Source: Acidovorax sp. 106
GTDB lineage: Bacteria > Pseudomonadota > Gammaproteobacteria > Burkholderiales > Burkholderiaceae_C
Direction: 5' to 3'
Length of the DNA stretch: 64,000 bases
Assembly: GCF_003663825.1 (NCBI RefSeq)
Contig: NZ_RCCC01000001.1
Coordinates: forward strand, 3,356,501 to 3,420,500
Shown here one piece after another: positions 1 to 64,000 of the stretch. The notes beneath the pieces were generated by a model, which was given only the letters and a program-made list of their open reading frames with translations, ran no database searches and was not told the origin of the DNA. Both the position numbers and the translations under genes were made by a program. How positions within the stretch are numbered: position 1 is the first letter of the stretch; each line of letters opens with the position of its first letter.

Positions 1-2
1 CC

Positions 3-830
3 GTGGTGCATGAGCGCACGGTGCGCGTGTTTGGCGAAGCGGGCTTGCCCGCAGACGGTGCGCAGCGCCCAGATTGGTTGGCGGCAGAAGTCCCTGTGGC
101 CATGGTGTTCAACGGTGTATCGCACGCCGTGATGATGGCCACGCCGGACCAACTGGAAGCGTTTGCCTTGGGCTTTGCGTTGAGCGAGGGCATTCTGGAC
201 CGCGCTGACGATTGCCGTGGCATGGAGGTGCATTGCGTGGATGGCGCGACGGCAGTGTTGCCGCCCGGTGTCTCGGCCGTCGAGGTGCGCATGGACATTT
301 CTGTGCGCTGCTTTGAGCGTCTGAAGCAGCGCCGCCGCAGCATGTCAGGCCGCACAGGCTGCGGTGTGTGCGGCGTGGAAAGCCTGGCCGCGCTGGACAT
401 GACCCCGGAGCGCCTGCCCGCCAAACCTTGGATGGCGCAAGTCGATGCCGCCACGGTGCTGCGCGCCTTTGACGCACTGCAGCAGCAGCAGTGGGTCAAC
501 GCCCAGGCGGGCTCTTTGCACGCCGCCGGCTGGGCCAGCCTGGACGGGGCGCTGTTGGCCGTGTGCGAAGACGTGGGGCGCCACAACGCGCTGGACAAAC
601 TCATTGGCGGATTGGCGCGCGATGGGTGCTTGCAGGAGCCCGGCTTTGTCGTGCTCACCAGCCGTGGCAGCCATGAGCTGGTGCGCAAGTGCGCCCGCGT
701 GGGCATTAGCGCCCTGGCCACCATATCCGCCCCCACAGCCACAGGGGTGCAATTGGCCGAGCTGGCTGGTGTCCGCCTGTGGGGCTTGTGCCGCTCGCCA
801 CGGGCCGTTTTGTACGCTGCTGGCGCTTAA
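3..830 (+). CDS. fdhD: Formate dehydrogenase accessory sulfurtransferase FdhD (copy 1; start may lie upstream)
   Basis: FdhD passes sulfur from IscS to the molybdenum cofactor so that formate dehydrogenase becomes active; it acts in the cytoplasm. The protein shows the family core: an N-terminal EVPVAMVFNG segment, ALGFALSEGIL near residue 60, the sulfur-carrying loop SGRTGCGVCG near residues 116-125 with two cysteines, and the EDVGRHNALDKLIGG block near residue 200. At 275 aa from the GTG at base 3 the length is normal for FdhD, but the frame is open to the window edge, so the true start could be a few codons upstream. It is the first gene of a formate dehydrogenase cluster. A second, diverged FdhD lies at 10900. 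Confidence 0.93.
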   Translation: MVHERTVRVFGEAGLPADGAQRPDWLAAEVPVAMVFNGVSHAVMMATPDQLEAFALGFALSEGILDRADDCRGMEVHCVDGATAVLPPGVSAVEVRMDISVRCFERLKQRRRSMSGRTGCGVCGVESLAALDMTPERLPAKPWMAQVDAATVLRAFDALQQQQWVNAQAGSLHAAGWASLDGALLAVCEDVGRHNALDKLIGGLARDGCLQEPGFVVLTSRGSHELVRKCARVGISALATISAPTATGVQLAELAGVRLWGLCRSPRAVLYAAGA

Positions 831-888
831 AAAGGACTGTTAGGCCATCTGCGACCATGGGGCATTGGCCCGGCGTTACAGTTCGGCC

Positions 889-1446
889 ATGCAAACACGC
901 CCTGTTTTTCAAGTTGCGGTCATCATGCGCCGCGAGCAATTGGACAACCGTTGGCAGCCCTGGCGGTGGGTGCTGGAAGACGTGGTTCCCCAGGAGCCCG
1001 CGTTTGGAACGGCACCGCGCCTGCTGCGGCAAACCGATGAGGTGGCGCAGTGGCTCTTCCCCGGCTTCTCCGTGGAGTTGTTTCGCGATGATGCCGAGGG
1101 CTATCACCTCAACGCCACGTCTCCCGCGCCCTGCTGGTTTGTGCTGTGGCGGCTGGACGAGGAGCCCGCCGAGGGCGCAGACAGTGCGCAGCGCCTGGCA
1201 CGCCCGGTAGAAGTCAGCCTGAGCTACCACGACGCAGGGCGCTGGCTGGATGCGCAAGAGACCGCTGAGCAGGTGCCCGTGCCGCCTGAGGTTTTAGCCG
1301 CCTTGCAGGCTTTTGTGGCCGAGCACTACCAGCCCGAGCCTAAGCGCCGCAAGCGGCCCGACAGTTTTCAGCCGCTGCAGGATCGCTTTGGCAACCCTGC
1401 ATCGGTCAGCACCGAAAAGCACCGAGGGGGTGGTGGCCGTGGCTGA
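889..1446 (+). CDS. DUF3305 domain protein, formate dehydrogenase cluster
   Basis: This is a 185-aa soluble protein of the DUF3305 family, which occurs almost always beside DUF3306 and periplasmic formate dehydrogenase genes; its biochemical role is unknown. The N-terminal VAVIMRREQLDNRWQPWRW pattern followed by an alternating hydrophobic/acidic middle is what I recognise. I chose the ATG at 889 because the longer frame starts with TTG at 865 and adds residues unlike the family start. Its stop overlaps the start of the next gene by 8 bases, so the two are probably translationally coupled. The basic C-terminal tail (EPKRRKRPD) is low complexity. Confidence 0.8.
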   Translation: MQTRPVFQVAVIMRREQLDNRWQPWRWVLEDVVPQEPAFGTAPRLLRQTDEVAQWLFPGFSVELFRDDAEGYHLNATSPAPCWFVLWRLDEEPAEGADSAQRLARPVEVSLSYHDAGRWLDAQETAEQVPVPPEVLAALQAFVAEHYQPEPKRRKRPDSFQPLQDRFGNPASVSTEKHRGGGGRG

Positions 1447-2164
1447 CGGGTTTTTGGGTCGCTGGTCGCGGCGCAAGCAGGAGGTGCGTGAGGGCAAGCC
1501 CCTCCAAGAGCCGGAACCACCGCGTCCAGCGCCGCCTGTGCAGGCGGCGCATGCCGTGGGTGTGCCCCCAGCGGCGGTCACGCAGCAGGCCGCGCAGCCC
1601 GCTGCCGCAATACCTGAGCCCGCTCCGTTGCCCACGCTGCAAGAGGCGCAGGCCCTGTCCATCGAATCCGACTTCAAGCCTTTTGTGGGCCGCGCTGTAG
1701 CGCCAGAAGTGCGCAACACGGCGATGAAAAAACTGTTTACCGACCCGCACTTCAATGTGATGGACGGGCTGGACATCTACATCGACGATTACACGCAACC
1801 CGACCCGCTGCCAGCGGCGATGCTGCGCCAGATGGCCAGCGCGCAATTCATGGGCTTGGTCGACCCCGAGCCTGAAAGTCCGCAGATGGCGGTGCAGCAG
1901 CCTTTGCCCGAAGCGGCAGATGCCCTGAAAGACCCCGCGTCCGCACCGCAGACAGAGGGTGATCTGGCGGAATCGGCACAAGACGTGGCACAGTCTGGGG
2001 TATGCACAGCCATTCCTAGCCCGCTTGGGGCGGTACCTGTGGGCTCAGAACCAGAGCCTGGGGTGTCAGCACCAGCCAGCCACCCAGAACATGACCACGC
2101 TCATCTGCGATTGCAACCAGACGATGCCGTTGAACGCCCAGGCCCTGGGCGCAGCGCTTCGTGA
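1439..2164 (+). CDS. DUF3306 domain protein, formate dehydrogenase cluster
   Basis: This 241-aa protein begins with the characteristic DUF3306 start ADGFLGRWSRRK, has a proline/alanine-rich linker over about residues 20-70, then a conserved block (FVGRAVAPEVRNTAMKKLF, then HFNVMDGLDIYIDDYTQPD, then a MLRQMASAQ segment). The start is a GTG at 1439 overlapping the upstream stop; a GTG at 1430 is an alternative. Partner families suggest a role in formate dehydrogenase assembly or electron delivery, but none is proven. Its 3' end overlaps the next gene by 74 bases, which is long for this genome but needed to keep the conserved start of that gene. Confidence 0.78.
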   Translation: MADGFLGRWSRRKQEVREGKPLQEPEPPRPAPPVQAAHAVGVPPAAVTQQAAQPAAAIPEPAPLPTLQEAQALSIESDFKPFVGRAVAPEVRNTAMKKLFTDPHFNVMDGLDIYIDDYTQPDPLPAAMLRQMASAQFMGLVDPEPESPQMAVQQPLPEAADALKDPASAPQTEGDLAESAQDVAQSGVCTAIPSPLGAVPVGSEPEPGVSAPASHPEHDHAHLRLQPDDAVERPGPGRSAS

Positions 2165-4193
2165 AGACCTGACCCTCCACTCCACCCTTTGCCGCAGAGA
2201 GGCGGGCGCTTTCACCCAGGCTATCCGCTCTGGCGAGGACGTGGTGGTGGCCTGCACCCAGGAGCAGCGCCTGTTTGCCGAGCTGGGCCAGCAGACCGAA
2301 GGGGCGCTGTCGCCCATCCGCTTCGTCAATATCCGCGAAACCGGAGGTTGGAGCCGTGACGCAACCAAGGCTGGCCCGAAGCTGGCTGCCTTGCTGGCCG
2401 CCGCCCATTTGCCCGAACCGCCGCCCGTGCCGGTGGTCACTTACAAGAGTGCGGGGCGCTTGCTCATCATTGGCCCGCTGGATGCAGCCGAGCAGGTGGC
2501 TGCCCTGGTGTCCGATGTGTTGAACGTGACCCTGTTTGCGCAAGGCCCCGGCCAAGCTGGTGGCGCGCAAGAGCGGCGCTACCCCGTGCTGGCTGGGCGC
2601 ATCGAAGCCCTGACGGGCTGGCTTGGCGCCTTTGAGCTGCGTTGGCGCGATGACAACCCTATCCAGCTCGACCTGTGCACCCGCTGCAACGCGTGCGTGG
2701 CGGCCTGCCCTGAGAACGCCATTGGGCTTGACTACCAGGTGGATCTGTCTGCCTGCCAGTCGCACCGCGACTGTGTGAAGGTCTGCCAGGTCGCCGGCGC
2801 CATCGATTTTCAGCGTGCTGCCTCGCCTGAGACGGCCCAGTTTGACCTGGTGCTGGACATGCGCCGCGCCGACGCCACGCCTACCTTTTTGCAGCACGCG
2901 CCGCCGCAAGGCTACCTGCGCAGCGACGGACGCGATGTGGCCACAGTGCTCAAACTGCGCGAGATGGTGGGGGAGTTTGAAAAGCCCAAGTTCTTTGAAT
3001 ACAAGCAAAAGCTCTGCGCCCACAGCCGCAACGCCACGGTGGGCTGCAATGCCTGCGTGGACATTTGCTCGGCCGAGGCCATCAGCAGCGACAAGGCCCG
3101 ACAGCGCGTGGTCGTCAATCCCAACCTGTGCGTGGGCTGCGGTGCCTGCACCACCGTGTGCCCTACCGGGGCGATGACCTACGCCTACCCGCCTGCGGCA
3201 GAGCAGGGCCAGCGCTTCAAGACTTTGCTCTCCACCTACGCCGCTGCAGGCGGCAAGGATGCGGTGCTGCTGCTGCACAGCCAGGAGCGTGGGCAAGCGC
3301 TGGTGAACGAGCTGGGCCGAGCCGCGCAGCTCAAGGTGGCCCACGGCGTGCCCGCCCATGTGATCCCGGTGGCGCTGTGGCACACGGCCAGTACCGGGGT
3401 GGACTTGTGGCTCAGCGCCGTGGCATACGGTGCTGCGCAGATTGTGCTGCTGGTGACCGACGAAGAAGCCCCGCAGTACCTGGACGGCCTGCGCGCCCAG
3501 ATGGAGGTAGCGCAGCGCCTGCTCAATGGCCTGGGCTACACAGGCACCCACATGCGCATGCTGGAGGCCAAGCACCCCACCGAGTTGGACGCCGCGCTGC
3601 AAACGCTGGGCCAGACCCGCCAGAAAACCCCCGCAGTAGTGGCCCGGTTTGCCGTGGCGCAGGAAAAGCGCAGCACGCTGGAGATGGCGCTGGACCACCT
3701 GATCGAGCAGGCCCCCATGGGCGCTGCCGCCTTGCCCGCTGCCATAGAGTTGCCCGCCCAGGGCTCGCCGCTGGGTGCCATCACGGTCAACAAAGACCGC
3801 TGTACCCTGTGCCTGAGCTGCGTGAGCGCCTGCCCAGCCAGCGCCCTGCAAGACAACCCCCAAATGCCGCAGCTGCGCTTTCTGGAAAAGAACTGCGTGC
3901 AATGCGGCCTGTGTGAGACCACCTGCCCTGAGAACGCCATCACCCTGCAGCCACGCTTGCTGCTGGCGCCTGAGCGTGCGCAGCTGCAGGTGCTCAACGA
4001 GGCCAAGCCCTGGGCTTGTGTACGCTGCAGCAAACCCTTTGGCACCGTCAAAGCCATTGAAGCCATGCTGGGCAAGTTGGCCGGGCACGCCATGTTCCAG
4101 GGGGAGGCGCTAGAGCGCCTGAAGATGTGCAGCGACTGCCGCGTGATCGACCTGTATTCCGCCCAAAACGAATCGAAAGTGACCGACCTGTGA
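2091..4193 (+). CDS. Large 4Fe-4S polyferredoxin associated with formate dehydrogenase
   Basis: This 700-aa cytoplasmic protein carries several ferredoxin-type cluster sites: CTRCNACVAACP near residue 200, CQSHRDCVKVC shortly after, CNACVDIC near 320, CVGCGACTTVCP near 350, CTLCLSCVSACP near 575 and CVQCGLCETTCP near 605, plus a Cys-rich C-terminus (CVRCSKPFG, CSDC). I chose the ATG at 2091 because MTTLICDCNQTMPL is the conserved family start; the open frame extends upstream to 1959 within the DUF3306 gene. It probably carries electrons to or from formate dehydrogenase or serves its maturation; the exact role is inference. Its TGA overlaps the GTG start of the TorD-like gene. Confidence 0.85.
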   Translation: MTTLICDCNQTMPLNAQALGAALREDLTLHSTLCRREAGAFTQAIRSGEDVVVACTQEQRLFAELGQQTEGALSPIRFVNIRETGGWSRDATKAGPKLAALLAAAHLPEPPPVPVVTYKSAGRLLIIGPLDAAEQVAALVSDVLNVTLFAQGPGQAGGAQERRYPVLAGRIEALTGWLGAFELRWRDDNPIQLDLCTRCNACVAACPENAIGLDYQVDLSACQSHRDCVKVCQVAGAIDFQRAASPETAQFDLVLDMRRADATPTFLQHAPPQGYLRSDGRDVATVLKLREMVGEFEKPKFFEYKQKLCAHSRNATVGCNACVDICSAEAISSDKARQRVVVNPNLCVGCGACTTVCPTGAMTYAYPPAAEQGQRFKTLLSTYAAAGGKDAVLLLHSQERGQALVNELGRAAQLKVAHGVPAHVIPVALWHTASTGVDLWLSAVAYGAAQIVLLVTDEEAPQYLDGLRAQMEVAQRLLNGLGYTGTHMRMLEAKHPTELDAALQTLGQTRQKTPAVVARFAVAQEKRSTLEMALDHLIEQAPMGAAALPAAIELPAQGSPLGAITVNKDRCTLCLSCVSACPASALQDNPQMPQLRFLEKNCVQCGLCETTCPENAITLQPRLLLAPERAQLQVLNEAKPWACVRCSKPFGTVKAIEAMLGKLAGHAMFQGEALERLKMCSDCRVIDLYSAQNESKVTDL

Positions 4194-4819
4194 GTGCTAC
4201 TGCCTCTTTGACCCTGCCCGGCAGCTCCGCGCTGGACGAAGAAACCGCCCGTGCCGAGCTGTACGGCGTTTTGGCGCAGCTGTACTACGCCGCACCCACC
4301 CCTGAGCTGCTGGCGGCTTTGCGCGTGGCCGTGACCGAAGCGCCCATGGAGGGCGGCTTTTTGCAAGAGCCCTGGCAGCAGCTGGTGGGCGCCGCGCGGG
4401 CGCAGGACGATGCAGCCATTGCCGCCGAATACGAGCGCTTGTTTGGTGGCGTGGGCAAGCCCGAGGTGTTTGTCTACGCCTCCCATTACCTGGCAGGCTT
4501 TTTGAATGAAAAGCCCCTGGCCCGCCTGCGCAGCGAGCTGGACCGCCTGGGCCTGGCACGCGACGCCACCATGCCCGAAACCGAAGACCACGTGGCCTAC
4601 GTGTGCGAAGTGATGCGCTACTTGATTGCAGGGGACGACATGTCCGTCTGCAACCTGACGGAGCAACAGGGCTTTTTTGCAGCCCACGTGCTGCCCTGGG
4701 TGCCCGCCATGTGTGATGCGCTCGAGGCTCACCCCGCCGCCCAGTTTTATGCCGCTGTAGCCCGGCTTACCAGGGCCTTTGTGGCCGTGGAGTCGCAGGG
4801 CTTTGACATGTTGACCTGA
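4190..4819 (+). CDS. TorD/DmsD-type molybdoenzyme chaperone
   Basis: This 209-aa all-helical protein matches the TorD family of cytoplasmic chaperones, which hold molybdoenzyme precursors until the cofactor is inserted and before Tat export. Seen in the sequence are ARAELYGVLAQLYYAAP near the N-terminus, an EYERLFGG segment near residue 85, SHYLAGFLNEKPLA near 103 and PETEDHVAYVCEVMRYLI near 130, the usual TorD core. The GTG start at 4190 overlaps the preceding stop (GTGA), so it is probably coupled. In this operon its client is most likely the Tat-dependent FdhA encoded 400 bases downstream. Confidence 0.85.
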   Translation: MSATASLTLPGSSALDEETARAELYGVLAQLYYAAPTPELLAALRVAVTEAPMEGGFLQEPWQQLVGAARAQDDAAIAAEYERLFGGVGKPEVFVYASHYLAGFLNEKPLARLRSELDRLGLARDATMPETEDHVAYVCEVMRYLIAGDDMSVCNLTEQQGFFAAHVLPWVPAMCDALEAHPAAQFYAAVARLTRAFVAVESQGFDMLT

Positions 4820-4968
4820 GTGGAGGCTGTTTCGCCTCAGGCCTTGACATGGGGCAAAGCTCAAGTGCGCTAGTGGGGTTAGTGCTCGCCTCGTTGCGAA
4901 GCTGCCCTGGCTCGCTTAGACTCCCTATGCAATCCATTTCATAACTGCCAGCCCTCCTGGAGACAAGC

Positions 4969-5214
4969 ATGCAGGACCGCCAGCCTTCTGACCGTGTGGC
5001 CAATGCCACCACGGCTTCTTCCTCTTCTTCCCGCCGCAGCTTTTTTGCAGGCGCCGCCGCCGTGAGCGCGGGCGCTGCGGCTGTGGCCGTTCTGCCCCGT
5101 GTCGCTCCGTCCGAGGTCGTGGCCGCAGAGCCCGCCCGCGTTGCGCCTGAAAAGGGAGGTGGCTACCACCTCTCTGCGCACGTCAAGCAGTACTACAAAA
5201 CCACCCAACTTTGA
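4969..5214 (+). CDS. Small Tat-signal protein of the formate dehydrogenase operon
   Basis: This 81-aa protein consists of a twin-arginine signal (SRRSFFAGAAAVSAGAAAVAVL, cut here as RRSFFAGAAA near residues 21-30) followed by only about 35 residues ending KGGGYHLSAHVKQYYKTTQL. Short Tat-targeted proteins of this kind recur directly upstream of fdhA in betaproteobacteria and have no assigned function. A good ribosome site (CTGGAG, about 8 bases before ATG 4969) supports the start. The 149-base gap upstream, the largest within the cluster, may hold a promoter for the structural genes, though I could not pick a convincing -35/-10 pair. Confidence 0.8.
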   Translation: MQDRQPSDRVANATTASSSSSRRSFFAGAAAVSAGAAAVAVLPRVAPSEVVAAEPARVAPEKGGGYHLSAHVKQYYKTTQL

Positions 5215-5228
5215 TTTCGGGGCGCACC

Positions 5229-8198
5229 ATGTTGCTCACTAAAAAGTCTGCGCATGCACCCCAGGGTGCATCGGCATCGTCTCCTTTCGTTCACAGCCTG
5301 CGCCGCGGCTTGGCCCAGGCGTTGCCTACCATGGACCGCCGCTCGTTCCTGCGCCGCTCCGGCCTGGGCGTGGGGGTGGGCATCGCGGCATCGCAGCTCA
5401 CGCTGGTCAAAAAGTCCCAGGCGGCCGAGGGCGCCAAGGTCGGCATTGGCGACAGCAAGATCGAAGTGCGTCGCACCGTGTGCTCGCACTGCTCGGTGGG
5501 TTGTGCTGTCGATGCGGTGGTGGAAAACGGCGTGTGGGTGCGCCAAGAACCCGTGTTTGATTCCCCTATCAATCTGGGTGCCCACTGCGCCAAGGGCGCG
5601 GCGCTGCGTGAACACGGCCACGGCGAGTACCGCTTGCGCTACCCGATGAAGCTCGTCAACGGCAAGTACGAGCGCATCAGCTGGGACACCGCGCTGACCG
5701 AAATCACCGACAAGATGAAAGAGCTGCGCCAGGCCAGCGGGCCAGACAGCGTGTACTTCATCGGCTCGTCCAAGCACAACAACGAGCAGGCCTACCTGTT
5801 GCGCAAGTTTGTCAGCTTCTGGGGCACCAACAACTGCGACCACCAGGCCCGCATCTGCCACTCCACCACGGTGGCGGGCGTTGCCAACACCTGGGGTTAT
5901 GGCGCCATGACCAATTCGTACAACGACATGCAAAACGCAAAGGTCGCTCTGTACATTGGCTCGAACGCCGCCGAAGCCCACCCGGTGAGCATGCTGCACT
6001 TGCTGCACGCCAAGGAAACCGGTTGCAAGGTCATCGTGGTGGACCCGCGCTTTACCCGCACGGCGGCCAAGGCCGACGAATACGTGCGCATCCGCTCGGG
6101 CACGGACATTCCCTTCCTGTTTGGGGTGCTGTACCACATCTTCAAAAATGGCTGGGAAGACAAGAAGTACCTGCACGACCGCGTCTATGGCATGGACAAG
6201 GTGCGCGAAGAAGTCCTGGCCAAGTGGACACCCGACAAGGTGGAAGAAGCCTGCGGCGTGAACGAGGCCACCACATTCAAGGTCGCCAAGATCCTCAACG
6301 AAAACCGCCCTGGCACCATCGTGTGGTGCATGGGCCAGACGCAGCACACCATTGGCAATGCCATCGTGCGCGCTTCGTGCATCTTGCAACTGGCGCTGGG
6401 CAACATCGGCAAGTCGGGCGGTGGCACCAACATCTTCCGCGGCCACGACAACGTGCAAGGCGCAACCGATGTCGGCCCTAACCCCGATTCGCTGCCGGGC
6501 TACTATGGCTTGGCCGAAGGCGCTTGGAAGCACTTCGCCACGACCTGGGGCGTGGACTTCGAGTGGATCAAAAAGCAATACGCATCGCCCGCGATGATGA
6601 CCAAGAACGGCATCACCGTCTCGCGCTGGATCGACGGTGTGCTGGAGAAAAACGAGCTGATCGACCAGGACAGCAACCTGCGCGGCGTCTTCTACTGGGG
6701 GCATGCCCCCAACTCCCAAACCCGTGGCCTCGAAATGAAACGCGCCATGGACAAGCTGGACCTGCTGGTGGTGGTGGACCCCTACCCATCCGCCACAGCC
6801 GCCATGGCGGCCATGCCCGGCAAGGCAGAAGACCTGAACCCCAACCGCGCGGTGTACCTGCTGCCTGCGGCGACCCAGTTTGAAACCAGCGGCTCGTGCA
6901 CGGCCTCTAATCGCTCCATCCAGTGGCGCGAGAAGGTCATCGAGCCGTTGTGGGAAAGCCGCTCTGACCACATGATCATGTACCAGTTCGCGCAAAAACT
7001 GGGCTTTGATAAAGAGCTGGTCAAGAACTACAAGATGCAGAAGGTCAAGGGCATGGACGAGCCCATGGTCGAGGACATCCTGCGTGAAATCAACAAGAGC
7101 GTCTGGACCATTGGCTACACCGGCCAAAGCCCCGAGCGCTTGAAGGCCCACATGAAGAACATGCACGTGTTCGATGTGAAGACCCTCAAGGCCAAGGGCG
7201 GCAAAGACAAGGAAACCGGCTACGACTTTGGCGGCGACTACTTTGGCCTGCCCTGGCCATGCTTCGGAACGCCCGAACTCAAGCACCCTGGCTCGCCCAA
7301 CCTGTACGACACCTCCAAGCACGTCATGGACGGCGGCGGCAACTTCCGCGCCAACTTTGGTGTGGAGCGCAACGGCGAGAACCTGCTGGCCGAAGATGGG
7401 TCGCATTCGGTGGGAGCAGACATCACCACCGGCTACCCTGAGTTTGACCACGTGCTGCTGAAAAAGCTCGGCTGGTGGGATGACCTGACCGATGCCGAGA
7501 AGAAGGCTGCCGAAGGCAAGAACTGGAAGACCGACTCTTCGGGCGGCATCATCCGTGTGGCGATGAAGGTGCATGGCTGCCACCCGTTTGGCAACGCCAA
7601 GGCGCGTGCGGTGGTATGGAACTTCCCGGACCCCATCCCGCAGCACCGCGAGCCTTTGTATGGCACCCGCCCCGACATGATGGCCAAGTACCCCACGCAC
7701 GACGACAAGAAGGCCTTCTGGCGTCTGCCCACCTTGTACAAGACCGTGCAAGAGAAGAACGTGGCCGACAAGGTGCACGAGAAGTTCCCGCTCATCCTCA
7801 CGTCCGGCCGTCTGGTCGAGTACGAGGGCGGTGGCGAGGAAACCCGCTCCAACCCCTGGTTGGCCGAGCTGCAGCAAGAAGCCTTTGTCGAGATCAACCC
7901 CAAGACGGCTGCAGACCGTGGCATCCGCAACGGTGGCCGCGTGTGGCTGAGCTCGCCCACCGGTGCGCGCCTGAATGTGCAAGCGCTGGTGACCGAGCGC
8001 GTCTCGCCCGATACGGTGTGGATGCCCTTCCACTTCTCGGGCCGTTGGCAAGGCGCTGACATGCTGGCGCACTACCCCAAGGGCGCAGCTCCCTTGGTGC
8101 GCGGCGAGGCCGTGAACACCGCTACCACCTATGGCTACGACAGCGTGACCATGATGCAAGAAACCAAGACCACGGTGTGCAACGTGGAGAGCGCGTGA
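5229..8198 (+). CDS. fdhA: Formate dehydrogenase major (alpha) subunit, molybdopterin enzyme, Tat-exported
   Basis: FdhA oxidises formate to CO2 at a Mo-bis-pterin site. The 989-aa protein has a twin-arginine signal (MDRRSFLRRSGLGVG) near residues 36-50, an N-terminal 4Fe-4S motif beginning CSHCSVGC at residue 85 and closing with HCAKGA, and the active-site loop CDHQARICHS, whose cysteine at residue 210 (codon TGC, 5856) replaces the selenocysteine of E. coli FdnG. The C-terminal aspartate-decarboxylase-like domain (TSGRLVEYEGGGEETRSNPW) ligates the pterin. I chose ATG 5229 over an upstream TTG at 5211. It is followed closely by fdhB and, further on, the cytochrome b subunit, giving a periplasmic-facing respiratory enzyme. 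Confidence 0.96.
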   Translation: MLLTKKSAHAPQGASASSPFVHSLRRGLAQALPTMDRRSFLRRSGLGVGVGIAASQLTLVKKSQAAEGAKVGIGDSKIEVRRTVCSHCSVGCAVDAVVENGVWVRQEPVFDSPINLGAHCAKGAALREHGHGEYRLRYPMKLVNGKYERISWDTALTEITDKMKELRQASGPDSVYFIGSSKHNNEQAYLLRKFVSFWGTNNCDHQARICHSTTVAGVANTWGYGAMTNSYNDMQNAKVALYIGSNAAEAHPVSMLHLLHAKETGCKVIVVDPRFTRTAAKADEYVRIRSGTDIPFLFGVLYHIFKNGWEDKKYLHDRVYGMDKVREEVLAKWTPDKVEEACGVNEATTFKVAKILNENRPGTIVWCMGQTQHTIGNAIVRASCILQLALGNIGKSGGGTNIFRGHDNVQGATDVGPNPDSLPGYYGLAEGAWKHFATTWGVDFEWIKKQYASPAMMTKNGITVSRWIDGVLEKNELIDQDSNLRGVFYWGHAPNSQTRGLEMKRAMDKLDLLVVVDPYPSATAAMAAMPGKAEDLNPNRAVYLLPAATQFETSGSCTASNRSIQWREKVIEPLWESRSDHMIMYQFAQKLGFDKELVKNYKMQKVKGMDEPMVEDILREINKSVWTIGYTGQSPERLKAHMKNMHVFDVKTLKAKGGKDKETGYDFGGDYFGLPWPCFGTPELKHPGSPNLYDTSKHVMDGGGNFRANFGVERNGENLLAEDGSHSVGADITTGYPEFDHVLLKKLGWWDDLTDAEKKAAEGKNWKTDSSGGIIRVAMKVHGCHPFGNAKARAVVWNFPDPIPQHREPLYGTRPDMMAKYPTHDDKKAFWRLPTLYKTVQEKNVADKVHEKFPLILTSGRLVEYEGGGEETRSNPWLAELQQEAFVEINPKTAADRGIRNGGRVWLSSPTGARLNVQALVTERVSPDTVWMPFHFSGRWQGADMLAHYPKGAAPLVRGEAVNTATTYGYDSVTMMQETKTTVCNVESA

Positions 8199-8227
8199 GC
8201 GCCCGCCACTGAGCAGGAGACACAAAA

Positions 8228-8848
8228 ATGGCACGAATGAAATTCATCTGCGACGCTGAGCGTTGCATCGAGTGCAACGGCTGCGTGACCGCTTGCAAGA
8301 ACGAACACGAAGTCCCGTGGGGCGTAAACCGCCGCCGCGTGGTGACTCTGAACGACGGTGTGCCCGGCGAGAAGTCCATCTCGGTGGCTTGCATGCACTG
8401 CAGCGATGCCCCTTGCATGGCCGTTTGCCCCGTCAACTGCTTCTACCGCACCGAAGAGGGCGTGGTGTTGCACGATAAGGACGTGTGCATTGGCTGCGGC
8501 TACTGCAGTTACGCCTGCCCCTTTGGCGCGCCCCAGTTTCCATCGCAAGGCACGTTTGGCGTGCGCGGCAAGATGGACAAGTGCACCTTCTGCGCCGGTG
8601 GGCCCGAAACCCACGGCAGCCAGGCCGAATTTGAAAAATACGGCCGCAATCGCCTGGCCGAAGGCAAGCTGCCCGCGTGCGCAGAAATGTGCTCGACCAA
8701 GGCGCTGCTGGCTGGCGATGGCGATGTGGTGGCGGACATCTTTCGCAACCGTGTGGTGCAACGCGGCAAGGGCGCCGAAGTGTGGGGCTGGGGCACGGCC
8801 TACGGCTCCAAGCAGGCGGGCCAACCCCCCGCAGGAGCCAAGTCATGA
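8228..8848 (+). CDS. fdhB: Formate dehydrogenase iron-sulfur (beta) subunit
   Basis: This 206-aa electron-transfer subunit has four ferredoxin-like cysteine sets: CDAERCIECNGCVTAC at residues 10-25, CMHCSDAPCMAVCP near 57-70, CIGCGYCSYACP near 87-98 and CTFC plus CAEMC near 118-160. It would pass electrons from FdhA to the cytochrome b subunit. Unlike E. coli FdnH it lacks a C-terminal membrane anchor, so it must be held by FdhA and the gamma subunit. A purine-rich site (GAGCAGGAGA) precedes ATG 8228. Its stop overlaps the ATG of the following lipoprotein gene (ATGA). Confidence 0.95.
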   Translation: MARMKFICDAERCIECNGCVTACKNEHEVPWGVNRRRVVTLNDGVPGEKSISVACMHCSDAPCMAVCPVNCFYRTEEGVVLHDKDVCIGCGYCSYACPFGAPQFPSQGTFGVRGKMDKCTFCAGGPETHGSQAEFEKYGRNRLAEGKLPACAEMCSTKALLAGDGDVVADIFRNRVVQRGKGAEVWGWGTAYGSKQAGQPPAGAKS

Positions 8849-9084
8849 AGCGCATTGTCTCTACCCTCTCCATGGCCCTTGTCTTGGGCGCAGCCCTGTC
8901 GGCCTGCTCCGAGAAGCCGCAGACCGGCGGTGGCGTCAAGCACGACGCCGCACCCTACGCGGGCACCGGCAGCAACTTCACGCAGCCCGGCTGGACTGCG
9001 GGGGACAAGACCAGCTGGGAGCAGCAGTTGCGCGCACGCCAGCAATACGGGCAAAACGAGTACTCCCGCAACCAGAAGCCCTGA
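8845..9084 (+). CDS. Small predicted lipoprotein between fdhB and the cytochrome b gene
   Basis: This 79-aa protein has a lipoprotein signal peptide ending in the lipobox LSAC (Cys at residue 21) and a short polar mature part containing GWTAGDKTSWEQQLRARQQYGQNEY. The start ATG 8845 overlaps the fdhB stop by the classic ATGA, and the cytochrome b gene begins 12 bases after its stop, so it is certainly cotranscribed. I know of no assigned function. Location and size suggest a periplasmic-face accessory or stabilising peptide of the dehydrogenase complex, which is inference. Confidence 0.75.
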   Translation: MKRIVSTLSMALVLGAALSACSEKPQTGGGVKHDAAPYAGTGSNFTQPGWTAGDKTSWEQQLRARQQYGQNEYSRNQKP

Positions 9085-9096
9085 GCGAGGTCCGCC

Positions 9097-10305
9097 ATGA
9101 AACACAGTCTCTGTGCCTTGCTGCTGACCTTGGGTGCCTTCGCTGCGCAAGCCCAGACGCCCGCCGGGCCGACCGCCTCGGGCACCGTGGGCCAGGCACC
9201 TGCTGCCGCTGCGGTGGCAGGCGTGCAAGGCCAAAACATTTTTGAAGTGAAGCCCGACGCCAGCGCCGAGCTCGGCTATGCCGAGCAAACCAACGGTGAG
9301 CGCATGAAGGTGCAGCCCGGCAACAACGCGCCCATGTGGCGCCAGGTGGGGCAGGGCGTGACGGGCTACAGCAGCCTGCCCAAGGCCCAGGCCCCCGAGG
9401 CGGGCAACCTGATCCAGCCCTTTGTGCAGTACCCCGGCTCGCGCTTTACCAATGCGGGCGAGGCTTGGCGTGAGGTGCGCAACCAATGGATCATTCCGTA
9501 CGGTGCGGCGCTGTTCGCCATCGTGCTGCTGGCCTTGGGCATCTTCTACTTCGCCAAAGGCCCCATGGGCCACGACCACCCGGACACGGGCACCAAAGGC
9601 ATTGAGCGGTTCACGCCGTTTGAACGCGCAGCCCACTGGGCCAATGCGTTTGCGTTCATTGCACTGGCGGTCTCTGGCATCGTCATGGCGTTTGGCAAGT
9701 TCTTCCTGTTGCCTGTGTTGGGCAGCACGCTGTTTGGCTGGCTGACCTATGCGCTCAAGAACGTGCACAACTTCATGGGCCCGTTGTTTGCCGTGTCTCT
9801 GGCCGTCATCGTGCTCACGTTCATCAAGGACAACATCGCCAACCGCGCCGACTTTGTGTGGCTGGCCAAGGGCGGTGGCATGCTGGGTGGTGGCGATGGC
9901 CACGAGGTGCCTTCGCACCGCTTCAATGCGGGTGAGAAGGGCCTGTTCTGGTGGGGCATCACCATCCCTGGCATCTTTGTGGTGGCCACGGGCTTGGTGC
10001 TCGACAAGCTCATCCCCGGCTTTGGCGATGTGCGCGGCGACATGCAAATCGCCCACATGATCCACGCGACCTTGGCGATCTGGATGATGGCGCTGATTTG
10101 CGGCCATATCTACATGGGCACCGTGGGTATGAAGGGTGCCTACAAGGCCATGAAGACCGGCTATGTGAGCGACGCCTGGGCCAAGGAGCACCACGAGTTG
10201 TGGTACGACGACGTTCAGGCCGGCAAGATCCCACGGCAACGCAGTGCAGCCCCCCAGGCGGGTGCTGCCGCAACGCCATCTGCGGGCCAACCCGCACAGG
10301 TATGA
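9097..10305 (+). CDS. fdhC: Formate dehydrogenase cytochrome b556 (gamma) subunit
   Basis: This membrane subunit carries haem b and reduces quinone with electrons from FdhB. The 402-aa protein has a cleavable signal (MKHSLCALLLTLGAFAAQAQ), an unusually long soluble segment to about residue 125, then transmembrane helices near residues 130-150, 185-205, 220-250, 285-305 and 325-345. Candidate haem histidines sit in PFERAAHWANAF, LKNVHNFMGP and MIHATLAIW, as in the FdnI/FdoI family. The N-terminal soluble extension is typical of the betaproteobacterial form, whereas E. coli FdnI is only about 217 aa. The C-terminus is Ala/Pro-rich. Confidence 0.93.
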   Translation: MKHSLCALLLTLGAFAAQAQTPAGPTASGTVGQAPAAAAVAGVQGQNIFEVKPDASAELGYAEQTNGERMKVQPGNNAPMWRQVGQGVTGYSSLPKAQAPEAGNLIQPFVQYPGSRFTNAGEAWREVRNQWIIPYGAALFAIVLLALGIFYFAKGPMGHDHPDTGTKGIERFTPFERAAHWANAFAFIALAVSGIVMAFGKFFLLPVLGSTLFGWLTYALKNVHNFMGPLFAVSLAVIVLTFIKDNIANRADFVWLAKGGGMLGGGDGHEVPSHRFNAGEKGLFWWGITIPGIFVVATGLVLDKLIPGFGDVRGDMQIAHMIHATLAIWMMALICGHIYMGTVGMKGAYKAMKTGYVSDAWAKEHHELWYDDVQAGKIPRQRSAAPQAGAAATPSAGQPAQV

Positions 10306-10316
10306 GGCAACGCACC

Positions 10317-10703
10317 ATGACGCATTTTTTCCGACCCTCCGTGCTCGCAACCTTGGCATTGGGCCTGAGCGCACTGTGCTCTGTGGCCTCGGCCAAGCTG
10401 CCAGCCCCCAGCCCTGAAGCCGCAGAAAAAGCCGCCGAAGCCGCTGCCAAGGCCGCTTGGGCAGGCAAGGTAGACAACTACAAGCTGTGCCAGTCACAAG
10501 ACCGTGTAGCAGCGCACTACCGCAAGTCCAACAAGGACGCCAAACCGGCTGCGGCAGTGCCTGCCTGTGCCGAACCAGGGCCTTTTGCCTACACCCCACC
10601 TGCAGCCAAGCCGCAAGAGGCGGCCGGTGCCCATTCGCCACCCGGCACGGCCAGCAGCCCGCCTAGCACGAACACGCCAGCGGCCTCGGCGCCCAAGTCT
10701 TAA
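10317..10703 (+). CDS. Small exported protein at the end of the formate dehydrogenase operon
   Basis: This 128-aa product has a signal peptide (MTHFFRPSVLATLALGLSALCSVASA) followed by an alanine-rich helical segment (EAAEKAAEAAAKAAWAG), a short conserved-looking part with two cysteines (YKLCQSQDRVAAHYRK and VPACAEPGPF) and a Pro/Ser-rich tail. I chose ATG 10317; ATG 10302, overlapping the previous stop, is also possible but places charged residues before the signal. Small proteins of this type trail formate dehydrogenase genes in related bacteria; no function is known to me. It is the last gene before the terminator at 10850. Confidence 0.72.
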   Translation: MTHFFRPSVLATLALGLSALCSVASAKLPAPSPEAAEKAAEAAAKAAWAGKVDNYKLCQSQDRVAAHYRKSNKDAKPAAAVPACAEPGPFAYTPPAAKPQEAAGAHSPPGTASSPPSTNTPAASAPKS

Positions 10704-10713
10704 GAGCAGCTAA

Positions 10714-10805
10714 CAAAACTCTTCTGGCTTCGTTGCCGCGTCTTGTCGTACTACGCGTACTGCCTGCGACGCAGCGCCTAGCCACAACCGCTACGCTGAG
10801 TTTTG
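10714..10805. repeat. Imperfect palindromic intergenic element
   Basis: The 92 bases are bounded by CAAAACTC (10714-10721) and its exact inverse GAGTTTTG (10798-10805). Inside, the flanks are also roughly complementary (GGCTTCG...GCGTC against GACGCAGCGCCTAGCC), and the centre contains GTACTACGCGTAC. The overall form is that of a long bulged hairpin of the REP/BIME kind. It lies between the last formate dehydrogenase gene and the terminator. I believe similar sequences recur in related genomes, but this is from memory and only one copy is in the window. Confidence 0.6.
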
Positions 10806-10849
10806 TGAGCCGCTCTCACTCTGAAGGGGTCTTTACCCCTGACTTCCCC

Positions 10850-10882
10850 AAGCCGCAAGCGCACTTCGCTTGCGGCTTTTTT
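10850..10882 (+). terminator. Strong Rho-independent terminator of the formate dehydrogenase operon
   Basis: A perfect 12-bp stem (AAGCCGCAAGCG at 10850-10861 and its complement at 10867-10878) with a 5-base loop CACTT is followed directly by a T run. A second small hairpin (AGGGGT-cttt-ACCCCT, 10825-10840) lies just upstream. The terminator ends only 18 bases before the start of the second fdhD-like gene, so that gene needs its own promoter or depends on read-through. Confidence 0.85.
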
Positions 10883-10899
10883 GCGTGTACCCTGCCGCC

Positions 10900-11829
10900 A
10901 TGACCGCTGCCATGCCCCACCCCGTTCCTGGTTCTACCCTGGCCTTGCCGCACTTGACCCAGGCGCAGGCACCGCTGACGCATGCGGTGGAGGTGATCAA
11001 TGAACGGGGCGAGACCGAGGCCGTGCACATCCCCGCTGAGCGGCCCCTGACCGTGTATGTGGATCGGCGTGAACTCGTCACCCTGATGACGCTGGGTGCC
11101 CACCCCGAGCTGCTGGTGCTGGGCTACCTGCGCAACCAGCGGTTGGTGGAGTCGGTGTTTGACATCGAGTCCATCACCGTGGACTGGGACGTGAATGCCG
11201 CCGCCGTGCGCACGCGCCACGGCATTGCCCGCATTGAAGAGCGCACCGCCAGCAAGGTGGTGACCACAGGCTGCGGCCAGGGCAGCGTGTTTGGTGGATT
11301 GATGGACGAGGTGGACCGCATTGAACTGCCCGAAGCCCAGTTGACCCAATCGCAGCTGTACGGCTTGGTCAACGCCATTCGCCTGAAAGAGACGACCTAC
11401 AAGTCTGCGGGCTCGGTGCACGGCTGCGCTCTGTTCCGGGGCGATGCCATGCTGACCTTTGTGGAAGACGTGGGCCGCCACAACGCCATCGACACCATTG
11501 CAGGCTGGATGTGGATGAACCCGGAACCGAAGTCCCTGGACGGCAGCGATGCCATCGATCTGGAAGAGGGGCAGGGCGGTGCGGCCCCCTTTCAGCCCAT
11601 GGCCGGGGCCGACAAGGTGTTCTACACCACCGGGCGATTGACCAGTGAGATGGTCATCAAGTCTGCCCAGATGGGGGTGCCCATCGTCGTCTCGCGCAGC
11701 GGCATGACGCAAATGGGCCACGCCGTGGCGCAGCAGCTGGGGCTGTGCGCCATTGGCCGGGCGACCAACCGGCGTTTTGTTTGCTACACGGGCGTACACC
11801 GGCTGGTGTTGCAGCCTGGGTTGGCCTGA
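10900..11829 (+). CDS. fdhD: FdhD family protein, second paralogue
   Basis: This 309-aa protein aligns to FdhD in its C-terminal core (SAGSVHGCALFRGDAMLTFVEDVGRHNAIDTIAGW) and in the loop TTGCGQGSV near residue 123, but the loop has a single cysteine where copy 1 has the CGVC pair. It also has an insert of about 35 residues after the VGRHNAID block (NPEPKSLDGSDAIDLEEGQ). ATG 10900 is preferred because the longer frame starts inside the terminator stem. It may serve a different molybdoenzyme or have a different sulfur-transfer mechanism; that is inference. The gene follows the terminator at 10850 and is separated from the next gene by a stem-loop repeat. Confidence 0.85.
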   Translation: MTAAMPHPVPGSTLALPHLTQAQAPLTHAVEVINERGETEAVHIPAERPLTVYVDRRELVTLMTLGAHPELLVLGYLRNQRLVESVFDIESITVDWDVNAAAVRTRHGIARIEERTASKVVTTGCGQGSVFGGLMDEVDRIELPEAQLTQSQLYGLVNAIRLKETTYKSAGSVHGCALFRGDAMLTFVEDVGRHNAIDTIAGWMWMNPEPKSLDGSDAIDLEEGQGGAAPFQPMAGADKVFYTTGRLTSEMVIKSAQMGVPIVVSRSGMTQMGHAVAQQLGLCAIGRATNRRFVCYTGVHRLVLQPGLA

Positions 11830-11861
11830 GCGTGGCGCTGGCCTCCTTGTTGAATGCATGG

Positions 11862-11912
11862 TTGCTATTAAAAACGTAGCTGCTAGCGCTTGTTGAATAA
11901 GCGCTAGGTGCC
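11862..11912 (+). repeat. Stem-loop repeat family A, copy 1
   Basis: This is the first copy of a roughly 50-base repeat whose core is GCTGCTAGCGCTT-loop-AAGCGCTAG followed by GGTGCC, preceded by TTGCTATTAAAAA. The stem is conserved and the loop differs from the other copies (16159, 21133, 25163, 26156, 40612, 46979, 62518). It lies between the second fdhD gene and the C13 peptidase gene. Confidence 0.85.
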
Positions 11913-11939
11913 ATTTTTATCTAATGGCATGATTGGGGC

Positions 11940-13628
11940 ATGACCGTCGAGCCACAATCCACAGAAGCCCCCGCGCCTTCCCCTGTTCCTGCCGCCTCTA
12001 CCGCTCCAGACGCCTCCTCCGCCCCCGTGGCACAGGCTGGGGCTGCGGGCGGCGCACCGCCATCCCATCCCGCCGCCGGGTCTGCTGTATCCACGCGCCT
12101 GCCCTGGTACCGCTGGGTGCTGGAGAGCCTGCGCGCCGCTGTCTTCATGGCCCCCCGCACGGGGGCGGCAGCGCCCACCCCGGCGCAGCTCATCAGTGCC
12201 ATGGTGGTGAGCTGGGGCTTGGTGGTGCTGGGCGAATGGTGGGCTGCCGTGGCCGTGGGGCCGGTGGAATTCAATGCCCAGGCGTGGCTGGGCCAGCATT
12301 GGTTGTCGTTGGCATTGCTGGGCGCGGCCTGGTGGGCCATGTGGCCGGTGCAGAAACAGGCGCCTGGACCGGCTGGGGCGCTGGCAGGTGGTGTGCCTGC
12401 CTGGCTGCTGTTGAGTAGCTTGGCTGTGCTGCCGTGGGTGATTCCTTTGCTCTTGATTCCTGCGAGCGACGAGGCCAGTGCTGGCATGCCTGCCTGGCAA
12501 GACCGTTTGGCCTGGACGCTGCCCGAGCTGCTGCTGGGGCTGTCTGCCATTGCCGTCATCTTGTGTTCGTATGCCGTTTTGGTGCGGCTCACGGCGCGTT
12601 TCGTGCGGTCGCGCTGGCGCACTGCGGTGTTTGCGCTGTGCCTGGTGGCGGGCACGGCCGTGCAATTGGGCTTGGGGGTGGAGCCCACCTGGAAGCCCGT
12701 GGTGGATGCGCAGGCAGCGGCCGATGCGGCCGACGCCGAAGGGCAAGACCCGCAACCCGCAGGCGTGCCTCTGTCGCAATCGGTGTTTGAGGGCCAGCAG
12801 CTCATGCTGGAGGCCTACACCCAAGACCTCACCCCCGAGCGCCCCGGCGTGGTGGATGTGTACGGCCTGGTATTTGCCCCCTATGCGGGCGAAGAGGTGT
12901 TTCGCCGCGAAAGCACTATGGTGAGCGACCTGCTGCAAGACCGTTTTGACGCCGATGGCCGGGTACTGCACCTGCTCAACCATGCCGAGACGGCCGACAC
13001 CCACCTGTGGGCCACGCCAGAGAACCTGCGCAGCGCCGTGGACGCTTTGGCCGTCACTATGGACCGCGAGCAGGACGTGCTTGTGGTCTACATGACCTCG
13101 CACGGTGCGCGCAACCACCAACTCGCTGCCGCCCACCCGCCCTTGCAGGTGGACCCGATGACGCCTGAGTTGCTGCGCCACATGCTGGACGACGCGGGCG
13201 TTCGCCACCGCGTGATTGCCATCTCGGCCTGCTATTCCGGCGGCTGGGTTGATACGCTGGCCACCCCGTCCACGCTCATCATGACGGCCGCAGACGCCAC
13301 GCACACCTCCTACGGCTGCGGCACGCGCTCTGAGCTGACCTTCTTTGGACGTGCGGTGTTCGACGAGCAACTGCGCAGCACTTACTCCTTCACCGAGGCC
13401 TTCCAAAAAGCCGTTCCCATCATCGCCCAGCGCGAGGTGGAGGCGGGCAAGGCCGATGGCTTCTCCAACCCGCAGATGCGTGTGGGGGCCGAGATTGACC
13501 CCGTGCTCAAAGCCCTGGCCCAGCGCCTGGCGTCTGAGGCGGCCATGCCTGCGCCCATGCAGCGGCCCGGTGGCAAAGGCCTGGTCGCGCAAACCCCTAT
13601 GGCGCACCGCGCCGTGCAATTGCGCTAA
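11940..13628 (+). CDS. Membrane-anchored C13 (legumain/caspase-like) family peptidase
   Basis: This 562-aa protein has an Ala/Pro-rich N-terminus, about four transmembrane helices between residues 75 and 245, and a C-terminal domain of the peptidase C13 family. The catalytic dyad is visible: His388 in YMTSHGAR and Cys431 in ISACYSGGW, each after a run of hydrophobic residues as clan CD requires. The topology places the protease domain on one side of the inner membrane; legumain-like bacterial proteins of this type are not well characterised. It begins 28 bases after a repeat, and the FtsX-type permease gene starts 11 bases after its stop, so the two are probably cotranscribed. Confidence 0.85.
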   Translation: MTVEPQSTEAPAPSPVPAASTAPDASSAPVAQAGAAGGAPPSHPAAGSAVSTRLPWYRWVLESLRAAVFMAPRTGAAAPTPAQLISAMVVSWGLVVLGEWWAAVAVGPVEFNAQAWLGQHWLSLALLGAAWWAMWPVQKQAPGPAGALAGGVPAWLLLSSLAVLPWVIPLLLIPASDEASAGMPAWQDRLAWTLPELLLGLSAIAVILCSYAVLVRLTARFVRSRWRTAVFALCLVAGTAVQLGLGVEPTWKPVVDAQAAADAADAEGQDPQPAGVPLSQSVFEGQQLMLEAYTQDLTPERPGVVDVYGLVFAPYAGEEVFRRESTMVSDLLQDRFDADGRVLHLLNHAETADTHLWATPENLRSAVDALAVTMDREQDVLVVYMTSHGARNHQLAAAHPPLQVDPMTPELLRHMLDDAGVRHRVIAISACYSGGWVDTLATPSTLIMTAADATHTSYGCGTRSELTFFGRAVFDEQLRSTYSFTEAFQKAVPIIAQREVEAGKADGFSNPQMRVGAEIDPVLKALAQRLASEAAMPAPMQRPGGKGLVAQTPMAHRAVQLR

Positions 13629-13639
13629 GGTTTGCGCCC

Positions 13640-16159
13640 ATGAATCTGTCCTTCTTGCGCCTGGGTTGGCGCACCTTGCTGCGCGACCTGCGCGCGGGCG
13701 AGCTGCGTTTGTTGATGGTGGCCGTCACGCTGGCGGTGGCCGCGCTCACCTCGGTGGGCTTTTTTGCCGACCGCCTGCAAGGCGGCCTGCAGCGCGATGC
13801 CCTGCAACTGCTGGGCGGCGATGCCGTGGTGGCCAGCGACAACCCCACGCCCGCAGCCTTTGTGGACAAAGCCCGTGCGCTGGGCTTGCAAACTGTGGGC
13901 ACCATGGGCTTTCCCACCATGGGCCGCGCCAGCGATGCGCAAGGCGGTGCCAGCAAGCTCGTGGCCTTCAAAAGCGTAGAGGCGGGCTACCCGCTGCGCG
14001 GCACCCTCAAAGTGGCCAACGCACCGGGCGGCCCAGAGCAAACCACCCGGGACATTCCCGCCCCCGGCGACGTGTGGGTGGATGCGCCCTTGCTGGACGC
14101 GCTGGGCCTGGCCATGGGCGACAAGCTGCTGCTGGGCGATGCCCAGTTGCGCATCGCCCGCATCATCGTCATCGAGCCCGACCGGGGTGCGGGCTTCATG
14201 AGCTTTGCGCCGCGCGTCCTGCTCAACGCGGCCGATGTGCCCGCCACCGGCCTGGTGCAGCCCGCCAGCCGCATCACCTACCGCTTTGCCGTGGCGGGGG
14301 CACCCGCCGCCGTCAAGGCCTTTGCTGATTGGGCCAATGCCGAAGTCAAAAAGCCCGAGGTGCGTGCCGTGCGGGTCGAGTCGCTAGAGAGCGGCCGCCC
14401 CGAGATGCGCCAGACGCTGGACCGCGCCCAAAAGTTCTTGAACCTCGTGGCCTTGCTGGCCGCGCTGCTCTCGGCCGTGGCCGTGGCGCTGGCGGCACGC
14501 GGCTTTGCGGCCGACCACCTCGATGCCTCGGCCATGCTGCGCGTGCTGGGGCAAAGCCAGCGCACCATTGCGGGCGCCTACACCACCGAATTTGCGCTGA
14601 TCGGCCTGTTTGCCAGCGCCTTGGGCGTGGCCCTGGGCTACCTGGTGCACAACGTGTTTGTGATGCTGCTGGCCGGGCTGGTGGAATCGGCCTTGCCCGC
14701 GCCCAGCCTGTGGCCCGTGGCCTTTGGTTTGGGCATGGGGCTCACGCTGCTGTTTGCCTTTGGCCTGCCGCCCGTGCTGCAGCTGGCCCAGGTGCCGCCG
14801 CTGCGCGTCATCCGCCGCGACGTAGGCGGGCTCAAGCCTGCATCGCTGGCCGTGCTGTGCGTGGGTGTGGCGGGCTTTGCCGCGCTGCTGCTGGCCGTGA
14901 GCAGCGACCTCAAGCTGGGCCTCATCGCCGTGGGTGGCTTTGCTGGGGCCGTGGCCCTGTTTGCGGGCCTGAGCTGGGTGGCCGTGAAGCTGCTGCGCAA
15001 AAGCGTGAATGAGACCACCGCCCCGCGCTGGCTGGTGCTGGCCACACGGCAAATCTCGGCCCGCCCGGCCTATGCCGTGGTGCAAGTCAGCAGCCTGGCC
15101 GTGGGCCTGCTGGCCCTGGTGCTGCTGGTGCTGCTGCGCACCGACCTCATCAGCAGCTGGCGCCAGGCCACCCCGCCCGATGCGCCCAACCGTTTCGTCA
15201 TCAACGTGATGCCCGAGCAGGCCGACGATTTTCAGAAAACCCTGCAGACCAGCGGCGTGGCCAAGTACGACTGGTACCCCATGATCCGTGGCCGCCTGCT
15301 GGCCGTGAATGGACAACCCGTGGGGCCGGACACCTACACCGAAGACCGCGCCAAGCGCTTGGTGGACCGCGAGTTCAACCTCTCTACCGCCGTTCAGCAG
15401 CCTGACCACAACCAGATCGTGGCAGGCCGCTGGACCGACAACGAAGCCGGTGCCGTGAGCGTGGAAGAGGGCATTGCCCAGACCCTGGGCCTCAAGCTGG
15501 GCGACCGCGTGTTGTTTGACATCGGCGGCGTGCAGAACGAAGCCCGCATCACCAGCCTGCGCAAGGTGGACTGGGGCTCGATGCGCGCCAACTTCTTCGT
15601 CATGTACCCGGTGCAGCAGCTCGAAGGCGTGGCCGTGACCTATCTGGCCGCGTACCGCGCCCCTGAAACCCAGGGCTTTGACAACGCGCTGGTGCGCCAA
15701 TTCCCCAACATCACCAACGTGGACATGGCCAGCACCATCACCCAAGTGCAGCGCGTTCTCGATCAGGTCATCCGTGCGGTGGAATTTTTGTTCGCCTTCA
15801 CGCTGGCAGCGGGCTTGGTGGTGCTGTTTGCCGCCGTCACCGCCACCCGCGAAGAGCGCGCCCGCGAGTTCGCCATCATGCGCGCCGTGGGGGCCCGCGC
15901 CAGCCTGCTGCGCCAGGTGCAGCGGGCCGAGCTGTTGGGCGTGGGCCTGCTGGCGGGCTTTTTGGCCAGCACCGTGGCTGTGGCCGTGGGTTGGGCGCTG
16001 GCGCGCTACGTGTTTGACTTTGCCTGGACGGCATCGCTGTGGGTGCCACTGGTCGGCTCTTTGGCCGGTGCCGTACTGGCCCTGCTGGCCGGCTGGTGGG
16101 GTCTGCGCGATGTGCTGCGCCGCCCCGTGGTCGAGACACTGCGCCGCGCTGCCGAGTAA
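13640..16159 (+). CDS. FtsX-like ABC transporter permease (YbbP type)
   Basis: This 839-aa protein has the layout of a double FtsX permease: one N-terminal helix (LLMVAVTLAVAALTSVGFF), a large periplasmic domain to about residue 260, a first four-helix FtsX block (about 265-480), a second periplasmic domain, and a final FtsX block after about 710 containing EERAREFAIMRAVGARASLLRQV, the cytoplasmic coupling helix. This is the architecture of E. coli YbbP, whose partner is the ATPase YbbA. No ATPase gene is adjacent here, which is unusual; the partner must be elsewhere. Substrate unknown. Confidence 0.88.
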   Translation: MNLSFLRLGWRTLLRDLRAGELRLLMVAVTLAVAALTSVGFFADRLQGGLQRDALQLLGGDAVVASDNPTPAAFVDKARALGLQTVGTMGFPTMGRASDAQGGASKLVAFKSVEAGYPLRGTLKVANAPGGPEQTTRDIPAPGDVWVDAPLLDALGLAMGDKLLLGDAQLRIARIIVIEPDRGAGFMSFAPRVLLNAADVPATGLVQPASRITYRFAVAGAPAAVKAFADWANAEVKKPEVRAVRVESLESGRPEMRQTLDRAQKFLNLVALLAALLSAVAVALAARGFAADHLDASAMLRVLGQSQRTIAGAYTTEFALIGLFASALGVALGYLVHNVFVMLLAGLVESALPAPSLWPVAFGLGMGLTLLFAFGLPPVLQLAQVPPLRVIRRDVGGLKPASLAVLCVGVAGFAALLLAVSSDLKLGLIAVGGFAGAVALFAGLSWVAVKLLRKSVNETTAPRWLVLATRQISARPAYAVVQVSSLAVGLLALVLLVLLRTDLISSWRQATPPDAPNRFVINVMPEQADDFQKTLQTSGVAKYDWYPMIRGRLLAVNGQPVGPDTYTEDRAKRLVDREFNLSTAVQQPDHNQIVAGRWTDNEAGAVSVEEGIAQTLGLKLGDRVLFDIGGVQNEARITSLRKVDWGSMRANFFVMYPVQQLEGVAVTYLAAYRAPETQGFDNALVRQFPNITNVDMASTITQVQRVLDQVIRAVEFLFAFTLAAGLVVLFAAVTATREERAREFAIMRAVGARASLLRQVQRAELLGVGLLAGFLASTVAVAVGWALARYVFDFAWTASLWVPLVGSLAGAVLALLAGWWGLRDVLRRPVVETLRRAAE

Positions 16160-16210
16160 TTGCTATAAAAAGTAGAGCTGCTAGCGCTTGTTTATCAAGC
16201 GCTAGAGGCC
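16159..16210 (+). repeat. Stem-loop repeat family A, copy 2
   Basis: This copy has the cleanest stem: CTAGCGCTTG-tttat-CAAGCGCTAG, followed by AGGCC and preceded by ATTGCTATAAAAAG. It starts at the last base of the permease stop codon and ends 6 bases before the ATG of the haemoglobin gene, so it fills the whole intergenic space and may affect expression of both genes. Confidence 0.88.
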
Positions 16211-16216
16211 CATTTG

Positions 16217-16633
16217 ATGATGAATAACGAGAACCCAACCACCCCCGCCACGCCAGCCACGCCCTTTGAATGGATCGGGGGCGAGGCCCGCGTGCAGGCC
16301 CTGACCGACCGCTTCTACGACCTGATGGACCTGGAGAGTGCCTACACCGAACTGCGCGCAGCCCACGGTCCCGATTTGGACAATGCCCGGCAAAGGCTCT
16401 TTTGGTTTCTGTGCGGCTGGCTGGGCGGCCCCTCGTACTACACCGACCAGTTCGGCCACCCACGCCTGCGTGCGCGGCACATGCCGTTTTCCATCGGCAT
16501 CAAAGAGCGCGACCAGTGGGTGGCCTGCATGGACCAGGCCATGGGCGAGACGGGCGTGCCCGACGACCTGCGCGCGCGCCTGCGCGAGAGCTTCATGGGC
16601 ACGGCCGACTGGATGCGCAACAAGGGCGTGTAG
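16217..16633 (+). CDS. Group II truncated haemoglobin
   Basis: This 138-aa protein belongs to the group II (TrHbO-like) truncated globins, oxygen- or peroxide-reactive haem proteins of the cytoplasm. Seen are FEWIGGEARVQALTDRFYDLMD near the N-terminus, the CD-loop segment LDNARQRLFWFLCGWLGGPSYY (helix E region), the proximal histidine in HPRLRARHMPFSIG near residue 90, and the conserved WVACMDQAM. A start at ATG 16217 or 16220 is equally possible. A repeat immediately upstream occupies the position where a ribosome site would be expected. Confidence 0.92.
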   Translation: MMNNENPTTPATPATPFEWIGGEARVQALTDRFYDLMDLESAYTELRAAHGPDLDNARQRLFWFLCGWLGGPSYYTDQFGHPRLRARHMPFSIGIKERDQWVACMDQAMGETGVPDDLRARLRESFMGTADWMRNKGV

Positions 16634-16755
16634 GGAAGGGGTGGTGCTGGCTGCACCGCGCCAAACACCCACCACCCATAGGCCCATGCGGGTGTTTTGA
16701 GGGGGCCTCTTTGCACAATGGCCCGGTCATTGTTGTCAGAGATCACACACTACCC

Positions 16756-17346
16756 ATGAAGACACCTTCCCGCTCATCTGCCGCTATTGCTGCCCTGGCC
16801 GTGGCCGCTTTGCTGGCGCCGCACCTTGCCCACGCCAAGCGGCTGGGTGGTAGCAAAGCTGCGCAGCCCACCCGCAGCGCCCCGGCGCCTGCAGCCCCGG
16901 CTGCGACGAAGGCTGCCAGCCCCGCTGCACCTGCAGCCACCAATCCTGCACCCGCAGCGACCACCCCGGCCACGGCAGCCAACACCCCAGCCACTGGCGC
17001 ACCGTCGGCCGCACCCGCTGCGGCACCGGCAGCAGCGCCCAGCATGATGGGCACCATGGGGGCCGTCGCTGTGGGTGCCGTGGCAGGCACCATGGCAGGC
17101 AATGCCTTGGCCAGTGCCACTGCGCCATCCGACAAGGAAAAGAAGGCCAAGGAAGCCGAGGCAGCCGACAAAGAGGCGGCGGATTTGCAACGCAAAACCG
17201 ACGAAGCCAAAGCCCGCGCCGAGGCCGCACGCAAAGCCAACAAGCCCAAAGACGCGGAAGCTGCGGACAAGGAAGCCGCAGAGTTGCAGCGCAAGGCCAC
17301 CGAGGCCAAAGCCAAGGCGGACGCTGCCCGCGCTGCTGCCAAGTAA
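16756..17346 (+). CDS. Exported Ala/Pro-rich protein with tandem coiled-coil repeat
   Basis: This 196-aa protein has a signal peptide (AAIAALAVAALLAPHLAHA), a long Ala/Pro/Thr-rich region (about residues 35-95), a glycine-rich hydrophobic stretch (MMGTMGAVAVGAVAGTMAGNALA) that could be a membrane segment or glycine-zipper, and two tandem copies of a charged helical unit of about 30 residues (AADKEAADLQRKTDEAKARA and AADKEAAELQRKATEAKAKA). It looks like a periplasmic coiled-coil or envelope-spacer protein, but I do not recognise a family. The low-complexity composition makes homology calls unreliable. Confidence 0.7.
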   Translation: MKTPSRSSAAIAALAVAALLAPHLAHAKRLGGSKAAQPTRSAPAPAAPAATKAASPAAPAATNPAPAATTPATAANTPATGAPSAAPAAAPAAAPSMMGTMGAVAVGAVAGTMAGNALASATAPSDKEKKAKEAEAADKEAADLQRKTDEAKARAEAARKANKPKDAEAADKEAAELQRKATEAKAKADAARAAAK

Positions 17347-17539
17347 TGCCGATGAAGCCCCGCTCCTGCATGGCGGGGGGGAATAGGGCGGGGCGCTGAG
17401 GGGCTGGCAGCTGGATTAGGGTGGGTTGGGGTTACGTGGTCGCTCAAAAAGCGAACCAGGCCACCCAGTCGATGTGGCGCATTTGGGTTGAGGGGTGCTC
17501 GCTTTGCCTGGGCTTCAGTGGCCTCGCGCTACCCTCACT

Positions 17540-18307
17540 TCAAGGCCGTGGAGCCTTCATCCAGCCCGCCATCCCATCCACCGCCTCGCGCTCCATGCCA
17601 ATGAAGCCGTGCCAGTGCAGCGCCTCGCACACATGGCCCGTGGGGTTTGCGCCGCCATTGAGCATGATCTCCTTCTTGACCGGCGCGTTCGTCAGCCCGC
17701 GCAAGATCGCAGGCACCTCGTGTGGTTTGCACAACGGGCAGGCGTCCTGGGCATGGTGCATCACTAGCACCGGCACCCGGATGCGGTCCAGCGCCTGCTT
17801 GGGGATGGCCCCAGGTTTTTGGTCGCTGACCACACTGGCTGTCAGCACCAGCCCCGCCATCTCGCCGGGCAGATGAATCGCCGCCGCCGTGGCAGAAATC
17901 GTGCCCCGGCTGGTGCCCACCAGCCACACGGGTGCATCCGCCTTGTGCTTCACAAACTCCAGCACCTTGTGCACATCGGCCATGTGCGTCTCGCTGATCC
18001 GGTCGGCATAGCCCAGGTCCTGCGTGTCGCTGGGCCGGCCGAAGATGGCCACATTGAACCCGTTGGCCACAAAGTAGGGCGCAGAGCGCACCAGAAAATT
18101 CTGCCCCGTGGCCCTGCCTGCCTCCACCTTGCCAAAGCCCCCAGCCCCTCCAGGAAACAGCAGCACCGTGGCGTTAGCGCCAGGCACTGCCTCCCAGAAC
18201 AGCGTAGTCGTGACGCCATCGCGGGTCGGCACTTTCAGCAAGCTGCCCTCGGCGTGGCACAAGGCTGCCAGCGCCCAAAGGGCAAGGGTGGTCAATAGCT
18301 TGGTCAT
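17540..18307 (-). CDS. Exported alpha/beta hydrolase
   Basis: This 255-aa protein has a signal peptide (MTKLLTTLALWALAALCHA), an oxyanion-hole-like FPGGAGG near residue 52, a nucleophile elbow GTSRG near 130, an acid residue in HHAQDACPLC near 188 and a plausible catalytic histidine in EALHWHGFIG near 235, the alpha/beta hydrolase order. The CPLC pair close to the acid could form a disulfide in the periplasm. Substrate cannot be told. The gene is alone between the coiled-coil protein and a MarR gene, both on separate transcripts. Confidence 0.82.
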   Translation of the reverse strand: MTKLLTTLALWALAALCHAEGSLLKVPTRDGVTTTLFWEAVPGANATVLLFPGGAGGFGKVEAGRATGQNFLVRSAPYFVANGFNVAIFGRPSDTQDLGYADRISETHMADVHKVLEFVKHKADAPVWLVGTSRGTISATAAAIHLPGEMAGLVLTASVVSDQKPGAIPKQALDRIRVPVLVMHHAQDACPLCKPHEVPAILRGLTNAPVKKEIMLNGGANPTGHVCEALHWHGFIGMEREAVDGMAGWMKAPRP

Positions 18308-18377
18308 TCAAGTCGGGGCAAAACAAGGCCAGGCATGGATTGCCGCGTGATCTATGCAGTAGACAGGGGTAAAGAGT

Positions 18378-18920
18378 CTATTTAGCCTGCTGCCGCTCGG
18401 CTGCGTCCCGGTACGCCAGCAAAAAACCGTCCGACGCCACCTGATCTGCCAGTGCCCTCAGCAGGCCTGCAGACTCAGGCCCCAGCACCTCTTCCACGCG
18501 GTGGTTCACGGCAGACCACGCCTGCAAAGCCTGCTTGAGTCGGGCCTTGCCCTGCTCGGTGAGTGCAGCACGCTTGGTGCGTTTGTCTTGGGCATCCGGC
18601 TGCAGGGCGACGAGCCCATCGCGCACCAAAGGCCTTAGCGCATGCGTCAATGCCGAAATCTGTATCGCGAGCGCGCCAGCCAACTCCAGCAGCGTGGGGC
18701 CCAGGGCCGTTTGAACATCGGTCATCTGGTCGATCGTGCCCGCCAGGGTGACTTGGGTTGCTTTCAAGTCCACACACTCCGCAGCCTCGTCGTACAGATA
18801 TGCCAGCCTGCGGGCCGCCCGCCGGATCGAGATGTTCGTGCACGGCAAATCGCCCAGCGTTTCTCTCTGGTAGCTGCAGGGGTTTTCAGGGCCCATGTCG
18901 GTGGTCGACGGGTTTTTCAT
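18378..18920 (-). CDS. MarR family transcriptional regulator, divergent from an old-yellow-enzyme gene
   Basis: This 180-aa protein has the MarR winged-helix core: LAGALAIQISALTHALRPLVRDGLVAL (recognition helix region) followed by the wing QDKRTKRAALTEQGKARL. The N-terminus carries cysteines (PENPCSYQ, LPCTNISIRRAARRL, ECVDLKAT) that could sense electrophiles or quinones, as in several regulators of flavin oxidoreductases. It is transcribed away from the ene-reductase at 19089 across a 168-base gap holding two related palindromes, its likely operators. The ligand is inferred, not shown. Confidence 0.85.
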   Translation of the reverse strand: MKNPSTTDMGPENPCSYQRETLGDLPCTNISIRRAARRLAYLYDEAAECVDLKATQVTLAGTIDQMTDVQTALGPTLLELAGALAIQISALTHALRPLVRDGLVALQPDAQDKRTKRAALTEQGKARLKQALQAWSAVNHRVEEVLGPESAGLLRALADQVASDGFLLAYRDAAERQQAK

Positions 18921-18974
18921 CGGTCAGATTGTCCCCCAGCCTCAAGCCCCGTCCAAGCACACTCTGCTATTCAC

Positions 18975-19020
18975 TTGAGTGCTCAATGGTTTTGCCAAAT
19001 GCATATAGTTGTGCACTCAA
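18975..19020. promoter_or_regulatory. Pair of MarR-type operator palindromes
   Basis: Two near-palindromes lie between the MarR gene and the ene-reductase: TTGAGTGCTCAA at 18975-18986 and TTGTGCACTCAA at 19009-19020. They share the half-site TTGAGTGC in opposite orientations, and their centres are 34 bases apart, close to three helical turns. The spacing and location fit autoregulation by the divergent MarR protein. Confidence 0.55.
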
Positions 19021-19088
19021 CCCAGTTGCTTTGGCCTGCCAGCGCACTGCGCTCACGGCCTCTTTCCACCCTGACCACGATCCATCCC

Positions 19089-20150
19089 ATGCTATTTCAC
19101 CCTCTGCAAGTCGGCGCCCTGACACTTCCCAACCGCATCCTGCTGGCACCCCTGACGCGTGCACGCGCAGACGCGGGCCACATGCCCAACGCCATGATGG
19201 CCGAGTATTACGCCCAGCGCGCCAGCGGCGGTTTGCTCATCACCGAATGCACGATGGTGGCCCCCAACACCTCGGCTTTTATCGCAGAGCCTGGCATTTA
19301 TTCCGACGAGCAAGTTGCCGCCTGGAAGCAAGTGACATCGGCTGTGCATGCCAAGGGCGGCCGTATTTTCATGCAAATCTGGCACGCAGGCCGGGCCGCG
19401 CACCCTGCCATCAACGACGGTGCACGCACCGTCTCGTCCACCGCCACGCCAGTGGAGGGCGACATCCACACCCCCACGGGCAAGGTGCCGCACGTACCCG
19501 CCCATGTGCTCACAGAAACTGAAATTCCCGCCATCGTGGCTGCCTTCGTCCAGGGCGCCAAAAACGCCATTGCCGCAGGCTTTGACGGCGTGGAAGTGCA
19601 CGGCGCCAACGGCTATCTCATCGATCAGTTTTTGCGCGATGGCGCGAACGACCGCACCGACGGCTACGGCGGCTCCATGGAAAACCGCGCACGCTTCCTG
19701 TTTGAAGTGCTGACTGCCGTGACCGCTGCCATCGGCAGCGACCGCGTCGGCCTGCGCCTGTCGCCCCTGAACAGCTTCAACAGCATGAAAGACAGCGATC
19801 CCGTGGCCCTGATCGGCTTCCTGGCTGAAAAGCTCAACGCCTACAAGCTGGCCTATCTGCACGTCATGCGCGCAGACTTCCTCCAAGCCCAGCACGGTGA
19901 TGTGATGACCGTGGCACGCGCCAAGTACCAAGGCGTGCTGGTCGGCAACATGGGCTACACCGCCGAAGAAGCCACCCAGGCCATTGCCGACGGCAAGCTC
20001 GATGCAGTGGCCTTTGGCACCAGCTTCTTGGCCAACCCCGATCTGCCCGCACGCATCAAGGCCGGCGCGCCACTGAATGCGCCCGACGCCAATACGTTCT
20101 ATACGCCTGGCCCTGTCGGCTACACCGACTACCCCACGATGGCGGCGTAA
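19089..20150 (+). CDS. Old yellow enzyme family alkene reductase (NemA-like)
   Basis: This 353-aa FMN-dependent enzyme reduces activated C=C bonds of enones, nitro-compounds or other electrophiles with NAD(P)H. The N-terminal LFHPLQVGALTLPNRILLAPLTR, the IWHAGRAAHP segment, EVHGANGYLIDQFLRDGANDRTDGYGGSMENR with the catalytic His-Ala-Asn type site, and the phosphate-binding GNMGYT and AVAFGTSFLANPD segments are all present. The length equals E. coli NemA. The start is ATG 19089; the longer open frame runs into the divergent regulator. Expression is probably controlled by the MarR protein through the operators at 18975-19020. Confidence 0.95.
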   Translation: MLFHPLQVGALTLPNRILLAPLTRARADAGHMPNAMMAEYYAQRASGGLLITECTMVAPNTSAFIAEPGIYSDEQVAAWKQVTSAVHAKGGRIFMQIWHAGRAAHPAINDGARTVSSTATPVEGDIHTPTGKVPHVPAHVLTETEIPAIVAAFVQGAKNAIAAGFDGVEVHGANGYLIDQFLRDGANDRTDGYGGSMENRARFLFEVLTAVTAAIGSDRVGLRLSPLNSFNSMKDSDPVALIGFLAEKLNAYKLAYLHVMRADFLQAQHGDVMTVARAKYQGVLVGNMGYTAEEATQAIADGKLDAVAFGTSFLANPDLPARIKAGAPLNAPDANTFYTPGPVGYTDYPTMAA

Positions 20151-20227
20151 GCCACCTTCTCGCGCTGCCGCGCGCAGCGCTGCGGTGAACGCGCCCGGCG
20201 CTAGCTGAAGTTGCGCGAAGGCCAAAG

Positions 20228-20264
20228 AAAAAGCCCTGCCACAGTGAAGTGGCAGGGCTTTTTT
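20228..20264 (+). terminator. Rho-independent terminator after the alkene reductase gene
   Basis: A 15-bp stem (AAAAAGCCCTGCCAC at 20228-20242 paired with 20249-20263) with loop AGTGAA ends in a T run. The A-rich 5' side makes it a plausible bidirectional terminator, which would also stop transcripts leaving the tRNA-Ser gene on the minus strand. Confidence 0.88.
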
Positions 20265-20326
20265 GTGTGGGGAGGTTGGGGCGGAGCCTTTGCTTCAACC
20301 TCAACCTGCTAATCGATAAGGGGTCC

Positions 20327-20414
20327 TGGCGGAGACTGTGAGATTCGAACTCACGGACGGTTGCCCGTCGGCAGTTTTCAAGACTGCTGGTTTAAACCAC
20401 TCACCCAAGTCTCC
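20327..20414 (-). tRNA. tRNA-Ser (anticodon UGA)
   Basis: On the minus strand the gene starts GGAGACTTGGGTGAGTGG at 20414 and ends AGTCTCCGCCA at 20327, giving a perfect 7-bp acceptor stem and an encoded CCA. The anticodon loop reads CTTGAAA, so the anticodon is TGA (reads UCN codons). A long variable arm (ACGGGCAACCGT region) marks it as tRNA-Ser, and the T-arm contains GTTCGAAT. Length is 88 nt. It lies just upstream of ureG on the same strand but is likely an independent transcript. Confidence 0.96.
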
Positions 20415-20434
20415 AGATTTGGAAGCTGCGTATT

Positions 20435-21112
20435 CTAGCTGCTTGCGCGGGCGGTTTTGGTGAGCATGCCGCGTGTCTCGATGAACGCGATGACTTCGGC
20501 CAGGCCGTCCAGTGTTTTGAGGTTGGTCATGGAGAAGGGTTTGAGGCCCTGGGCGTTGGTGCGCATGCGGGTGGTGTCGGCACGCATCACATCGAGGTTG
20601 GCGCCTACGTGGGGGGCCAGGTCGGTTTTGTTGATGACGAACAGGTCGCTTTTGGTGATGCCGGGGCCGCCTTTGCGGGGGATTTTTTCGCCCGCGGCCA
20701 CGTCGATGACGTAGATGGTGAGGTCGCTCAGCTCGGGGCTGAAGGTGGCGGCCAGGTTGTCGCCGCCGCTTTCCACAAACACGATGTCGGCGTTGGGGAA
20801 CTCGCCCAGCATGCGGTCGATGGCCTCTAAGTTGATGGAGCAGTCTTCGCGAATGGCGGTGTGGGGGCAGCCGCCGGTCTCCACGCCCAGGATGCGCTCG
20901 GCGGGCAGGGCGCCGCTGACGGTGAGCAGGCGCTGGTCTTCCTTGGTGTAGATGTCGTTGGTGATGGCGATGAGGTCGTAGTCGTCGCGCATGGCCTTGC
21001 ACAGCATCTCCAGCAGCGTGGTTTTGCCGGAGCCTACGGGGCCGCCAATGCCTACGCGCAGCGGGGGCAGGTTTTTGGTGCGGTTCGGGATGTGGTGCAG
21101 TGCGGTGGTCAT
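20435..21112 (-). CDS. ureG: Urease accessory GTPase UreG
   Basis: UreG is the GTPase that couples nucleotide hydrolysis to nickel delivery into apo-urease. The 225-aa protein shows the P-loop [13 protein letters not shown] near residue 23, the nickel-binding CPH motif in [13 protein letters not shown] near 80, [10 protein letters not shown] (Walker B region) and the guanine motif [12 protein letters not shown]. The length is typical. It is the last gene of the minus-strand urease cluster; a stem-loop repeat separates it from ureF. Confidence 0.97.
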
Positions 21113-21132
21113 GGTGTGTTTTGTGGCGTAAT

Positions 21133-21183
21133 TTGCTATTAAATAGATAGCTTCTAGCGCTTATATTGCTTGCGCTAGGAGCG
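21133..21183 (+). repeat. Stem-loop repeat family A, copy 3
   Basis: TTGCTATTAAATAGATAGCTT is followed by CTAGCGC-loop-GCGCTAG and GAGC. It occupies the short gap between ureF (minus strand, stop at 21175) and ureG (start at 21112) and overlaps the final codons of ureF. The stem is shorter than in copy 2. Confidence 0.82.
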
Positions 21184-21894
21184 AAAAAGCCTTGAATATT
21201 GCACTTCGTGCTGGGCGCTTAGGATGGCCAGCATGGGCGAGAAGGCCTGGCGCTCGCTGTCCATCAGGCCGATGGCGTGGTCTGCGGCGGGCGGAATGGC
21301 GTCTGCCAGCCGGGCCAGGATGCGCTGGCCTGCGCTTTGGCCCAGCTGCATGGATTTGAGGGCGGCCTGCACCATGTTCTCGGCCCAGCCAAAGGCGTAG
21401 GCCAGCAGCACATCGCGCACGGGGGCTTGGGTGACGGAGGCGGCCAGAGCAAACGCCACGGGGTAGGTGGGGGGCAAGGCGGCCAAGTGGCGCACGGCGG
21501 GCATCAGGGCCTCGTCGCCTTGGTACTGGTTGCGCAGCCAGTCGGCCATCGAGCGGCCCATTTGCTCGGTTTGCAGGCGCAGCTCGCTCGTTTCGCGGGT
21601 GTGCAGCACCCAGTCGTTGAGTTCGCGCACATGCGCCAGGTCGCCGCCGTGGCCGCGCCGCCAGGCACCTACGGCCTTGGCGATGAGGGCCATGTCGCCA
21701 CGGGCCTGGGTGATGTGCAGCTGGTCCAGCAGCCAGTCGCCTACGGCGGCTTCGCTGGCGAGGCCCGCGTTTTCAATGGCGCTTTCCAGCCCTTCGGAAT
21801 ACGAAAAACCGCCCACGGGCAGCGCTGGGGAGGCCAGCCACATCAGCTGCAAGAAGCTGGCGGCGGGCAGGGGCGTGGGGCGGTCGGTGCGCAT
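21175..21894 (-). CDS. ureF: Urease accessory protein UreF
   Basis: UreF acts with UreD and UreG as a checkpoint in the urease activation complex. The 239-aa helical protein begins with [27 protein letters not shown], the hallmark of the family, and has a conserved [33 protein letters not shown] segment near residues 160-195 (quoted in part) and the C-terminal [12 protein letters not shown]. Its 3' end overlaps a repeat. UreF normally needs UreD, yet no ureD gene is found in the window. Confidence 0.95.
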
Positions 21895-21958
21895 GGTGGC
21901 GGTGGGTTAGCCCAGTGGCTGGGGGTGTGGGGCGAGGTGGCGCGTGGAGCACGCCCTG

Positions 21959-22034
21959 GCTTCGACAGGCTCAGCCCGAACGGATGGAGTGGGCTCGACG
22001 GGTGCCCTGGCTTCGACGGGCTCAGCCCGAACGG
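21959..22034 (+). repeat. Repeat family B (REP-like), tandem pair
   Basis: Two copies of a 25-base sequence containing TTCGACAGGCTCAGCCCGAA (second copy with one change, GACGGGC) lie at 21959-21983 and 22010-22034 in direct orientation. They fill the gap between ureF and ureE. The same sequence occurs at 26882, 61531, 61574, 62395 and 62439. Confidence 0.88.
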
Positions 22035-22069
22035 AGAGGGGGTTGCGCTGCGTGCGGCCCATTGCCAGC

Positions 22070-22756
22070 TCAGTGGTCGTGGTTGCAGTGGGGGCCGTGC
22101 ACATGCCCTTGGGCGACCACCGGGATGGATACGGTGCGCCCACGGGCAGGGGCTGCGGCAGTTGCAGCGGGGGCGCTGGCATGGCTGTGATCGTGGCTTT
22201 GCCCATGATCGTGGGCATGTGAGTGTGGATGGTCGGGGTCGTGACCGTGGTGATGGTCGTGCCCATGTCCATGACCCCCGTGGTGGTGCCCGCCGCCATG
22301 CCCTGCGGCATACGCACCGCCTTCGGGTTCAAACGCCAGGTGCTGCTCGGTCACGATCAGGTGCATGGCGCGCAGCATGTCGGCCAGCACATGGTCGGGT
22401 TCGATCTTGAGGTGGTCGGGCTGTAGCTCGATGGGCACATGGCGATTGCCCAGGTGGTAGGCGGCGCGGGTCAGGTCAAACGCAGTGCCGTGTTGTTGGC
22501 AGTGGGTGATGACCAGCACCGGCTGCGGTGCTGCGACCACGCGGACCAGCGAGCCGTCTTCGGCCACCAGCACATCGCCGCCGCGCACAAAGGTGCCACG
22601 CGGCAAGAAAACGCCCAGCTCGCGCCCGGCCGAGTCGGTGGTGGAAAAGCGGCTTTTTTGGCGCACGTCCCAGTCGAGTTCGACGGTGCTGGCGCGCTTG
22701 AGCAGCACGGGGGCCAGGCCTTGGCTTTGGGGGATGAGTTTGGAAACCTGGATCAT
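22070..22756 (-). CDS. ureE: Urease accessory nickel chaperone UreE
   Basis: UreE binds nickel and hands it to UreG for urease assembly. The 228-aa protein has the N-terminal peptide-binding domain (LDWDVRQKSRFSTTDSAGRELGVFLPRG), the metal-binding domain with GNRHVPIEL, DHVLADMLRAM, and an exceptionally His-rich tail from about residue 150 (runs such as HGGGHHHGGHGHGHD and HPHSHAHDHGQ), ending HVHGPHCNHDH. At 228 aa it is longer than E. coli-type UreE (about 150-160) because of that tail, so nickel storage capacity may be high. A GNAT gene separates it from ureC. Confidence 0.96.
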   Translation of the reverse strand: MIQVSKLIPQSQGLAPVLLKRASTVELDWDVRQKSRFSTTDSAGRELGVFLPRGTFVRGGDVLVAEDGSLVRVVAAPQPVLVITHCQQHGTAFDLTRAAYHLGNRHVPIELQPDHLKIEPDHVLADMLRAMHLIVTEQHLAFEPEGGAYAAGHGGGHHHGGHGHGHDHHHGHDPDHPHSHAHDHGQSHDHSHASAPAATAAAPARGRTVSIPVVAQGHVHGPHCNHDH

Positions 22757-22888
22757 GGTGGTGCGGTCGGTATAGGGGTGTTGCTCGGGCTGCGGCTCGG
22801 GTGGGGTGTCAGACCCTGGGCGTGACAGTGTGTGCTGCCCGCATTGTGGCGCCGCCTGGCCATGCCCCGGTGCAACAGTGCCAATGTT

Positions 22889-23386
22889 CTAAAGCGCCCG
22901 TGTCATGAAGCGGCTGTGCGGGTCTGGGCCATAGCTGCCAAAGGGCTCGCAGTCGATAAAGCCGTAGCGCAGGTAGAGCTGGTGTGCAGGCTCAAAAAAC
23001 GGCTGGCTGCCTGTTTCCAGGCTGATGCGCTCGTAGCCCAGGTCTACCGCCTGGCCCAGGATATGTTCTAGCACCGCGCGGCCCACGCCCTGGCCGCGCA
23101 CCGCCGCTGCAGTGCGCATGGACTTCAGCTCGGCATGCCCGTCGCCCAGGTGTTTGAGGGCGCCTGTGCCCACCAGCCGGCCCGGGGCGGCGGCAGCGTC
23201 GTCAGGCAGCCAAGCGGTCCAGAAGCGGATTTCGGGCTGGCGCAGCCGGACCATGTCCAGCGCGTGCACGCTTTCGGGGGGCGAGGTGGCGCGCATGTCC
23301 CGCAGGTGCTCCTCCATGAACGCCTCGATGCGCGGGTCGCTCAGGTCGTCCAGGCGAATGTGTAGCAAGGTGGGGTGGGTAGCCAT
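22889..23386 (-). CDS. GNAT family N-acetyltransferase inserted in the urease cluster
   Basis: This 165-aa protein shows the GNAT acetyl-CoA site: MRTAAAVRGQGVGRAVLEHILGQA, with the RGQGVG pyrophosphate loop, followed by LETGSQPFFEPAHQLYLRYGF, the C-terminal motif B. The substrate is unknown. I chose ATG 23386 (MATHPTLLHIRLDDL), because the longer frame runs into the 3' end of ureC. It starts 7 bases after the ureC stop and is surely cotranscribed with the urease genes, although GNAT proteins have no known role in urease maturation. Confidence 0.85.
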   Translation of the reverse strand: MATHPTLLHIRLDDLSDPRIEAFMEEHLRDMRATSPPESVHALDMVRLRQPEIRFWTAWLPDDAAAAPGRLVGTGALKHLGDGHAELKSMRTAAAVRGQGVGRAVLEHILGQAVDLGYERISLETGSQPFFEPAHQLYLRYGFIDCEPFGSYGPDPHSRFMTRAL

Positions 23387-23393
23387 GCGTTGC

Positions 23394-25139
23394 TCAGAAC
23401 AAAAAGTAGCGCTGGGCCATGGGCAGCACGGTGGCGGGTTCGCAGGTGAGCAGCTGGCCGTCGGCACGCACGGTGTAGGTTTGCGCGTCGATTTCCATCT
23501 TGGGCGTGTAGCTGTTGTGCACCATGTGCTGCTTGCGCACGCTGCGAATATTGCGCACGGCAGACAGCCGCTTGGTCAGGCCAAAGCGCTCGCCAATGCC
23601 TGCGTTCAGCCCTGCTTGCGAGACAAAGGTGAGCGAGGTCTTGGCCACGGCCCCGCCAAATGCGCCAAACATGGGCCGGTAGTGCACCGGCTGCGGCGTG
23701 GGGATGGATGCATTCGGGTCACCCATAGCGGCCATGGCGATGAGCCCGCCCTTCAAGATGAGCGCGGGCTTCACACCAAAGAACGCGGGTTTCCAGATCA
23801 CGATGTCGGCCCACTTGCCCACTTCGAGCGAACCCACTTCATGGGCAATGCCGTGGGCAATGGCGGGGTTGATGGTGTACTTGGCCACGTAGCGCTTGAT
23901 GCGGAAGTTGTCGTTGCGCTGCAGGATTTCGGCCAGCTCATCGCGGCCTGCAGTGGGGGCCAGCCAGCCGCGCTGCACCTTCATCTTGTGCGCTGTCTGC
24001 CAGGTGCGCAGGATGACCTCGCCCACACGGCCCATGGCCTGGCTGTCGCTGCTCATCATGCTGATAGCGCCCAGGTCGTGCAGGATGTCTTCGGCGGCAA
24101 TCGTCTCTTTGCGGATGCGGCTTTCGGCAAAGGCCAGGTCTTCGGCAATGCTGGCATCGAGGTGGTGGCACACCATGAGCATGTCCACATGCTCGTCCAG
24201 CGTGTTGTGCGTGTAGGGCATGGTGGGGTTGGTGGACGATGGCAGGAAGTTGTCCTCGCCCACCACGCGCAGGATGTCGGGCGCGTGCCCGCCGCCTGCG
24301 CCTTCGGTGTGGAAGGCGCAGATGCCGCGCCCGGCCACGGCGGCAATGGTGTTCTCTACAAAGCCCGATTCGTTGAGCGTGTCGCTGTGAATGGCCACCT
24401 GCGTGTCGGTCTCGTCCGCCACGTCCAGGCAGTTGCTGATGGCCGAGGGCGTGGTGCCCCAGTCTTCGTGCAGCTTGAGGCCGATGGCGCCCGCGTTGAT
24501 CTGCTCGTGCAGCGCATCGGGCAGGCTGGCGTTGCCTTTGCCCAAAAAGCCGATGTTCATCGGGAAGGCATCGGCCGCTTGCAGCATGCGCTCCATGTTG
24601 AAGGGGCCTGACGTGCAGGTGGTGGCCAGCGTGCCCGTGGCGGGGCCGGTGCCGCCGCCCAGTATGGTGGTCACGCCACTGGCCAAGGCTTCCTCAATCT
24701 GCTGCGGGCAGATGAAGTGGATGTGGCTGTCGATACCGCCTGCGGTGACGATGTTGCCCTCGCAGCTGATGACCTCGGTGCCGGGGCCGATGATGATGTC
24801 TACGCCCGGCTGGGTGTCGGGGTTGCCTGCCTTGCCGATGGCGGCGATGCGGCCTGCCTTGAGGCCAATGTCGGCCTTGAAGATGCCGGTGTGGTCAATC
24901 ACCAAGGCGTTGGTCAGTACGGTGTCTACCGCCCCTTGTGCATTGGTGCGCTGGCTTTGGGCCATGCCGTCGCGGATGGTTTTGCCGCCGCCAAACTTCA
25001 CTTCTTCACCGTAGCTGCCCGCGCGCAAGGTGTAGTCGGCCTCGACTTCAAGGATGAGTTCGGTGTCGGCCAGGCGCAGGCGGTCGCCCACGGTGGGGCC
25101 GAACATTTCGGCGTAGGCGCGTCGTCCAATGGTTGCCAT
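23394..25139 (-). CDS. ureC: Urease subunit alpha
   Basis: UreC holds the binuclear nickel site that hydrolyses urea to ammonia and carbamate. The protein is 581 aa from ATG 25139 ([20 protein letters not shown]); an in-frame ATG 15 bases upstream is possible. Seen are the metal ligands [14 protein letters not shown] near residue 130, the carbamylated-lysine motif [12 protein letters not shown] near 215, [12 protein letters not shown] near 270, and the flap MVCHHLD near 315. The length is slightly above the usual 567-573 aa. The subunits appear as separate ureA, ureB and ureC genes, with hupE between ureA and ureB. Confidence 0.97.
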
Positions 25140-25162
25140 GGGGTTGCTCCGCAAGAACTGGA

Positions 25163-25212
25163 TACTATGTTTTTGATAGCTGCCAGCGCTTATTTATCAA
25201 GCGCTAGAGGCC
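25163..25212 (+). repeat. Stem-loop repeat family A, copy 4
   Basis: TACTATGTTTTTGATAGCTG is followed by CCAGCGCTT-atttatc-AAGCGCTAG and AGGCC. It sits between ureB and ureC (88-base gap) and may act as a processing or attenuation hairpin in the urease transcript. Confidence 0.87.
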
Positions 25213-25227
25213 GATTTGTTTCAATGT

Positions 25228-25533
25228 TCAGAGCGCGCCGTGCGTCAGGCCCTGAAAGCCGTACACCTTGCGCTCGCCCGCGTAGTCCACCAGCTCGACG
25301 GTGCGCTCCTGCCCAGGCTCAAAGCGCACGGCGGTGCCAGACGCGATGTTCAGCCGCATGCCGCGTGCAGCCGTCCGGTCAAAGCCCAGGGCGTTGTTGG
25401 TTTCGGCAAAGTGGTAGTGCGAGCCGACTTGAATGGGCCGGTCGGCGGTGTTGCGCACCACCAGGGTCAAGGTGCGGCGGCCGGTGTTGAGCGGGTGCTC
25501 GCCGGGTTCGGTGATGAGTTCGCCTGGGATCAT
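25228..25533 (-). CDS. ureB: Urease subunit beta
   Basis: UreB is the 101-aa structural beta subunit of urease. It starts [22 protein letters not shown] and shows the conserved [22 protein letters not shown] and the [15 protein letters not shown] segment, plus [13 protein letters not shown] at the end. Length and order are standard. It lies between hupE/ureJ and ureC. Confidence 0.97.
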
Positions 25534-25560
25534 GGTCAGTTATCCATGGTTGGGTTTACA

Positions 25561-25583
25561 CCCTCTCCCCTGGCGGGAGAGGG
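25561..25583. repeat. Perfect hairpin between ureB and hupE
   Basis: CCCTCTCCC and GGGAGAGGG form a 9-bp perfect stem around the loop CTGGC. There is no adjacent T run on either strand, so it is more likely a processing or stability hairpin, or a REP-type sequence, than a terminator. A related C-rich/G-rich hairpin lies at 57741-57771 between urtA and urtB. Confidence 0.65.
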
Positions 25584-25621
25584 GCTTGTCGGCTTGGTAA
25601 GCGCGCAGAGGGCCCGTGCCA

Positions 25622-26227
25622 TCACGCCACCTGCATCAGCAGGGCACCGCCCATCACCGCCACGGCCATGCCTGCGGTGCGGCTGATCCACACCGTGCGC
25701 TGGCGCAGCGCCCAGCCTGCGGCCAGGCCCGCGCAGTGCAGCAGCACGGTGGCTGCGAGCATGCCCACCAGGGTGGGCCAGGCACTGGCCTCGCCCGCCA
25801 GCTCCAGCCCGTGCGCCACGCCGTGGAACACGGCAAACACCCCCACGCCCAGCGCAGCCACCAGGCCCGGCACGCGCAGGCGCGACACCACCAGCAGGCC
25901 GGTGACGAGCAGCGAGGCCGCAATCATCGGCTCGACCGCAGGCACGGCCACGCCCTGCAGGCCCATCACTGCGCCCACCAGCAGCATGGTGGCAAAGCCC
26001 ACAGGACCCCAGGCCAGCTCGGGCCCGGCCTTGCGCGCTGCCAGCGCACTCCACAGGCCCACGGCCACCATGGCGGCCAGGTGGTCCAGCCCGAACAGGG
26101 GGTGTAAAAAGCCGCTGATGAAACCGCTATGACTGTGCGCTTCTACGCCTGTATGGGCGCTAGCGCTCATGGATAAAGCGCTGGCAGCTATCAGAATAAG
26201 AGCGGATTTGGTGCGAGTGGAAAGCAT
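25622..26227 (-). CDS. hupE: HupE/UreJ family nickel permease
   Basis: HupE/UreJ proteins are secondary nickel transporters found in urease and hydrogenase operons. The 201-aa protein has a signal peptide (about residues 1-24), then HTGVEAHSHSGFISGFLHPLFGLDHLAAM, which contains the conserved HPxxGxDH nickel motif, and six further transmembrane helices with FHGVAHGLE near residue 120. The start is ATG 26227. A copy of repeat family A, in reverse orientation, overlaps codons 9-24, so the hydrophobic core and cleavage site (ALSMSASA) of the signal are encoded by repeat sequence. Confidence 0.92.
   Translation of the reverse strand: MLSTRTKSALILIAASALSMSASAHTGVEAHSHSGFISGFLHPLFGLDHLAAMVAVGLWSALAARKAGPELAWGPVGFATMLLVGAVMGLQGVAVPAVEPMIAASLLVTGLLVVSRLRVPGLVAALGVGVFAVFHGVAHGLELAGEASAWPTLVGMLAATVLLHCAGLAAGWALRQRTVWISRTAGMAVAVMGGALLMQVA
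26156..26202 (-). repeat. Stem-loop repeat family A, copy 5, inside the hupE signal-peptide codons
   Basis: On the minus strand the sequence reads GCTCTTATTCTGATAGCTGC then CAGCGCTTTATCCATGAGCGC, then TAGCGCC, matching copy 4 (GATAGCTGCCAGCGCTT...AGCGCTAG). The stem is somewhat decayed by the ATG inside the loop. It is unusual among the copies in being translated. Confidence 0.75.
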
Positions 26228-26396
26228 GGGTGAATCTCCAAAAAAGGGGGCGGGCCGTGTCAGCGCCCTGGCGTCTGGTGGACAGGCGTAGTGCGAGGCG
26301 CGCTGGATTGCGCCAGTGCCACCGTGCAACTGGCTTTGCCAGGCCACCGGTTGCGTCCCCCTCGGGGTAAGGTGCCGAAGGCGACACAGGGGGGCT

Positions 26397-26699
26397 TCAT
26401 AAGATCGGTTGGTGCACCGTCACGAGCTTGGTGCCATCCGGAAAGGTGGCTTCGACCTGAATGTCCGGAATCATCTCGGCAATGCCGTCCATCACGTCGG
26501 CGCGGGTCAGCACGGCGCGGCCTTCGCTCATGAGCTGGGCCACGGTCTTGCCATCGCGCGCGCCTTCCATCACAGCGGCGCTGATCAGGGCCACCGCCTC
26601 GGGGTAGTTGAGCTTCAGGCCCCGGGCCTTGCGGCGCTCGGCCAGCAGGGCAGCGGTAAAGATCAGGAGCTTGTCTTTTTCGCGAGGGGTCAGTTCCAT
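26397..26699 (-). CDS. ureA: Urease subunit gamma
   Basis: UreA is the 100-aa structural gamma subunit. It begins [23 protein letters not shown] and contains [58 protein letters not shown] at the end, all typical. It is the first urease gene on this strand. In most relatives ureD precedes it, but here only a 253-base non-coding stretch and a divergent sensor gene lie upstream. Confidence 0.97.
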
Positions 26700-26952
26700 G
26701 GTGTACCGAGTGATTGAGTGGACGCTAGCCCATCATAGGCAGCAAGCCCCGTGCCCGCCATACGCCAGAGGGCGCAGGTGCGGCGAAGTTAGGGCGGAGT
26801 GATGGGGCTGGTCCGAACTGACTGGAGCCGCTTGTAGCCGTTTGGAGCCGTTCACTGAGCGCAGTCGAAGCGCCGCGCAAGGCTTCGACAGGCTCAGCCC
26901 GAACGGTGGTTTCCCGTTCCATGGTGCCGACGCCATCCAAGGAATCTGTGGC
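26700..26952. promoter_or_regulatory. Divergent intergenic region ureA / NCS1-kinase gene, containing a repeat family B hairpin
   Basis: The 253 bases separate the urease operon from the divergent sensor gene. Positions 26844-26906 contain two repeat family B elements in inverted orientation: a degenerate one (GAGCCGTTCACTGAGCGCAG then TCGAAGC) and a good one at 26882-26906, which could fold into a long hairpin. Before the sensor start is a ribosome site, CAAGGA at 26938-26943. No ureD coding sequence is present. Both transcripts must start here, but I see no confident -35/-10 pair. Confidence 0.6.
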
Positions 26953-29900
26953 ATGGAACCTGCACCCTGGCACCCCATGTCCATGCTTCCCGCAACCCCC
27001 GCCGACCCCAGCCAGCCCCCTCAGCAGGTCGTCAAGGTTCGCCGCGACTACAACAGCTGGGTAGCGACCGAGACCATGGAAGACTATGCGCTGCGCTACA
27101 CCCCGCAGCGCTTTCGCAAGTGGTCGGAGTGGCGGGTGGCCAACACGGCGTTTGGGGCAGCGTCGTTCCTGATCCTGGAAGCCGTGGGGGCCACGCTGCT
27201 GGTGCAATATGGCTTTATTAACGCCTTCTGGGCCATTGTGGCCACGGGGCTCATCATCTTTTTGGCGGGCTTGCCCATCAGCGTGTATGCGGCGCGTTAT
27301 GGCGTGGACATGGATTTGCTCACGCGCGGCGCGGGCTTTGGCTACATCGGCTCCACGCTCACTTCGTTGATCTACGCCAGCTTCACGTTCATCTTTTTCG
27401 CGCTCGAAGCCGCCGTGATGGCCTATGCGCTGGAGCTGGCGCTCGACATTCCGCCGCGCTGGGGCTACCTGATTTGCGCACTGGTGGTGATCCCGCTGGT
27501 CACGCACGGCGTGTCGGCCATCAGCCGCCTGCAGGTGTGGACGCAGCCGCTGTGGCTGGTGATGCTGGTGGTGCCGTTTGGGGTGGTGCTGATGCGCGAT
27601 CCTGGTGCGTTTTCCGGTATTTCGCACTATGGTGGTGAATCCGCGCTAGGAAATCGCTTTCAACTGCCCATGTTTGGTGCGGCGCTGACGGTGGGCATTG
27701 CCCTCATCACCCAGATGGGGGAGCAGGCCGACTATTTGCGCTTCATGCCTGCACCCACGCCGGGCAGGCGCGGGCGCTGGTGGCTGGGCGTGCTGGTGGG
27801 CGGGCCCGGCTGGGTGGTGCTGGGTGTGCTCAAGATGCTGGGCGGGGCGCTGCTGGCCTACCTGGCCTTGAGCCATATGGTGCCGGTGGACCGGGCGGTA
27901 GACCCCAACCAGATGTACCTGGCGGCGTATGAATACGTCTTCCCCAACTACAGCTGGGCGGTGGCGGCCACGGCGCTGTTCGTGGTGGTGTCGCAGCTCA
28001 AGATCAATGTGACCAACGCCTATGCGGGGTCGCTGGCGTGGTCCAACTTTTTCTCGCGCCTGACGCACAGCCACCCGGGGCGGGTGGTGTGGGTGGTGTT
28101 CAACACGCTGATTGCCTTCATGCTGATGGAGATGAACGTGTTCCGCGCCATGGGCGAGGTGCTGGGGTTGTACTCCAACATCGCCATCGCCTGGATCATG
28201 TCGGTGGTGGCCGACCTGGTCATCAACAAGCCGCTGGGCCTGTCGCCCAAGGGCATTGAATTCAAGCGCGCGCACCTGTATGACATCAACCCGGTGGGCG
28301 TGGGGGCCATGGCGCTGGCGTCCAGCGTGTCCATCAGCGCGCACTTGGGGTTGTTTGGCCCGCTGCCGCAGGCGTTCTCGGCGGTGATTGCGATGGCCGT
28401 GGCTTTTGTCACCGCGCCGCTCATTGCCTGGGCCACCCAGGGCAAGTACTACATTGCCCGCCGCAGCGAGCCGGTACCCGACCCGGTACCTGATCCGGTG
28501 GCGGTGCCCATGCACGGGCCGGTCAGCGGCCAGGTCGGCACCGGCACCGGCACCGGTGGCGACGGTGGCAGCTATGTGCGCTACACCGTGCAGCGCTGCG
28601 TGATCTGCGAGCGCGAATACGAAGCCCCCGACATGGCCCAGTGCCCCGCCTACCGGGGCGCCATCTGCTCGCTGTGCTGCACGCTGGATGCCCGCTGCGG
28701 CGACCTGTGCAAGCCGCACGCCAGCATGGCGGTGCAATGGTCTGCCGCGCTGCGCTGGGTGCTACCGCGCGCGGTGTGGCGCTATCTGGACACGGGCCTG
28801 GGGCACTTTTTGCTGCTGATGCTGGTGATTGCCCCGCTGCTGGCCGCCGTGATGGGCCTGCTGTACCACCAAGAGCTCAACACCATCGCCCAGGCCATGA
28901 CCGACACCGAAGTGCTGGCCGCCCCCGAGGTGGCGCTGCGCTCGGGCCTGCTCAAGGCGTATCTCGCGCTGCTGGTCATCTCGGGCATCGTGGCGTGGTG
29001 GCTGGTGCTGGCGCACAAAAGCCGCCAGGTGGCGCAAGAAGAATCCAACCGCCAGACCGGCCTGCTGGTGCGAGAAATTGACCTGCACCGCCAGACCGAC
29101 GAAGCCCTGCAGACCGCCCGCAGCGTGGCCGAGCAAGCCCGCCAGGTGGCTGAAGAAGCCAAGCGCGCCGCCGACCAGGCCAACCAGGCCAAGAGCCGCT
29201 ACATCAGCGCCATCAGCCACGAGATCCGCACGCCGCTGAACTCCATCCTGGGCTATGCGCAATTGATGGGCGAAGACCCTACGGTGCCTGCGCACCGCAA
29301 GCAGGCAGTGCATGTGATTCGCCGGGGGGGCGAGCATTTGCTTTCGCTCATCGAAGGCACGCTGGACATTGCCCGCATCGAATCAGGCAAGCTCACGCTC
29401 GATGTAGCGCCCATGCGCTTTGCCGATGGCCTGCACGAGATGGCCGGCCTGTTTGAATTGCAGGCCGCCGCCAAGGGCTTGGCCTTTGTGTTTGATGTGC
29501 AGGGCGTGATTCCCGAGGTGGTGCGCGCTGACGACAAGCGCCTGCGGCAAATCCTCATCAACTTGCTGGGCAACGCCATCAAGTTCACCGCGCAGGGCAC
29601 CGTCACGCTGCGCGTGCGCTATGCCCGCGAAATGGCGCGCATCGATGTGCAGGACACGGGCCCCGGCCTGTCGGTGGATGAGATTGAGCGCATCTTCGAG
29701 CCCTTCACGCGCGGCGGCTCGGGCGGCAGCAGCGCCACAGCGGGCGCCCCCGGTGCGGGCCTGGGGCTGACCATTGCCAAGATGCTCACCGCGCTGATGG
29801 GCGGCGAGCTGACGGTGACCAGCCAGCCCGGCGTGGGCTCGGTCTTTCACGTCAAACTCTTTTTGCCCGAGGTGCATGCCGACGCGCTGGGCAAGCAGGG

Positions 29901-30798
29901 CGGTTGGGCCGCGCCTGCACTGCGGGCCCTGCGCGCGCCCAGGCCCCGCACCGGCTACGCGGGCGAGCGCCGCCGCATTCTGGTGGTAGACAACGAAGAG
30001 CCCGACCGCGAGCTGCTGCGCCAGTTGCTGGAGCCTTTAGGCTTTGAGCTGCGCCAAGCCGCCAGCGGCCACGATGCGCTGGACCTGCTGGCCACGGGCT
30101 ACCGCCCCCACGCCATCTTCATGGACCTGGCCATGCCCGGGATTGACGGGTGGGAGACCATTCGGCGCATTCGCGCGCAGGGCTGGGCTGCGGCGACTGG
30201 TGGCGGTGCTGAAGACCCGCCCGACCATGGGCAGGAGGCAGGCGCCTGCATTGCCGTGGTCTCGGCCAACGCCTTTGACAAGACCCTGGAGAACGACGCG
30301 GGCATTCGCCCAGAGGACTTCATCGTCAAGCCTGTGCGCCACAGCGAATTGCTGGACTGGCTGGAGCGCCGGCTGGAGCTGGTGTGGCTGGATGACGCGC
30401 CTGCGGTGGCCCTTGTGCCCCAGCCGCCTGCCTTGCCAGCGTGGCAGCCCACAGCAGGCGGGCAGCGCCCCGGGCCGGTGCGCGACGTGCCGCAGGATGC
30501 GGGCGCTGCGGCATCTGCACCTCCTTCCCTATCTGCACCTTACTCAGCACCTTCATCGGCACCTTCATCTGCGGCGCCAGCCCCAGCCGGGCTGCGCACA
30601 GCACCGCCCGCAGCCGCGCTGGCCGATCTGGCGCAGTCCGTATCGCTGGGTTACTACCGGGGTATCCTCAACGCGCTGGCCGACATCGAGCGCCAGCACC
30701 CCGAGCATGCTGCCTTTGTGCTGCACATGCGGCAGTTGGCGCAGCAGTTCCAGTTCGACGCCATGGGCCAGATCCTGGAGCAAGAAGCCTCACCATGA
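26953..30798 (+). CDS. NCS1 family permease fused to a hybrid sensor histidine kinase
   Basis: This 1281-aa protein joins a transporter-like sensor to a kinase. Residues about 40-500 are an NCS1 (cytosine/purine/allantoin/hydantoin permease) domain with about 12 helices (DMDLLTRGAGFGYIGSTLTS near 120). A linker follows with a cysteine cluster (CVICEREYEAPDMAQCP, CSLCC, CGDLC), a possible metal knuckle, near 555-600, two more helices, a coiled coil, HisKA with SAISHEIRTPLNS (His near 756), HATPase (NLLGNAIKFT, DTGPGLS, GLGLTIAKML), and a receiver from about 1009 with Asp near 1056 (FMDLAMPG). I start at ATG 26953, after the CAAGGA site; the longer frame translates a repeat. It is analogous to CbrA, an SLC5 transporter fused to a kinase. 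Confidence 0.88.
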   Translation: MEPAPWHPMSMLPATPADPSQPPQQVVKVRRDYNSWVATETMEDYALRYTPQRFRKWSEWRVANTAFGAASFLILEAVGATLLVQYGFINAFWAIVATGLIIFLAGLPISVYAARYGVDMDLLTRGAGFGYIGSTLTSLIYASFTFIFFALEAAVMAYALELALDIPPRWGYLICALVVIPLVTHGVSAISRLQVWTQPLWLVMLVVPFGVVLMRDPGAFSGISHYGGESALGNRFQLPMFGAALTVGIALITQMGEQADYLRFMPAPTPGRRGRWWLGVLVGGPGWVVLGVLKMLGGALLAYLALSHMVPVDRAVDPNQMYLAAYEYVFPNYSWAVAATALFVVVSQLKINVTNAYAGSLAWSNFFSRLTHSHPGRVVWVVFNTLIAFMLMEMNVFRAMGEVLGLYSNIAIAWIMSVVADLVINKPLGLSPKGIEFKRAHLYDINPVGVGAMALASSVSISAHLGLFGPLPQAFSAVIAMAVAFVTAPLIAWATQGKYYIARRSEPVPDPVPDPVAVPMHGPVSGQVGTGTGTGGDGGSYVRYTVQRCVICEREYEAPDMAQCPAYRGAICSLCCTLDARCGDLCKPHASMAVQWSAALRWVLPRAVWRYLDTGLGHFLLLMLVIAPLLAAVMGLLYHQELNTIAQAMTDTEVLAAPEVALRSGLLKAYLALLVISGIVAWWLVLAHKSRQVAQEESNRQTGLLVREIDLHRQTDEALQTARSVAEQARQVAEEAKRAADQANQAKSRYISAISHEIRTPLNSILGYAQLMGEDPTVPAHRKQAVHVIRRGGEHLLSLIEGTLDIARIESGKLTLDVAPMRFADGLHEMAGLFELQAAAKGLAFVFDVQGVIPEVVRADDKRLRQILINLLGNAIKFTAQGTVTLRVRYAREMARIDVQDTGPGLSVDEIERIFEPFTRGGSGGSSATAGAPGAGLGLTIAKMLTALMGGELTVTSQPGVGSVFHVKLFLPEVHADALGKQGGWAAPALRALRAPRPRTGYAGERRRILVVDNEEPDRELLRQLLEPLGFELRQAASGHDALDLLATGYRPHAIFMDLAMPGIDGWETIRRIRAQGWAAATGGGAEDPPDHGQEAGACIAVVSANAFDKTLENDAGIRPEDFIVKPVRHSELLDWLERRLELVWLDDAPAVALVPQPPALPAWQPTAGGQRPGPVRDVPQDAGAAASAPPSLSAPYSAPSSAPSSAAPAPAGLRTAPPAAALADLAQSVSLGYYRGILNALADIERQHPEHAAFVLHMRQLAQQFQFDAMGQILEQEASP

Positions 30799-31862
30799 AC
30801 AGTCCCCCTCTGGCCCCCTCCATGCCGCCATCTCCCGCCCACATGCTCGACCGCGCCGACAGCGATGTGGTGCTGATCGTAGACGACGTGCCCGACAACC
30901 TGGCCGTGCTGCACGACGCACTCGACGAATCGGGCTACACCGTGCTGGTCGCCATGCATGGCGAGGCGGCCTTGCAGCGCGCTGCGCAGGCGTTGCCCGA
31001 CATCGTGCTGCTCGACGCCATGATGCCCGGCATGGACGGTTTTGAAGTCGCGCGGCGCCTGAAGGCCAGCCCCGCCACCGCGCACATCCCCATCATCTTC
31101 ATGACCGGCCTGACCGAGACCGAGCACCTGGTGGCCGCGTTAGAGGCCGGAGGCATCGACTACGTCACCAAGCCCATCAAACCGCGCGAGGTGATGGCCC
31201 GCATGCAGGTGCACCTGGGCGCCGCCCGCAAGGCCCGGCAAGACGCCGCCCAAGCCCGCGAGGCGCGCAACGCGCTCGACGCCTTTGGCTACGCCAGCAT
31301 CACCGTGCGCGCGTCAGACGGCCGCATCGTCTGGCAAACCCCGCTGGCGCGGGAGCTGCTGCAAAGTTACTTTGGTGAGGTGGGGCCCGATGGCACACCC
31401 ACTGCTTATGGCCAGTGGGCCCCCGAGCCCGTGCAGGCCTGGCTGCGCCGCCATGTGCTGGCCGACAACGCCGCCGAGCTGCTGGCCGCGTCGCTGGCCG
31501 AGCCACCGCGCCTGGCGGTAGAGCAGGGCGCGCGCCGCCTCACCTTTCGCCTGCACCAGCAGGCAGGCGACAGCGCGGGCGGCGGTGACTGGCTCATCGT
31601 GATGCGCGAGGTGTCTGACGCGAAGATCATCGAATCGATGAGCCTGTCCTTCAAGCTCACCGCCCGCGAGGCCGAGGTGCTGTACTGGGTGGTCAAGGGC
31701 AAGATCAACCGCGACATTGGTGACATCCTCGGTGCTAGCCCCGCCACCGTCAAAAAGCACCTGGAGCGCGTGTTTGCCAAGCTGGGGGTAGAGACGCGCA
31801 CGGCGGCGGCAGGTATGACTATGAACCGGATTCGGCAGTTGCACCCGCAGTTTGAAGGATGA
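30795..31862 (+). CDS. LuxR-type response regulator paired with the NCS1-kinase
   Basis: This 355-aa regulator has an N-terminal receiver (VVLIVDDVPDN near residue 25, phospho-acceptor Asp in IVLLDAMMPGMDGFEV near 75, MTGL and the YVTKPIKPREV lysine near 125), a middle region of about 150 residues with PAS-like features (AFGYASITVRASDGRIVWQTPLAREL), and a C-terminal LuxR HTH (LTAREAEVLYWVVKGKINRD...ASPATVKKHLERVFAKLGVETRT). The ATG overlaps the kinase stop (ATGA), so the two are coupled and are almost certainly a cognate pair. Targets are unknown; the neighbouring urease operon is an obvious candidate. Confidence 0.92.
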   Translation: MNSPPLAPSMPPSPAHMLDRADSDVVLIVDDVPDNLAVLHDALDESGYTVLVAMHGEAALQRAAQALPDIVLLDAMMPGMDGFEVARRLKASPATAHIPIIFMTGLTETEHLVAALEAGGIDYVTKPIKPREVMARMQVHLGAARKARQDAAQAREARNALDAFGYASITVRASDGRIVWQTPLARELLQSYFGEVGPDGTPTAYGQWAPEPVQAWLRRHVLADNAAELLAASLAEPPRLAVEQGARRLTFRLHQQAGDSAGGGDWLIVMREVSDAKIIESMSLSFKLTAREAEVLYWVVKGKINRDIGDILGASPATVKKHLERVFAKLGVETRTAAAGMTMNRIRQLHPQFEG

Positions 31863-31916
31863 GTAGCAACGAGGCGGCTGAGGCCTCCTCGTGTGCCATT
31901 GGGATACCCTTGTACG

Positions 31917-32738
31917 CTATGGCTTGGTGCAGCGATTAGGGGTCAAGAAAACACCGGCTGCCTGGCACAGTCCGTAGTGGTATTCGACCGAAGGATTGAA
32001 TATATTCCTCCAGATCACGGCCCTATACGACCCCTGTTCATCCACCTCCATCTCTTCAGTCCAGAACCAGTCTGAAGACGACGATGTGGCCTGTTTGCAG
32101 TTAACAAAGCCCTGGGCCTGGATGCCTCGGCCTGCGGGTTCATAGAGCCCTCTGTATTCACACGTGTCCAGTTCACTGTTGTAGCGACTCATGTAGAAGT
32201 TGCCGTTCTCCAGTTTGAAGGTCACTGTGGCAGGTATCAGGCTGCCGAAGGTGGACAAGGCATAGGAGATGGCATAGCGGCCCTCACGGTTGAAGCGGGC
32301 CGTGTGGTCTTCGTATTGAAACCGAGTCATTCTTGCGGGTGCTTCGCCGGGAAGCGTCACACTGGCCGTCGTGGCAGTGTAAAAGGCAATGGAGATACTG
32401 CCAACCACCTTGCGCACCTGTCCATCCCTGACGGGGGCTCCCAGCGCTTTTCCTCCTTGGAACTCGACCAATTCAGCGGTGAATGTGCCATCGTCCTGCC
32501 GGGGCCCGCTGGCCTGAAGGAACATGGACGAGCCATCTTCCCGATAACCAAAGTAAGTCACGATCAGATTGCGCCCGCCCTGAGCGTCAATTTGCAGACC
32601 ACGCCCTGGCTTTCCGGTGACCTCTCCATTGACGGCCCACATGCCCGACTCTGGCTGGAGAGCCTGTGCCGTGATCGGTGCGAGCAAGGCGGTGCTTGCG
32701 GCAAGGAGAACTGCAATCGAGTGACGGGCTTTGAACAT
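31917..32738 (-). CDS. Exported protein of unknown function
   Basis: This 273-aa protein has a signal peptide (HSIAVLLAASTALLAPITAQA) and a beta-rich mature part beginning LQPESGMWAVNGEVTGKPGRGLQIDAQGG, with cysteines at DTCEYRG, FVNCKQ, YGLCQA and NRCTKP that may form disulfides. The pattern of repeated beta strands with SMFLQASGP and RFQYEDHTARFNREGRYAISY suggests a compact beta-barrel-like exported protein. I do not recognise a family. It is monocistronic, convergent with the response regulator gene and divergent from the aminotransferase. Confidence 0.7.
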   Translation of the reverse strand: MFKARHSIAVLLAASTALLAPITAQALQPESGMWAVNGEVTGKPGRGLQIDAQGGRNLIVTYFGYREDGSSMFLQASGPRQDDGTFTAELVEFQGGKALGAPVRDGQVRKVVGSISIAFYTATTASVTLPGEAPARMTRFQYEDHTARFNREGRYAISYALSTFGSLIPATVTFKLENGNFYMSRYNSELDTCEYRGLYEPAGRGIQAQGFVNCKQATSSSSDWFWTEEMEVDEQGSYRAVIWRNIFNPSVEYHYGLCQAAGVFLTPNRCTKP

Positions 32739-33296
32739 AAGGTTGTGGTGTTTGAACGAGCCAACGAAGGGCTATGAGGGTTGGGCAAATGGGGCTGTGC
32801 CTATGTCTCTCAGTCATATCAAGCTGGAGGCTGATGCGCATGAGGCGTTTTGCAAAGCCATGGCTTAATTGTCAAATGATTGTTTCACAAGGAGGCTTGA
32901 TTGGCTACCTGGACCGTGCTCGCTCCAGTTCTGCATCGTTCATCTTCGATCGCCTTGCGATGCCTTTTCACCTCGCGTCTTCATGCTGCGGTGTCTTGGT
33001 GCGACCTTGTGGCCCATAGTGGGAGCGTTTGCTGCCTCGCACTGGGGCGGGAGTGTCTCGTCGCGAAAAGATTGTCTGTCTTTCCTATCTGGGTCTAAGG
33101 CCCGTCTATGAAGCGCAATAAGCTATCTTTTTTATAGTGAAAGAAGATGTTTTGCAAGGACGGAACGCTCCCAGGGCATGTGCCTTTGCTCCGCACAGAA
33201 GGGAAAAGGAGGCAACATGGGTTTCTGCCTCCTCAGCCGAATTACATTGGGGCCCTTGCCTCGCTTGATCTACCCACCGCTGAAGGACCCCGCCGC
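32739..33296. other. 558-base intergenic region, no convincing gene
   Basis: Only short frames occur here (for example 32774-33019), without family features or good ribosome sites, and I regard them as spurious. The last part, 33100-33146, is AT-rich (AGCTATCTTTTTTATAGTGA) and could carry the aminotransferase promoter. At 33208-33219 a very strong ribosome site (AAGGAGG) and ATG occur, but in a frame shifted relative to the downstream gene. Confidence 0.5.
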
Positions 33297-34475
33297 ATGC
33301 GCCAAGTCATTGCCCATCTGGAAGCTTCCAAAATCCGTGAAATCGCCAACGCTGGCATGGGGCGCAAAGACGTGCTGGCCTTCTGGTTTGGCGAGAGCGA
33401 TGAAGTCACCCCCGGCTTGATCCGCCGCGCTGCCATCGAGTCGCTGGAAAGCGGCGAAACCTTCTATTCGCAGAACTGCGGCCTGCCCGAGCTGCGCGAA
33501 TCGCTGGCGCAGTACATGGGGGAGTCGCATCCCACGGCAGGCGTGGCTGCAGGCCGCATCGTGGTCACCTCGGGCGGGGTCAGCGCGTTGATGCTGGCGG
33601 TGCAGGCGCTGGTGGATGCAGGCGATGAGGTCGTCATCGTCACGCCCGTGTGGCCCAACCTGGTGGCGCAGCCCACGATCATGGGGGCGCAGGTGCGCTG
33701 CGTGCCGCTGCGGCCGCAGGGCGGTGCCTGGGGGCTGGACCTGCCCGCGCTGCTGGGCGCCATCACGGTGCGCACCAGGCTGCTCATCGTCAACGCGCCC
33801 AACAACCCCACGGGCTGGACGCTCACGCGCGACGAGCAGCAGCAAATCCTGGCGCATTGCCGCAGCACCGGCACCTGGATCCTGGCCGACGAGGTCTACG
33901 AAAAGCTCTACTACGAGCCCACCGTCCACGGCTGCGCGCCCAGCTTCCTCGACGTGGCCTCGCCCGACGATCGTCTGCTGGTGGCGCACAGCTTTTCCAA
34001 AAGCTTTTTGATGACCGGCTGGCGCCTAGGGTGGCTGGTGCTGCCTGAGGCGCTGGTCGATGCCATGGGCAAGCTGATTGAGTTCAACACCTCGTGCGCC
34101 AGCGTGTTCACCCAGCGCGCGGCACTGGCCGCGCTGGCCTACCGCAAAGAGATCACGCCGCGCGTGGTGGCGCATTTCAAAACCTGCCGCGACACCTTGG
34201 TGCCCTTGCTGGCGGCCATTCCTGGCGTGCAGGTGGCTGCGGCACATGGCGGCATGTATGCGTTTTTTCGGCTCGAAGGGTTTGATGACTCCATGGCCGT
34301 TGCTAAGCGCCTGGTGGCCGAGGCTGGTCTGGGCCTTGCCCCCGGCGATGCCTTCGGCCCCGAGGCCCAGGGCTGGCTGCGCTGGTGTTTTGCTTCCAAG
34401 GATGTGGGGCGGCTGGTTGAGGGCGTGCGTCGCCTGCGCGAATGGCTCGAGCGTGAGCGGCAGCTTGCCCCCTGA
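33297..34475 (+). CDS. PLP-dependent class I/II aminotransferase
   Basis: This 392-aa enzyme is a fold-type I aminotransferase. Seen are the substrate loop FWFGESDEVTP near residue 30, the SGGVSALMLAVQAL cofactor segment near 85, VNAPNNPTGW near 165, DEVYEKLYYEP near 200 (Asp for the pyridine nitrogen) and the Schiff-base lysine in HSFSKSFLMTGWRLGW near 235. The substrate is not predictable, though this subgroup is often annotated as aspartate/aromatic type. I use ATG 33297, but the related proteins I recall begin about ten residues earlier (LPTAEGPRRM), and the frame is open to ATG 33147, so the start is uncertain. Confidence 0.9.
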   Translation: MRQVIAHLEASKIREIANAGMGRKDVLAFWFGESDEVTPGLIRRAAIESLESGETFYSQNCGLPELRESLAQYMGESHPTAGVAAGRIVVTSGGVSALMLAVQALVDAGDEVVIVTPVWPNLVAQPTIMGAQVRCVPLRPQGGAWGLDLPALLGAITVRTRLLIVNAPNNPTGWTLTRDEQQQILAHCRSTGTWILADEVYEKLYYEPTVHGCAPSFLDVASPDDRLLVAHSFSKSFLMTGWRLGWLVLPEALVDAMGKLIEFNTSCASVFTQRAALAALAYRKEITPRVVAHFKTCRDTLVPLLAAIPGVQVAAAHGGMYAFFRLEGFDDSMAVAKRLVAEAGLGLAPGDAFGPEAQGWLRWCFASKDVGRLVEGVRRLREWLERERQLAP

Positions 34476-34601
34476 CAAAGTGGCCCTGGTGCTGTGAATG
34501 CAGGCCTCAGGTTCTCAGGGCGCGTGCTGGACTCTGGTTGCCCGCTTGTATCGTCCCCAGGGATCTTCTTGCAGCGGGTCTTTGGACCCTTGGATTCGCT
34601 C

Positions 34602-34626
34602 ATTGCGCTGAGGCAACCAGCGCAAT
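34602..34626 (-). terminator. Possible hairpin terminator downstream of the NO-stress operon
   Basis: ATTGCGCTG (34602-34610) and CAGCGCAAT (34618-34626) form a perfect 9-bp stem with a 7-base loop, 38 bases past the stop of the last minus-strand gene. There is no clear T run, so it may be Rho-assisted or only an RNA-stabilising hairpin. Confidence 0.4.
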
Positions 34627-34663
34627 AAGGTTGGTTTGTGCAACAAAGCCGATTGAAGAGCGT

Positions 34664-34912
34664 TTAGGACGTCGCCGCTTCGAGATGTCGCCAGTACTGA
34701 TTGGCGGCGGCCACGGTCTGGAAGTTGATGGCGATGACCTGGGAGGCTGCGGTCAGGCCATTGGCATCGTTGGCATATTCCGGGCGCAATTTCTTGAGCA
34801 CATCGGTGTCCGGTTGGGTGGTTTTGACACCGCGTCGGCTCAGGGTGACGGCCAGCGCAAACCCCTCTTGGGGATTGGCGGTGATCAGGGTGGGAAGCCA
34901 GAGGTCGCTCAT
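34664..34912 (-). CDS. Hexameric tyrosine-coordinated haem protein (HTHP)
   Basis: This 82-aa protein matches what I know of HTHP, a small hexameric haem protein in which a tyrosine ligates the iron and which has peroxidase and catalase-like activity. Key segments are LWLPTLITANPQEGFALAV at the N-terminus, RGVKTTQPDTDVLKKLRPEY in the middle with the tyrosine, and SQVIAINFQTVAAANQYW at the end. A GGAG ribosome site lies 6 bases before ATG 34912. It starts 33 bases after the flavohaemoglobin stop and is the last gene of the NO operon, which suggests a role in clearing peroxide or peroxynitrite-type products. Confidence 0.8.
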   Translation of the reverse strand: MSDLWLPTLITANPQEGFALAVTLSRRGVKTTQPDTDVLKKLRPEYANDANGLTAASQVIAINFQTVAAANQYWRHLEAATS

Positions 34913-34945
34913 AGGGTGCTCCTTGTGTAGGGGGGTGGTCTGCGT

Positions 34946-36115
34946 TCAGTTCAGTGCTTCGGTGGGGCCGAAGAACTCAAAGTGGCGCCGCTCGGTGGGG
35001 AGTCCGTGGTCAGCCAGCGCCCGGTTGATGCACTGCATGAAGGGCTTGGGGCCGAGGAAGTAGGCATCGGCGTCTGCCGGCACCCATTGCTGGATGTGCG
35101 CCAGGCTGGGGCGGCCGCAGGCAACGCCTTCGGTGGCGCCTTCCTCATAGGCCAGGTGCAGCTTGAGGCGCGGGTACTTGCGCGCCCAGGCAGCGAGTGT
35201 TTCCTTGAACGCATGCACCTCGGGGTTGCGTGCGTAGTGAATAAACACAACATCCCGCTCACCTTGCTCCAACGCTGTTTCTGCCATGGCCAAGGTGGGG
35301 GTAATGCCCACGCCGCCGCTGATCAGGGCCAGAGGTGCGGTGCCCGCCCCCAGCACAAACTCGCCGGCGGGTGGAAACACATCGAGCACCACGCCTACCT
35401 CGACTTGCTTGTGCAGGTAATTGGATACCACGCCATCGGGCTCGCGCTTGACGCTGATGCGCAGGGTGCGGCCATCTGCCTTTTGGGAGAGTGAGTAGTT
35501 GCGACGCACTTCCTGGCCGTTGATGAGCAACTTGAGGCCCAGGTACTGGCCGGGCTGGTAGTTCAGCACCGCGCCACCATCGACCGGGGCGAGCACGAAG
35601 GAGGTGATCTCAGTGCTTTCCACCTTCTTCTCCATCACCGCAAACTGGCGCGCACCGCGCCATCCGCCGGGCGCAGCGGCGTTTTGGGCGTATTGCGCAC
35701 TCTCTGCGCCGATCAAGATGTTGGCGAGTTGCCAGTAGGCGGCGCCCCAGGCCTCGATCACCGCGTCGGTGGCAATGGCGTCGCCCAGGACCTCGCGGAT
35801 GGCGCGCAGCAAGCAAGTGCCCACCATGGGGTAGTGCTCCGGCAGTATTTGCAGCGACACGTGCTTCTGGATGATTTGCGCGGGCAGTTGGCCCAAAGCG
35901 CCCAAGTTGTCGATATGGCGTGCGTACTTCAGCACCGCATTGGCCAAGGCGCGGGCTTGGGTGCCTTGTTGCTGGTGCGTCTGATTGAACAGGGGGCGAA
36001 CTTCCGGGTACTCGCTCATCAAGACTTGGTAAAAGTGGGTGGTAAGCGCCTCGCCGCCCGTCTCCAGCAGCGGGACGGTGGCTTTGATGATGGCGGTATG
36101 TTCAGTGCTCAGCAT
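34946..36115 (-). CDS. hmp: Flavohaemoglobin, nitric oxide dioxygenase Hmp
   Basis: Hmp converts NO and O2 to nitrate using NAD(P)H. The 389-aa protein has a globin domain (residues 1-140) with the conserved start MLSTEHTAIIKATVPLLETGG, the proximal-His region HVSLQILPEHYPMVG, an FAD domain with GQYLGLKLLINGQEVRRNYSLS (the RNYSLS FAD motif), and an NAD domain with LISGGVGITPTLAM and the C-terminal RRHFEFFGP. The length matches E. coli Hmp (396 aa). It lies 42 bases after the alternative oxidase gene in a run likely controlled by NsrR. Confidence 0.97.
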   Translation of the reverse strand: MLSTEHTAIIKATVPLLETGGEALTTHFYQVLMSEYPEVRPLFNQTHQQQGTQARALANAVLKYARHIDNLGALGQLPAQIIQKHVSLQILPEHYPMVGTCLLRAIREVLGDAIATDAVIEAWGAAYWQLANILIGAESAQYAQNAAAPGGWRGARQFAVMEKKVESTEITSFVLAPVDGGAVLNYQPGQYLGLKLLINGQEVRRNYSLSQKADGRTLRISVKREPDGVVSNYLHKQVEVGVVLDVFPPAGEFVLGAGTAPLALISGGVGITPTLAMAETALEQGERDVVFIHYARNPEVHAFKETLAAWARKYPRLKLHLAYEEGATEGVACGRPSLAHIQQWVPADADAYFLGPKPFMQCINRALADHGLPTERRHFEFFGPTEALN

Positions 36116-36157
36116 GTGCTTTCTTTCTTGTGGATGTTCGGGGTTGGTGGGGACTGA

Positions 36158-37120
36158 TCAATGGCGGCGCGGGTTGTGGTCATAGAACTCGATACAGACC
36201 TTGACGGCTCCCACCGGCTCCACAAAATGCGGGCTCAGCGGCGTCACATAGCCCGGCGTCTGCGCATCGAGAAGCTCGACGTTTCCGGTGTCCAGGTGGG
36301 TCAGCCGGAGGCTGCCTTCTTTCACGCGGATCACGCCCCACACGTCTTTGGCCGTGTTGTGTTCTTTCTGGAGAGCGGCCGGCAAGTTGTCCTGGGTGAA
36401 ATCCGCCGTCACGCGGTAAGGGCCGGCTTCTTGGGGAGTCAGCTCTGTCGTGCTGGCATGCCATGGGTAGGGCGAAGGGTTGCCTGCAGGGCTTGCCCCG
36501 CCGAGCTCTGCGGCCAGGCTGTGGTTCACGTCGCGGTGGTGGGCTTCATCGGCGCGCACCGCCAGCACGACATCGCGCAAGGTGGCCGACGGGGGCAAGC
36601 CCCAGTACTGGCGGGCAATCGCCGGTGCCGGGATATTGGCAACCCGGCCCGCATCGATCTCCTCAAGGTAGAGCGTGTAGCTGACCACCGCCTCCTCCTC
36701 AAAGTAGCCCACCAAGCGGTGCGCTGTGCGGGGGCTGATGAGGTACAGCAGCGAAAAGCCGAGGTAGAAAACCCACTGCACGGTCAGGATCACCACGCGC
36801 TCGAACAAGGTAGGTTGCGCCACTTCGATGAAGGTCATCAAGTGCATGCGCTCGTTCTCGGCCTCTTCCATCAGGGTACGGATCCAACCTTTGTCGTTCT
36901 CCATCCGGCGCAGGCAACGCAGGTGGGTGAGCGTGGCGCCCACCATGCCGGGCACGGCGGCTACGGTCTCCAGAACGATGGCGCGGTGTCCATAGCGTTT
37001 GGCAAAAAAGGTATCGGCACACCAGCGCAGCAACTTGGTCACAGCCAGTGCAAAGCGGTCGGATGCAGCACCGGGCGCATGGTGAACAGACAGGTCAATG
37101 GGGGGCGTAGAAAAAGACAT
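36158..37120 (-). CDS. aox: Alternative oxidase fused to a C-terminal DUF1971 (YeaR/TehB-like) domain
   Basis: Residues 1-215 are an alternative oxidase, a di-iron quinol oxidase that reduces O2 without pumping protons and resists cyanide and NO. The iron ligands are all visible: E51 in [10 protein letters not shown]90 and H93 in ENERMHLM, the EEE near 142, and E192 and H195 in RADEAHHRD. One or two membrane-associated helices lie at 105-130. Residues about 228-320 ([20 protein letters not shown], then [14 protein letters not shown], then [20 protein letters not shown]) resemble DUF1971, the small cupin-like domain of E. coli YeaR, which is NsrR-controlled and nitrate-induced. The fusion is unusual and fits the NO setting. 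Confidence 0.88.
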
Positions 37121-37185
37121 GGGGGCTCCGGGGTGACGATGGGTTTTGTTGGGGGGTGGCTGTGGGGTGCGGAAGGGGCGAAGGG

Positions 37186-37587
37186 CTAAGGCGCTGTGTT
37201 GGAATCAAACAATGCAAATTGCAAGCTGGTGGCGATCTGGCTGGCCTTGTGGACAAACAACCTGGCCTGCTCTGGCGAAAACAACTCATGGGTGGTCTGC
37301 GTCCACAGCTCCAGCCAGCGGGTAAACATGGCGGGGGTGAGCACATCCAGATGCTTGGCATGCATTTGCACCGGCTTGCCGTGGTAGCGGCCGGACGACA
37401 GCATCACAGAAGACCAAAAGGCGTTCATGTGGCCGAGGTGCTCTGCCCAGTGCCCTTCGGGTATTGCGCGGGCAAACACCGGGCCCAGCGACTCGTCTTC
37501 CCGAACGCGGGCATAAAAAGTAGCAATCAAGGTCGAAATGCCGGCCTCGTCCAGGGCTAGAGGCGGACATGTTTCAGCAATAAGCAT
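37186..37587 (-). CDS. Group III truncated haemoglobin (Cgb/TrHbP-like)
   Basis: This 133-aa protein matches group III truncated haemoglobins, such as Ctb of Campylobacter, which contribute to NO and oxygen handling. Segments seen are [40 protein letters not shown] (helix E and the region before the proximal His), [26 protein letters not shown] with the proximal histidine, and a C-terminal helix. I chose ATG 37587 because the open frame beyond it runs into the promoter region of the divergent regulator. It is the first gene of the minus-strand NO operon; alternative oxidase starts 65 bases later. Confidence 0.88.
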
Positions 37588-37601
37588 CACAAGCCTCGTT
37601 A

Positions 37602-37666
37602 AATGATGTATCTTGGATGCCAGTTTATCGAGGAATCTATAAACATGCAAATGAAATACTTGTTTA
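37602..37666. promoter_or_regulatory. Candidate NsrR operators in the divergent NO promoter
   Basis: The 92-base gap between the haemoglobin gene and nsrR contains two partial matches to the NsrR palindrome (GATGYATTT-n-AAATRCATC). ACATGCAAATGAAATACTTGT at about 37643-37663 matches most positions of both halves, and TGATGTATCTTGGATGCC at about 37604-37621 has one strong half. They would let NsrR repress both directions until NO destroys its cluster. Matches were judged by eye. Confidence 0.5.
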
Positions 37667-37679
37667 ATTGGAGGCTACG

Positions 37680-38162
37680 GTGCGCCTGACCCAGTTTTCT
37701 GACTTCGCCGTTCGCGTCATGCTCTACCTGGCTGCCCACACGGAGCGGCTGTGTTCCGTGGGGGAGATCGCGGGTGCCTATGAAATCTCTGACAACCACT
37801 TGATGAAGGTTGTCAGCAAGCTCGCGGCCGAGGGCTATATCAAATCCGTCCGGGGCCGCAACGGTGGCATCCGGCTGGGCAGGCCCGCTACCGAGATCAA
37901 CATAGGCAAACTCATTCGCTACACCGAGGGGCACATAGACCTGGTGGGCTGTGCGCAATGCAAACTCAACGGGGTTTGCAACCTTCCGGGTCCGCTGGAC
38001 CTAGCGCTCGCCGCGTTCTTCGCCGTGCTGGAGCGCTACTCGTTGGCCGACGTTCTGGGCACACAAGATGGCATGCGCATGCTGCGGCAACTAGCGATCG
38101 TTTCTCGCTCGGACAACTCCACCACGGTGACTCCGATCAGGACGCGTTTGAAACCTGGATAA
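37680..38162 (+). CDS. nsrR: NO-sensing Rrf2 family repressor NsrR
   Basis: This 160-aa Rrf2 protein has an N-terminal winged helix (VRLTQFSDFAVRVMLYLAAH and ISDNHLMKVVSKLAAEGYIKSVRGRNGGIRLG) and three conserved cysteines C91, C94 and C100 in GCAQCKLNGVC, which would hold the Fe-S cluster that NO attacks. The DYALRxL-type start and VSDNHLMKV wording are like NsrR rather than IscR, which has a different cysteine spacing. Start: the GTG at 37680 has a GGAG site 6-7 bases upstream. It diverges from a haemoglobin-AOX-Hmp-HTHP operon, strongly supporting NO as the signal. Confidence 0.93.
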   Translation: MRLTQFSDFAVRVMLYLAAHTERLCSVGEIAGAYEISDNHLMKVVSKLAAEGYIKSVRGRNGGIRLGRPATEINIGKLIRYTEGHIDLVGCAQCKLNGVCNLPGPLDLALAAFFAVLERYSLADVLGTQDGMRMLRQLAIVSRSDNSTTVTPIRTRLKPG

Positions 38163-38291
38163 ACGGATGTGATCACCAAGGTCCGTACTCGCGTTGTGGA
38201 ACTTCATCGGCTTTTCTGCACAAACCCAAAAAAGGCTGAAACAACCCAAATCCCAGGTCAAGCTATGCCAAAGCGGGGGCAGATACAGCTA

Positions 38292-39183
38292 TTGATCCGG
38301 CCTCCAGTCATTTGGATTTTTGAAGCCTGTCATCATCAGTTCAGTGATGAACGCAAGCGACCTGAGAAGTATGTCCAAAGCGGCTCGCCACCAGCGTTGG
38401 GTGCTGGTCATCCGATTGCGCAAGGCGGGCCAAACGCTTGATGAGATTGCGCAACAGAGGGGGAGGACGGATGTGTTCAGCATTTGCAAGCGCTATGAGC
38501 AGCACGGAGCGAAAGCGCTGCCCGATACGCTGGGCGGAAGCGGATTGGGCGGCAAGCGGCCGCCCAGCGCCCAGCAAAAAGTACAGGTTCAGAAGCTGAT
38601 CACGGAGAAGTCAGCGGATCAACCCAAGATGCCTTGCGCGTTGTGGGCACGCTGTGCCGTGGCGCAGTTGATCGAGCAGCGCTTTGGCTTCAAGAGGCAA
38701 GTACGCACCATGGGAAGTATCTAGCCCGCTGGGGCTTCACACCGCAAAAGCGCATGAAGAAGGCTTGCGGGCAATCGCCTGCAGCGGTCAAGAAATGGCA
38801 CGAAGAGGACTACCCCGTCATTGCGGCAGCGGCCAAGGCTGAGGGAACCGAGATTCAATGGGGGGCCGAAAGCGGCCTGCGCAGTGACGATGTGCGCGGT
38901 CACGGCTTCGCCCCCACGGGCCAGATGGCTGAGCATGCGGATGCGATTCAGGTGTTCTATCTGCCAAGCTACAGCGCAGAGCTGGGCCCCGATGAAATGG
39001 CCAATGCTGACATTCAGCAGGCGGTCACGAAACTGGCGCCAGCCCGCGCGAAGCTGCAGTGGGTCAAAGCCACTTTCCGTGATCTACGCAGTGAGCAACG
39101 TCAGTTCGAGAGGATTCGAAAATACTCCCAGCATGATCCGGTTCGCTATGCCGCTTGATTCAACTTCACTGATGCCGGATCAA
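38292..39183 (+). mobile_element. Degenerate IS630-family insertion sequence
   Basis: The remnant is bounded by short terminal inverted repeats, TTGATCCGGC at 38292-38301 and its inverse at 39174-39183, with partial similarity extending inward. The left end abuts TA, the target used by IS630 elements, but the right flank does not, so the duplication is not intact. At 892 bases it is shorter than typical IS630 elements (about 1.1-1.2 kb), because the transposase has lost its catalytic middle. It lies just downstream of nsrR. Confidence 0.75.
38320..39158 (+). pseudogene. Broken IS630-type transposase gene
   Basis: The N-terminal HTH part reads in one frame from 38320 (SKAARHQRWVLVIRLRKAGQTLDEIAQQ, then KRPPSAQQKVQVQKLI) and the continuation in another frame from about 38690 (KYLARWGFTPQKRMKKACGQSPAAVKKWHEEDYPVIAA). 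After GLRSDDVRGHGFAPTGQ the sequence jumps to MAEHADAIQVFYLPSYSAELGPDEMANADIQQAV, so roughly 70-80 residues with the first catalytic acidic residues and their surroundings are missing. A frameshift plus this deletion makes it non-functional. Confidence 0.85.
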
Positions 39184-39436
39184 CAACACCAGCCTGAAAC
39201 TCATCCATCTGGCGTTCCTGGCGAAGTTGCCCAAAAGATTCTGAACAAGCTCTTAGCTATTGGGAGTGCTTGCAACAACGCAGACCGCCCGAGGCTGCCG
39301 ATGCACACGGCTCGGCGATGCGCGCAGAGGGGCTTGAGGCCCCGTGCAGAGTCCACTTTGCCATCGGGCATTGTTTGTAACAAAAAGTGACTACACTCGC
39401 GCTCTCTTTCGCCCTTTTTGTGTCCTGTGTGACTTG

Positions 39437-40603
39437 ATGCCTTCCCTTGATCTGCGTTCGCTGGCTGCCATGTCCGGCATCATGGCTGTGGTGCTGGGCT
39501 TGGTGCTGCTCGGGGTGCGCGCGAATTTTCCTGCGTCTATCCGGGGCCTGCGCTTTTGGGGGTTGGCGCCGCTGCTGTGCGCGTCGTCCACGGTGCTTTT
39601 TGTGCTCAACGGCTTGTTGCCCAACTGGCTGTTGGTGCTGGCGGGCAATGGGTTGTTGATGACCGGGTTTGCCTTTTTTCTGTTTGGCAGCCAGCGCTTC
39701 TTTGGCCAGCCCGTGGCATGGCGGCGGTGGGGCATGGTGGCCGTCGGCGCGCTGTCCCTCATGGCGGTGTTTTTGTGGGTGCAGCCAGACTACCGAGTGC
39801 GCGTGTTGATCTTCACCAGCACCCTGGCACTGATCTGCGTGGCCCATGTGCGCTTGTTGCTGCGCCACGGCCATGGGTTCTCCAGCCGCCTGGCTGCCGG
39901 GGTGCTGACTGCCCAGGCACTGGTGTTGTTGGCGCGTGGGGTGTCGTCGTTGTGGCTGGACAGCGCGGACTCTGACCGCTTTGCCCCCTCGCTGGCCCAG
40001 GCCGCTTACTTGGGCACTTTCAGCTTTTCGGTGTTGCTCGTCAGCGTGGGGGTGTTGCTGATGGCCAGTGAGCGCGTGCGCTCGGAGTTTGAGCACCTGG
40101 CCACGCACGACAGCCTGACCGGCGCGCTGGTGCGCCGCGCCTGGATGGAGTTGGCTGCCTCGGAGATGCAGCGTTGGCAGCGTTACCAGCAGCCGTTTGC
40201 CATCGGCATGCTGGACGTGGACCACTTCAAGCAGATCAACGACACGCACGGCCACCCCATGGGAGATGCCGTGCTGCGCGACTTGGCAGGCCAAGTGCGC
40301 GCAGCCCTGCGCAGTGCAGACCGCTTGGGGCGCTACGGTGGCGAAGAGTTCGTGGTGCTGATGCCGGGCACCGACCTGGCAGCCGCCCAGGTGGTGGCCG
40401 AGCGGGTGGCTGCCACTGTGCGCAGCGCAGCACCCTTGGCGGATGCCCCTCGCTGTACCGTCAGCATCGGGGTAGCTGCTGTGCAGGCAGGCGACACCAC
40501 GTTCGAGTTGCTGCTGGCGCGTGCAGATGCGGCCTTGTACCAGGCCAAATCCAGCGGGCGCGACCGGGTGGTAGTGGCCCCGGCAGATGTGGTGATTTTT
40601 TAA
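39437..40603 (+). CDS. Membrane-bound diguanylate cyclase (GGDEF)
   Basis: This 388-aa protein has about seven N-terminal transmembrane helices (residues 10-210) and a C-terminal GGDEF domain that would make cyclic di-GMP. The active-site loop is GGEEF at residues 301-305, preceded by DVDHFKQINDTHGHPMGDAVL, and an RxxD inhibitory site (RSAD) sits five residues before the loop, so product inhibition is expected. ATG 39437 (MPSLDLRSLAAMSG) is preferred; the longer frame from 39344 adds an unlikely leader. The helix-rich sensor does not match a named domain I can recognise. A repeat follows the stop. Confidence 0.92.
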   Translation: MPSLDLRSLAAMSGIMAVVLGLVLLGVRANFPASIRGLRFWGLAPLLCASSTVLFVLNGLLPNWLLVLAGNGLLMTGFAFFLFGSQRFFGQPVAWRRWGMVAVGALSLMAVFLWVQPDYRVRVLIFTSTLALICVAHVRLLLRHGHGFSSRLAAGVLTAQALVLLARGVSSLWLDSADSDRFAPSLAQAAYLGTFSFSVLLVSVGVLLMASERVRSEFEHLATHDSLTGALVRRAWMELAASEMQRWQRYQQPFAIGMLDVDHFKQINDTHGHPMGDAVLRDLAGQVRAALRSADRLGRYGGEEFVVLMPGTDLAAAQVVAERVAATVRSAAPLADAPRCTVSIGVAAVQAGDTTFELLLARADAALYQAKSSGRDRVVVAPADVVIF

Positions 40604-40611
40604 GCCAAATA

Positions 40612-40660
40612 GGCCTTTGGCGCTTTGAAATAGAGCGCTGGCAGCTATAAAAAATATAGC
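40612..40660 (-). repeat. Stem-loop repeat family A, copy 6
   Basis: In reverse orientation the sequence reads GCTATATTTTTTATAGCTGC, then CAGCGCT-ctatttca-AAGCGCC and AAAGGCC, clearly the same family. The stem is weaker than in the best copies. It lies in the 88-base gap between the convergent diguanylate cyclase gene and the DUF4184-like gene. Confidence 0.8.
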
Positions 40661-40691
40661 TTCTTGCGTTTTTTAGGGCGGCGTGTGCGCT

Positions 40692-41222
40692 TCAGCCCTT
40701 GCCAGGGCGTTTGGAGCCCAGCCAGCGCCGGGCCACCCACGCTGCTGCGCTCACCACCATGCCCGCCACGCACAGCCCGTGCAGGGTGGACAGCGACACC
40801 CAGGCGTACAGGCCATTGGCGTCAGACCATGGCGCCCAGGGCGTGATGTCGGCGTGCATCACGCTGTCCAGCACCACATGCGACCAGGTGCCTGCCAGGG
40901 CGCTGATCCACACCGTGCGAGGCCGCCACTGCTCGCCCTCGCTCAGCCATGCCACGCGGTGGTGCTGCACCTCCTGGTTCCAGCGCCGCAGCAACGGGCG
41001 GCACAGCCAGGGCGCCAGCGCGGCCGTGGCCAGCGCGATGGGCACAGCGCCCAGGTAGGTGTGCGTGGGGCCATGCAGCACGGCCGCGCCGCGCAGCATG
41101 CCCACCAGCGGCTCAATGTCCATCGCCACCTGGGCAATGCCGAAGGTGAGCACGCTGAAGTGGCGCCCGGCCACGGCCTTGAGGGCCAGGCCTGCGCCCA
41201 TGTGGAAAGGGGTAAAGGGCAT
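40692..41222 (-). CDS. DUF4184-like membrane protein (often called metal-dependent hydrolase)
   Basis: This 176-aa protein starts MPFTPFHMGAGLALKAVAG, the typical opening of DUF4184/YfbR-unrelated membrane proteins that resemble YdjM-like metal-dependent hydrolases. It has histidines in membrane-near positions (HGPTHTYLGA near residue 55 and WSHVVLDSVMHAD near 125), consistent with a metal site, and about four hydrophobic helices. I chose ATG 41222; the longer frame runs into the dioxygenase gene. No substrate is known. It follows the dioxygenase gene by 26 bases on the same strand. Confidence 0.75.
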   Translation of the reverse strand: MPFTPFHMGAGLALKAVAGRHFSVLTFGIAQVAMDIEPLVGMLRGAAVLHGPTHTYLGAVPIALATAALAPWLCRPLLRRWNQEVQHHRVAWLSEGEQWRPRTVWISALAGTWSHVVLDSVMHADITPWAPWSDANGLYAWVSLSTLHGLCVAGMVVSAAAWVARRWLGSKRPGKG

Positions 41223-41248
41223 GGGATTGCAGGGCTGAAGGGATGCCG

Positions 41249-42001
41249 TCAGACGGCGGTGTGCCACTGCAGCCCATGGGGCAGGGCGGCTGGGCCAAAC
41301 ACAAAATGCAGCACCCGCCTGCGGCCCGTGCCCGTGGATTTGGACGAGGCGTGTACCAGCAGCGGGCGCATCAGCAGCGCAGCCCCTGCGGGTGCGGTAC
41401 ACACCGCCTCTGTGCCCTGTTGGCGCAGGGAAGCCATGGCGGCGGGCGACAGGTGGCCTTGGGTGTGCGTGCCGGGCAGCACGCGCAGCGGCCCGTCGCA
41501 GGGCCCGCAGTCATCCAGGTGCAGCCGCACTGCCACCATGTGCGCCAGCCACGCGGCGGGTGGCTGCACAAACCAATGCCCCTCCTTGGCCGACCAGCCT
41601 TGCCAGCCGGGCGTGGCCACCTGCTGGGCCACCGGCACGCTCAGGTCCTGGTGCGGGGCCACCAGCCAGTTGCGGTGGGCGGTTTTTTCAAAATAGGTGC
41701 ACTGCACGGCCCGCGCATCGGCGGGCAGGCAGGCGGCGATGGCCGGGTGCTCGCGCAGCTGTTGGGCCAGGGCGGCGCACCAGGGCTGCGCCAGCATGTT
41801 GCGCGTGCCGCCCGAGAGGGTGTGGGCGGCCGCTTCGTCCCGGCTCGCCATCGCGGCCAGTGCCTGGCATTGCGGGGCTGGCACGGCGTCTTCCACCAAG
41901 GCATACCCGTGCGCCGTAAACGTTTGGGCGGCAGTGCTGCAGCCCGGCGTGCCCAGGCCCTGCTTACTTGGGCTGCCCGCCATCCGAAATCCGCCGTGCA
42001 T
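41249..42001 (-). CDS. Phytanoyl-CoA dioxygenase (PhyH) family protein
   Basis: This 250-aa protein has the features of PhyH-type Fe(II)/2-oxoglutarate dioxygenases: NWLVAPHQDLSVPV (His and Asp of the facial triad near residues 118-120), CDGPLRVLPGTHTQGHL near 170, and the distal histidine in LLMRPLLVHASSKST near 215, followed by RRRVLHFVFG with the 2-oxoglutarate-binding arginine. The substrate is unknown. ATG 42001 or 41983 are possible starts; either overlaps the 3' end of the GntR gene (by 38 or 20 bases), so the pair is likely cotranscribed. Confidence 0.85.
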   Translation of the reverse strand: MHGGFRMAGSPSKQGLGTPGCSTAAQTFTAHGYALVEDAVPAPQCQALAAMASRDEAAAHTLSGGTRNMLAQPWCAALAQQLREHPAIAACLPADARAVQCTYFEKTAHRNWLVAPHQDLSVPVAQQVATPGWQGWSAKEGHWFVQPPAAWLAHMVAVRLHLDDCGPCDGPLRVLPGTHTQGHLSPAAMASLRQQGTEAVCTAPAGAALLMRPLLVHASSKSTGTGRRRVLHFVFGPAALPHGLQWHTAV

Positions 42002-42641
42002 ACACCGCCAGCACGATGCGCTCGGAATGCACCAGGTACTCGTTGAGCGCGGCAGACGCCTCTTGCAGCTTGCCAGCCTCGAACAGCTCCAGGATGTTCA
42101 CGTTCATCTCCACATACGGCATGTGCAGAAATTCCGGGTCGTTGAGCAGGCCAAAGGCCAGCCGCAGCTCGGCCAGCAGGTGCGAGAAGACCACGTTCAG
42201 GCGCTCGCTGTCGGCTAGCTCCACGATGGCCATGTGGAACTCCATGTTGGCCGTGCCTACCCCTTGCCAGTCGCCCGCGTCACGGCAGCGCTGGGCCATC
42301 TCCACCGCGTCTCGCAGGTGCTTTTTGGCGGGGTGGCGGGGGTAGGCCTGTGCCAGGGCCTGGCACTCAATCAGTCGGCGCACCCGGTAGATGTCGATGA
42401 TGGACGCGATGCTGGGGATGGCCACAAACACGCCCCGGTTGGGCTCGTGCTTGAGCAACCCCTCCTTGGTCAGCAGTCGGAACACCTCGCGCAGGGTGTT
42501 GCGCGATATCTCCAGGCTCTCGCTCAGGGCCGCTTCGGACAGGCGCTGGCCCGGCGTGAACTCCCCGTGCACGATCTTCTGGCGGATCAGCTCCGCCATG
42601 CGGTCATTCAGTGTTTGGGGGTTGCTCAGTTCTGACTTCAT
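41964..42641 (-). CDS. GntR family (FCD) regulator, divergent from the 5-oxoproline operon
   Basis: This 225-aa regulator has an N-terminal GntR winged helix (LNDRMAELIRQKIVHGEFTPGQRLSEAALSESLEISRNTLREVFRLLTKEGL) and a C-terminal FCD all-helical ligand domain with metal-binding type residues (DIYRVRRLIEC, NMEFHMAIVELADSERL and a late His in YLVHSERIV). ATG 42641 is the start; the longer open frame is unsupported. FCD regulators usually sense organic acids. Across a 444-base gap it diverges from genes for 5-oxoproline metabolism, making 5-oxoproline or a derivative a likely ligand (inference). Confidence 0.9.
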   Translation of the reverse strand: MKSELSNPQTLNDRMAELIRQKIVHGEFTPGQRLSEAALSESLEISRNTLREVFRLLTKEGLLKHEPNRGVFVAIPSIASIIDIYRVRRLIECQALAQAYPRHPAKKHLRDAVEMAQRCRDAGDWQGVGTANMEFHMAIVELADSERLNVVFSHLLAELRLAFGLLNDPEFLHMPYVEMNVNILELFEAGKLQEASAALNEYLVHSERIVLAVYARRISDGGQPK

Positions 42642-43085
42642 GTCCGGATGGTAAGGGGAAAGAAGCCCAGCAACCGCGCACTTTGGGGGCCCCTTTGGCG
42701 CATTTGCTGGGCCTCTCCTGCACCCGCCGGGCGGGCCCATCGGAGAGGCGCGCAGCGGCTTCTGGCGTCCCAAACCCCATGGTTTATGCGGAAACCGAGG
42801 GTTTTTACCGAGGGTGGGTGTGTTGCTTTGTTGGGCAAAATCGACAAATCGTAAAACAACGATATATTTTTTGTTCAACAAAAATTATTAGATTACCACT
42901 CAATAGTGCATGTTTTGTTCGTTGATGTGGCATGCAAGTTGCATGGCGAGAGGCAGCTGGCTGTGTGCTGAGGACTTTGGGGTCTGCACGCAGCGGCAGA
43001 GGAAAAGTGCGCGCAGTGGTGCCTGTGCCCTGGTTCAGGGGGGCAGTGCTGTGCAGGTTGTTTGTGTGTTCAATGAAAGATCAAC
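42642..43085. promoter_or_regulatory. 444-base divergent region with candidate GntR operators
   Basis: The GntR-proximal 180 bases show nothing notable. Around 42840-42900 the sequence turns AT-rich and contains two palindromes: ATCGT-aaaaca-ACGAT at 42848-42863, and TTTTTGTT-C-AACAAAAA at 42868-42884, the latter with perfect 8-bp arms and the TTGTTnAACAA form expected of FCD-type GntR sites. The remaining 180 bases to the DUF969 start hold only an inverted GCATG pair. No gene is seen. Confidence 0.5.
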
Positions 43086-43826
43086 ATGCTTAGTGACGTC
43101 AATCTGTGGCCGCTCATCGGGGTGGCCATCATCATCGTGGGCTTTGTCCTGCGGTTTAACCCCATGCTGGTCGTGATCGTCACGGCCGTGGGCACCGCCC
43201 TGGCAGCCGGGTTTCCCATCGACAAAATCCTGGCCACCATCGGCACGGGCTTTATCAAGACGCGCAACCTGCCGCTCATCATCTTGCTGCCCCTGGCGGT
43301 GATTGGCCTGCTCGAGCGCCACGGCCTGCGCCAGCACGCGCAAAACTGGATCAGCTCCATCAAGTCAGCCACCGCAGGCCGCCTGCTCATCGTGTACCTG
43401 GCTGCGCGCCAGCTCACCGCTGCCATTGGCCTGACCAGCTTGGGTGGCCACCCGCAAATGGTGCGCCCACTGCTGGCGCCCATGGCCGAAGGCGCCACCG
43501 AGGCGCGCTACGGCACGCTGCCTGAGCGCATTCGCCACAAGCTGCGCGCCTTCTCGGCTGCCACAGACAACGTGGGCCTGTTCTTTGGCGAGGACATCTT
43601 CGTCGCCTTCGGTGCCATTGTGCTGATGACGACCTTCCTGCACGAAGCGGGCATTGATGTAGAGCCGCTGCACGTCGCTTTCTGGGGCATCCCCACCGCC
43701 ATCTGCGCGTTTGCCATCCACGCCTGGCGCCTGTACCGCCTGGACGGTGTGCTGGCCCGTGAGCTGAAGGCCGAGGGCATCGAGCCGTTGTCCGCTGCTG
43801 CGGCTTCTTCCAACAAAGCTGCCTGA
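43086..43826 (+). CDS. DUF969 family membrane protein, candidate 5-oxoproline transporter subunit
   Basis: This 246-aa protein of the DUF969 family has about six transmembrane helices (GVAIIIVGFVLRFNPMLVVIVTAVGTALAAG at the N-terminus; ILLPLAVIGLLERHGL; DIFVAFGAIVLMTTF) and conserved polar loops (LTAAIGLTSLGGHPQMVRPLLAPMAEGA). DUF969 and DUF979 genes occur as a pair, often near pyrrolidone carboxyl peptidase. I infer that they form a two-part secondary carrier for 5-oxoproline; no activity is documented to my knowledge. It is the first gene of the operon and is separated from the GntR gene by possible operators. Confidence 0.82.
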   Translation: MLSDVNLWPLIGVAIIIVGFVLRFNPMLVVIVTAVGTALAAGFPIDKILATIGTGFIKTRNLPLIILLPLAVIGLLERHGLRQHAQNWISSIKSATAGRLLIVYLAARQLTAAIGLTSLGGHPQMVRPLLAPMAEGATEARYGTLPERIRHKLRAFSAATDNVGLFFGEDIFVAFGAIVLMTTFLHEAGIDVEPLHVAFWGIPTAICAFAIHAWRLYRLDGVLARELKAEGIEPLSAAAASSNKAA

Positions 43827-43837
43827 GGAGTGCCGCG

Positions 43838-44794
43838 ATGATTCTCTCCATCCAATACCTGTACTACCTGGTGGGCGCCGTGCTGGCCCTCACGTCCATT
43901 GCCACCTTCACCGATGGCAGCAACCCCAAGCGCGTGAGCAGCGGCTTGTTCTGGGGCCTGTATGCCCTGGTGTTCCTGGTGGGCGACCAGCTGCCGCCGC
44001 TGTGGGTGGGCGTGGGTGCCGTGGCCATGGCGCTGATTGCGGGCTTTGGCGGCGTGGCCGGTGGCCAGCACAAAAGCCCCAGCGTGGCCGAATACGCGGC
44101 CAGCGCCAAGCGCCTGGGCAACAAGCTGTTTGCCCCAGCCCTGGCGATTCCGCTGGTCACCATGATCGGTACCCTGTCGGCCAAGCACTTGTCGATAGGC
44201 GGCGTGCCGCTGCTGGACCCCAAGAACACCACGCTGGTGAGCTTGGGCGTGGGCTGCGTCCTGTCGCTGGCGCTGGTGTGCTGGCTGACGCGTGAAACCC
44301 CTGCACAAGGCATGCGCGAATCGCGCCGCCTGACCGACGCGCTGGGCTGGGCCCTGGTGCTGCCGCAAATGCTGGGCATGCTGGGCCTGGTGTTCTCGGA
44401 CGCCGGTGTGGGCAAGGCCGTGGCCTACGTCACCACCACCTACATCAACATGGACCTGCGCTTTGTGGCGGTGGCCGTGTACGTGGTGGGCATGGCGCTG
44501 TTCACCATCATCATGGGCAACGGGTTTGCCGCCTTCCCGGTGATGACGGGCGGTGTGGGCGTGCCCGTGCTGGTGGGCGTGTACCACGGTGACCCCGCCG
44601 TGATGGCGGCCATTGGCATGCTGTCGGGCTATTGCGGCACACTCCTGACGCCGATGGCGGCCAACTTCAACATCGTGCCTGCCGCGCTGCTGGAGCTGCC
44701 GGACAAGAACGCCGTCATCCGCGCCCAGGTGCCCACGGCCCTGGCACTGCTCACGGCCAACGTGTTTTTGCTGTACTTCCTGATGTTCCGTTAA
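43838..44794 (+). CDS. DUF979 family membrane protein, partner of DUF969
   Basis: This 318-aa protein has 8-10 predicted helices and begins MILSIQYLYYLVGAVLALTS, typical of DUF979. Conserved-looking segments are LGNKLFAPALAIPLVTMIGTL, FTIIMGNGFAAFPVMTGGVGVPVLV and the end LSGYCGTLLTPMAANFNIVPAALLELPDKN, which resemble the hairpin repeats of ion transporter superfamily carriers. It begins 11 bases after the DUF969 stop. Four tandem 10-11 base units of the form GTTAACCCC(C)A follow the stop codon (44790-44831). Confidence 0.82.
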   Translation: MILSIQYLYYLVGAVLALTSIATFTDGSNPKRVSSGLFWGLYALVFLVGDQLPPLWVGVGAVAMALIAGFGGVAGGQHKSPSVAEYAASAKRLGNKLFAPALAIPLVTMIGTLSAKHLSIGGVPLLDPKNTTLVSLGVGCVLSLALVCWLTRETPAQGMRESRRLTDALGWALVLPQMLGMLGLVFSDAGVGKAVAYVTTTYINMDLRFVAVAVYVVGMALFTIIMGNGFAAFPVMTGGVGVPVLVGVYHGDPAVMAAIGMLSGYCGTLLTPMAANFNIVPAALLELPDKNAVIRAQVPTALALLTANVFLLYFLMFR

Positions 44795-44831
44795 CCCCAG
44801 TTAACCCCCAGTTAACCCCCAACTAACCCCA
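44790..44831 (+). repeat. Short tandem repeat upstream of pcp
   Basis: Four units GTTAACCCCA, GTTAACCCCCA, GTTAACCCCCA and ACTAACCCCA run head to tail. The first contains the DUF979 stop codon, and the last ends just before the pcp ribosome site (AAGGA). Slippage here would change the spacing between the genes but not a reading frame. Confidence 0.75.
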
Positions 44832-44841
44832 AGGAAACGCC

Positions 44842-45504
44842 ATGACGCAGAACGTCCTGCTCACCGGCTTTGAGCCGTTTGACAAAGACCCGCTCAATCC
44901 CTCGTGGGAAGTGGCCCGCGCGCTGGACGGCTGGCAGCCTGCTGCGATGGACGGTGCTTGCACCGTGCGCGCCGTGCAGCTGCCCTGCGTCTTTGGCGAT
45001 GCCATCGCCCGCCTGGAGCAGGCGGTTGCGCAGTGGCAGCCCACACTGGTGATCTGCCTGGGCCTGGCCGGTGGGCGCACCGAGATCACGCCCGAGCGCG
45101 TGGCCATCAACGTGGACGACGCCCGCATCCCCGACAACGCCGGGCGCCAGCCGGTGGACACGGCGGTGCACGCCGGTGGCCCGGCCGCGTATTTCAGCAC
45201 CTTGCCCATCAAGGCCATGGTGCGCGACATGCGGGCCCAGGGCGTGCCCGCTGCGGTGTCCAACACCGCAGGCACCTTTGTGTGCAACCACATCTTCTAT
45301 GCGCTGATGCACCACCTGGCCACGGGGACAGGGGGCGTACGTGGTGGCTTTATCCATGTGCCTACCTTGCCCGAGCTGGCGGCATTGCACCCCGGCATGC
45401 CCAGCATGGCCTTGGCCACACAGGTACGCGGCTTGCAAGTGGCCATTGAAACCGCATTGGCCCACCAGACCGATGTGCGCGAAGTCGGTGGCGCGCTGCA
45501 TTGA
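44842..45504 (+). CDS. pcp: Pyroglutamyl-peptidase I
   Basis: Pcp is a cytoplasmic cysteine peptidase that removes N-terminal pyroglutamate (5-oxoproline) from peptides. The 220-aa protein begins [24 protein letters not shown], shows the glutamate active-site motif [17 protein letters not shown] near residue 75, the catalytic cysteine in [20 protein letters not shown] near 145, and the histidine in [11 protein letters not shown] near 170. The length equals other Pcp enzymes. Its product is the substrate of the pxp genes that follow, so the operon couples release and use of 5-oxoproline. Confidence 0.96.
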
Positions 45505-45571
45505 CATGGGGTCCGCATTTTTTGACGAAGCTGGCCGCGCGCAAGGCACGCGGCAGCACCTGGAGAACACG

Positions 45572-46369
45572 ATGACAACGATGGACCTCAACAGCGATCT
45601 GGGTGAAAGCCTGGGCGCATGGTCGATGGGCGACGACGCCGCCATGCTGGAGATTGTCAGCAGCGCCAATGTGGCCTGCGGCTTCCATGCGGGTGACCCT
45701 GTCGGCATATTGCAAACCCTGCGCGCCGCCGCAGCGCGCGGCGTGGTGGTGGGCGCCCACGTGGCCTACCCAGACCTCAAGGGCTTTGGCCGTCGCAGCA
45801 TGGACATCTCCAGCGCCGAGCTGGTGGCCGATGTGATCTACCAGATTGGTGCTCTGCAAGGGCTGGCGGCGGCGGCTGGCACTGCGGTGCGCTATGTCAA
45901 GCCCCACGGCGCGCTCTACAACACCATCGCGCACGATGCGCGCCAGGCCGAGGACGTGATCACCGCCCTTCGCACCATCAACCCGCAGTTGACCCTGGTG
46001 GCCCTGGCCGGATCGCCCCTGGTGCAGTGGGCCCGCGATGCGGGCCTGCGCGTGGTGTCCGAAGCATTTGCCGACCGCGCCTACACCCCGCAGGGCGCGC
46101 TGGTGTCGCGCCGCGAAAAAGGCGCCGTGCTGCACGACCCCGAAGTGATCGCCCAGCGCATGGTGCGCCTGGTGCGCGAGGGCGTGGTCGAGGCCATCGA
46201 CGGCAGCACCGTGCGCATCGAGGCCGACTCGATCTGCGTGCACGGCGACAGCCCTGACGCCGTGGGCATTGCACGAGAGCTGCGCAAGCGCTTTGACGCC
46301 GATGGCATCAATATCGCTTCGTTCATGGCTCCATTCATGGCCCCTTCCATGGCCGCTGTCCAGGGGTAA
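45572..46369 (+). CDS. pxpA: 5-oxoprolinase subunit PxpA (LamB/YcsF family)
   Basis: PxpA works with PxpB and PxpC to open 5-oxoproline to glutamate with ATP. The 265-aa protein starts [25 protein letters not shown], shows [37 protein letters not shown] and [15 protein letters not shown], all hallmarks of the LamB/YcsF family, and a late [19 protein letters not shown] 45572 is the start (the open frame is longer). The C-terminus ends with a methionine-rich [17 protein letters not shown], probably low-complexity extension. PxpB-PxpC follows after 6 bases. Confidence 0.95.
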
Positions 46370-46375
46370 GGCGGC

Positions 46376-47989
46376 ATGCGTTTCTTGCCCGTCACCCTCA
46401 ATTCGCTGCTCGTCGAGCTGGCCGACCTGGACGAAACCCTGGCGCTGCTGGCCTCGCTGCAGCACACCCCGCTGGCCGGTGTGGAAGAACTGGTCCCCGC
46501 TGCGCGGACCATCCTGGTGCGCTACCGCCCCTCGGCCACCAGTGCCGCCACGCTGGTGCAACACATTGCCCAGCGCGACCTGTCGCAGCGCGCTGAGCGC
46601 AGCGATACCTTGGTCGAAATCCCGGTGCATTACCACGGCGAAGACCTGGCCGAGGTGGCGCAGATTCTGGGCATCACTCCCGAGGAAGTGGTGCGCCGCC
46701 ACACGGGCAGCGAGTACACCGTGGCCTTCACCGGCTTTGCGCCCGGCTTTGCCTACCTGAGCGGCGGCCACCCCAGCCTGAACGTGCCGCGCCGCAGCAC
46801 CCCGCGCACCCGCTTGCCTGCGGGCTCTGTGGGGCTAGCGGGCACCTTCAGCGGGGTGTACCCGCAGGCCAGCCCGGGCGGGTGGCAAATCATCGGCACT
46901 ACGCCCGAGGCCATGTGGGACATTGCCCGCGCACAGCCCGCCTTGCTGCAGCCGGGCTACCGTGTGCGCTTTGTGGATATTGCTACCAAATCAATAGCTG
47001 CTAGCGCTTATTCAGCGGGCGCTGCAGGCCAAAAAGACCTTAAACCCTCTGGCCGCACGCAGCAAAGCCTTGGCGCAGAGCAGGCCGCGTTGCAGGTGCG
47101 CGCCACCGGGCTGCTCACCGTCTTCCAAGACCTGGGCCGCCACGGCCAAGCAGGGCAGGGCGTGTCGGCATCGGGGGCCATGGACCAGGCCGCCCTCAAG
47201 GCCGCCAACCGCTTGGTGGGCAATGCCAGCCACCTGGCCGCGCTGGAGACCGTGGGCGGTGGCCTGCAGTTGCGCAGCGTGGGTGAGAACGTGGTGGCCG
47301 TCACCGGTGCCGATGCCGTGCTGACGCTGACCACGGCCTCTGGGCAGCGCTGGCCCATGTCGCGCTACGCGCCCGTGGCCCTGGCCGATGGCGACACCCT
47401 GGCTGTGGGCCAGCCCACCGCAGGCGCGCGCTGCTATGTGGCCGTGCGCGGCGGCTTTGCTGAAGCACCAGTGATGGGCAGCTGCGCCACCGACACCCTG
47501 GCCCATGTCGGCCCCGCCCCTGTGGCGGTGGGCGACTGGCTGGGTGTGTGCCCAGCCCCTGCCACCAGCGTGGTGGCAGCGCCCGAGCTGCCGCCCGCCT
47601 ATCTGCCCACGTTAGAACACGAAGTGGTGCTGGACGTGGTGATGGGCCCGCGCACCGATTGGTTCACGCCCGAGGCCATCGCCCGCTTTGCAGCCCAGCG
47701 CTGGCAGGTCACGCCCCAATCCAACCGCGTGGGCCTGCGCCTGGCGGGCGAGGTGCCGCTAAACCGCGCCATCACCGGCGAGCTGCCCAGCGAAGGCACA
47801 GCCCTGGGTGCCCTGCAGGTGCCGCCCAGCGGCCAGCCCGTGCTGTTTTTGGCCGACCACCCGCTCACCGGCGGCTACCCGGTCATCGGCGGCGTGGCGC
47901 CGTACCACCTCGACCGCGCAGGGCAGATCCCTGTGGGCGCGTGGCTGCGGTTCAACCCGATCCAGCCGTTTGCAGAGCTTGCGCCTTGA
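46376..47989 (+). CDS. pxpBC: 5-oxoprolinase subunits PxpB and PxpC fused in one protein
   Basis: The 537-aa protein joins PxpB (KipI-like, residues 1 to about 200; [36 protein letters not shown] and [17 protein letters not shown]) to PxpC (KipA-like, about 235-537; [30 protein letters not shown] and [18 protein letters not shown]). In the family they are usually separate subunits; the same two domains (AHS1 and AHS2) form the carboxyltransferase part of urea carboxylase. The linker (residues 202-218, [16 protein letters not shown]) is encoded by a copy of repeat family A, suggesting that a repeat insertion joined the two genes. Confidence 0.9.
46979..47030 (+). repeat. Stem-loop repeat family A, copy 7, inside the pxpB-pxpC linker
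   Basis: ATTGCTACCAAATCAATAGC is followed by TGCTAGCGCTT-attcagcg-GGCGCTGCAGGCC; the first half matches other copies very well and the second half has diverged. It lies exactly between the two fused domains and is translated as [19 protein letters not shown]. Confidence 0.8.
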
Positions 47990-48036
47990 TTGTTCGTGCC
48001 GTTGGTTGCACTTTCAAAGAACACCGGAACATTGAT

Positions 48037-49767
<1,731 letters not shown>

Positions 49768-50309
49768 CCGGGTGGCCCGTGAGGGCTGCCGTGATCGCAG
49801 CCCGGGCGACGCTTCTGTTTTGATGGGCTTGTTGGGGTTGGGCCGGGCTCTTTGAACTTGAAAGATCTGTTCGGGTGGAGCTGGTCGAAACCTCGCACTG
49901 CGCATCGACTCGGTTTGGTGAACGGTTCAAGTCGGTTCGTTTCGGATCTATCACACCCAGCGAAGCAGGTTCTGAGGTGCTCTCCACACGCTATCGGGGC
50001 TTGAAAGCCCATAAAGCATAAGTATCACCCCGTAACTTTCGGGTTGACTTTGCCTTGCTGTCGCGTATCGTCACCTGTTACTAAAAGTATCAGGGGCGCA
50101 TGATGTGGGCTGGGACCTCCGGGCTACCGGATTGGAGAGACATCGCCAGTGACGATCTGGTGTTTTGCTGCGGCGCGTCCAAAGGCCGTGGCCTGGGTGC
50201 GCCTGCCAGCGCTGCGCCGCAGCCAGGTGGCTGTGCCCACGTGTGGGCTGGGTTTGTGGTGCTGCAGAGCGGTCTGCCGTGTGCCGGGGCCATGCCCCAG
50301 GCCTGACGC
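49768..50309. other. 542-base intergenic region before the PAS-GGDEF gene
   Basis: No coding sequence is supported. A degenerate copy of repeat family B (TGTTCGGGTGGAGCTGGTCG then AAACC) lies at about 49867-49892. A sigma-70-like promoter candidate is TTGACT at 50044-50049, a 16-base spacer and TATCGT at 50066-50071, about 240 bases before the next ATG. Confidence 0.45.
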
Positions 50310-51458
50310 ATGGAGCAAGCAAAACCGCCCGGCGGCACCTCCCATCTGAACACCCGCCCCGTTGCGGGTGACGACGCCAGTGCTGCGCGCATGCCGCATG
50401 CGGCGGCCGCCGCAGAAGCAGGTGCTGCGCCACTGGCATGGCCCCTGCACGATGAGTCGGAGCTGAACCAGGACCGGCTGGAACTTGCCCTGGAGGCCGC
50501 AGGGCTGGACCTGTGGGAGAACGACCTTGTCACCGGGGCCGTCACCCGCCAGGCCACCAAGACGTTCACCGAGCTGGGCTACACCCCAGAAGAGATGGCC
50601 TCCCGGATGCCTGATCTGTTTGACCTCGTTCATCCCGATGATGTAGAGGTGGTGCGCCAGTCTGTGCACGACCATCTCAGCGGCGTCACACCGCAGTACC
50701 GCTGCGAATTTCGTTTGCGTTCCAAGCAGGGGGCGTGGGTGTGGTTTGCGAATTACGGACGCATCATGGATACCCACGCAGTCATACCGGGGCGCCGCTT
50801 GATTGGCGTCACGTTCAACATCGACGATCGCAAGCGCCGCGAGCAAGAGATTGCAGATATCAACCAGCAATTGCGCGAGCAAAACGCACTGCTGCAGCAG
50901 CTCAACGAAACGCTGGAGGGCCTGGCGTCCAAGGACCCTCTCACCGGCCTTTGCAATCGGCGCACGCTCATGCAACTGGGGGATGCCGAGTGCCGACGCG
51001 CCGAGCGCTTTGGCCACCCCTTGTCTGTGCTGGTGGTCGATATCGACTTCTTCAAATCGGTCAACGACGCCTGGGGGCACTTGGTCGGAGACCGCATGCT
51101 CTGCGCAGTGGCCCAGGTCTTCCAGACGCGCAAGCGTGCTGGGGGAGACATCGTTGCCAGGTTTGGGGGCGAGGAGTTCGTGATCGTGCTGCCTGAGACG
51201 GACGGGCCCAGCGCCTTGAAGGCTGCTGAATCCTTTCGCAGCGAAGTGGCAGCCATGGGCATGCCCGTCCACGATCAGGGCCCGCGCCTGTCTGTCACGG
51301 TGAGCATAGGGGTGGTCACCGGCTTGCCGGGTGAATCCCTGAATTTCGAGGCATTGGTCAATCGTGCGGACCATGCGCTCTACCAAGCCAAGGGCACTGG
51401 GCGCAATGCGGTGTACAGCGCCGATGGCAACAACTTGTCCTTGTTTGCTTCGGAGTAA
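50310..51458 (+). CDS. PAS-GGDEF diguanylate cyclase, cytoplasmic
   Basis: This 382-aa protein has a PAS domain of the PAS_3 type (LDLWENDLVTGAVTRQATKTFTELGYTPEEM...DLVHPDDVEVV...YRCEFRLRSKQGAWVWFANYGRIMD) at about residues 60-185, a short coiled coil (EIADINQQLREQNALLQQLNETLE) and a GGDEF domain with the active loop GGEEF at residues 286-290. No RxxD inhibitory site precedes the loop, unlike the other cyclase in the window, so feedback inhibition may be absent. No membrane segments are present. Start is ATG 50310, 240 bases after a promoter candidate. Confidence 0.93.
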   Translation: MEQAKPPGGTSHLNTRPVAGDDASAARMPHAAAAAEAGAAPLAWPLHDESELNQDRLELALEAAGLDLWENDLVTGAVTRQATKTFTELGYTPEEMASRMPDLFDLVHPDDVEVVRQSVHDHLSGVTPQYRCEFRLRSKQGAWVWFANYGRIMDTHAVIPGRRLIGVTFNIDDRKRREQEIADINQQLREQNALLQQLNETLEGLASKDPLTGLCNRRTLMQLGDAECRRAERFGHPLSVLVVDIDFFKSVNDAWGHLVGDRMLCAVAQVFQTRKRAGGDIVARFGGEEFVIVLPETDGPSALKAAESFRSEVAAMGMPVHDQGPRLSVTVSIGVVTGLPGESLNFEALVNRADHALYQAKGTGRNAVYSADGNNLSLFASE

Positions 51459-51539
51459 ATCGCTGTAAATGGGCGGGGACCGTCTTTGCCCAGCCCTGCC
51501 GCCACCCGTGTCATAGGGGGCCGCCGCTTTTGCCTCGTC

Positions 51540-53078
51540 CTAGTTCGCGGCTTCTGTTGACACCAATTCAGCCAGGCGGGCTTGCACGGTGGAGTGGTAG
51601 TGCGGCTGGATGGCGCCCGGCGTTAGCAGCTCTTGCAGCAGGGCCGCGCTATTGCATCGCTGGATGGGCTCAAACCCGCCGAACCCCAGGTCAACGATGA
51701 TTTTTCTGCTGACGGTCTCGCCCAGATGCCTGTTGGCAGATGCGCATGCGAGCAGCTCCCAGCGAGCTGAATGTGTCTCGGGGATGGCTTGCAGCTCTTT
51801 GACCAGCATCCGCTGAATCATGGGGTTGTTCGTGTGCTCGGCCACCAGCATCGCCTGGACAAAATTCTGTTTGTCTTGCACGCTGTATTTGTCATCGCTG
51901 TAAAAGCGGTGGCTGTGCTTCGCAACGTGTGCAGCGATCTGCCGGTACGCGGCATCCACCGCCTCGGTGCTGAGCAAGTCTTCGGCAACGGCGTGCGGAG
52001 CCTCCTTGGAAATGCCCCTCAGCGCGTTGTTCGACGTCTCGGTGTCTGGGTCTTTGGCCAGCACCTTGAGTACGTCCAGATCGCAGTACCCCCGTTTTGC
52101 CACGGCCCTGCGCACCGCCTTGCTGCTGTCGGTGGCCAGCAGGCGCAGCAGCGCTGCATCGGTGGTGGCGTCGGCCACCCGTTTGCGCTGGCCACTGTCC
52201 ATGGCCAGAATCTCACCGTGGCCGGCCTGGGCGGCTTTCCAAGGGTTGAATTCAGGTTTGGGGTTGGCTGGTTTGACGTAAGGCTTGGCGATTTGAGTGG
52301 CGATGGCCGCATCAATCGCTGCGTCGGTGGTCTGCAGCTCAGGAAAGCGCTGGGTCAGGTTCTTCTTCGCAGCGCGGCTGACCTCGTCATGCTTGTCGCG
52401 CAGCAGGCTCAACAACACGTCGCTGCTGGCATGGCGCGACATCGCTAGGTTCAGGCGCTCGGGCTTGCGCGGGCTGTTGAGAAAGAAACGCGTGAGTTCC
52501 GCCGATGTATTGGGGTGCATAGCGATGATCTTGCGCAGCCTTGCGTCGTCAATGGGCAGCACGACTTCAAGTACATCCGGCGGGCACCTGGTGTGCTTGG
52601 CCAGCAGGCGCACAGAGTCGGGCACCAGTTCCTTGGCGTAATGCGCCTTCCTGTTCATCCAGACAAAGCGCAACTGATCAGCGCTCAGTTGCTTGTTCAG
52701 CACCAGCGCCTTTTCCCAGGGAAAGAACCACGCACGGTTCAGGCCTGTGACCACTTTTTTCGATTGCAGCAGCGTAAAGATGAAGTCCAGCAGCACCAGG
52801 TCCTTGCTTTTTCGGACCGTGGTCTCCAGCTCCAGCAACGCGTTGGCAATGCGCAGCGGGCTGTGCGCCTGGGCTGCGCCCTCTCGGGCCGCTTCGCGGG
52901 TGAGCTTGCCTGCCAGCACGGCCTGCAAGAGTTGCAGGTCACTGTCGATCAGCGCGTTGGCCGTGTGCATGAAGCGGCGGCGTTCACCGCTTTCACTGAA
53001 GTAACTGTCCATGTCGACGAACAGCGCCTCCAGCGCAGCAAGTTCTTCCAGGCTTGGTGGTGCGTCAGTGTTCGGCAC
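51540..53078 (-). CDS. Helical-repeat (HEAT/LRV-like) protein of unknown function
   Basis: This 512-aa protein has no enzyme motif that I recognise. From about residue 150 it repeats units of 20-25 residues resembling degenerate HEAT or LRV solenoid repeats, such as LRKIIAMHPNTSAELTRFF, NLAMSRHASSDVLLSLLRDK, AVAKRGYCDLDVLKVLAKDPD and LACASANRHLGETVSRKI. The start is probably the GTG at 53078 (VPNTDAPPSLEELA), preceded 7 bases upstream by GGGAG; the longer frame to 53150 encodes cysteine- and tryptophan-rich residues with no support. Such solenoids usually bind proteins. It is convergent with the PAS-GGDEF gene. Confidence 0.7.
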   Translation of the reverse strand: MPNTDAPPSLEELAALEALFVDMDSYFSESGERRRFMHTANALIDSDLQLLQAVLAGKLTREAAREGAAQAHSPLRIANALLELETTVRKSKDLVLLDFIFTLLQSKKVVTGLNRAWFFPWEKALVLNKQLSADQLRFVWMNRKAHYAKELVPDSVRLLAKHTRCPPDVLEVVLPIDDARLRKIIAMHPNTSAELTRFFLNSPRKPERLNLAMSRHASSDVLLSLLRDKHDEVSRAAKKNLTQRFPELQTTDAAIDAAIATQIAKPYVKPANPKPEFNPWKAAQAGHGEILAMDSGQRKRVADATTDAALLRLLATDSSKAVRRAVAKRGYCDLDVLKVLAKDPDTETSNNALRGISKEAPHAVAEDLLSTEAVDAAYRQIAAHVAKHSHRFYSDDKYSVQDKQNFVQAMLVAEHTNNPMIQRMLVKELQAIPETHSARWELLACASANRHLGETVSRKIIVDLGFGGFEPIQRCNSAALLQELLTPGAIQPHYHSTVQARLAELVSTEAAN

Positions 53079-53301
53079 AAAAATACTCCCGTGAAAAAAG
53101 CAGTGGCATCCATTGGCGCAGAGTGGCCATGACGAGGCTCGGAATGGCAATGTGACTGGGCGTCAGGAATATACGTCCCGCAACTCCAGCGGCGGTGGAC
53201 AAGTTGTCCAGCATCATGGGGCCGCGTTCCTGCTGGAATGGCAAGAGCGCCCAACGCATCCTGGTGCCCATCGGGGGCAAGTGCGCCGGTGCGGGTTGTG
53301 C

Positions 53302-54903
53302 TCAACGGCTGATACGCCGGCGCCAGCAGTACAGCATCAGCAGCATGGCAATGGCAGCGCAGCCCGAAACGAAGGCGAGGGGCGCCTGCGTGGACAGCGT
53401 CAAGCCCCGGCGCGCTGGCACGGTGAACAGCCCATGCGTGGGGGCGCTGCTGCGCGGCAGCTGCTCCACGGTGCGACCCCAGGCATCGATGTGCTGGTGG
53501 TCGCCATCGGTGTTCACACGCACGATGTCCCGGCCCGTCTCTACCGCGCGCAGGCGCGCAAACTGGGCAAACTGGTAGGCGTAGTGTCCGGCTTGCGCAT
53601 CTTCATCGTTGGTCTGCCAGACCACCAGCTGTGCACCTTGGCGCACGCGTTGTGCGAGTGTGGCGGGAAACAGAATTTCAAAGCACAGCAGCGGTGCGAT
53701 GGTCGTGGGTTGTTGCGCATCGCCCTCTCGTCTTACTTGCGGCAGTTGCAGGGGATCTTCACGGCTGGCCGTGAACCAGTGCGCCCGCCCGTGCTGGGCC
53801 AGTGGGTGCAGGGCTGCGGCCAGCGAGGGAGCCACTTCGGTGGCAGGAAGTCCCTCCTGAAAGGGCACCAGGTGCTGCTTGGGCACGAACAGGGCAGGGT
53901 CCGATGCTGTTTGCGCAGGCGTTAGCCAGACGCTGCCGGTGCGCGCCTCATAAGGCGCCGCAATGGCTTGTGAGAACGCCGTGTGCGCCAGTTCCGGGCC
54001 ATAGATGCGGAACTGCGTGCCCACCAGAAGCAGCGGGGTTTGCCATTGCGCCACGCTCTGCTGCAAAGGGTTGCGCATGCTGGGGGTGTTGGGCATGCCG
54101 GGCACGTTGACGCCCTCGGGCCATGCCACCATGTCGGGCCGCAGGAGCTGTACTGCTTCACTGGCCTGCAGTGCGAGCGGGATGCGATCGGTGCCGGGCT
54201 CTGGCAGGCCTGGCCCCACCACAGCCACCCGCAGCGTGGTGGCTGCTGAATCGTGCGGTGCCTGTTGCGCTTGTGTCAGTCGCCAATGCCCGTAGGTCCA
54301 GGGGGCAGCCAACGTGGTGGCCGCCAGCAGCACGCAGTGCAGCGCTTTGCGGGTTTGTGCACGGTGCTGCCAGGCCCAGAAGGCCAGGGTATTGAGCATC
54401 AGCAGCCAGCCCGTCAGCCCCCATACGCCCGTCGCATGGATGAACTGAACCTCCGGTAGTAGGCGTGCCTGCGATGCGCCTATCACCCACCAGGGGGCGT
54501 TGGTGGCCAGCAGAGTGGCTTGTGCCCACTCCAGCACCACCCCCAGCGGTACCCACACCGCCAATGCAAAGCCCTGAGAGACAAAGCGGCGCAGCAACAG
54601 GTAACTGACGGGCTGCAGCCACACACCAATGGCGTTGACGAGTAGTACCCCCACCCATGGGCCGAGCAGCGCCATGAGCGGGCCCAACTGCGTGGCTTGG
54701 TAGGTGAGTGCGAACGCTGTGCAGCACCACCAGGGGTGCTGGCGCCGCTCCAGCGCTATCAGCAGTGGTACCAAACCGAACCAGGCCAAGGGCTCCAGGG
54801 GTACGCTCTGCCAGCGGGGGAAGGCCAGCGCGCACAGCAGGCCCGCACTCGCAGCCAGTCCCCAGGCCGGAGGATGCCGCCGCTTGATTAGCGGCCCATG
54901 CAC
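53302..54903 (-). CDS. Apolipoprotein N-acyltransferase-like (carbon-nitrogen hydrolase) membrane protein
   Basis: This 533-aa protein has about six N-terminal transmembrane helices (residues 12-210) and a C-terminal nitrilase-type domain, the architecture of Lnt, which attaches the third acyl chain to lipoproteins. The catalytic triad can be seen as Glu in MVAWPEGVNVPG near 260, Lys in FVPKQHLVPFQEG near 345 and Cys in IAPLLCFEILFPATL near 415. The sequence looks diverged from a housekeeping Lnt (short VPEG-type loop), so it may be a second, specialised paralogue. The first codons overlap the 3' end of the next gene by 16 bases. Confidence 0.82.
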   Translation of the reverse strand: MHGPLIKRRHPPAWGLAASAGLLCALAFPRWQSVPLEPLAWFGLVPLLIALERRQHPWWCCTAFALTYQATQLGPLMALLGPWVGVLLVNAIGVWLQPVSYLLLRRFVSQGFALAVWVPLGVVLEWAQATLLATNAPWWVIGASQARLLPEVQFIHATGVWGLTGWLLMLNTLAFWAWQHRAQTRKALHCVLLAATTLAAPWTYGHWRLTQAQQAPHDSAATTLRVAVVGPGLPEPGTDRIPLALQASEAVQLLRPDMVAWPEGVNVPGMPNTPSMRNPLQQSVAQWQTPLLLVGTQFRIYGPELAHTAFSQAIAAPYEARTGSVWLTPAQTASDPALFVPKQHLVPFQEGLPATEVAPSLAAALHPLAQHGRAHWFTASREDPLQLPQVRREGDAQQPTTIAPLLCFEILFPATLAQRVRQGAQLVVWQTNDEDAQAGHYAYQFAQFARLRAVETGRDIVRVNTDGDHQHIDAWGRTVEQLPRSSAPTHGLFTVPARRGLTLSTQAPLAFVSGCAAIAMLLMLYCWRRRISR

Positions 54904-55226
54904 TGGTTAAAAAGTGCGCTGTGTTCGCTGCCCGATAGTCCGAACATGGACGCGTAGGTGTTGCAACACAAGCCGTTGTTGCTGCCGCAGGTCGAGCGCA
55001 TGCAGTTCAGGCTGACGCTGAGTGCATTGGAGTAACTGGGAAATTTCGATTTGCCAGCAGCCAGCCAGGCATTGATGTTGCGCATGGATTCAGTGGGGCG
55101 GCTGTTTTCAAAGCAGCCTTGCAATTGGGATTTGTAGGCGGGCTCCGAGGGGCTGGATGCCAGTGCAGCAGGGGCCCAAAGTGAGGCGCTCAGTGCCAGC
55201 AGGATGCACAGAATTCGGTTCAGCAT
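54888..55226 (-). CDS. Small exported Cys-rich protein
   Basis: This 112-aa protein has a signal peptide (MLNRILCILLALSASLWAPAALA) and a mature part with six cysteines (LQGCFENS, SLNCMRSTCGSNNGLCCNTY, FNQCMGR), likely paired as disulfides in the periplasm or outside. No family is recognised. It lies between the lipoprotein gene (24 bases upstream) and the Lnt-like gene, which it overlaps by 16 bases, so the three are probably one transcription unit. Confidence 0.65.
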   Translation of the reverse strand: MLNRILCILLALSASLWAPAALASSPSEPAYKSQLQGCFENSRPTESMRNINAWLAAGKSKFPSYSNALSVSLNCMRSTCGSNNGLCCNTYASMFGLSGSEHSALFNQCMGR

Positions 55227-55250
55227 GGTGGGTCTCGTGGTGATTGGAAG

Positions 55251-56165
55251 TCAGGGGTTGGCCACGGCCGTGGTGTACGTGTTGGCACCGGTATAGGTCA
55301 GGCGCAAGGCCGAGGTGTCCCCTGCTGTGATGAGCACGCGGCCTGCTGCAACGTCGCTGAAACCGTCGGTACTGGCAAACAGCAGTGGGCTCTCGGTGGT
55401 GAACTGAAATTGGGTCAGCGGTAGCTTGAGATCGCCCATGGTGCCTTCGGCCCGAACGGTGCCTTTCAACTGCATACCCGTCTTCAGGTCAATCGTGGCC
55501 TTGAAGCCCTCGCCGGCCAGCACATAGTCCCGGTTGTCGCCTTGGTAGCGCACCTGGTAGTTCATGTCTTTGAAGTGGTAGCCCTGCGCGTTGGAGCCAA
55601 ACCAGAAGGCGCTGGCGATGGTTTCGCGGTTGGTCTCTGCGCCCTCTGCTGTGAGGTAGCGGGTGACGGTGTTTTCCTCCGTCTTGTACGCCAAGTCCAT
55701 CGAGGCATCTTCCACAAAGGTGTAGCGCACGGTGCCGCTCAAGCTGGTGATAAGGCGCACGCCGGGCATCAATTCTTCACCATCGTCAAAGCGGCAGTCG
55801 CTGAATTCGATGATGTCTTGGCCGTCCAGTTCTCGATAGTGGTAGCTGCCGCCCGCATCGCAAGCGGTCTCGGTCACGGTTTCCTTGGTGGCAAGGCCGC
55901 CTGATTTGAGCTGCTGGTGCTTTTGCACCAGCGCGTACGCCACAGCCTGGGCGCGCTTGCTTTTGGCCATGGGCAACTCGTCCACATTGATGGCGATGTC
56001 CAGGGCCATGTAAGGCGTTTGCACGGCGGTTTGTTCGGCCAGTGAGTAATCCTTGGTCGATATTTGCGGGGCTGAGGAGGCTCCGCCGCCGCAGCCCGCA
56101 AGGGCCAGGGCGAGCGCGGTGGGCGTCAGCAGGTACGCAAAGCGGAGGGCGCTGGGCTTTTTCAT
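55251..56165 (-). CDS. Predicted lipoprotein of unknown function
   Basis: This 304-aa protein has a lipoprotein signal with a clear lipobox (ALALALAGC, Cys at residue 25) followed by a glycine/serine linker. The mature part is beta-rich, with two cysteines (VTETACDAGGSYHYRELDGQD and FSDCRFDDGEE) and repeated strand-like segments (GTVRYTFVEDASMDLAYKTEEN, GTVRAEGTMGDLKLP). I do not recognise a family. It is the first gene of a minus-strand trio ending with the Lnt-like gene, and a lipoprotein substrate beside an acyltransferase is suggestive but unproven. Confidence 0.7.
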   Translation of the reverse strand: MKKPSALRFAYLLTPTALALALAGCGGGASSAPQISTKDYSLAEQTAVQTPYMALDIAINVDELPMAKSKRAQAVAYALVQKHQQLKSGGLATKETVTETACDAGGSYHYRELDGQDIIEFSDCRFDDGEELMPGVRLITSLSGTVRYTFVEDASMDLAYKTEENTVTRYLTAEGAETNRETIASAFWFGSNAQGYHFKDMNYQVRYQGDNRDYVLAGEGFKATIDLKTGMQLKGTVRAEGTMGDLKLPLTQFQFTTESPLLFASTDGFSDVAAGRVLITAGDTSALRLTYTGANTYTTAVANP

Positions 56166-56265
56166 CGTATGTCGGGTGTGTGGGTCTGATATGCCTCCGA
56201 TGGAGTCCCTCCCCCGGTAGCGGCGCGCAATTTACGACAGGCTTTTGCGGTCGTCCAGAAAAATT

Positions 56266-56280
56266 TGGCATTGCAGATGC
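56266..56280 (+). promoter_or_regulatory. Candidate sigma-54 promoter of the urt operon
   Basis: TGGCATTGCAGATGC matches the -24/-12 form TGGCAcg-n4-tTGC, with the GG and GC doublets at the required 12-base offset. The -12 half (ATGC) is imperfect. It lies 172 bases before the urtA ATG, in the 286-base upstream region, and would fit nitrogen control through NtrC, as known for urea transporters. No NtrC site was found by eye. Confidence 0.45.
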
Positions 56281-56451
56281 GGGAGATTTCGACCGGGTTT
56301 CAGGGGCAACCAGGGGTTCTGTGTACGCCACCCGGCGTATTTCCCGAATGCCAGGGGCTCTCCAGAATCCATTCCATCGCACCAAACGGCCCACTGGCAA
56401 CCCCGGCGGGCAGGGCGAAGCGGTTTGACCCCCTTACCTACCGGAGATCAC

Positions 56452-57714
56452 ATGCAACGTCGTTATTCCCTCAAAGCCCTCGCGGCCGTCGCTACGCTCG
56501 CTGGCCTGTCTGCCCTGCCTGCCCACGCGGCAGACACCATCAAGGTGGGTGTGCTGCACAGCCTGTCGGGCACCATGGCTATTTCTGAAACGGTGCTCAA
56601 AGACACCGTGCTGATGGCCATTGACGAGATCAACGCCAAGGGCGGCTTGCTGGGCAAGAAGCTCGAACCCGTGATCGTGGATCCGGCCTCTAACTGGCCC
56701 CTGTTCGCCGAAAAGACCAAGCAGCTGCTGGGCCAAGACAAGGTGTCGGTCATCTTCGGCTGCTGGACTTCGGTGTCGCGCAAGTCGGTACTGCCCGTGG
56801 TCGAAGAAATGAATGGCCTGCTGTTCTACCCCGTGCAGTACGAGGGTGAAGAGCTGTCCAAGAACGTGTTCTACACCGGCGCTGCACCTAACCAGCAAGC
56901 CATCCCTGCGGTGGATTACCTGATGAGCAAGGACGGCGGCGGTGCCAAGCGCTGGGTGCTGCTGGGAACCGACTATGTGTACCCCCGCACGACCAACAAG
57001 ATCCTGCGCGCCTACCTCAAGTCCAAGGGCGTGAAGGATTCGGATATCGACGAGAAGTACACACCGTTTGGCCACTCTGACTACCAGACCATCGTGGCCG
57101 ACATCAAGAAGTTCAGCCAGGGCGGCAAGACGGCGGTGGTGTCCACCATCAACGGTGACTCCAACGTGCCGTTCTACAAGGAACTGGGCAACGCTGGCCT
57201 GAAGGCTAAGGACGTGCCCGTGGTTGCCTTCTCTGTGGGTGAAGAAGAACTGCGCGGCGTGGACACCAAGCCGCTGGTGGGCCACCTGGCTGCCTGGAAC
57301 TACTTCCAGTCCATCAAGAACCCTGAGAACACCGCCTTCATCAAGAAGTGGAGCGACTACTCCAAGGCTAAGGGCATTGCGGGCCACAAGGACAAGCCGC
57401 TGACCAACGACCCGATGGAAGCCACCTACATCGGCGTGAACATGTGGGCCCAGGCCGTGACCAAGGCCAAGAGCACCGACACCGACAAGGTGATCGCAGC
57501 GATGGCTGGCCAGACCTTCAAGGCACCTAGCGGCATCGTCAGCAAGATGGACGAGAAGAACCACCACCTGCACAAGAGCGTGTTCATCGGCGAGATCAAG
57601 GCTGACGGCCAGTTCAACGTGGTGTGGAAGACGCCTGGACCTGTGAAGGCCAAGCCATGGAGCCCGTACATCGAAGGCAATGACAAGAAGGCTGACGAGC
57701 CCGAGAAGAAGTGA
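56452..57714 (+). CDS. urtA: Urea ABC transporter, periplasmic binding protein UrtA
   Basis: UrtA captures urea in the periplasm for the high-affinity UrtABCDE importer. The 420-aa protein has a signal peptide (RRYSLKALAAVATLAGLSALPAHA), then TIKVGVLHSLSGTMAISE, the conserved opening of branched-chain/urea type binding proteins, SVIFGCWTSVSRKSVLPVVEEMNGLLFYPVQYEG, and VVSTINGDSNVPFYKELGNAGL. The mature length is typical. A GGAG site precedes ATG 56452. The pathway is urea to ammonia by the urease encoded at 20-27 kb. Confidence 0.97.
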   Translation: MQRRYSLKALAAVATLAGLSALPAHAADTIKVGVLHSLSGTMAISETVLKDTVLMAIDEINAKGGLLGKKLEPVIVDPASNWPLFAEKTKQLLGQDKVSVIFGCWTSVSRKSVLPVVEEMNGLLFYPVQYEGEELSKNVFYTGAAPNQQAIPAVDYLMSKDGGGAKRWVLLGTDYVYPRTTNKILRAYLKSKGVKDSDIDEKYTPFGHSDYQTIVADIKKFSQGGKTAVVSTINGDSNVPFYKELGNAGLKAKDVPVVAFSVGEEELRGVDTKPLVGHLAAWNYFQSIKNPENTAFIKKWSDYSKAKGIAGHKDKPLTNDPMEATYIGVNMWAQAVTKAKSTDTDKVIAAMAGQTFKAPSGIVSKMDEKNHHLHKSVFIGEIKADGQFNVVWKTPGPVKAKPWSPYIEGNDKKADEPEKK

Positions 57715-57740
57715 TCACCCCCTGAGCGGCTGCGCCGCTT

Positions 57741-57771
57741 CCCCCTCTCTCACGTTCCGCGTGGGAGGGGG
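57741..57771. repeat. Hairpin between urtA and urtB
   Basis: CCCCCTC (57741-57747) and CACG pair with CGTG and GAGGGGG (57765-57771), leaving a small bulge. It lies in the 168-base urtA-urtB gap and may protect the abundant urtA message from 3' decay, a usual arrangement for binding-protein genes. Confidence 0.55.
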
Positions 57772-57882
57772 ACGCCCCCAGCGCGGCGGGGCGGCGCGGC
57801 CGGCGTAGGCCCTTGCGCGGGGGCACTGGTCTAGGCCCTGCCCTCTGCGCGGGCCTTTGCATATTGACCGACTGGCCCCTCC

Positions 57883-59463
57883 ATGAATTTCTCTTTCATA
57901 CCTCGCCTCTTCGTCTGCCTCTTGCTTTACGCAACTGCGCAGGCACAAGCACTCACCGCCGAGCAGGCCCTGGCCATGGCTGCTGGCGAGACCGATGACC
58001 GCGTGGCTGCCGTGCAGCAAGCTGTGGTGGAGCCCAGTGAGCGCACCGCCGCCTTTTTGCAGGCGCTGGCCGACGATGCGGTGAAGGTGGCTGACGGCAA
58101 GGCGCTGATCGTGCGCGATGACAAGGGCATGGACCCTGTCACCGGTGCTGAGGTGCCTGTGCCCGCTGATGCCGAAGACATCATCAACAACAACCGCATG
58201 CGCGGCGAAATCGACACGGCCCTGGCGGGCCTGGCGCTGTTTGGCAAGGACGAAGCCAAGCGCATGGCCGCCGCCAAGGCGCTGACCAAAGAACCCGACG
58301 CGGGCCGTCTGCCCCTGCTCGACAAGGCTTTGGCGCAAGAAACCAACGGCAAGATCAAGACCCAGCTGGAGCTGGCCCGCGCCGCCACCTTGCTGGGTAG
58401 CGACGACGCTGCACAGCGCATTGCCGCCGCGCAGGCGCTGTCGCTCAGCGCCACGCCCGACACGCGCCTGCTGCTCAACGAGCGCGTCACGGTGGAAGAA
58501 GACACCAAGGTCAAGGCGGCCTTGCAAGCCGCGCTCAAAGCCATTGACGGCCAGCTGGCCTGGGGCGAGCGCCTGGGCGCCGCGTTCTCGGGCATCAGCT
58601 TGGGCTCCATCCTGCTGCTCGTCGCCTTGGGCCTGGCCATTACGTACGGCCTCATGGGCGTGATCAACATGGCCCACGGCGAACTGATGATGATCGGCGC
58701 TTACGCCACCTATGTGGTGCAGGGCATCTTTCAAAAGTATTTTCCGGGCGCGTTCGACTGGTACCTGGTCGCTGCGCTGCCACTGGCCTTTGGCGCATCG
58801 GCTGCCGTGGGCGCCGTGCTGGAGCGGGGCGTTCTGCGCTTTCTGTATGGCCGCCCGCTGGAGACGCTGCTGGCCACCTGGGGTATCAGCCTGGTGCTGA
58901 TGCAACTGGTGCGCACGATTTTTGGTGCCCAGAACGTGGGGGTGGAAAACCCCTCGTGGATGAGCGGTGGCGTGCAGGTGCTCTCCAACCTCACGCTGCC
59001 CTATAACCGGCTTGTCATCATCGGCTTTGCCATCGCCGTGCTGCTGGGCATGGGCTACCTGATTGGCCGCACACGGCTGGGCCTGTTTGTGCGCGGCGTG
59101 ACGCAAAACCGCCCCATTGCCTCGTGCATGGGCGTGAACACTGCGCGCATCGACACCATGGCCTTTGCGTTGGGCTCGGGCATTGCGGGCCTGGCGGGTT
59201 GCGCGCTGAGCCAGGTGGGCAACGTGGGGCCGGACCTGGGCCAGAGCTACATCGTCGATGCCTTCATGGTGGTGGTGCTGGGCGGCGTAGGCCAGCTGGC
59301 CGGCACCGTGTATGCCGCGCTGGGCCTGGGCATTCTCAACAAGTTCCTCGAAGGCTGGGCGGGCGCAGTGCTGGCCAAGATTGCGGTTCTGGTGTTCATC
59401 ATCATCTTCATCCAGAAGCGGCCCCAGGGCATCTTCGCGGTCAAAGGGCGTACCGCTGATTGA
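57883..59463 (+). CDS. urtB: Urea ABC transporter permease UrtB
   Basis: UrtB is one of the two membrane permeases. The 526-aa protein has a signal sequence (FVCLLLYATAQAQA) and a long N-terminal soluble extension of about 235 residues with helical repeats (LTKEPDAGRLPLLDKALAQET), typical of UrtB and absent from LivH. The membrane domain follows, with ILLLVALGLAITYGLMGVINMAHGELMMIGAY, EFLLYGRP-like region and NVGPDLGQSYIVDAFMVVVLGGVGQLAGT, the permease-ATPase contact. It lies directly after urtA and ahead of urtC. Confidence 0.96.
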   Translation: MNFSFIPRLFVCLLLYATAQAQALTAEQALAMAAGETDDRVAAVQQAVVEPSERTAAFLQALADDAVKVADGKALIVRDDKGMDPVTGAEVPVPADAEDIINNNRMRGEIDTALAGLALFGKDEAKRMAAAKALTKEPDAGRLPLLDKALAQETNGKIKTQLELARAATLLGSDDAAQRIAAAQALSLSATPDTRLLLNERVTVEEDTKVKAALQAALKAIDGQLAWGERLGAAFSGISLGSILLLVALGLAITYGLMGVINMAHGELMMIGAYATYVVQGIFQKYFPGAFDWYLVAALPLAFGASAAVGAVLERGVLRFLYGRPLETLLATWGISLVLMQLVRTIFGAQNVGVENPSWMSGGVQVLSNLTLPYNRLVIIGFAIAVLLGMGYLIGRTRLGLFVRGVTQNRPIASCMGVNTARIDTMAFALGSGIAGLAGCALSQVGNVGPDLGQSYIVDAFMVVVLGGVGQLAGTVYAALGLGILNKFLEGWAGAVLAKIAVLVFIIIFIQKRPQGIFAVKGRTAD

Positions 59464-59483
59464 GTGGCCATCAGAGACACACC

Positions 59484-60611
59484 ATGACTACTCCCTCTCC
59501 AACAATCATTCAACTGCCCGCACCGGCACCCTTGCTCACGCGCGGTGGCTGGTCGGCCTTTATCGTGGCGCTCATCGTGGTGTGCGCCGTGGCGCCCGTG
59601 CTCAACCTGTGGGTGCCTGCGGGCAGCGTGTTTCACCTGTCGGACTACGCCGTGGCGCTGCTCGGCAAGATCATGTGCTACGCCATCTGCGCGCTGGCCA
59701 TGGACCTTATCTGGGGCTACACCGGCATCCTCAGTCTGGGCCACGGCCTGTTCTTTGCGCTGGGCGGCTACGTGATGGGCATGTACCTCATGCGCCAGAT
59801 CGGCCGCGACGGCAACTACAAGAGCGACCTGCCGGACTTCATGGTATTCCTGGACTGGAAGGAGCTGCCCTGGCACTGGGCGCTGTCTGACAGCTTCATC
59901 GCCACGCTGATCCTCATCGTGGCCGTGCCGGGCGTCATCGCGTTCGTGTTCGGCTACTTCGCCTTCCGCTCGCGCATCAAGGGCGTGTACTTTTCCATCA
60001 TCACGCAGGCCATGACGTACGCGGCCATGCTGCTGTTCTTCCGCAACGAAACGGGCTTTGGCGGCAACAACGGGTTCACGGATTTCAAGCGCATCTTGGG
60101 CACGCCCATGGCCACGCAGAACATGCGCATGACCTTGTTTGTGCTGACCGGGCTGGCGCTGCTGGGCTTCTTCCTGATGGCGCGCTGGCTGGTGCGCAGC
60201 AAGTTTGGCCGCGTGCTGCAGGCCGTGCGCGATGCCGAGACGCGCGTCATGTTCTCGGGCTACTCGCCGCTGCCCTACAAGCTCACCGTCTGGACCATCA
60301 GCGCCATGATGTGCGGCGTGGCGGGCGCGCTGTATGTGCCCCAGGTCGGCATCATCAACCCCGGCGAAATGAGCGCTGCCAACTCCATCGAGATCGCCGT
60401 GTGGGCGGCCGTGGGTGGCCGCGCCACGCTGATCGGGCCTATCGTGGGCGCGTTCATCGTCAATGGTGCCAAGAGCTGGCTCACGGTGACGGCGCCAGAG
60501 TTCTGGTTGTACTTCCTGGGTGCGCTGTTCATTGCCGTCACGCTGTTCTTGCCCGATGGGGTCGTGGGCCTGGTCAAGAAGTTGAAAGCCAAGAAAGGAG
60601 CTGCGCAATGA
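59484..60611 (+). CDS. urtC: Urea ABC transporter permease UrtC
   Basis: UrtC is the second membrane permease of the urea importer. The 375-aa protein (ATG 59484) has about nine helices, with LGKIMCYAICALAMDLIWGYTGILSLGHGLFFALGGYVMG near residue 55-95, the LivM-like motif in its loop RVLQAVRDAETRVMFSGYSPLPYKLTVWTISAMMCGVAGALYVPQVGIINP and AAVGGRATLIGPIVGAFIVN. Its stop overlaps the start of urtD (ATGA), so translation is coupled. The C-terminus is Lys-rich (LVKKLKAKKGAAQ). Confidence 0.96.
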   Translation: MTTPSPTIIQLPAPAPLLTRGGWSAFIVALIVVCAVAPVLNLWVPAGSVFHLSDYAVALLGKIMCYAICALAMDLIWGYTGILSLGHGLFFALGGYVMGMYLMRQIGRDGNYKSDLPDFMVFLDWKELPWHWALSDSFIATLILIVAVPGVIAFVFGYFAFRSRIKGVYFSIITQAMTYAAMLLFFRNETGFGGNNGFTDFKRILGTPMATQNMRMTLFVLTGLALLGFFLMARWLVRSKFGRVLQAVRDAETRVMFSGYSPLPYKLTVWTISAMMCGVAGALYVPQVGIINPGEMSAANSIEIAVWAAVGGRATLIGPIVGAFIVNGAKSWLTVTAPEFWLYFLGALFIAVTLFLPDGVVGLVKKLKAKKGAAQ

Positions 60612-61483
60612 CGCCCGATTTGATGGAAGAGGGCGCACGGCGCATCGAGGCCAAGCAGGCGCCTGCGCCGGTGGGCCAAACCGAGTCGGGCGGCCGTGCG
60701 GCGGGTTTCTCGCGCATCGCCACGCCGGGTGAGGTGGATGTGACCCACGGCCGCATCCTGTACCTGGAAGATGTGCATGTGAGCTTTGACGGCTTCAAGG
60801 CCATCAATGGCCTGAGCCTGGACATTGCCCCCGGCGAGCTGCGTTGCATCATCGGCCCCAATGGTGCCGGCAAGACTACGATGATGGACATCATCACCGG
60901 CAAGACCCGGCCCCAACAGGGCTCGGTATTCTTCGGCAGCACCATCGACCTGCTGCGCCACAACGAGCCCGAGATCGCCAGCCTGGGCATCGGCCGCAAG
61001 TTCCAAAAACCCACGGTGTTCGAGCAGCTCTCGGTGTTTGAAAACCTGGAACTGGCTTTGAAGACCCACAAGGGCGTGAAGTCGAGCATGTTCTTCAAGC
61101 TGGACTCTGCGCAGTCGGACCGGCTGGCCGATGTGCTGCACACGATTCACCTCGCGGGCAGCGTGACGCGGCAGTCGGGCAATCTGAGCCACGGGCAAAA
61201 GCAGTGGCTGGAGATTGGAATGCTGCTGATGCAGGACCCGAAGCTGTTGCTGCTGGACGAGCCGGTGGCGGGGATGACGGATGAGGAGACGGCGCGGACT
61301 GCGGAGTTGTTCCTCACGCTCAAGGGCAAGCATTCGCTGATGGTGGTGGAGCATGACATGGGGTTCATCCGCACCATCTCGGAGAAGGTGACGGTGCTGT
61401 GCGATGGCTCGGTGTTGGCCGAGGGGACGCTGGACCAGGTGCAGGCGGACGAGCGGGTGATTGAGGTTTATCTGGGGCGGTGA
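60608..61483 (+). CDS. urtD: Urea ABC transporter ATPase UrtD
   Basis: UrtD is one of two ATPases. The 291-aa protein (ATG 60608) has the Walker A motif IGPNGAGKTTMMD near residue 82, the Q-loop FQKPTVFEQLSVFENL near 138, the signature LSHGQKQWLEIGMLL near 195, Walker B LLLLDEPVAGMTDEE near 215 and the H-loop VVEHDMGFIR near 250. An N-terminal extension of about 50 residues (MTPDLMEEGARRIEAKQAP) is longer than in most homologues. It ends at 61483, and urtE starts 1100 bases later, so the expected close coupling of urtD and urtE is broken here by the repeat element. Confidence 0.96.
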   Translation: MTPDLMEEGARRIEAKQAPAPVGQTESGGRAAGFSRIATPGEVDVTHGRILYLEDVHVSFDGFKAINGLSLDIAPGELRCIIGPNGAGKTTMMDIITGKTRPQQGSVFFGSTIDLLRHNEPEIASLGIGRKFQKPTVFEQLSVFENLELALKTHKGVKSSMFFKLDSAQSDRLADVLHTIHLAGSVTRQSGNLSHGQKQWLEIGMLLMQDPKLLLLDEPVAGMTDEETARTAELFLTLKGKHSLMVVEHDMGFIRTISEKVTVLCDGSVLAEGTLDQVQADERVIEVYLGR

Positions 61484-61530
61484 TGGTGGTGTGCCGCTTC
61501 TTCGTCTCTGGTCTTTTGGCTGCCCGATAT

Positions 61531-62463
61531 CCGTTGGGGCTGAGCTTGTCGAAGCCGGGGGGGCAGTCTCAACCCGTTCGTGCTGAGCTTGTCGAAGCCT
61601 GGGCTTGCTCTCTAATTGAGTTGTATGCCTGTGCCAAGGGTGGGTGCCGGGATGTGCGCCCGGCGGCGCACCTTCTTTTCTTGCTTCGCCAAGAAAAGAA
61701 GGCAAAAGAAGGCGACCCCAAGTCTGCGACCCCTTCGCATAGCGAAGGGGCAACCTGCGTCGGGGCGGTTGCGGGGTGCGCTGCGGAACTCACTGCGCGC
61801 CTGAGGCGCTTCGTTCAGACAGCCGCAGCGAGTCAGATGACGAAGCTCGCGCGCTGCGACGCGCTAGCCACCCCGCAACCGCCCCGACGCAGGCGCAGCC
61901 ACAGGGGGTGGACAGCCGAACAGCCACACGGGTCGTCGCTGCGCTCGACCCGGTCTAGGTCGCGCCCAACGCCAGCGGCTGCCGACAGCGCGAGGCGCTT
62001 GCGCCCGCGAGACGGGGCCGAGCAACGCGATGGCCCGAATGGATGTTCGGCTGTTCTGCTGCCCCGCCCCTTTGTATGCGCCGAGGAGCGCAGCGGCCAG
62101 CGGATCAGGGCTCGCGACTGTCTGAGCGCAGCGAGTTTGAGCGAGACCCCGCTGGACGCGAGCACCGCAGGTTGCCCGAAGCGAAGCGCAGGGACGCAGA
62201 CAGTGGGGTCGCCTTCTTTTGCCTTCTTTTGGGGCTGGAGTGTTTCAACGCGAGCGCTCCGTGCGCGTAGCGCACCTTGGCGACGCAAGATAACCCGCGC
62301 AGCGGGTTGCACCAAAAGAAGGTGCGCCGCCGGGCGCACATCCCGGCACCCGCCCCTGGCACATGCACGCCGTCAGATTAGCAAGCGAGCCCCGGCTTCG
62401 ACAGGCTCAGCCCGAACGGGGTTGGGGCGTGTGCCCCGACTTCGACAAGCACAGCCCGAACGG
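61531..62463. repeat. Nested palindromic composite element separating urtD from urtE
   Basis: The element is symmetric. Outer layer: two repeat family B copies in reverse orientation (61531-61556, 61574-61599) and two in forward orientation (62395-62419, 62439-62463). Next, 49-base arms at 61631-61679 and 62314-62362 are inverse copies with two mismatches. Then 27-base perfect arms occur at 61694-61720 and 62204-62230. Inside lies another perfect 25-base inverted pair (61754-61778 and 61869-61893), plus hairpins CCCCTTCGC-ata-GCGAAGGGG at 61731-61751 and a 13-bp stem at 61670-61701. The long open frames across it (61480-62529 and 61833-62339) are low-complexity and I regard them as by-products of the repeat; frames rich in EKKAKEGDP recur in related genomes as far as I remember. 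Confidence 0.85.
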
Positions 62464-62517
62464 TTGGTTTGCGCTCAACACATCCGGACTGCCTCTGAGC
62501 AAGCATACGAAACGCTT

Positions 62518-62562
62518 CAAAAAAAATAGCGCCTAGCGCTTGATATACATGCGCTAGAGCCC
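62518..62562 (+). repeat. Stem-loop repeat family A, copy 8
   Basis: A run of A (AAAAAAAATAGCG) is followed by CCTAGCGCTT-gatatac-ATGCGCTAG and AGCCC. It sits 22 bases before the urtE start, so it could affect the urtE ribosome site, or contribute a weak A-rich promoter element. Confidence 0.85.
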
Positions 62563-62583
62563 AAAAACACTCAAAAAACCACC

Positions 62584-63276
62584 ATGCTCACCGTCCAAAA
62601 CATCAACCAGTACTACGGCGGCTCCCACATCCTGCGCGACGTGAGCCTTACAGCTACCCCCGGCAAAGTCACCGTGCTGCTCGGGCGCAACGGCGTGGGC
62701 AAGACCACGCTGCTCAAGAGCCTCATGGGCTTGGTGCCCATCAGAAGCGGTAGCATCAGCTTTGACGGCAAGCCCATCGACAAAGCCACGCCCTACGACC
62801 GGGCCCGTGCAGGCATTGGCTTTGTGCCGCAAGGCCGCGAGATTTTTGGCCGCCTTACGGTGGAAGAGAACCTGCGCATGGGCCTGGCCTACAAAAGCGG
62901 CTCCACGCCTATTCCGGCGCACCTGTACGAACTGTTCCCGGTGCTCAAGCAAATGCTGGGGCGCAGGGGCGGTGACCTTTCGGGCGGGCAGCAACAGCAG
63001 CTGGCCATTGCCCGCGCGCTGGCGCCCGGCCCGCGTTTGCTGATCCTGGACGAGCCCACCGAAGGCATCCAGCCCAGCATCATCAAGGACATTGGCCGCG
63101 TCATCCGCATGCTGGCTGACACCGGCGAGATGGCCATTTTGCTGTGCGAGCAGTACTACGACTTTGCCCAGGAACTGGCGGACGACTACCTGGTGATGGA
63201 GCGCGGCGAAGTCATCGCACGCGGTCCTGGCAGCGAGATGGAGGCCAAGGGCATTCGCAACCTCGTGGCCATTTGA
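62584..63276 (+). CDS. urtE: Urea ABC transporter ATPase UrtE
   Basis: UrtE is the second ATPase of the importer. The 230-aa protein starts MLTVQNINQYYGGSHILRDVSL, has Walker A LLGRNGVGKTTLLKS near residue 36, the Q-loop area VPQGREIFGRLTVEENLRMG near 80, signature DLSGGQQQQLAIARALAP near 135, Walker B LLILDEPTEGIQPSII near 157 and the H-loop LCEQYYDFAQ. UrtE-type ATPases have Gln in the H-loop (CEQYYDF), which fits. The gene is preceded by the composite repeat and a family A copy instead of urtD, so it may need its own promoter. A PAP2 gene is convergent 15 bases later. Confidence 0.96.
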   Translation: MLTVQNINQYYGGSHILRDVSLTATPGKVTVLLGRNGVGKTTLLKSLMGLVPIRSGSISFDGKPIDKATPYDRARAGIGFVPQGREIFGRLTVEENLRMGLAYKSGSTPIPAHLYELFPVLKQMLGRRGGDLSGGQQQQLAIARALAPGPRLLILDEPTEGIQPSIIKDIGRVIRMLADTGEMAILLCEQYYDFAQELADDYLVMERGEVIARGPGSEMEAKGIRNLVAI

Positions 63277-63291
63277 AACCTGCCTTCGCTT

Positions 63292-64000
63292 CTATTGGTG
63301 GGCTAGCGTGGGTGGTGCGCCGCGCCAGCGGGCCATGCTGTCCATGATGAGCACGGTGCAAACCATCCAGGTCCCACCCAGCAGCCAGCCGGCCAGCACA
63401 TCGCTGGCGTAGTGCACGTGCAGCACCACGCGGCTGAAACCGGTGGTGAAGACCAGCGCGCCTGCTGCACAGGCCGCAGGCAGGTGCCAGCGCCGAGGCA
63501 GCAGCCGCACCGCCAGATACGCCAGCATGGCGTAGGCCACGATGGATGCGCTGCTGTGCCCGCTCGGAAAGCTGAAGCCATCGGCCTGGGCTGCGCTGTG
63601 CACATGTTCGGGCCGCACGCGGGCGAACACGTCTTTGAGGATCTTGGTCAACAGCCCGTTGCCGGCCATGGCCACGAACCAGCCCACGGCCAGCAGGCGG
63701 TGCTTGCGCCACCACAGCGCTGCTGTCACCGCCACGGTCAATGCCGCCAGCACCCAGCTGTCGCCCAGATGGGTGACGGTGGCAAACCACCGCAGGTCGC
63801 CCATGCTGGCCTGGGTGCGCAGCTGGTGGGCAATGGCCTCGTCCACCCGCCCCCAGGTGCCTGTGGCCTGCCCACTCTCGGCCAGGGCAGCCAGCACCGC
63901 GCCGCCCGCCAGCAGCGCGCAGGCGGCAGCAGCCATGGCCATCACCAGCAAAGTGCTGGCGCTGGTGGGGTGCAGCCAGCGGCGCAGGGGCGATGGCTGG
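63292..64000 (-). CDS. PAP2 family phosphatase, 5' end cut by the window
   Basis: This integral membrane phosphatase of the PAP2/undecaprenyl-pyrophosphate type has the three family motifs: KILKDVFARVRP near residue 100, FPSGHSSASI near 135 and SRVVLHVHYASDVLAG near 185 (numbering from the TTG at 63951), and six hydrophobic helices. The frame remains open to the window end, and residues before the first internal methionine (RRWLHPTSAST) look like a normal cytoplasmic N-terminus before the first helix, so the true start lies outside. Its likely substrate is a lipid phosphate; specificity is unknown. Confidence 0.88.
   Translation of the reverse strand, partial: QPSPLRRWLHPTSASTLLVMAMAAAACALLAGGAVLAALAESGQATGTWGRVDEAIAHQLRTQASMGDLRWFATVTHLGDSWVLAALTVAVTAALWWRKHRLLAVGWFVAMAGNGLLTKILKDVFARVRPEHVHSAAQADGFSFPSGHSSASIVAYAMLAYLAVRLLPRRWHLPAACAAGALVFTTGFSRVVLHVHYASDVLAGWLLGGTWMVCTVLIMDSMARWRGAPPTLAHQ

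Follow-up and report, generated by a model that had tools for sequence, protein, structure and literature searches.

Encoded in the 64,000-nucleotide stretch of DNA analysed here (the window) is an alternative oxidase (AOX) joined to a DUF1971 domain, a rare combination of known parts that is real and selectively maintained. The wider find, beyond the fusion itself, is the cassette to which these genes belong, nsrR/trHb3–aox–DUF1971–hmp (the slash marking divergent transcription). We lean towards reading the window's genes as a form of this NsrR-type NO-defence cassette, in which DUF1971 would be an accessory of NO detoxification lying outside the electron path. The features discussed below are collected in Table 1.

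Table 1 Features of the cassette and its surroundings, in window coordinates
Feature	Position	Strand	Basis and remarks
HTHP, hexameric tyrosine-coordinated haem protein	34664..34912	−	PF11534 E 4.2e-36
hmp, flavohaemoglobin	34946..36115	−	NCBIfam 530.5 bits, cut-off 432
AOX–DUF1971 fusion protein, 320 aa	36158..37120	−	single open frame; Pfam AOX and DUF1971; model
DUF1971 cupin domain, residues 238–306	36203..36409	−	H254 and H298 conserved
AOX domain, residues 12–203	36512..37087	−	ligands E51, E90, H93, E141, E192, H195
Group III truncated haemoglobin (trHb3)	37186..37587	−	PDB 2ig3 E 5e-17; first gene of the presumed operon
NsrR-type operator, putative	37642..37664		17 of 20 fixed positions; in the nsrR–globin gap
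NsrR-like Rrf2 regulator, divergent	37680..38162	+	PF02082 E 4.7e-31, 108.1 bits
Broken transposase, two overlapping frames	38320..39158	+	HTH_33 27.5 bits; DDE_3 25.4 bits, below cut-off
1318-aa frame: HisKA, HATPase_c and receiver domains	26842..31862	+	Pfam

The fusion protein and its distribution

The frame matches the AOX profile over the whole domain (PF01786, E 7.2e-85, 284.5 bits, profile positions 12–215 of 216), and its tail matches DUF1971 (PF09313, E 1.3e-15, 57.6 bits against a cut-off of 23.1). The original prediction, made from the letters alone, that an oxidase with all six iron ligands is fused to about 90 DUF1971-like residues thus stands: the four glutamates and two histidines of the diiron site are all found, together with an active-site tyrosine, Y148, the ligands being assigned by reference residue numbers. 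The AOX part is expected to be an NO-resistant respiratory oxidase, a function predicted from its family. As in the DUF1971/YeaR/TehB N-terminal domain family, the tail has a cupin fold with its two conserved histidines; the TehB methyltransferase domain (PF03848) has no Pfam match in the fusion protein, and the NCBIfam TehB model reaches 24.2 bits against a cut-off of 303.

Among the best 120 listed of 8000 database relatives scored, the two Pfam domains occur together in at least eight metagenome or database proteins (P0002–P0008 and P0010), and the remaining 112 are listed with AOX alone, so that AOX proteins as a rule do not have this tail. A survey of genome loci adds five others: with P0001 as query, 5 of the 80 loci retrieved are fused, from one Comamonadaceae metagenome-assembled genome (MAG), one Oxalobacteraceae MAG and three Undibacterium species. 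The DUF1971 part of the fusion, used as query, recovers only four proteins, every one an AOX fusion. Because independent genomes and database proteins carry the same fusion, an assembly or frameshift artefact is ruled out.

Within the window's family, AOX was found in 10 of 299 evenly sampled genomes, with DUF1971 near it, in the stretch examined around each AOX, only in the window's genome; the three other genomes of the window's genus in this sample lack AOX. Across the window's class, AOX is present in 9 of 274 genomes, the window's own included. The 43 Undibacterium genomes comprise three with the fusion, one with AOX and no DUF1971 in the examined stretch, and one further genome in which a weak DUF1971-like piece adjoins a globin.

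Fused proteins of the window's lineage and of Undibacterium share 72–74% identity. For the DUF1971 part, dN/dS comes to 0.16 (window/L002, a pair resting on few changes), 0.10 (window/L003) and 0.09 (L004/L006), and for the AOX part to 0.02, 0.05 and 0.08 in the same pairs, so both domains are under purifying selection. This means that both domains are needed; a need for the join itself does not follow. Residues A257 and C309 were considered as specific to the fusion, being shared by the six locus-derived fusions. By eye, P0010 has K and Q at these positions, and the two residues therefore mark the betaproteobacterial (beta) clade, not the fusion.

The cassette, its control and its origin

The setting in an NO regulon claimed at the outset was borne out, with an nsrR-like gene, hmp and a globin adjoining and an NsrR-type site upstream. 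The globin is assigned to group III by its match to 2ig3, the best other globin reaching only E 0.042; against Pfam Bac_globin it scores 15.6 bits, under the cut-off of 21. The small haem protein HTHP, here found in the company of NO genes, is encoded last in the window's operon, and the fused locus L003 likewise has it after hmp. Just past nsrR is the transposase remnant, which we take to be of IS630 type, forming a mobile edge beside the cassette. The 1318-aa frame elsewhere in the window, overlapped by a receiver–LuxR regulator frame, has an N-terminal part that is transporter-like by eye and finds no Pfam match at E 0.01; it is possibly a transporter–sensor kinase.

The regulator frame opens at 37668, with the GTG at 37680 the likelier start on inspection. 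Its cluster cysteines (CAQCKLNGVC) follow the spacing C-x2-C-x5-C, which 46 of the 52 Rrf2 frames found in the loci share. Against the NCBIfam NsrR model it scores 112.2 bits, under the cut-off of 182, which counts against the cassette explanation and is why we call it NsrR-like. Published work gives gATGyAT-N5-ATrCATc as the NsrR consensus (PMC1274295). Operators were sought with an extended 23-base pattern of 20 fixed positions, whose outer bases follow the 11-1-11 motif of E. coli. The putative operator is the only site scoring 16 or more across the 64 kb, and no site of 17 or more positions occurs in 20 shuffled windows. Upstream of homologous cassettes, taken both with and without nsrR, an NsrR-type site is present at p ≤ 0.01 (against 300 shuffles) in 44 of 48 regions. 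In Undibacterium (L004–L006), a strong NsrR-type palindrome (17–18 of 20) lies 5′ of the globin despite the lack of nsrR in the retrieved flanks; the regulator gene may have another genomic location.

The retrieved loci were scanned with hidden Markov models derived from the genes of the window itself. The window's order is nsrR/globin–aox+DUF1971–hmp–HTHP; the fused locus L002 has this order minus HTHP, and in L003 the globin is placed after hmp and HTHP, with no nsrR within the flank. At 17 other loci, all alphaproteobacterial by their titles (some of them MAGs), the order is nsrR/globin–aox–DUF1971–hmp and the oxidase and DUF1971 are encoded by two genes; a further 17 share this unfused arrangement but show no hmp within the retrieved flank. 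DUF1971 is in the flank of 49 of the 80 best-matching loci (5 fused, 44 separate and downstream of aox), a sample skewed toward DUF1971 since the query contained it, and the globin is also present at 44 of these 49.

At 15 of the 16 unfused junctions examined, the DUF1971 ATG lies 2–3 bases beyond the point where the aox stop ends, leaving stop and start 1–2 bases apart, and the inter-domain spacer is similar in the two arrangements (72–96 bases fused versus mostly 68–95 unfused). The fused linkers retain the AOX C-terminal motif PYPxHA, followed directly by the DUF1971 start PYRxT, so the fusion is a plain read-through. The sequences show that it derives from the conserved cassette by loss of the aox stop, with the AOX C terminus and the whole of DUF1971 kept.

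By AOX phylogeny, the fusions from betas are nested in a mostly alphaproteobacterial group (SH-aLRT 98), a placement that suggests transfer into the betas. Base composition gives no clear sign of transfer (G+C of 61.2% in the cassette, 64.3% in the window and 62.2% in the left flank), and nsrR is missing from about 6 kb (three species) or about 16 kb (two species) on each side of the cassettes in Undibacterium; both observations stand against a simple story, and the second also counts against the cassette explanation. In the DUF1971 tree, which has few alignment columns, the ten beta fusions cluster together (SH-aLRT 96), P0010 standing apart; the AOX tree places 11 fusions together with weak support (71), again with P0010 apart. 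Forcing all 12 fusions together in the AOX tree is not rejected (p-AU 0.62) and gives a higher likelihood. P0010 thus has the look of another fusion event, independent of the first and formed alike, although a single origin is not rejected by the AOX data.

Partners and role of DUF1971

A sample of 149 Sphingomonadaceae genomes around the centre genome G316, not picked by fusion, contains AOX in 31 genomes (32 loci) and DUF1971 in 48 (56 loci), with both in 17 genomes versus about 10 expected if independent. DUF1971 is within about 5 kb of 14 of the 32 AOX loci, every one with the globin too, and directly follows aox at 5 of the 32, centre genome included. Within 1.5 kb of the 30 DUF1971 loci examined (of 56, mostly the best-scoring) are the globin in 27, nsrR in 16, hmp in 15 and AOX in 10, and four of the 30 are globin–DUF1971 fusions. 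The commonest partner of DUF1971 is thus the truncated haemoglobin, not AOX, and 31 of the 48 DUF1971-bearing genomes have no AOX.

Class-wide in Alphaproteobacteria, 30 of 289 genomes have AOX, 18 have DUF1971 and 2 have both, a co-occurrence not above chance that weighs against the cassette explanation. One of the two is the centre genome; in the other, G857, AOX and DUF1971 are 1.3 kb apart with nsrR and globin between. The globin is within 1.5 kb of 9 of 20 class-wide DUF1971 loci; the 11 with no globin at that distance also speak against the cassette explanation, and three of them, on inspection, have unrelated neighbours. AOX without DUF1971 nearby is the usual case (28 of 30 loci class-wide and 18 of 32 in Sphingomonadaceae). 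In the window's order, DUF1971 occurs in 29 of 399 genomes; at 28 loci, 12 proteins are of TehB length (285–294 aa, one Pfam-confirmed) and one, L143, is a globin–DUF1971 fusion. In the distant gammaproteobacterial loci L331, L336 (genome G1235) and L335, AOX, an nsrR-like gene, and globin or DUF1971 are linked with aox first. In G1235, AOX is followed by the nsrR-like gene on two contigs, then by DUF1971 on one and by globin on the other.

Eight globin–DUF1971 fusions were found among the retrieved loci. With the DUF1971 part of one as query, 35 proteins were listed, 31 of them of 205–285 aa; six of the 35 are JGI-named 'truncated hemoglobin YjbI/tellurite resistance-related', and a Pfam globin domain is found on only one. 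Like the window's protein, the group III truncated haemoglobin fusions have DUF1971 joined C-terminally to a cassette neighbour; unlike it, their partner is the globin, and in the samples seen they are commoner than the AOX fusion. At L122, DUF1971 is fused to the TehB methyltransferase.

Since DUF1971 is also fused to globin and to TehB, an electron-transfer role specific to the oxidase is unlikely, and the reading we favour is that the domain assists NO detoxification in general and takes no part in AOX electron transfer. Going by the gene families, NO would disable the Fe–S cluster of the regulator and release the operon; Hmp and probably the globin would oxidize NO to nitrate; and AOX would sustain ubiquinol oxidation while haem oxidases are blocked by NO. 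DUF1971 would be a small soluble cupin handling some ligand or by-product that haemoglobin, AOX and TehB share in NO detoxification, its H254 and H298 perhaps binding a metal, and the fusion would fix its dosage and tether it to the membrane-bound oxidase. The two histidines are nearly invariant (125 and 123 of 128 domains) and fit the first and last histidines of the two cupin motifs, with the second histidine replaced by threonine and the glutamate by tryptophan; a metal is plausible from this pattern.

Published work bears on this proposal from both sides. YeaR and TehB are members of the NO/nitrate response, and in E. coli CFT073 yeaR is up 160-fold under nitrate treatment; a novel NO-scavenging activity survives deletion of yeaR–yoaG or tehAB (PMC5320621), which is against an essential role for DUF1971. 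The aox of Sphingopyxis granuli is NO-induced (PMC6472365), which favours the cassette explanation; in the one strain seen (L072) no DUF1971 adjoins it, a point against the cassette explanation. In S. granuli TFA, NO induces an operon named 'Cupin-norB-nnrS2'; that its cupin is a DUF1971 gene is not supported: none of the seven frames around DUF1971 in strain NBRC 100800 has norB or nnrS domains.

An aid to electron transfer at the oxidase, as originally proposed, or an assembly domain delivering iron to the diiron site, would fit the linkage and fusion of DUF1971 to AOX and a possible metal site. We consider this very improbable: DUF1971 is a separate gene at 44 of the 80 best-matching loci, most AOX loci have none nearby, and it stands more often beside the globin and frequently in genomes without AOX. 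AOX, moreover, takes electrons directly from quinol. In the sensing form of the original idea, DUF1971 might instead respond allosterically to nitrite, nitrate or NO and so switch or protect the oxidase, or the haemoglobin in other fusions. Its cupin fold with the near-invariant histidines, its repeated association with haem and diiron proteins that handle NO, and the yeaR response of E. coli can be cited for this. Such a sensor seems unlikely, given that the domain is also joined to a methyltransferase, occurs without any such partner, and is not near most AOX.

The fusion could also be a neutral read-through of adjacent genes, bringing no gain over separate proteins. The near-abutting junctions, the matching spacers and the resemblance of P0010 to a second fusion formed alike are in its favour; retention of the fused form as far as Undibacterium, with both parts under purifying selection, leaves it doubtful. 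Quite unlikely, finally, is that DUF1971 is an iron cupin enzyme whose substrate is an N-oxide such as NO, nitrite or some nitrosated product; it would then be a hitherto overlooked final member of a trHb3/AOX/Hmp module for NO defence, and the fusion a membrane-tethered bifunctional enzyme that both respires and processes N-oxides.

Among the closest known systems, the AOX of Vibrio fischeri is, as stated at the outset, an NsrR-controlled, NO-induced bacterial AOX, and the available sections of review PMC5156696 report no DUF1971 part for it. YeaR (3bb6) and the TehB-annotated chain 3dl3 are single domains, unlike the window's oxidase-joined DUF1971, and in H. influenzae TehB (3m70) a DUF1971-type domain is joined to a methyltransferase, not to an oxidase. 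SznF (8e8w) is also among the closest systems. In the openly licensed literature no paper was found with both 'alternative oxidase' and 'DUF1971', and its titles and abstract starts yielded no description of the nsrR/trHb3–aox–DUF1971–hmp cassette.

The cassette and the fusions name partners for DUF1971 (truncated haemoglobin, AOX and Hmp) and so give a lead on its function, for which the tethered proteins and compact operons are direct test beds. They also suggest that bacterial AOX of the window's clade is often within an NO-defence unit.
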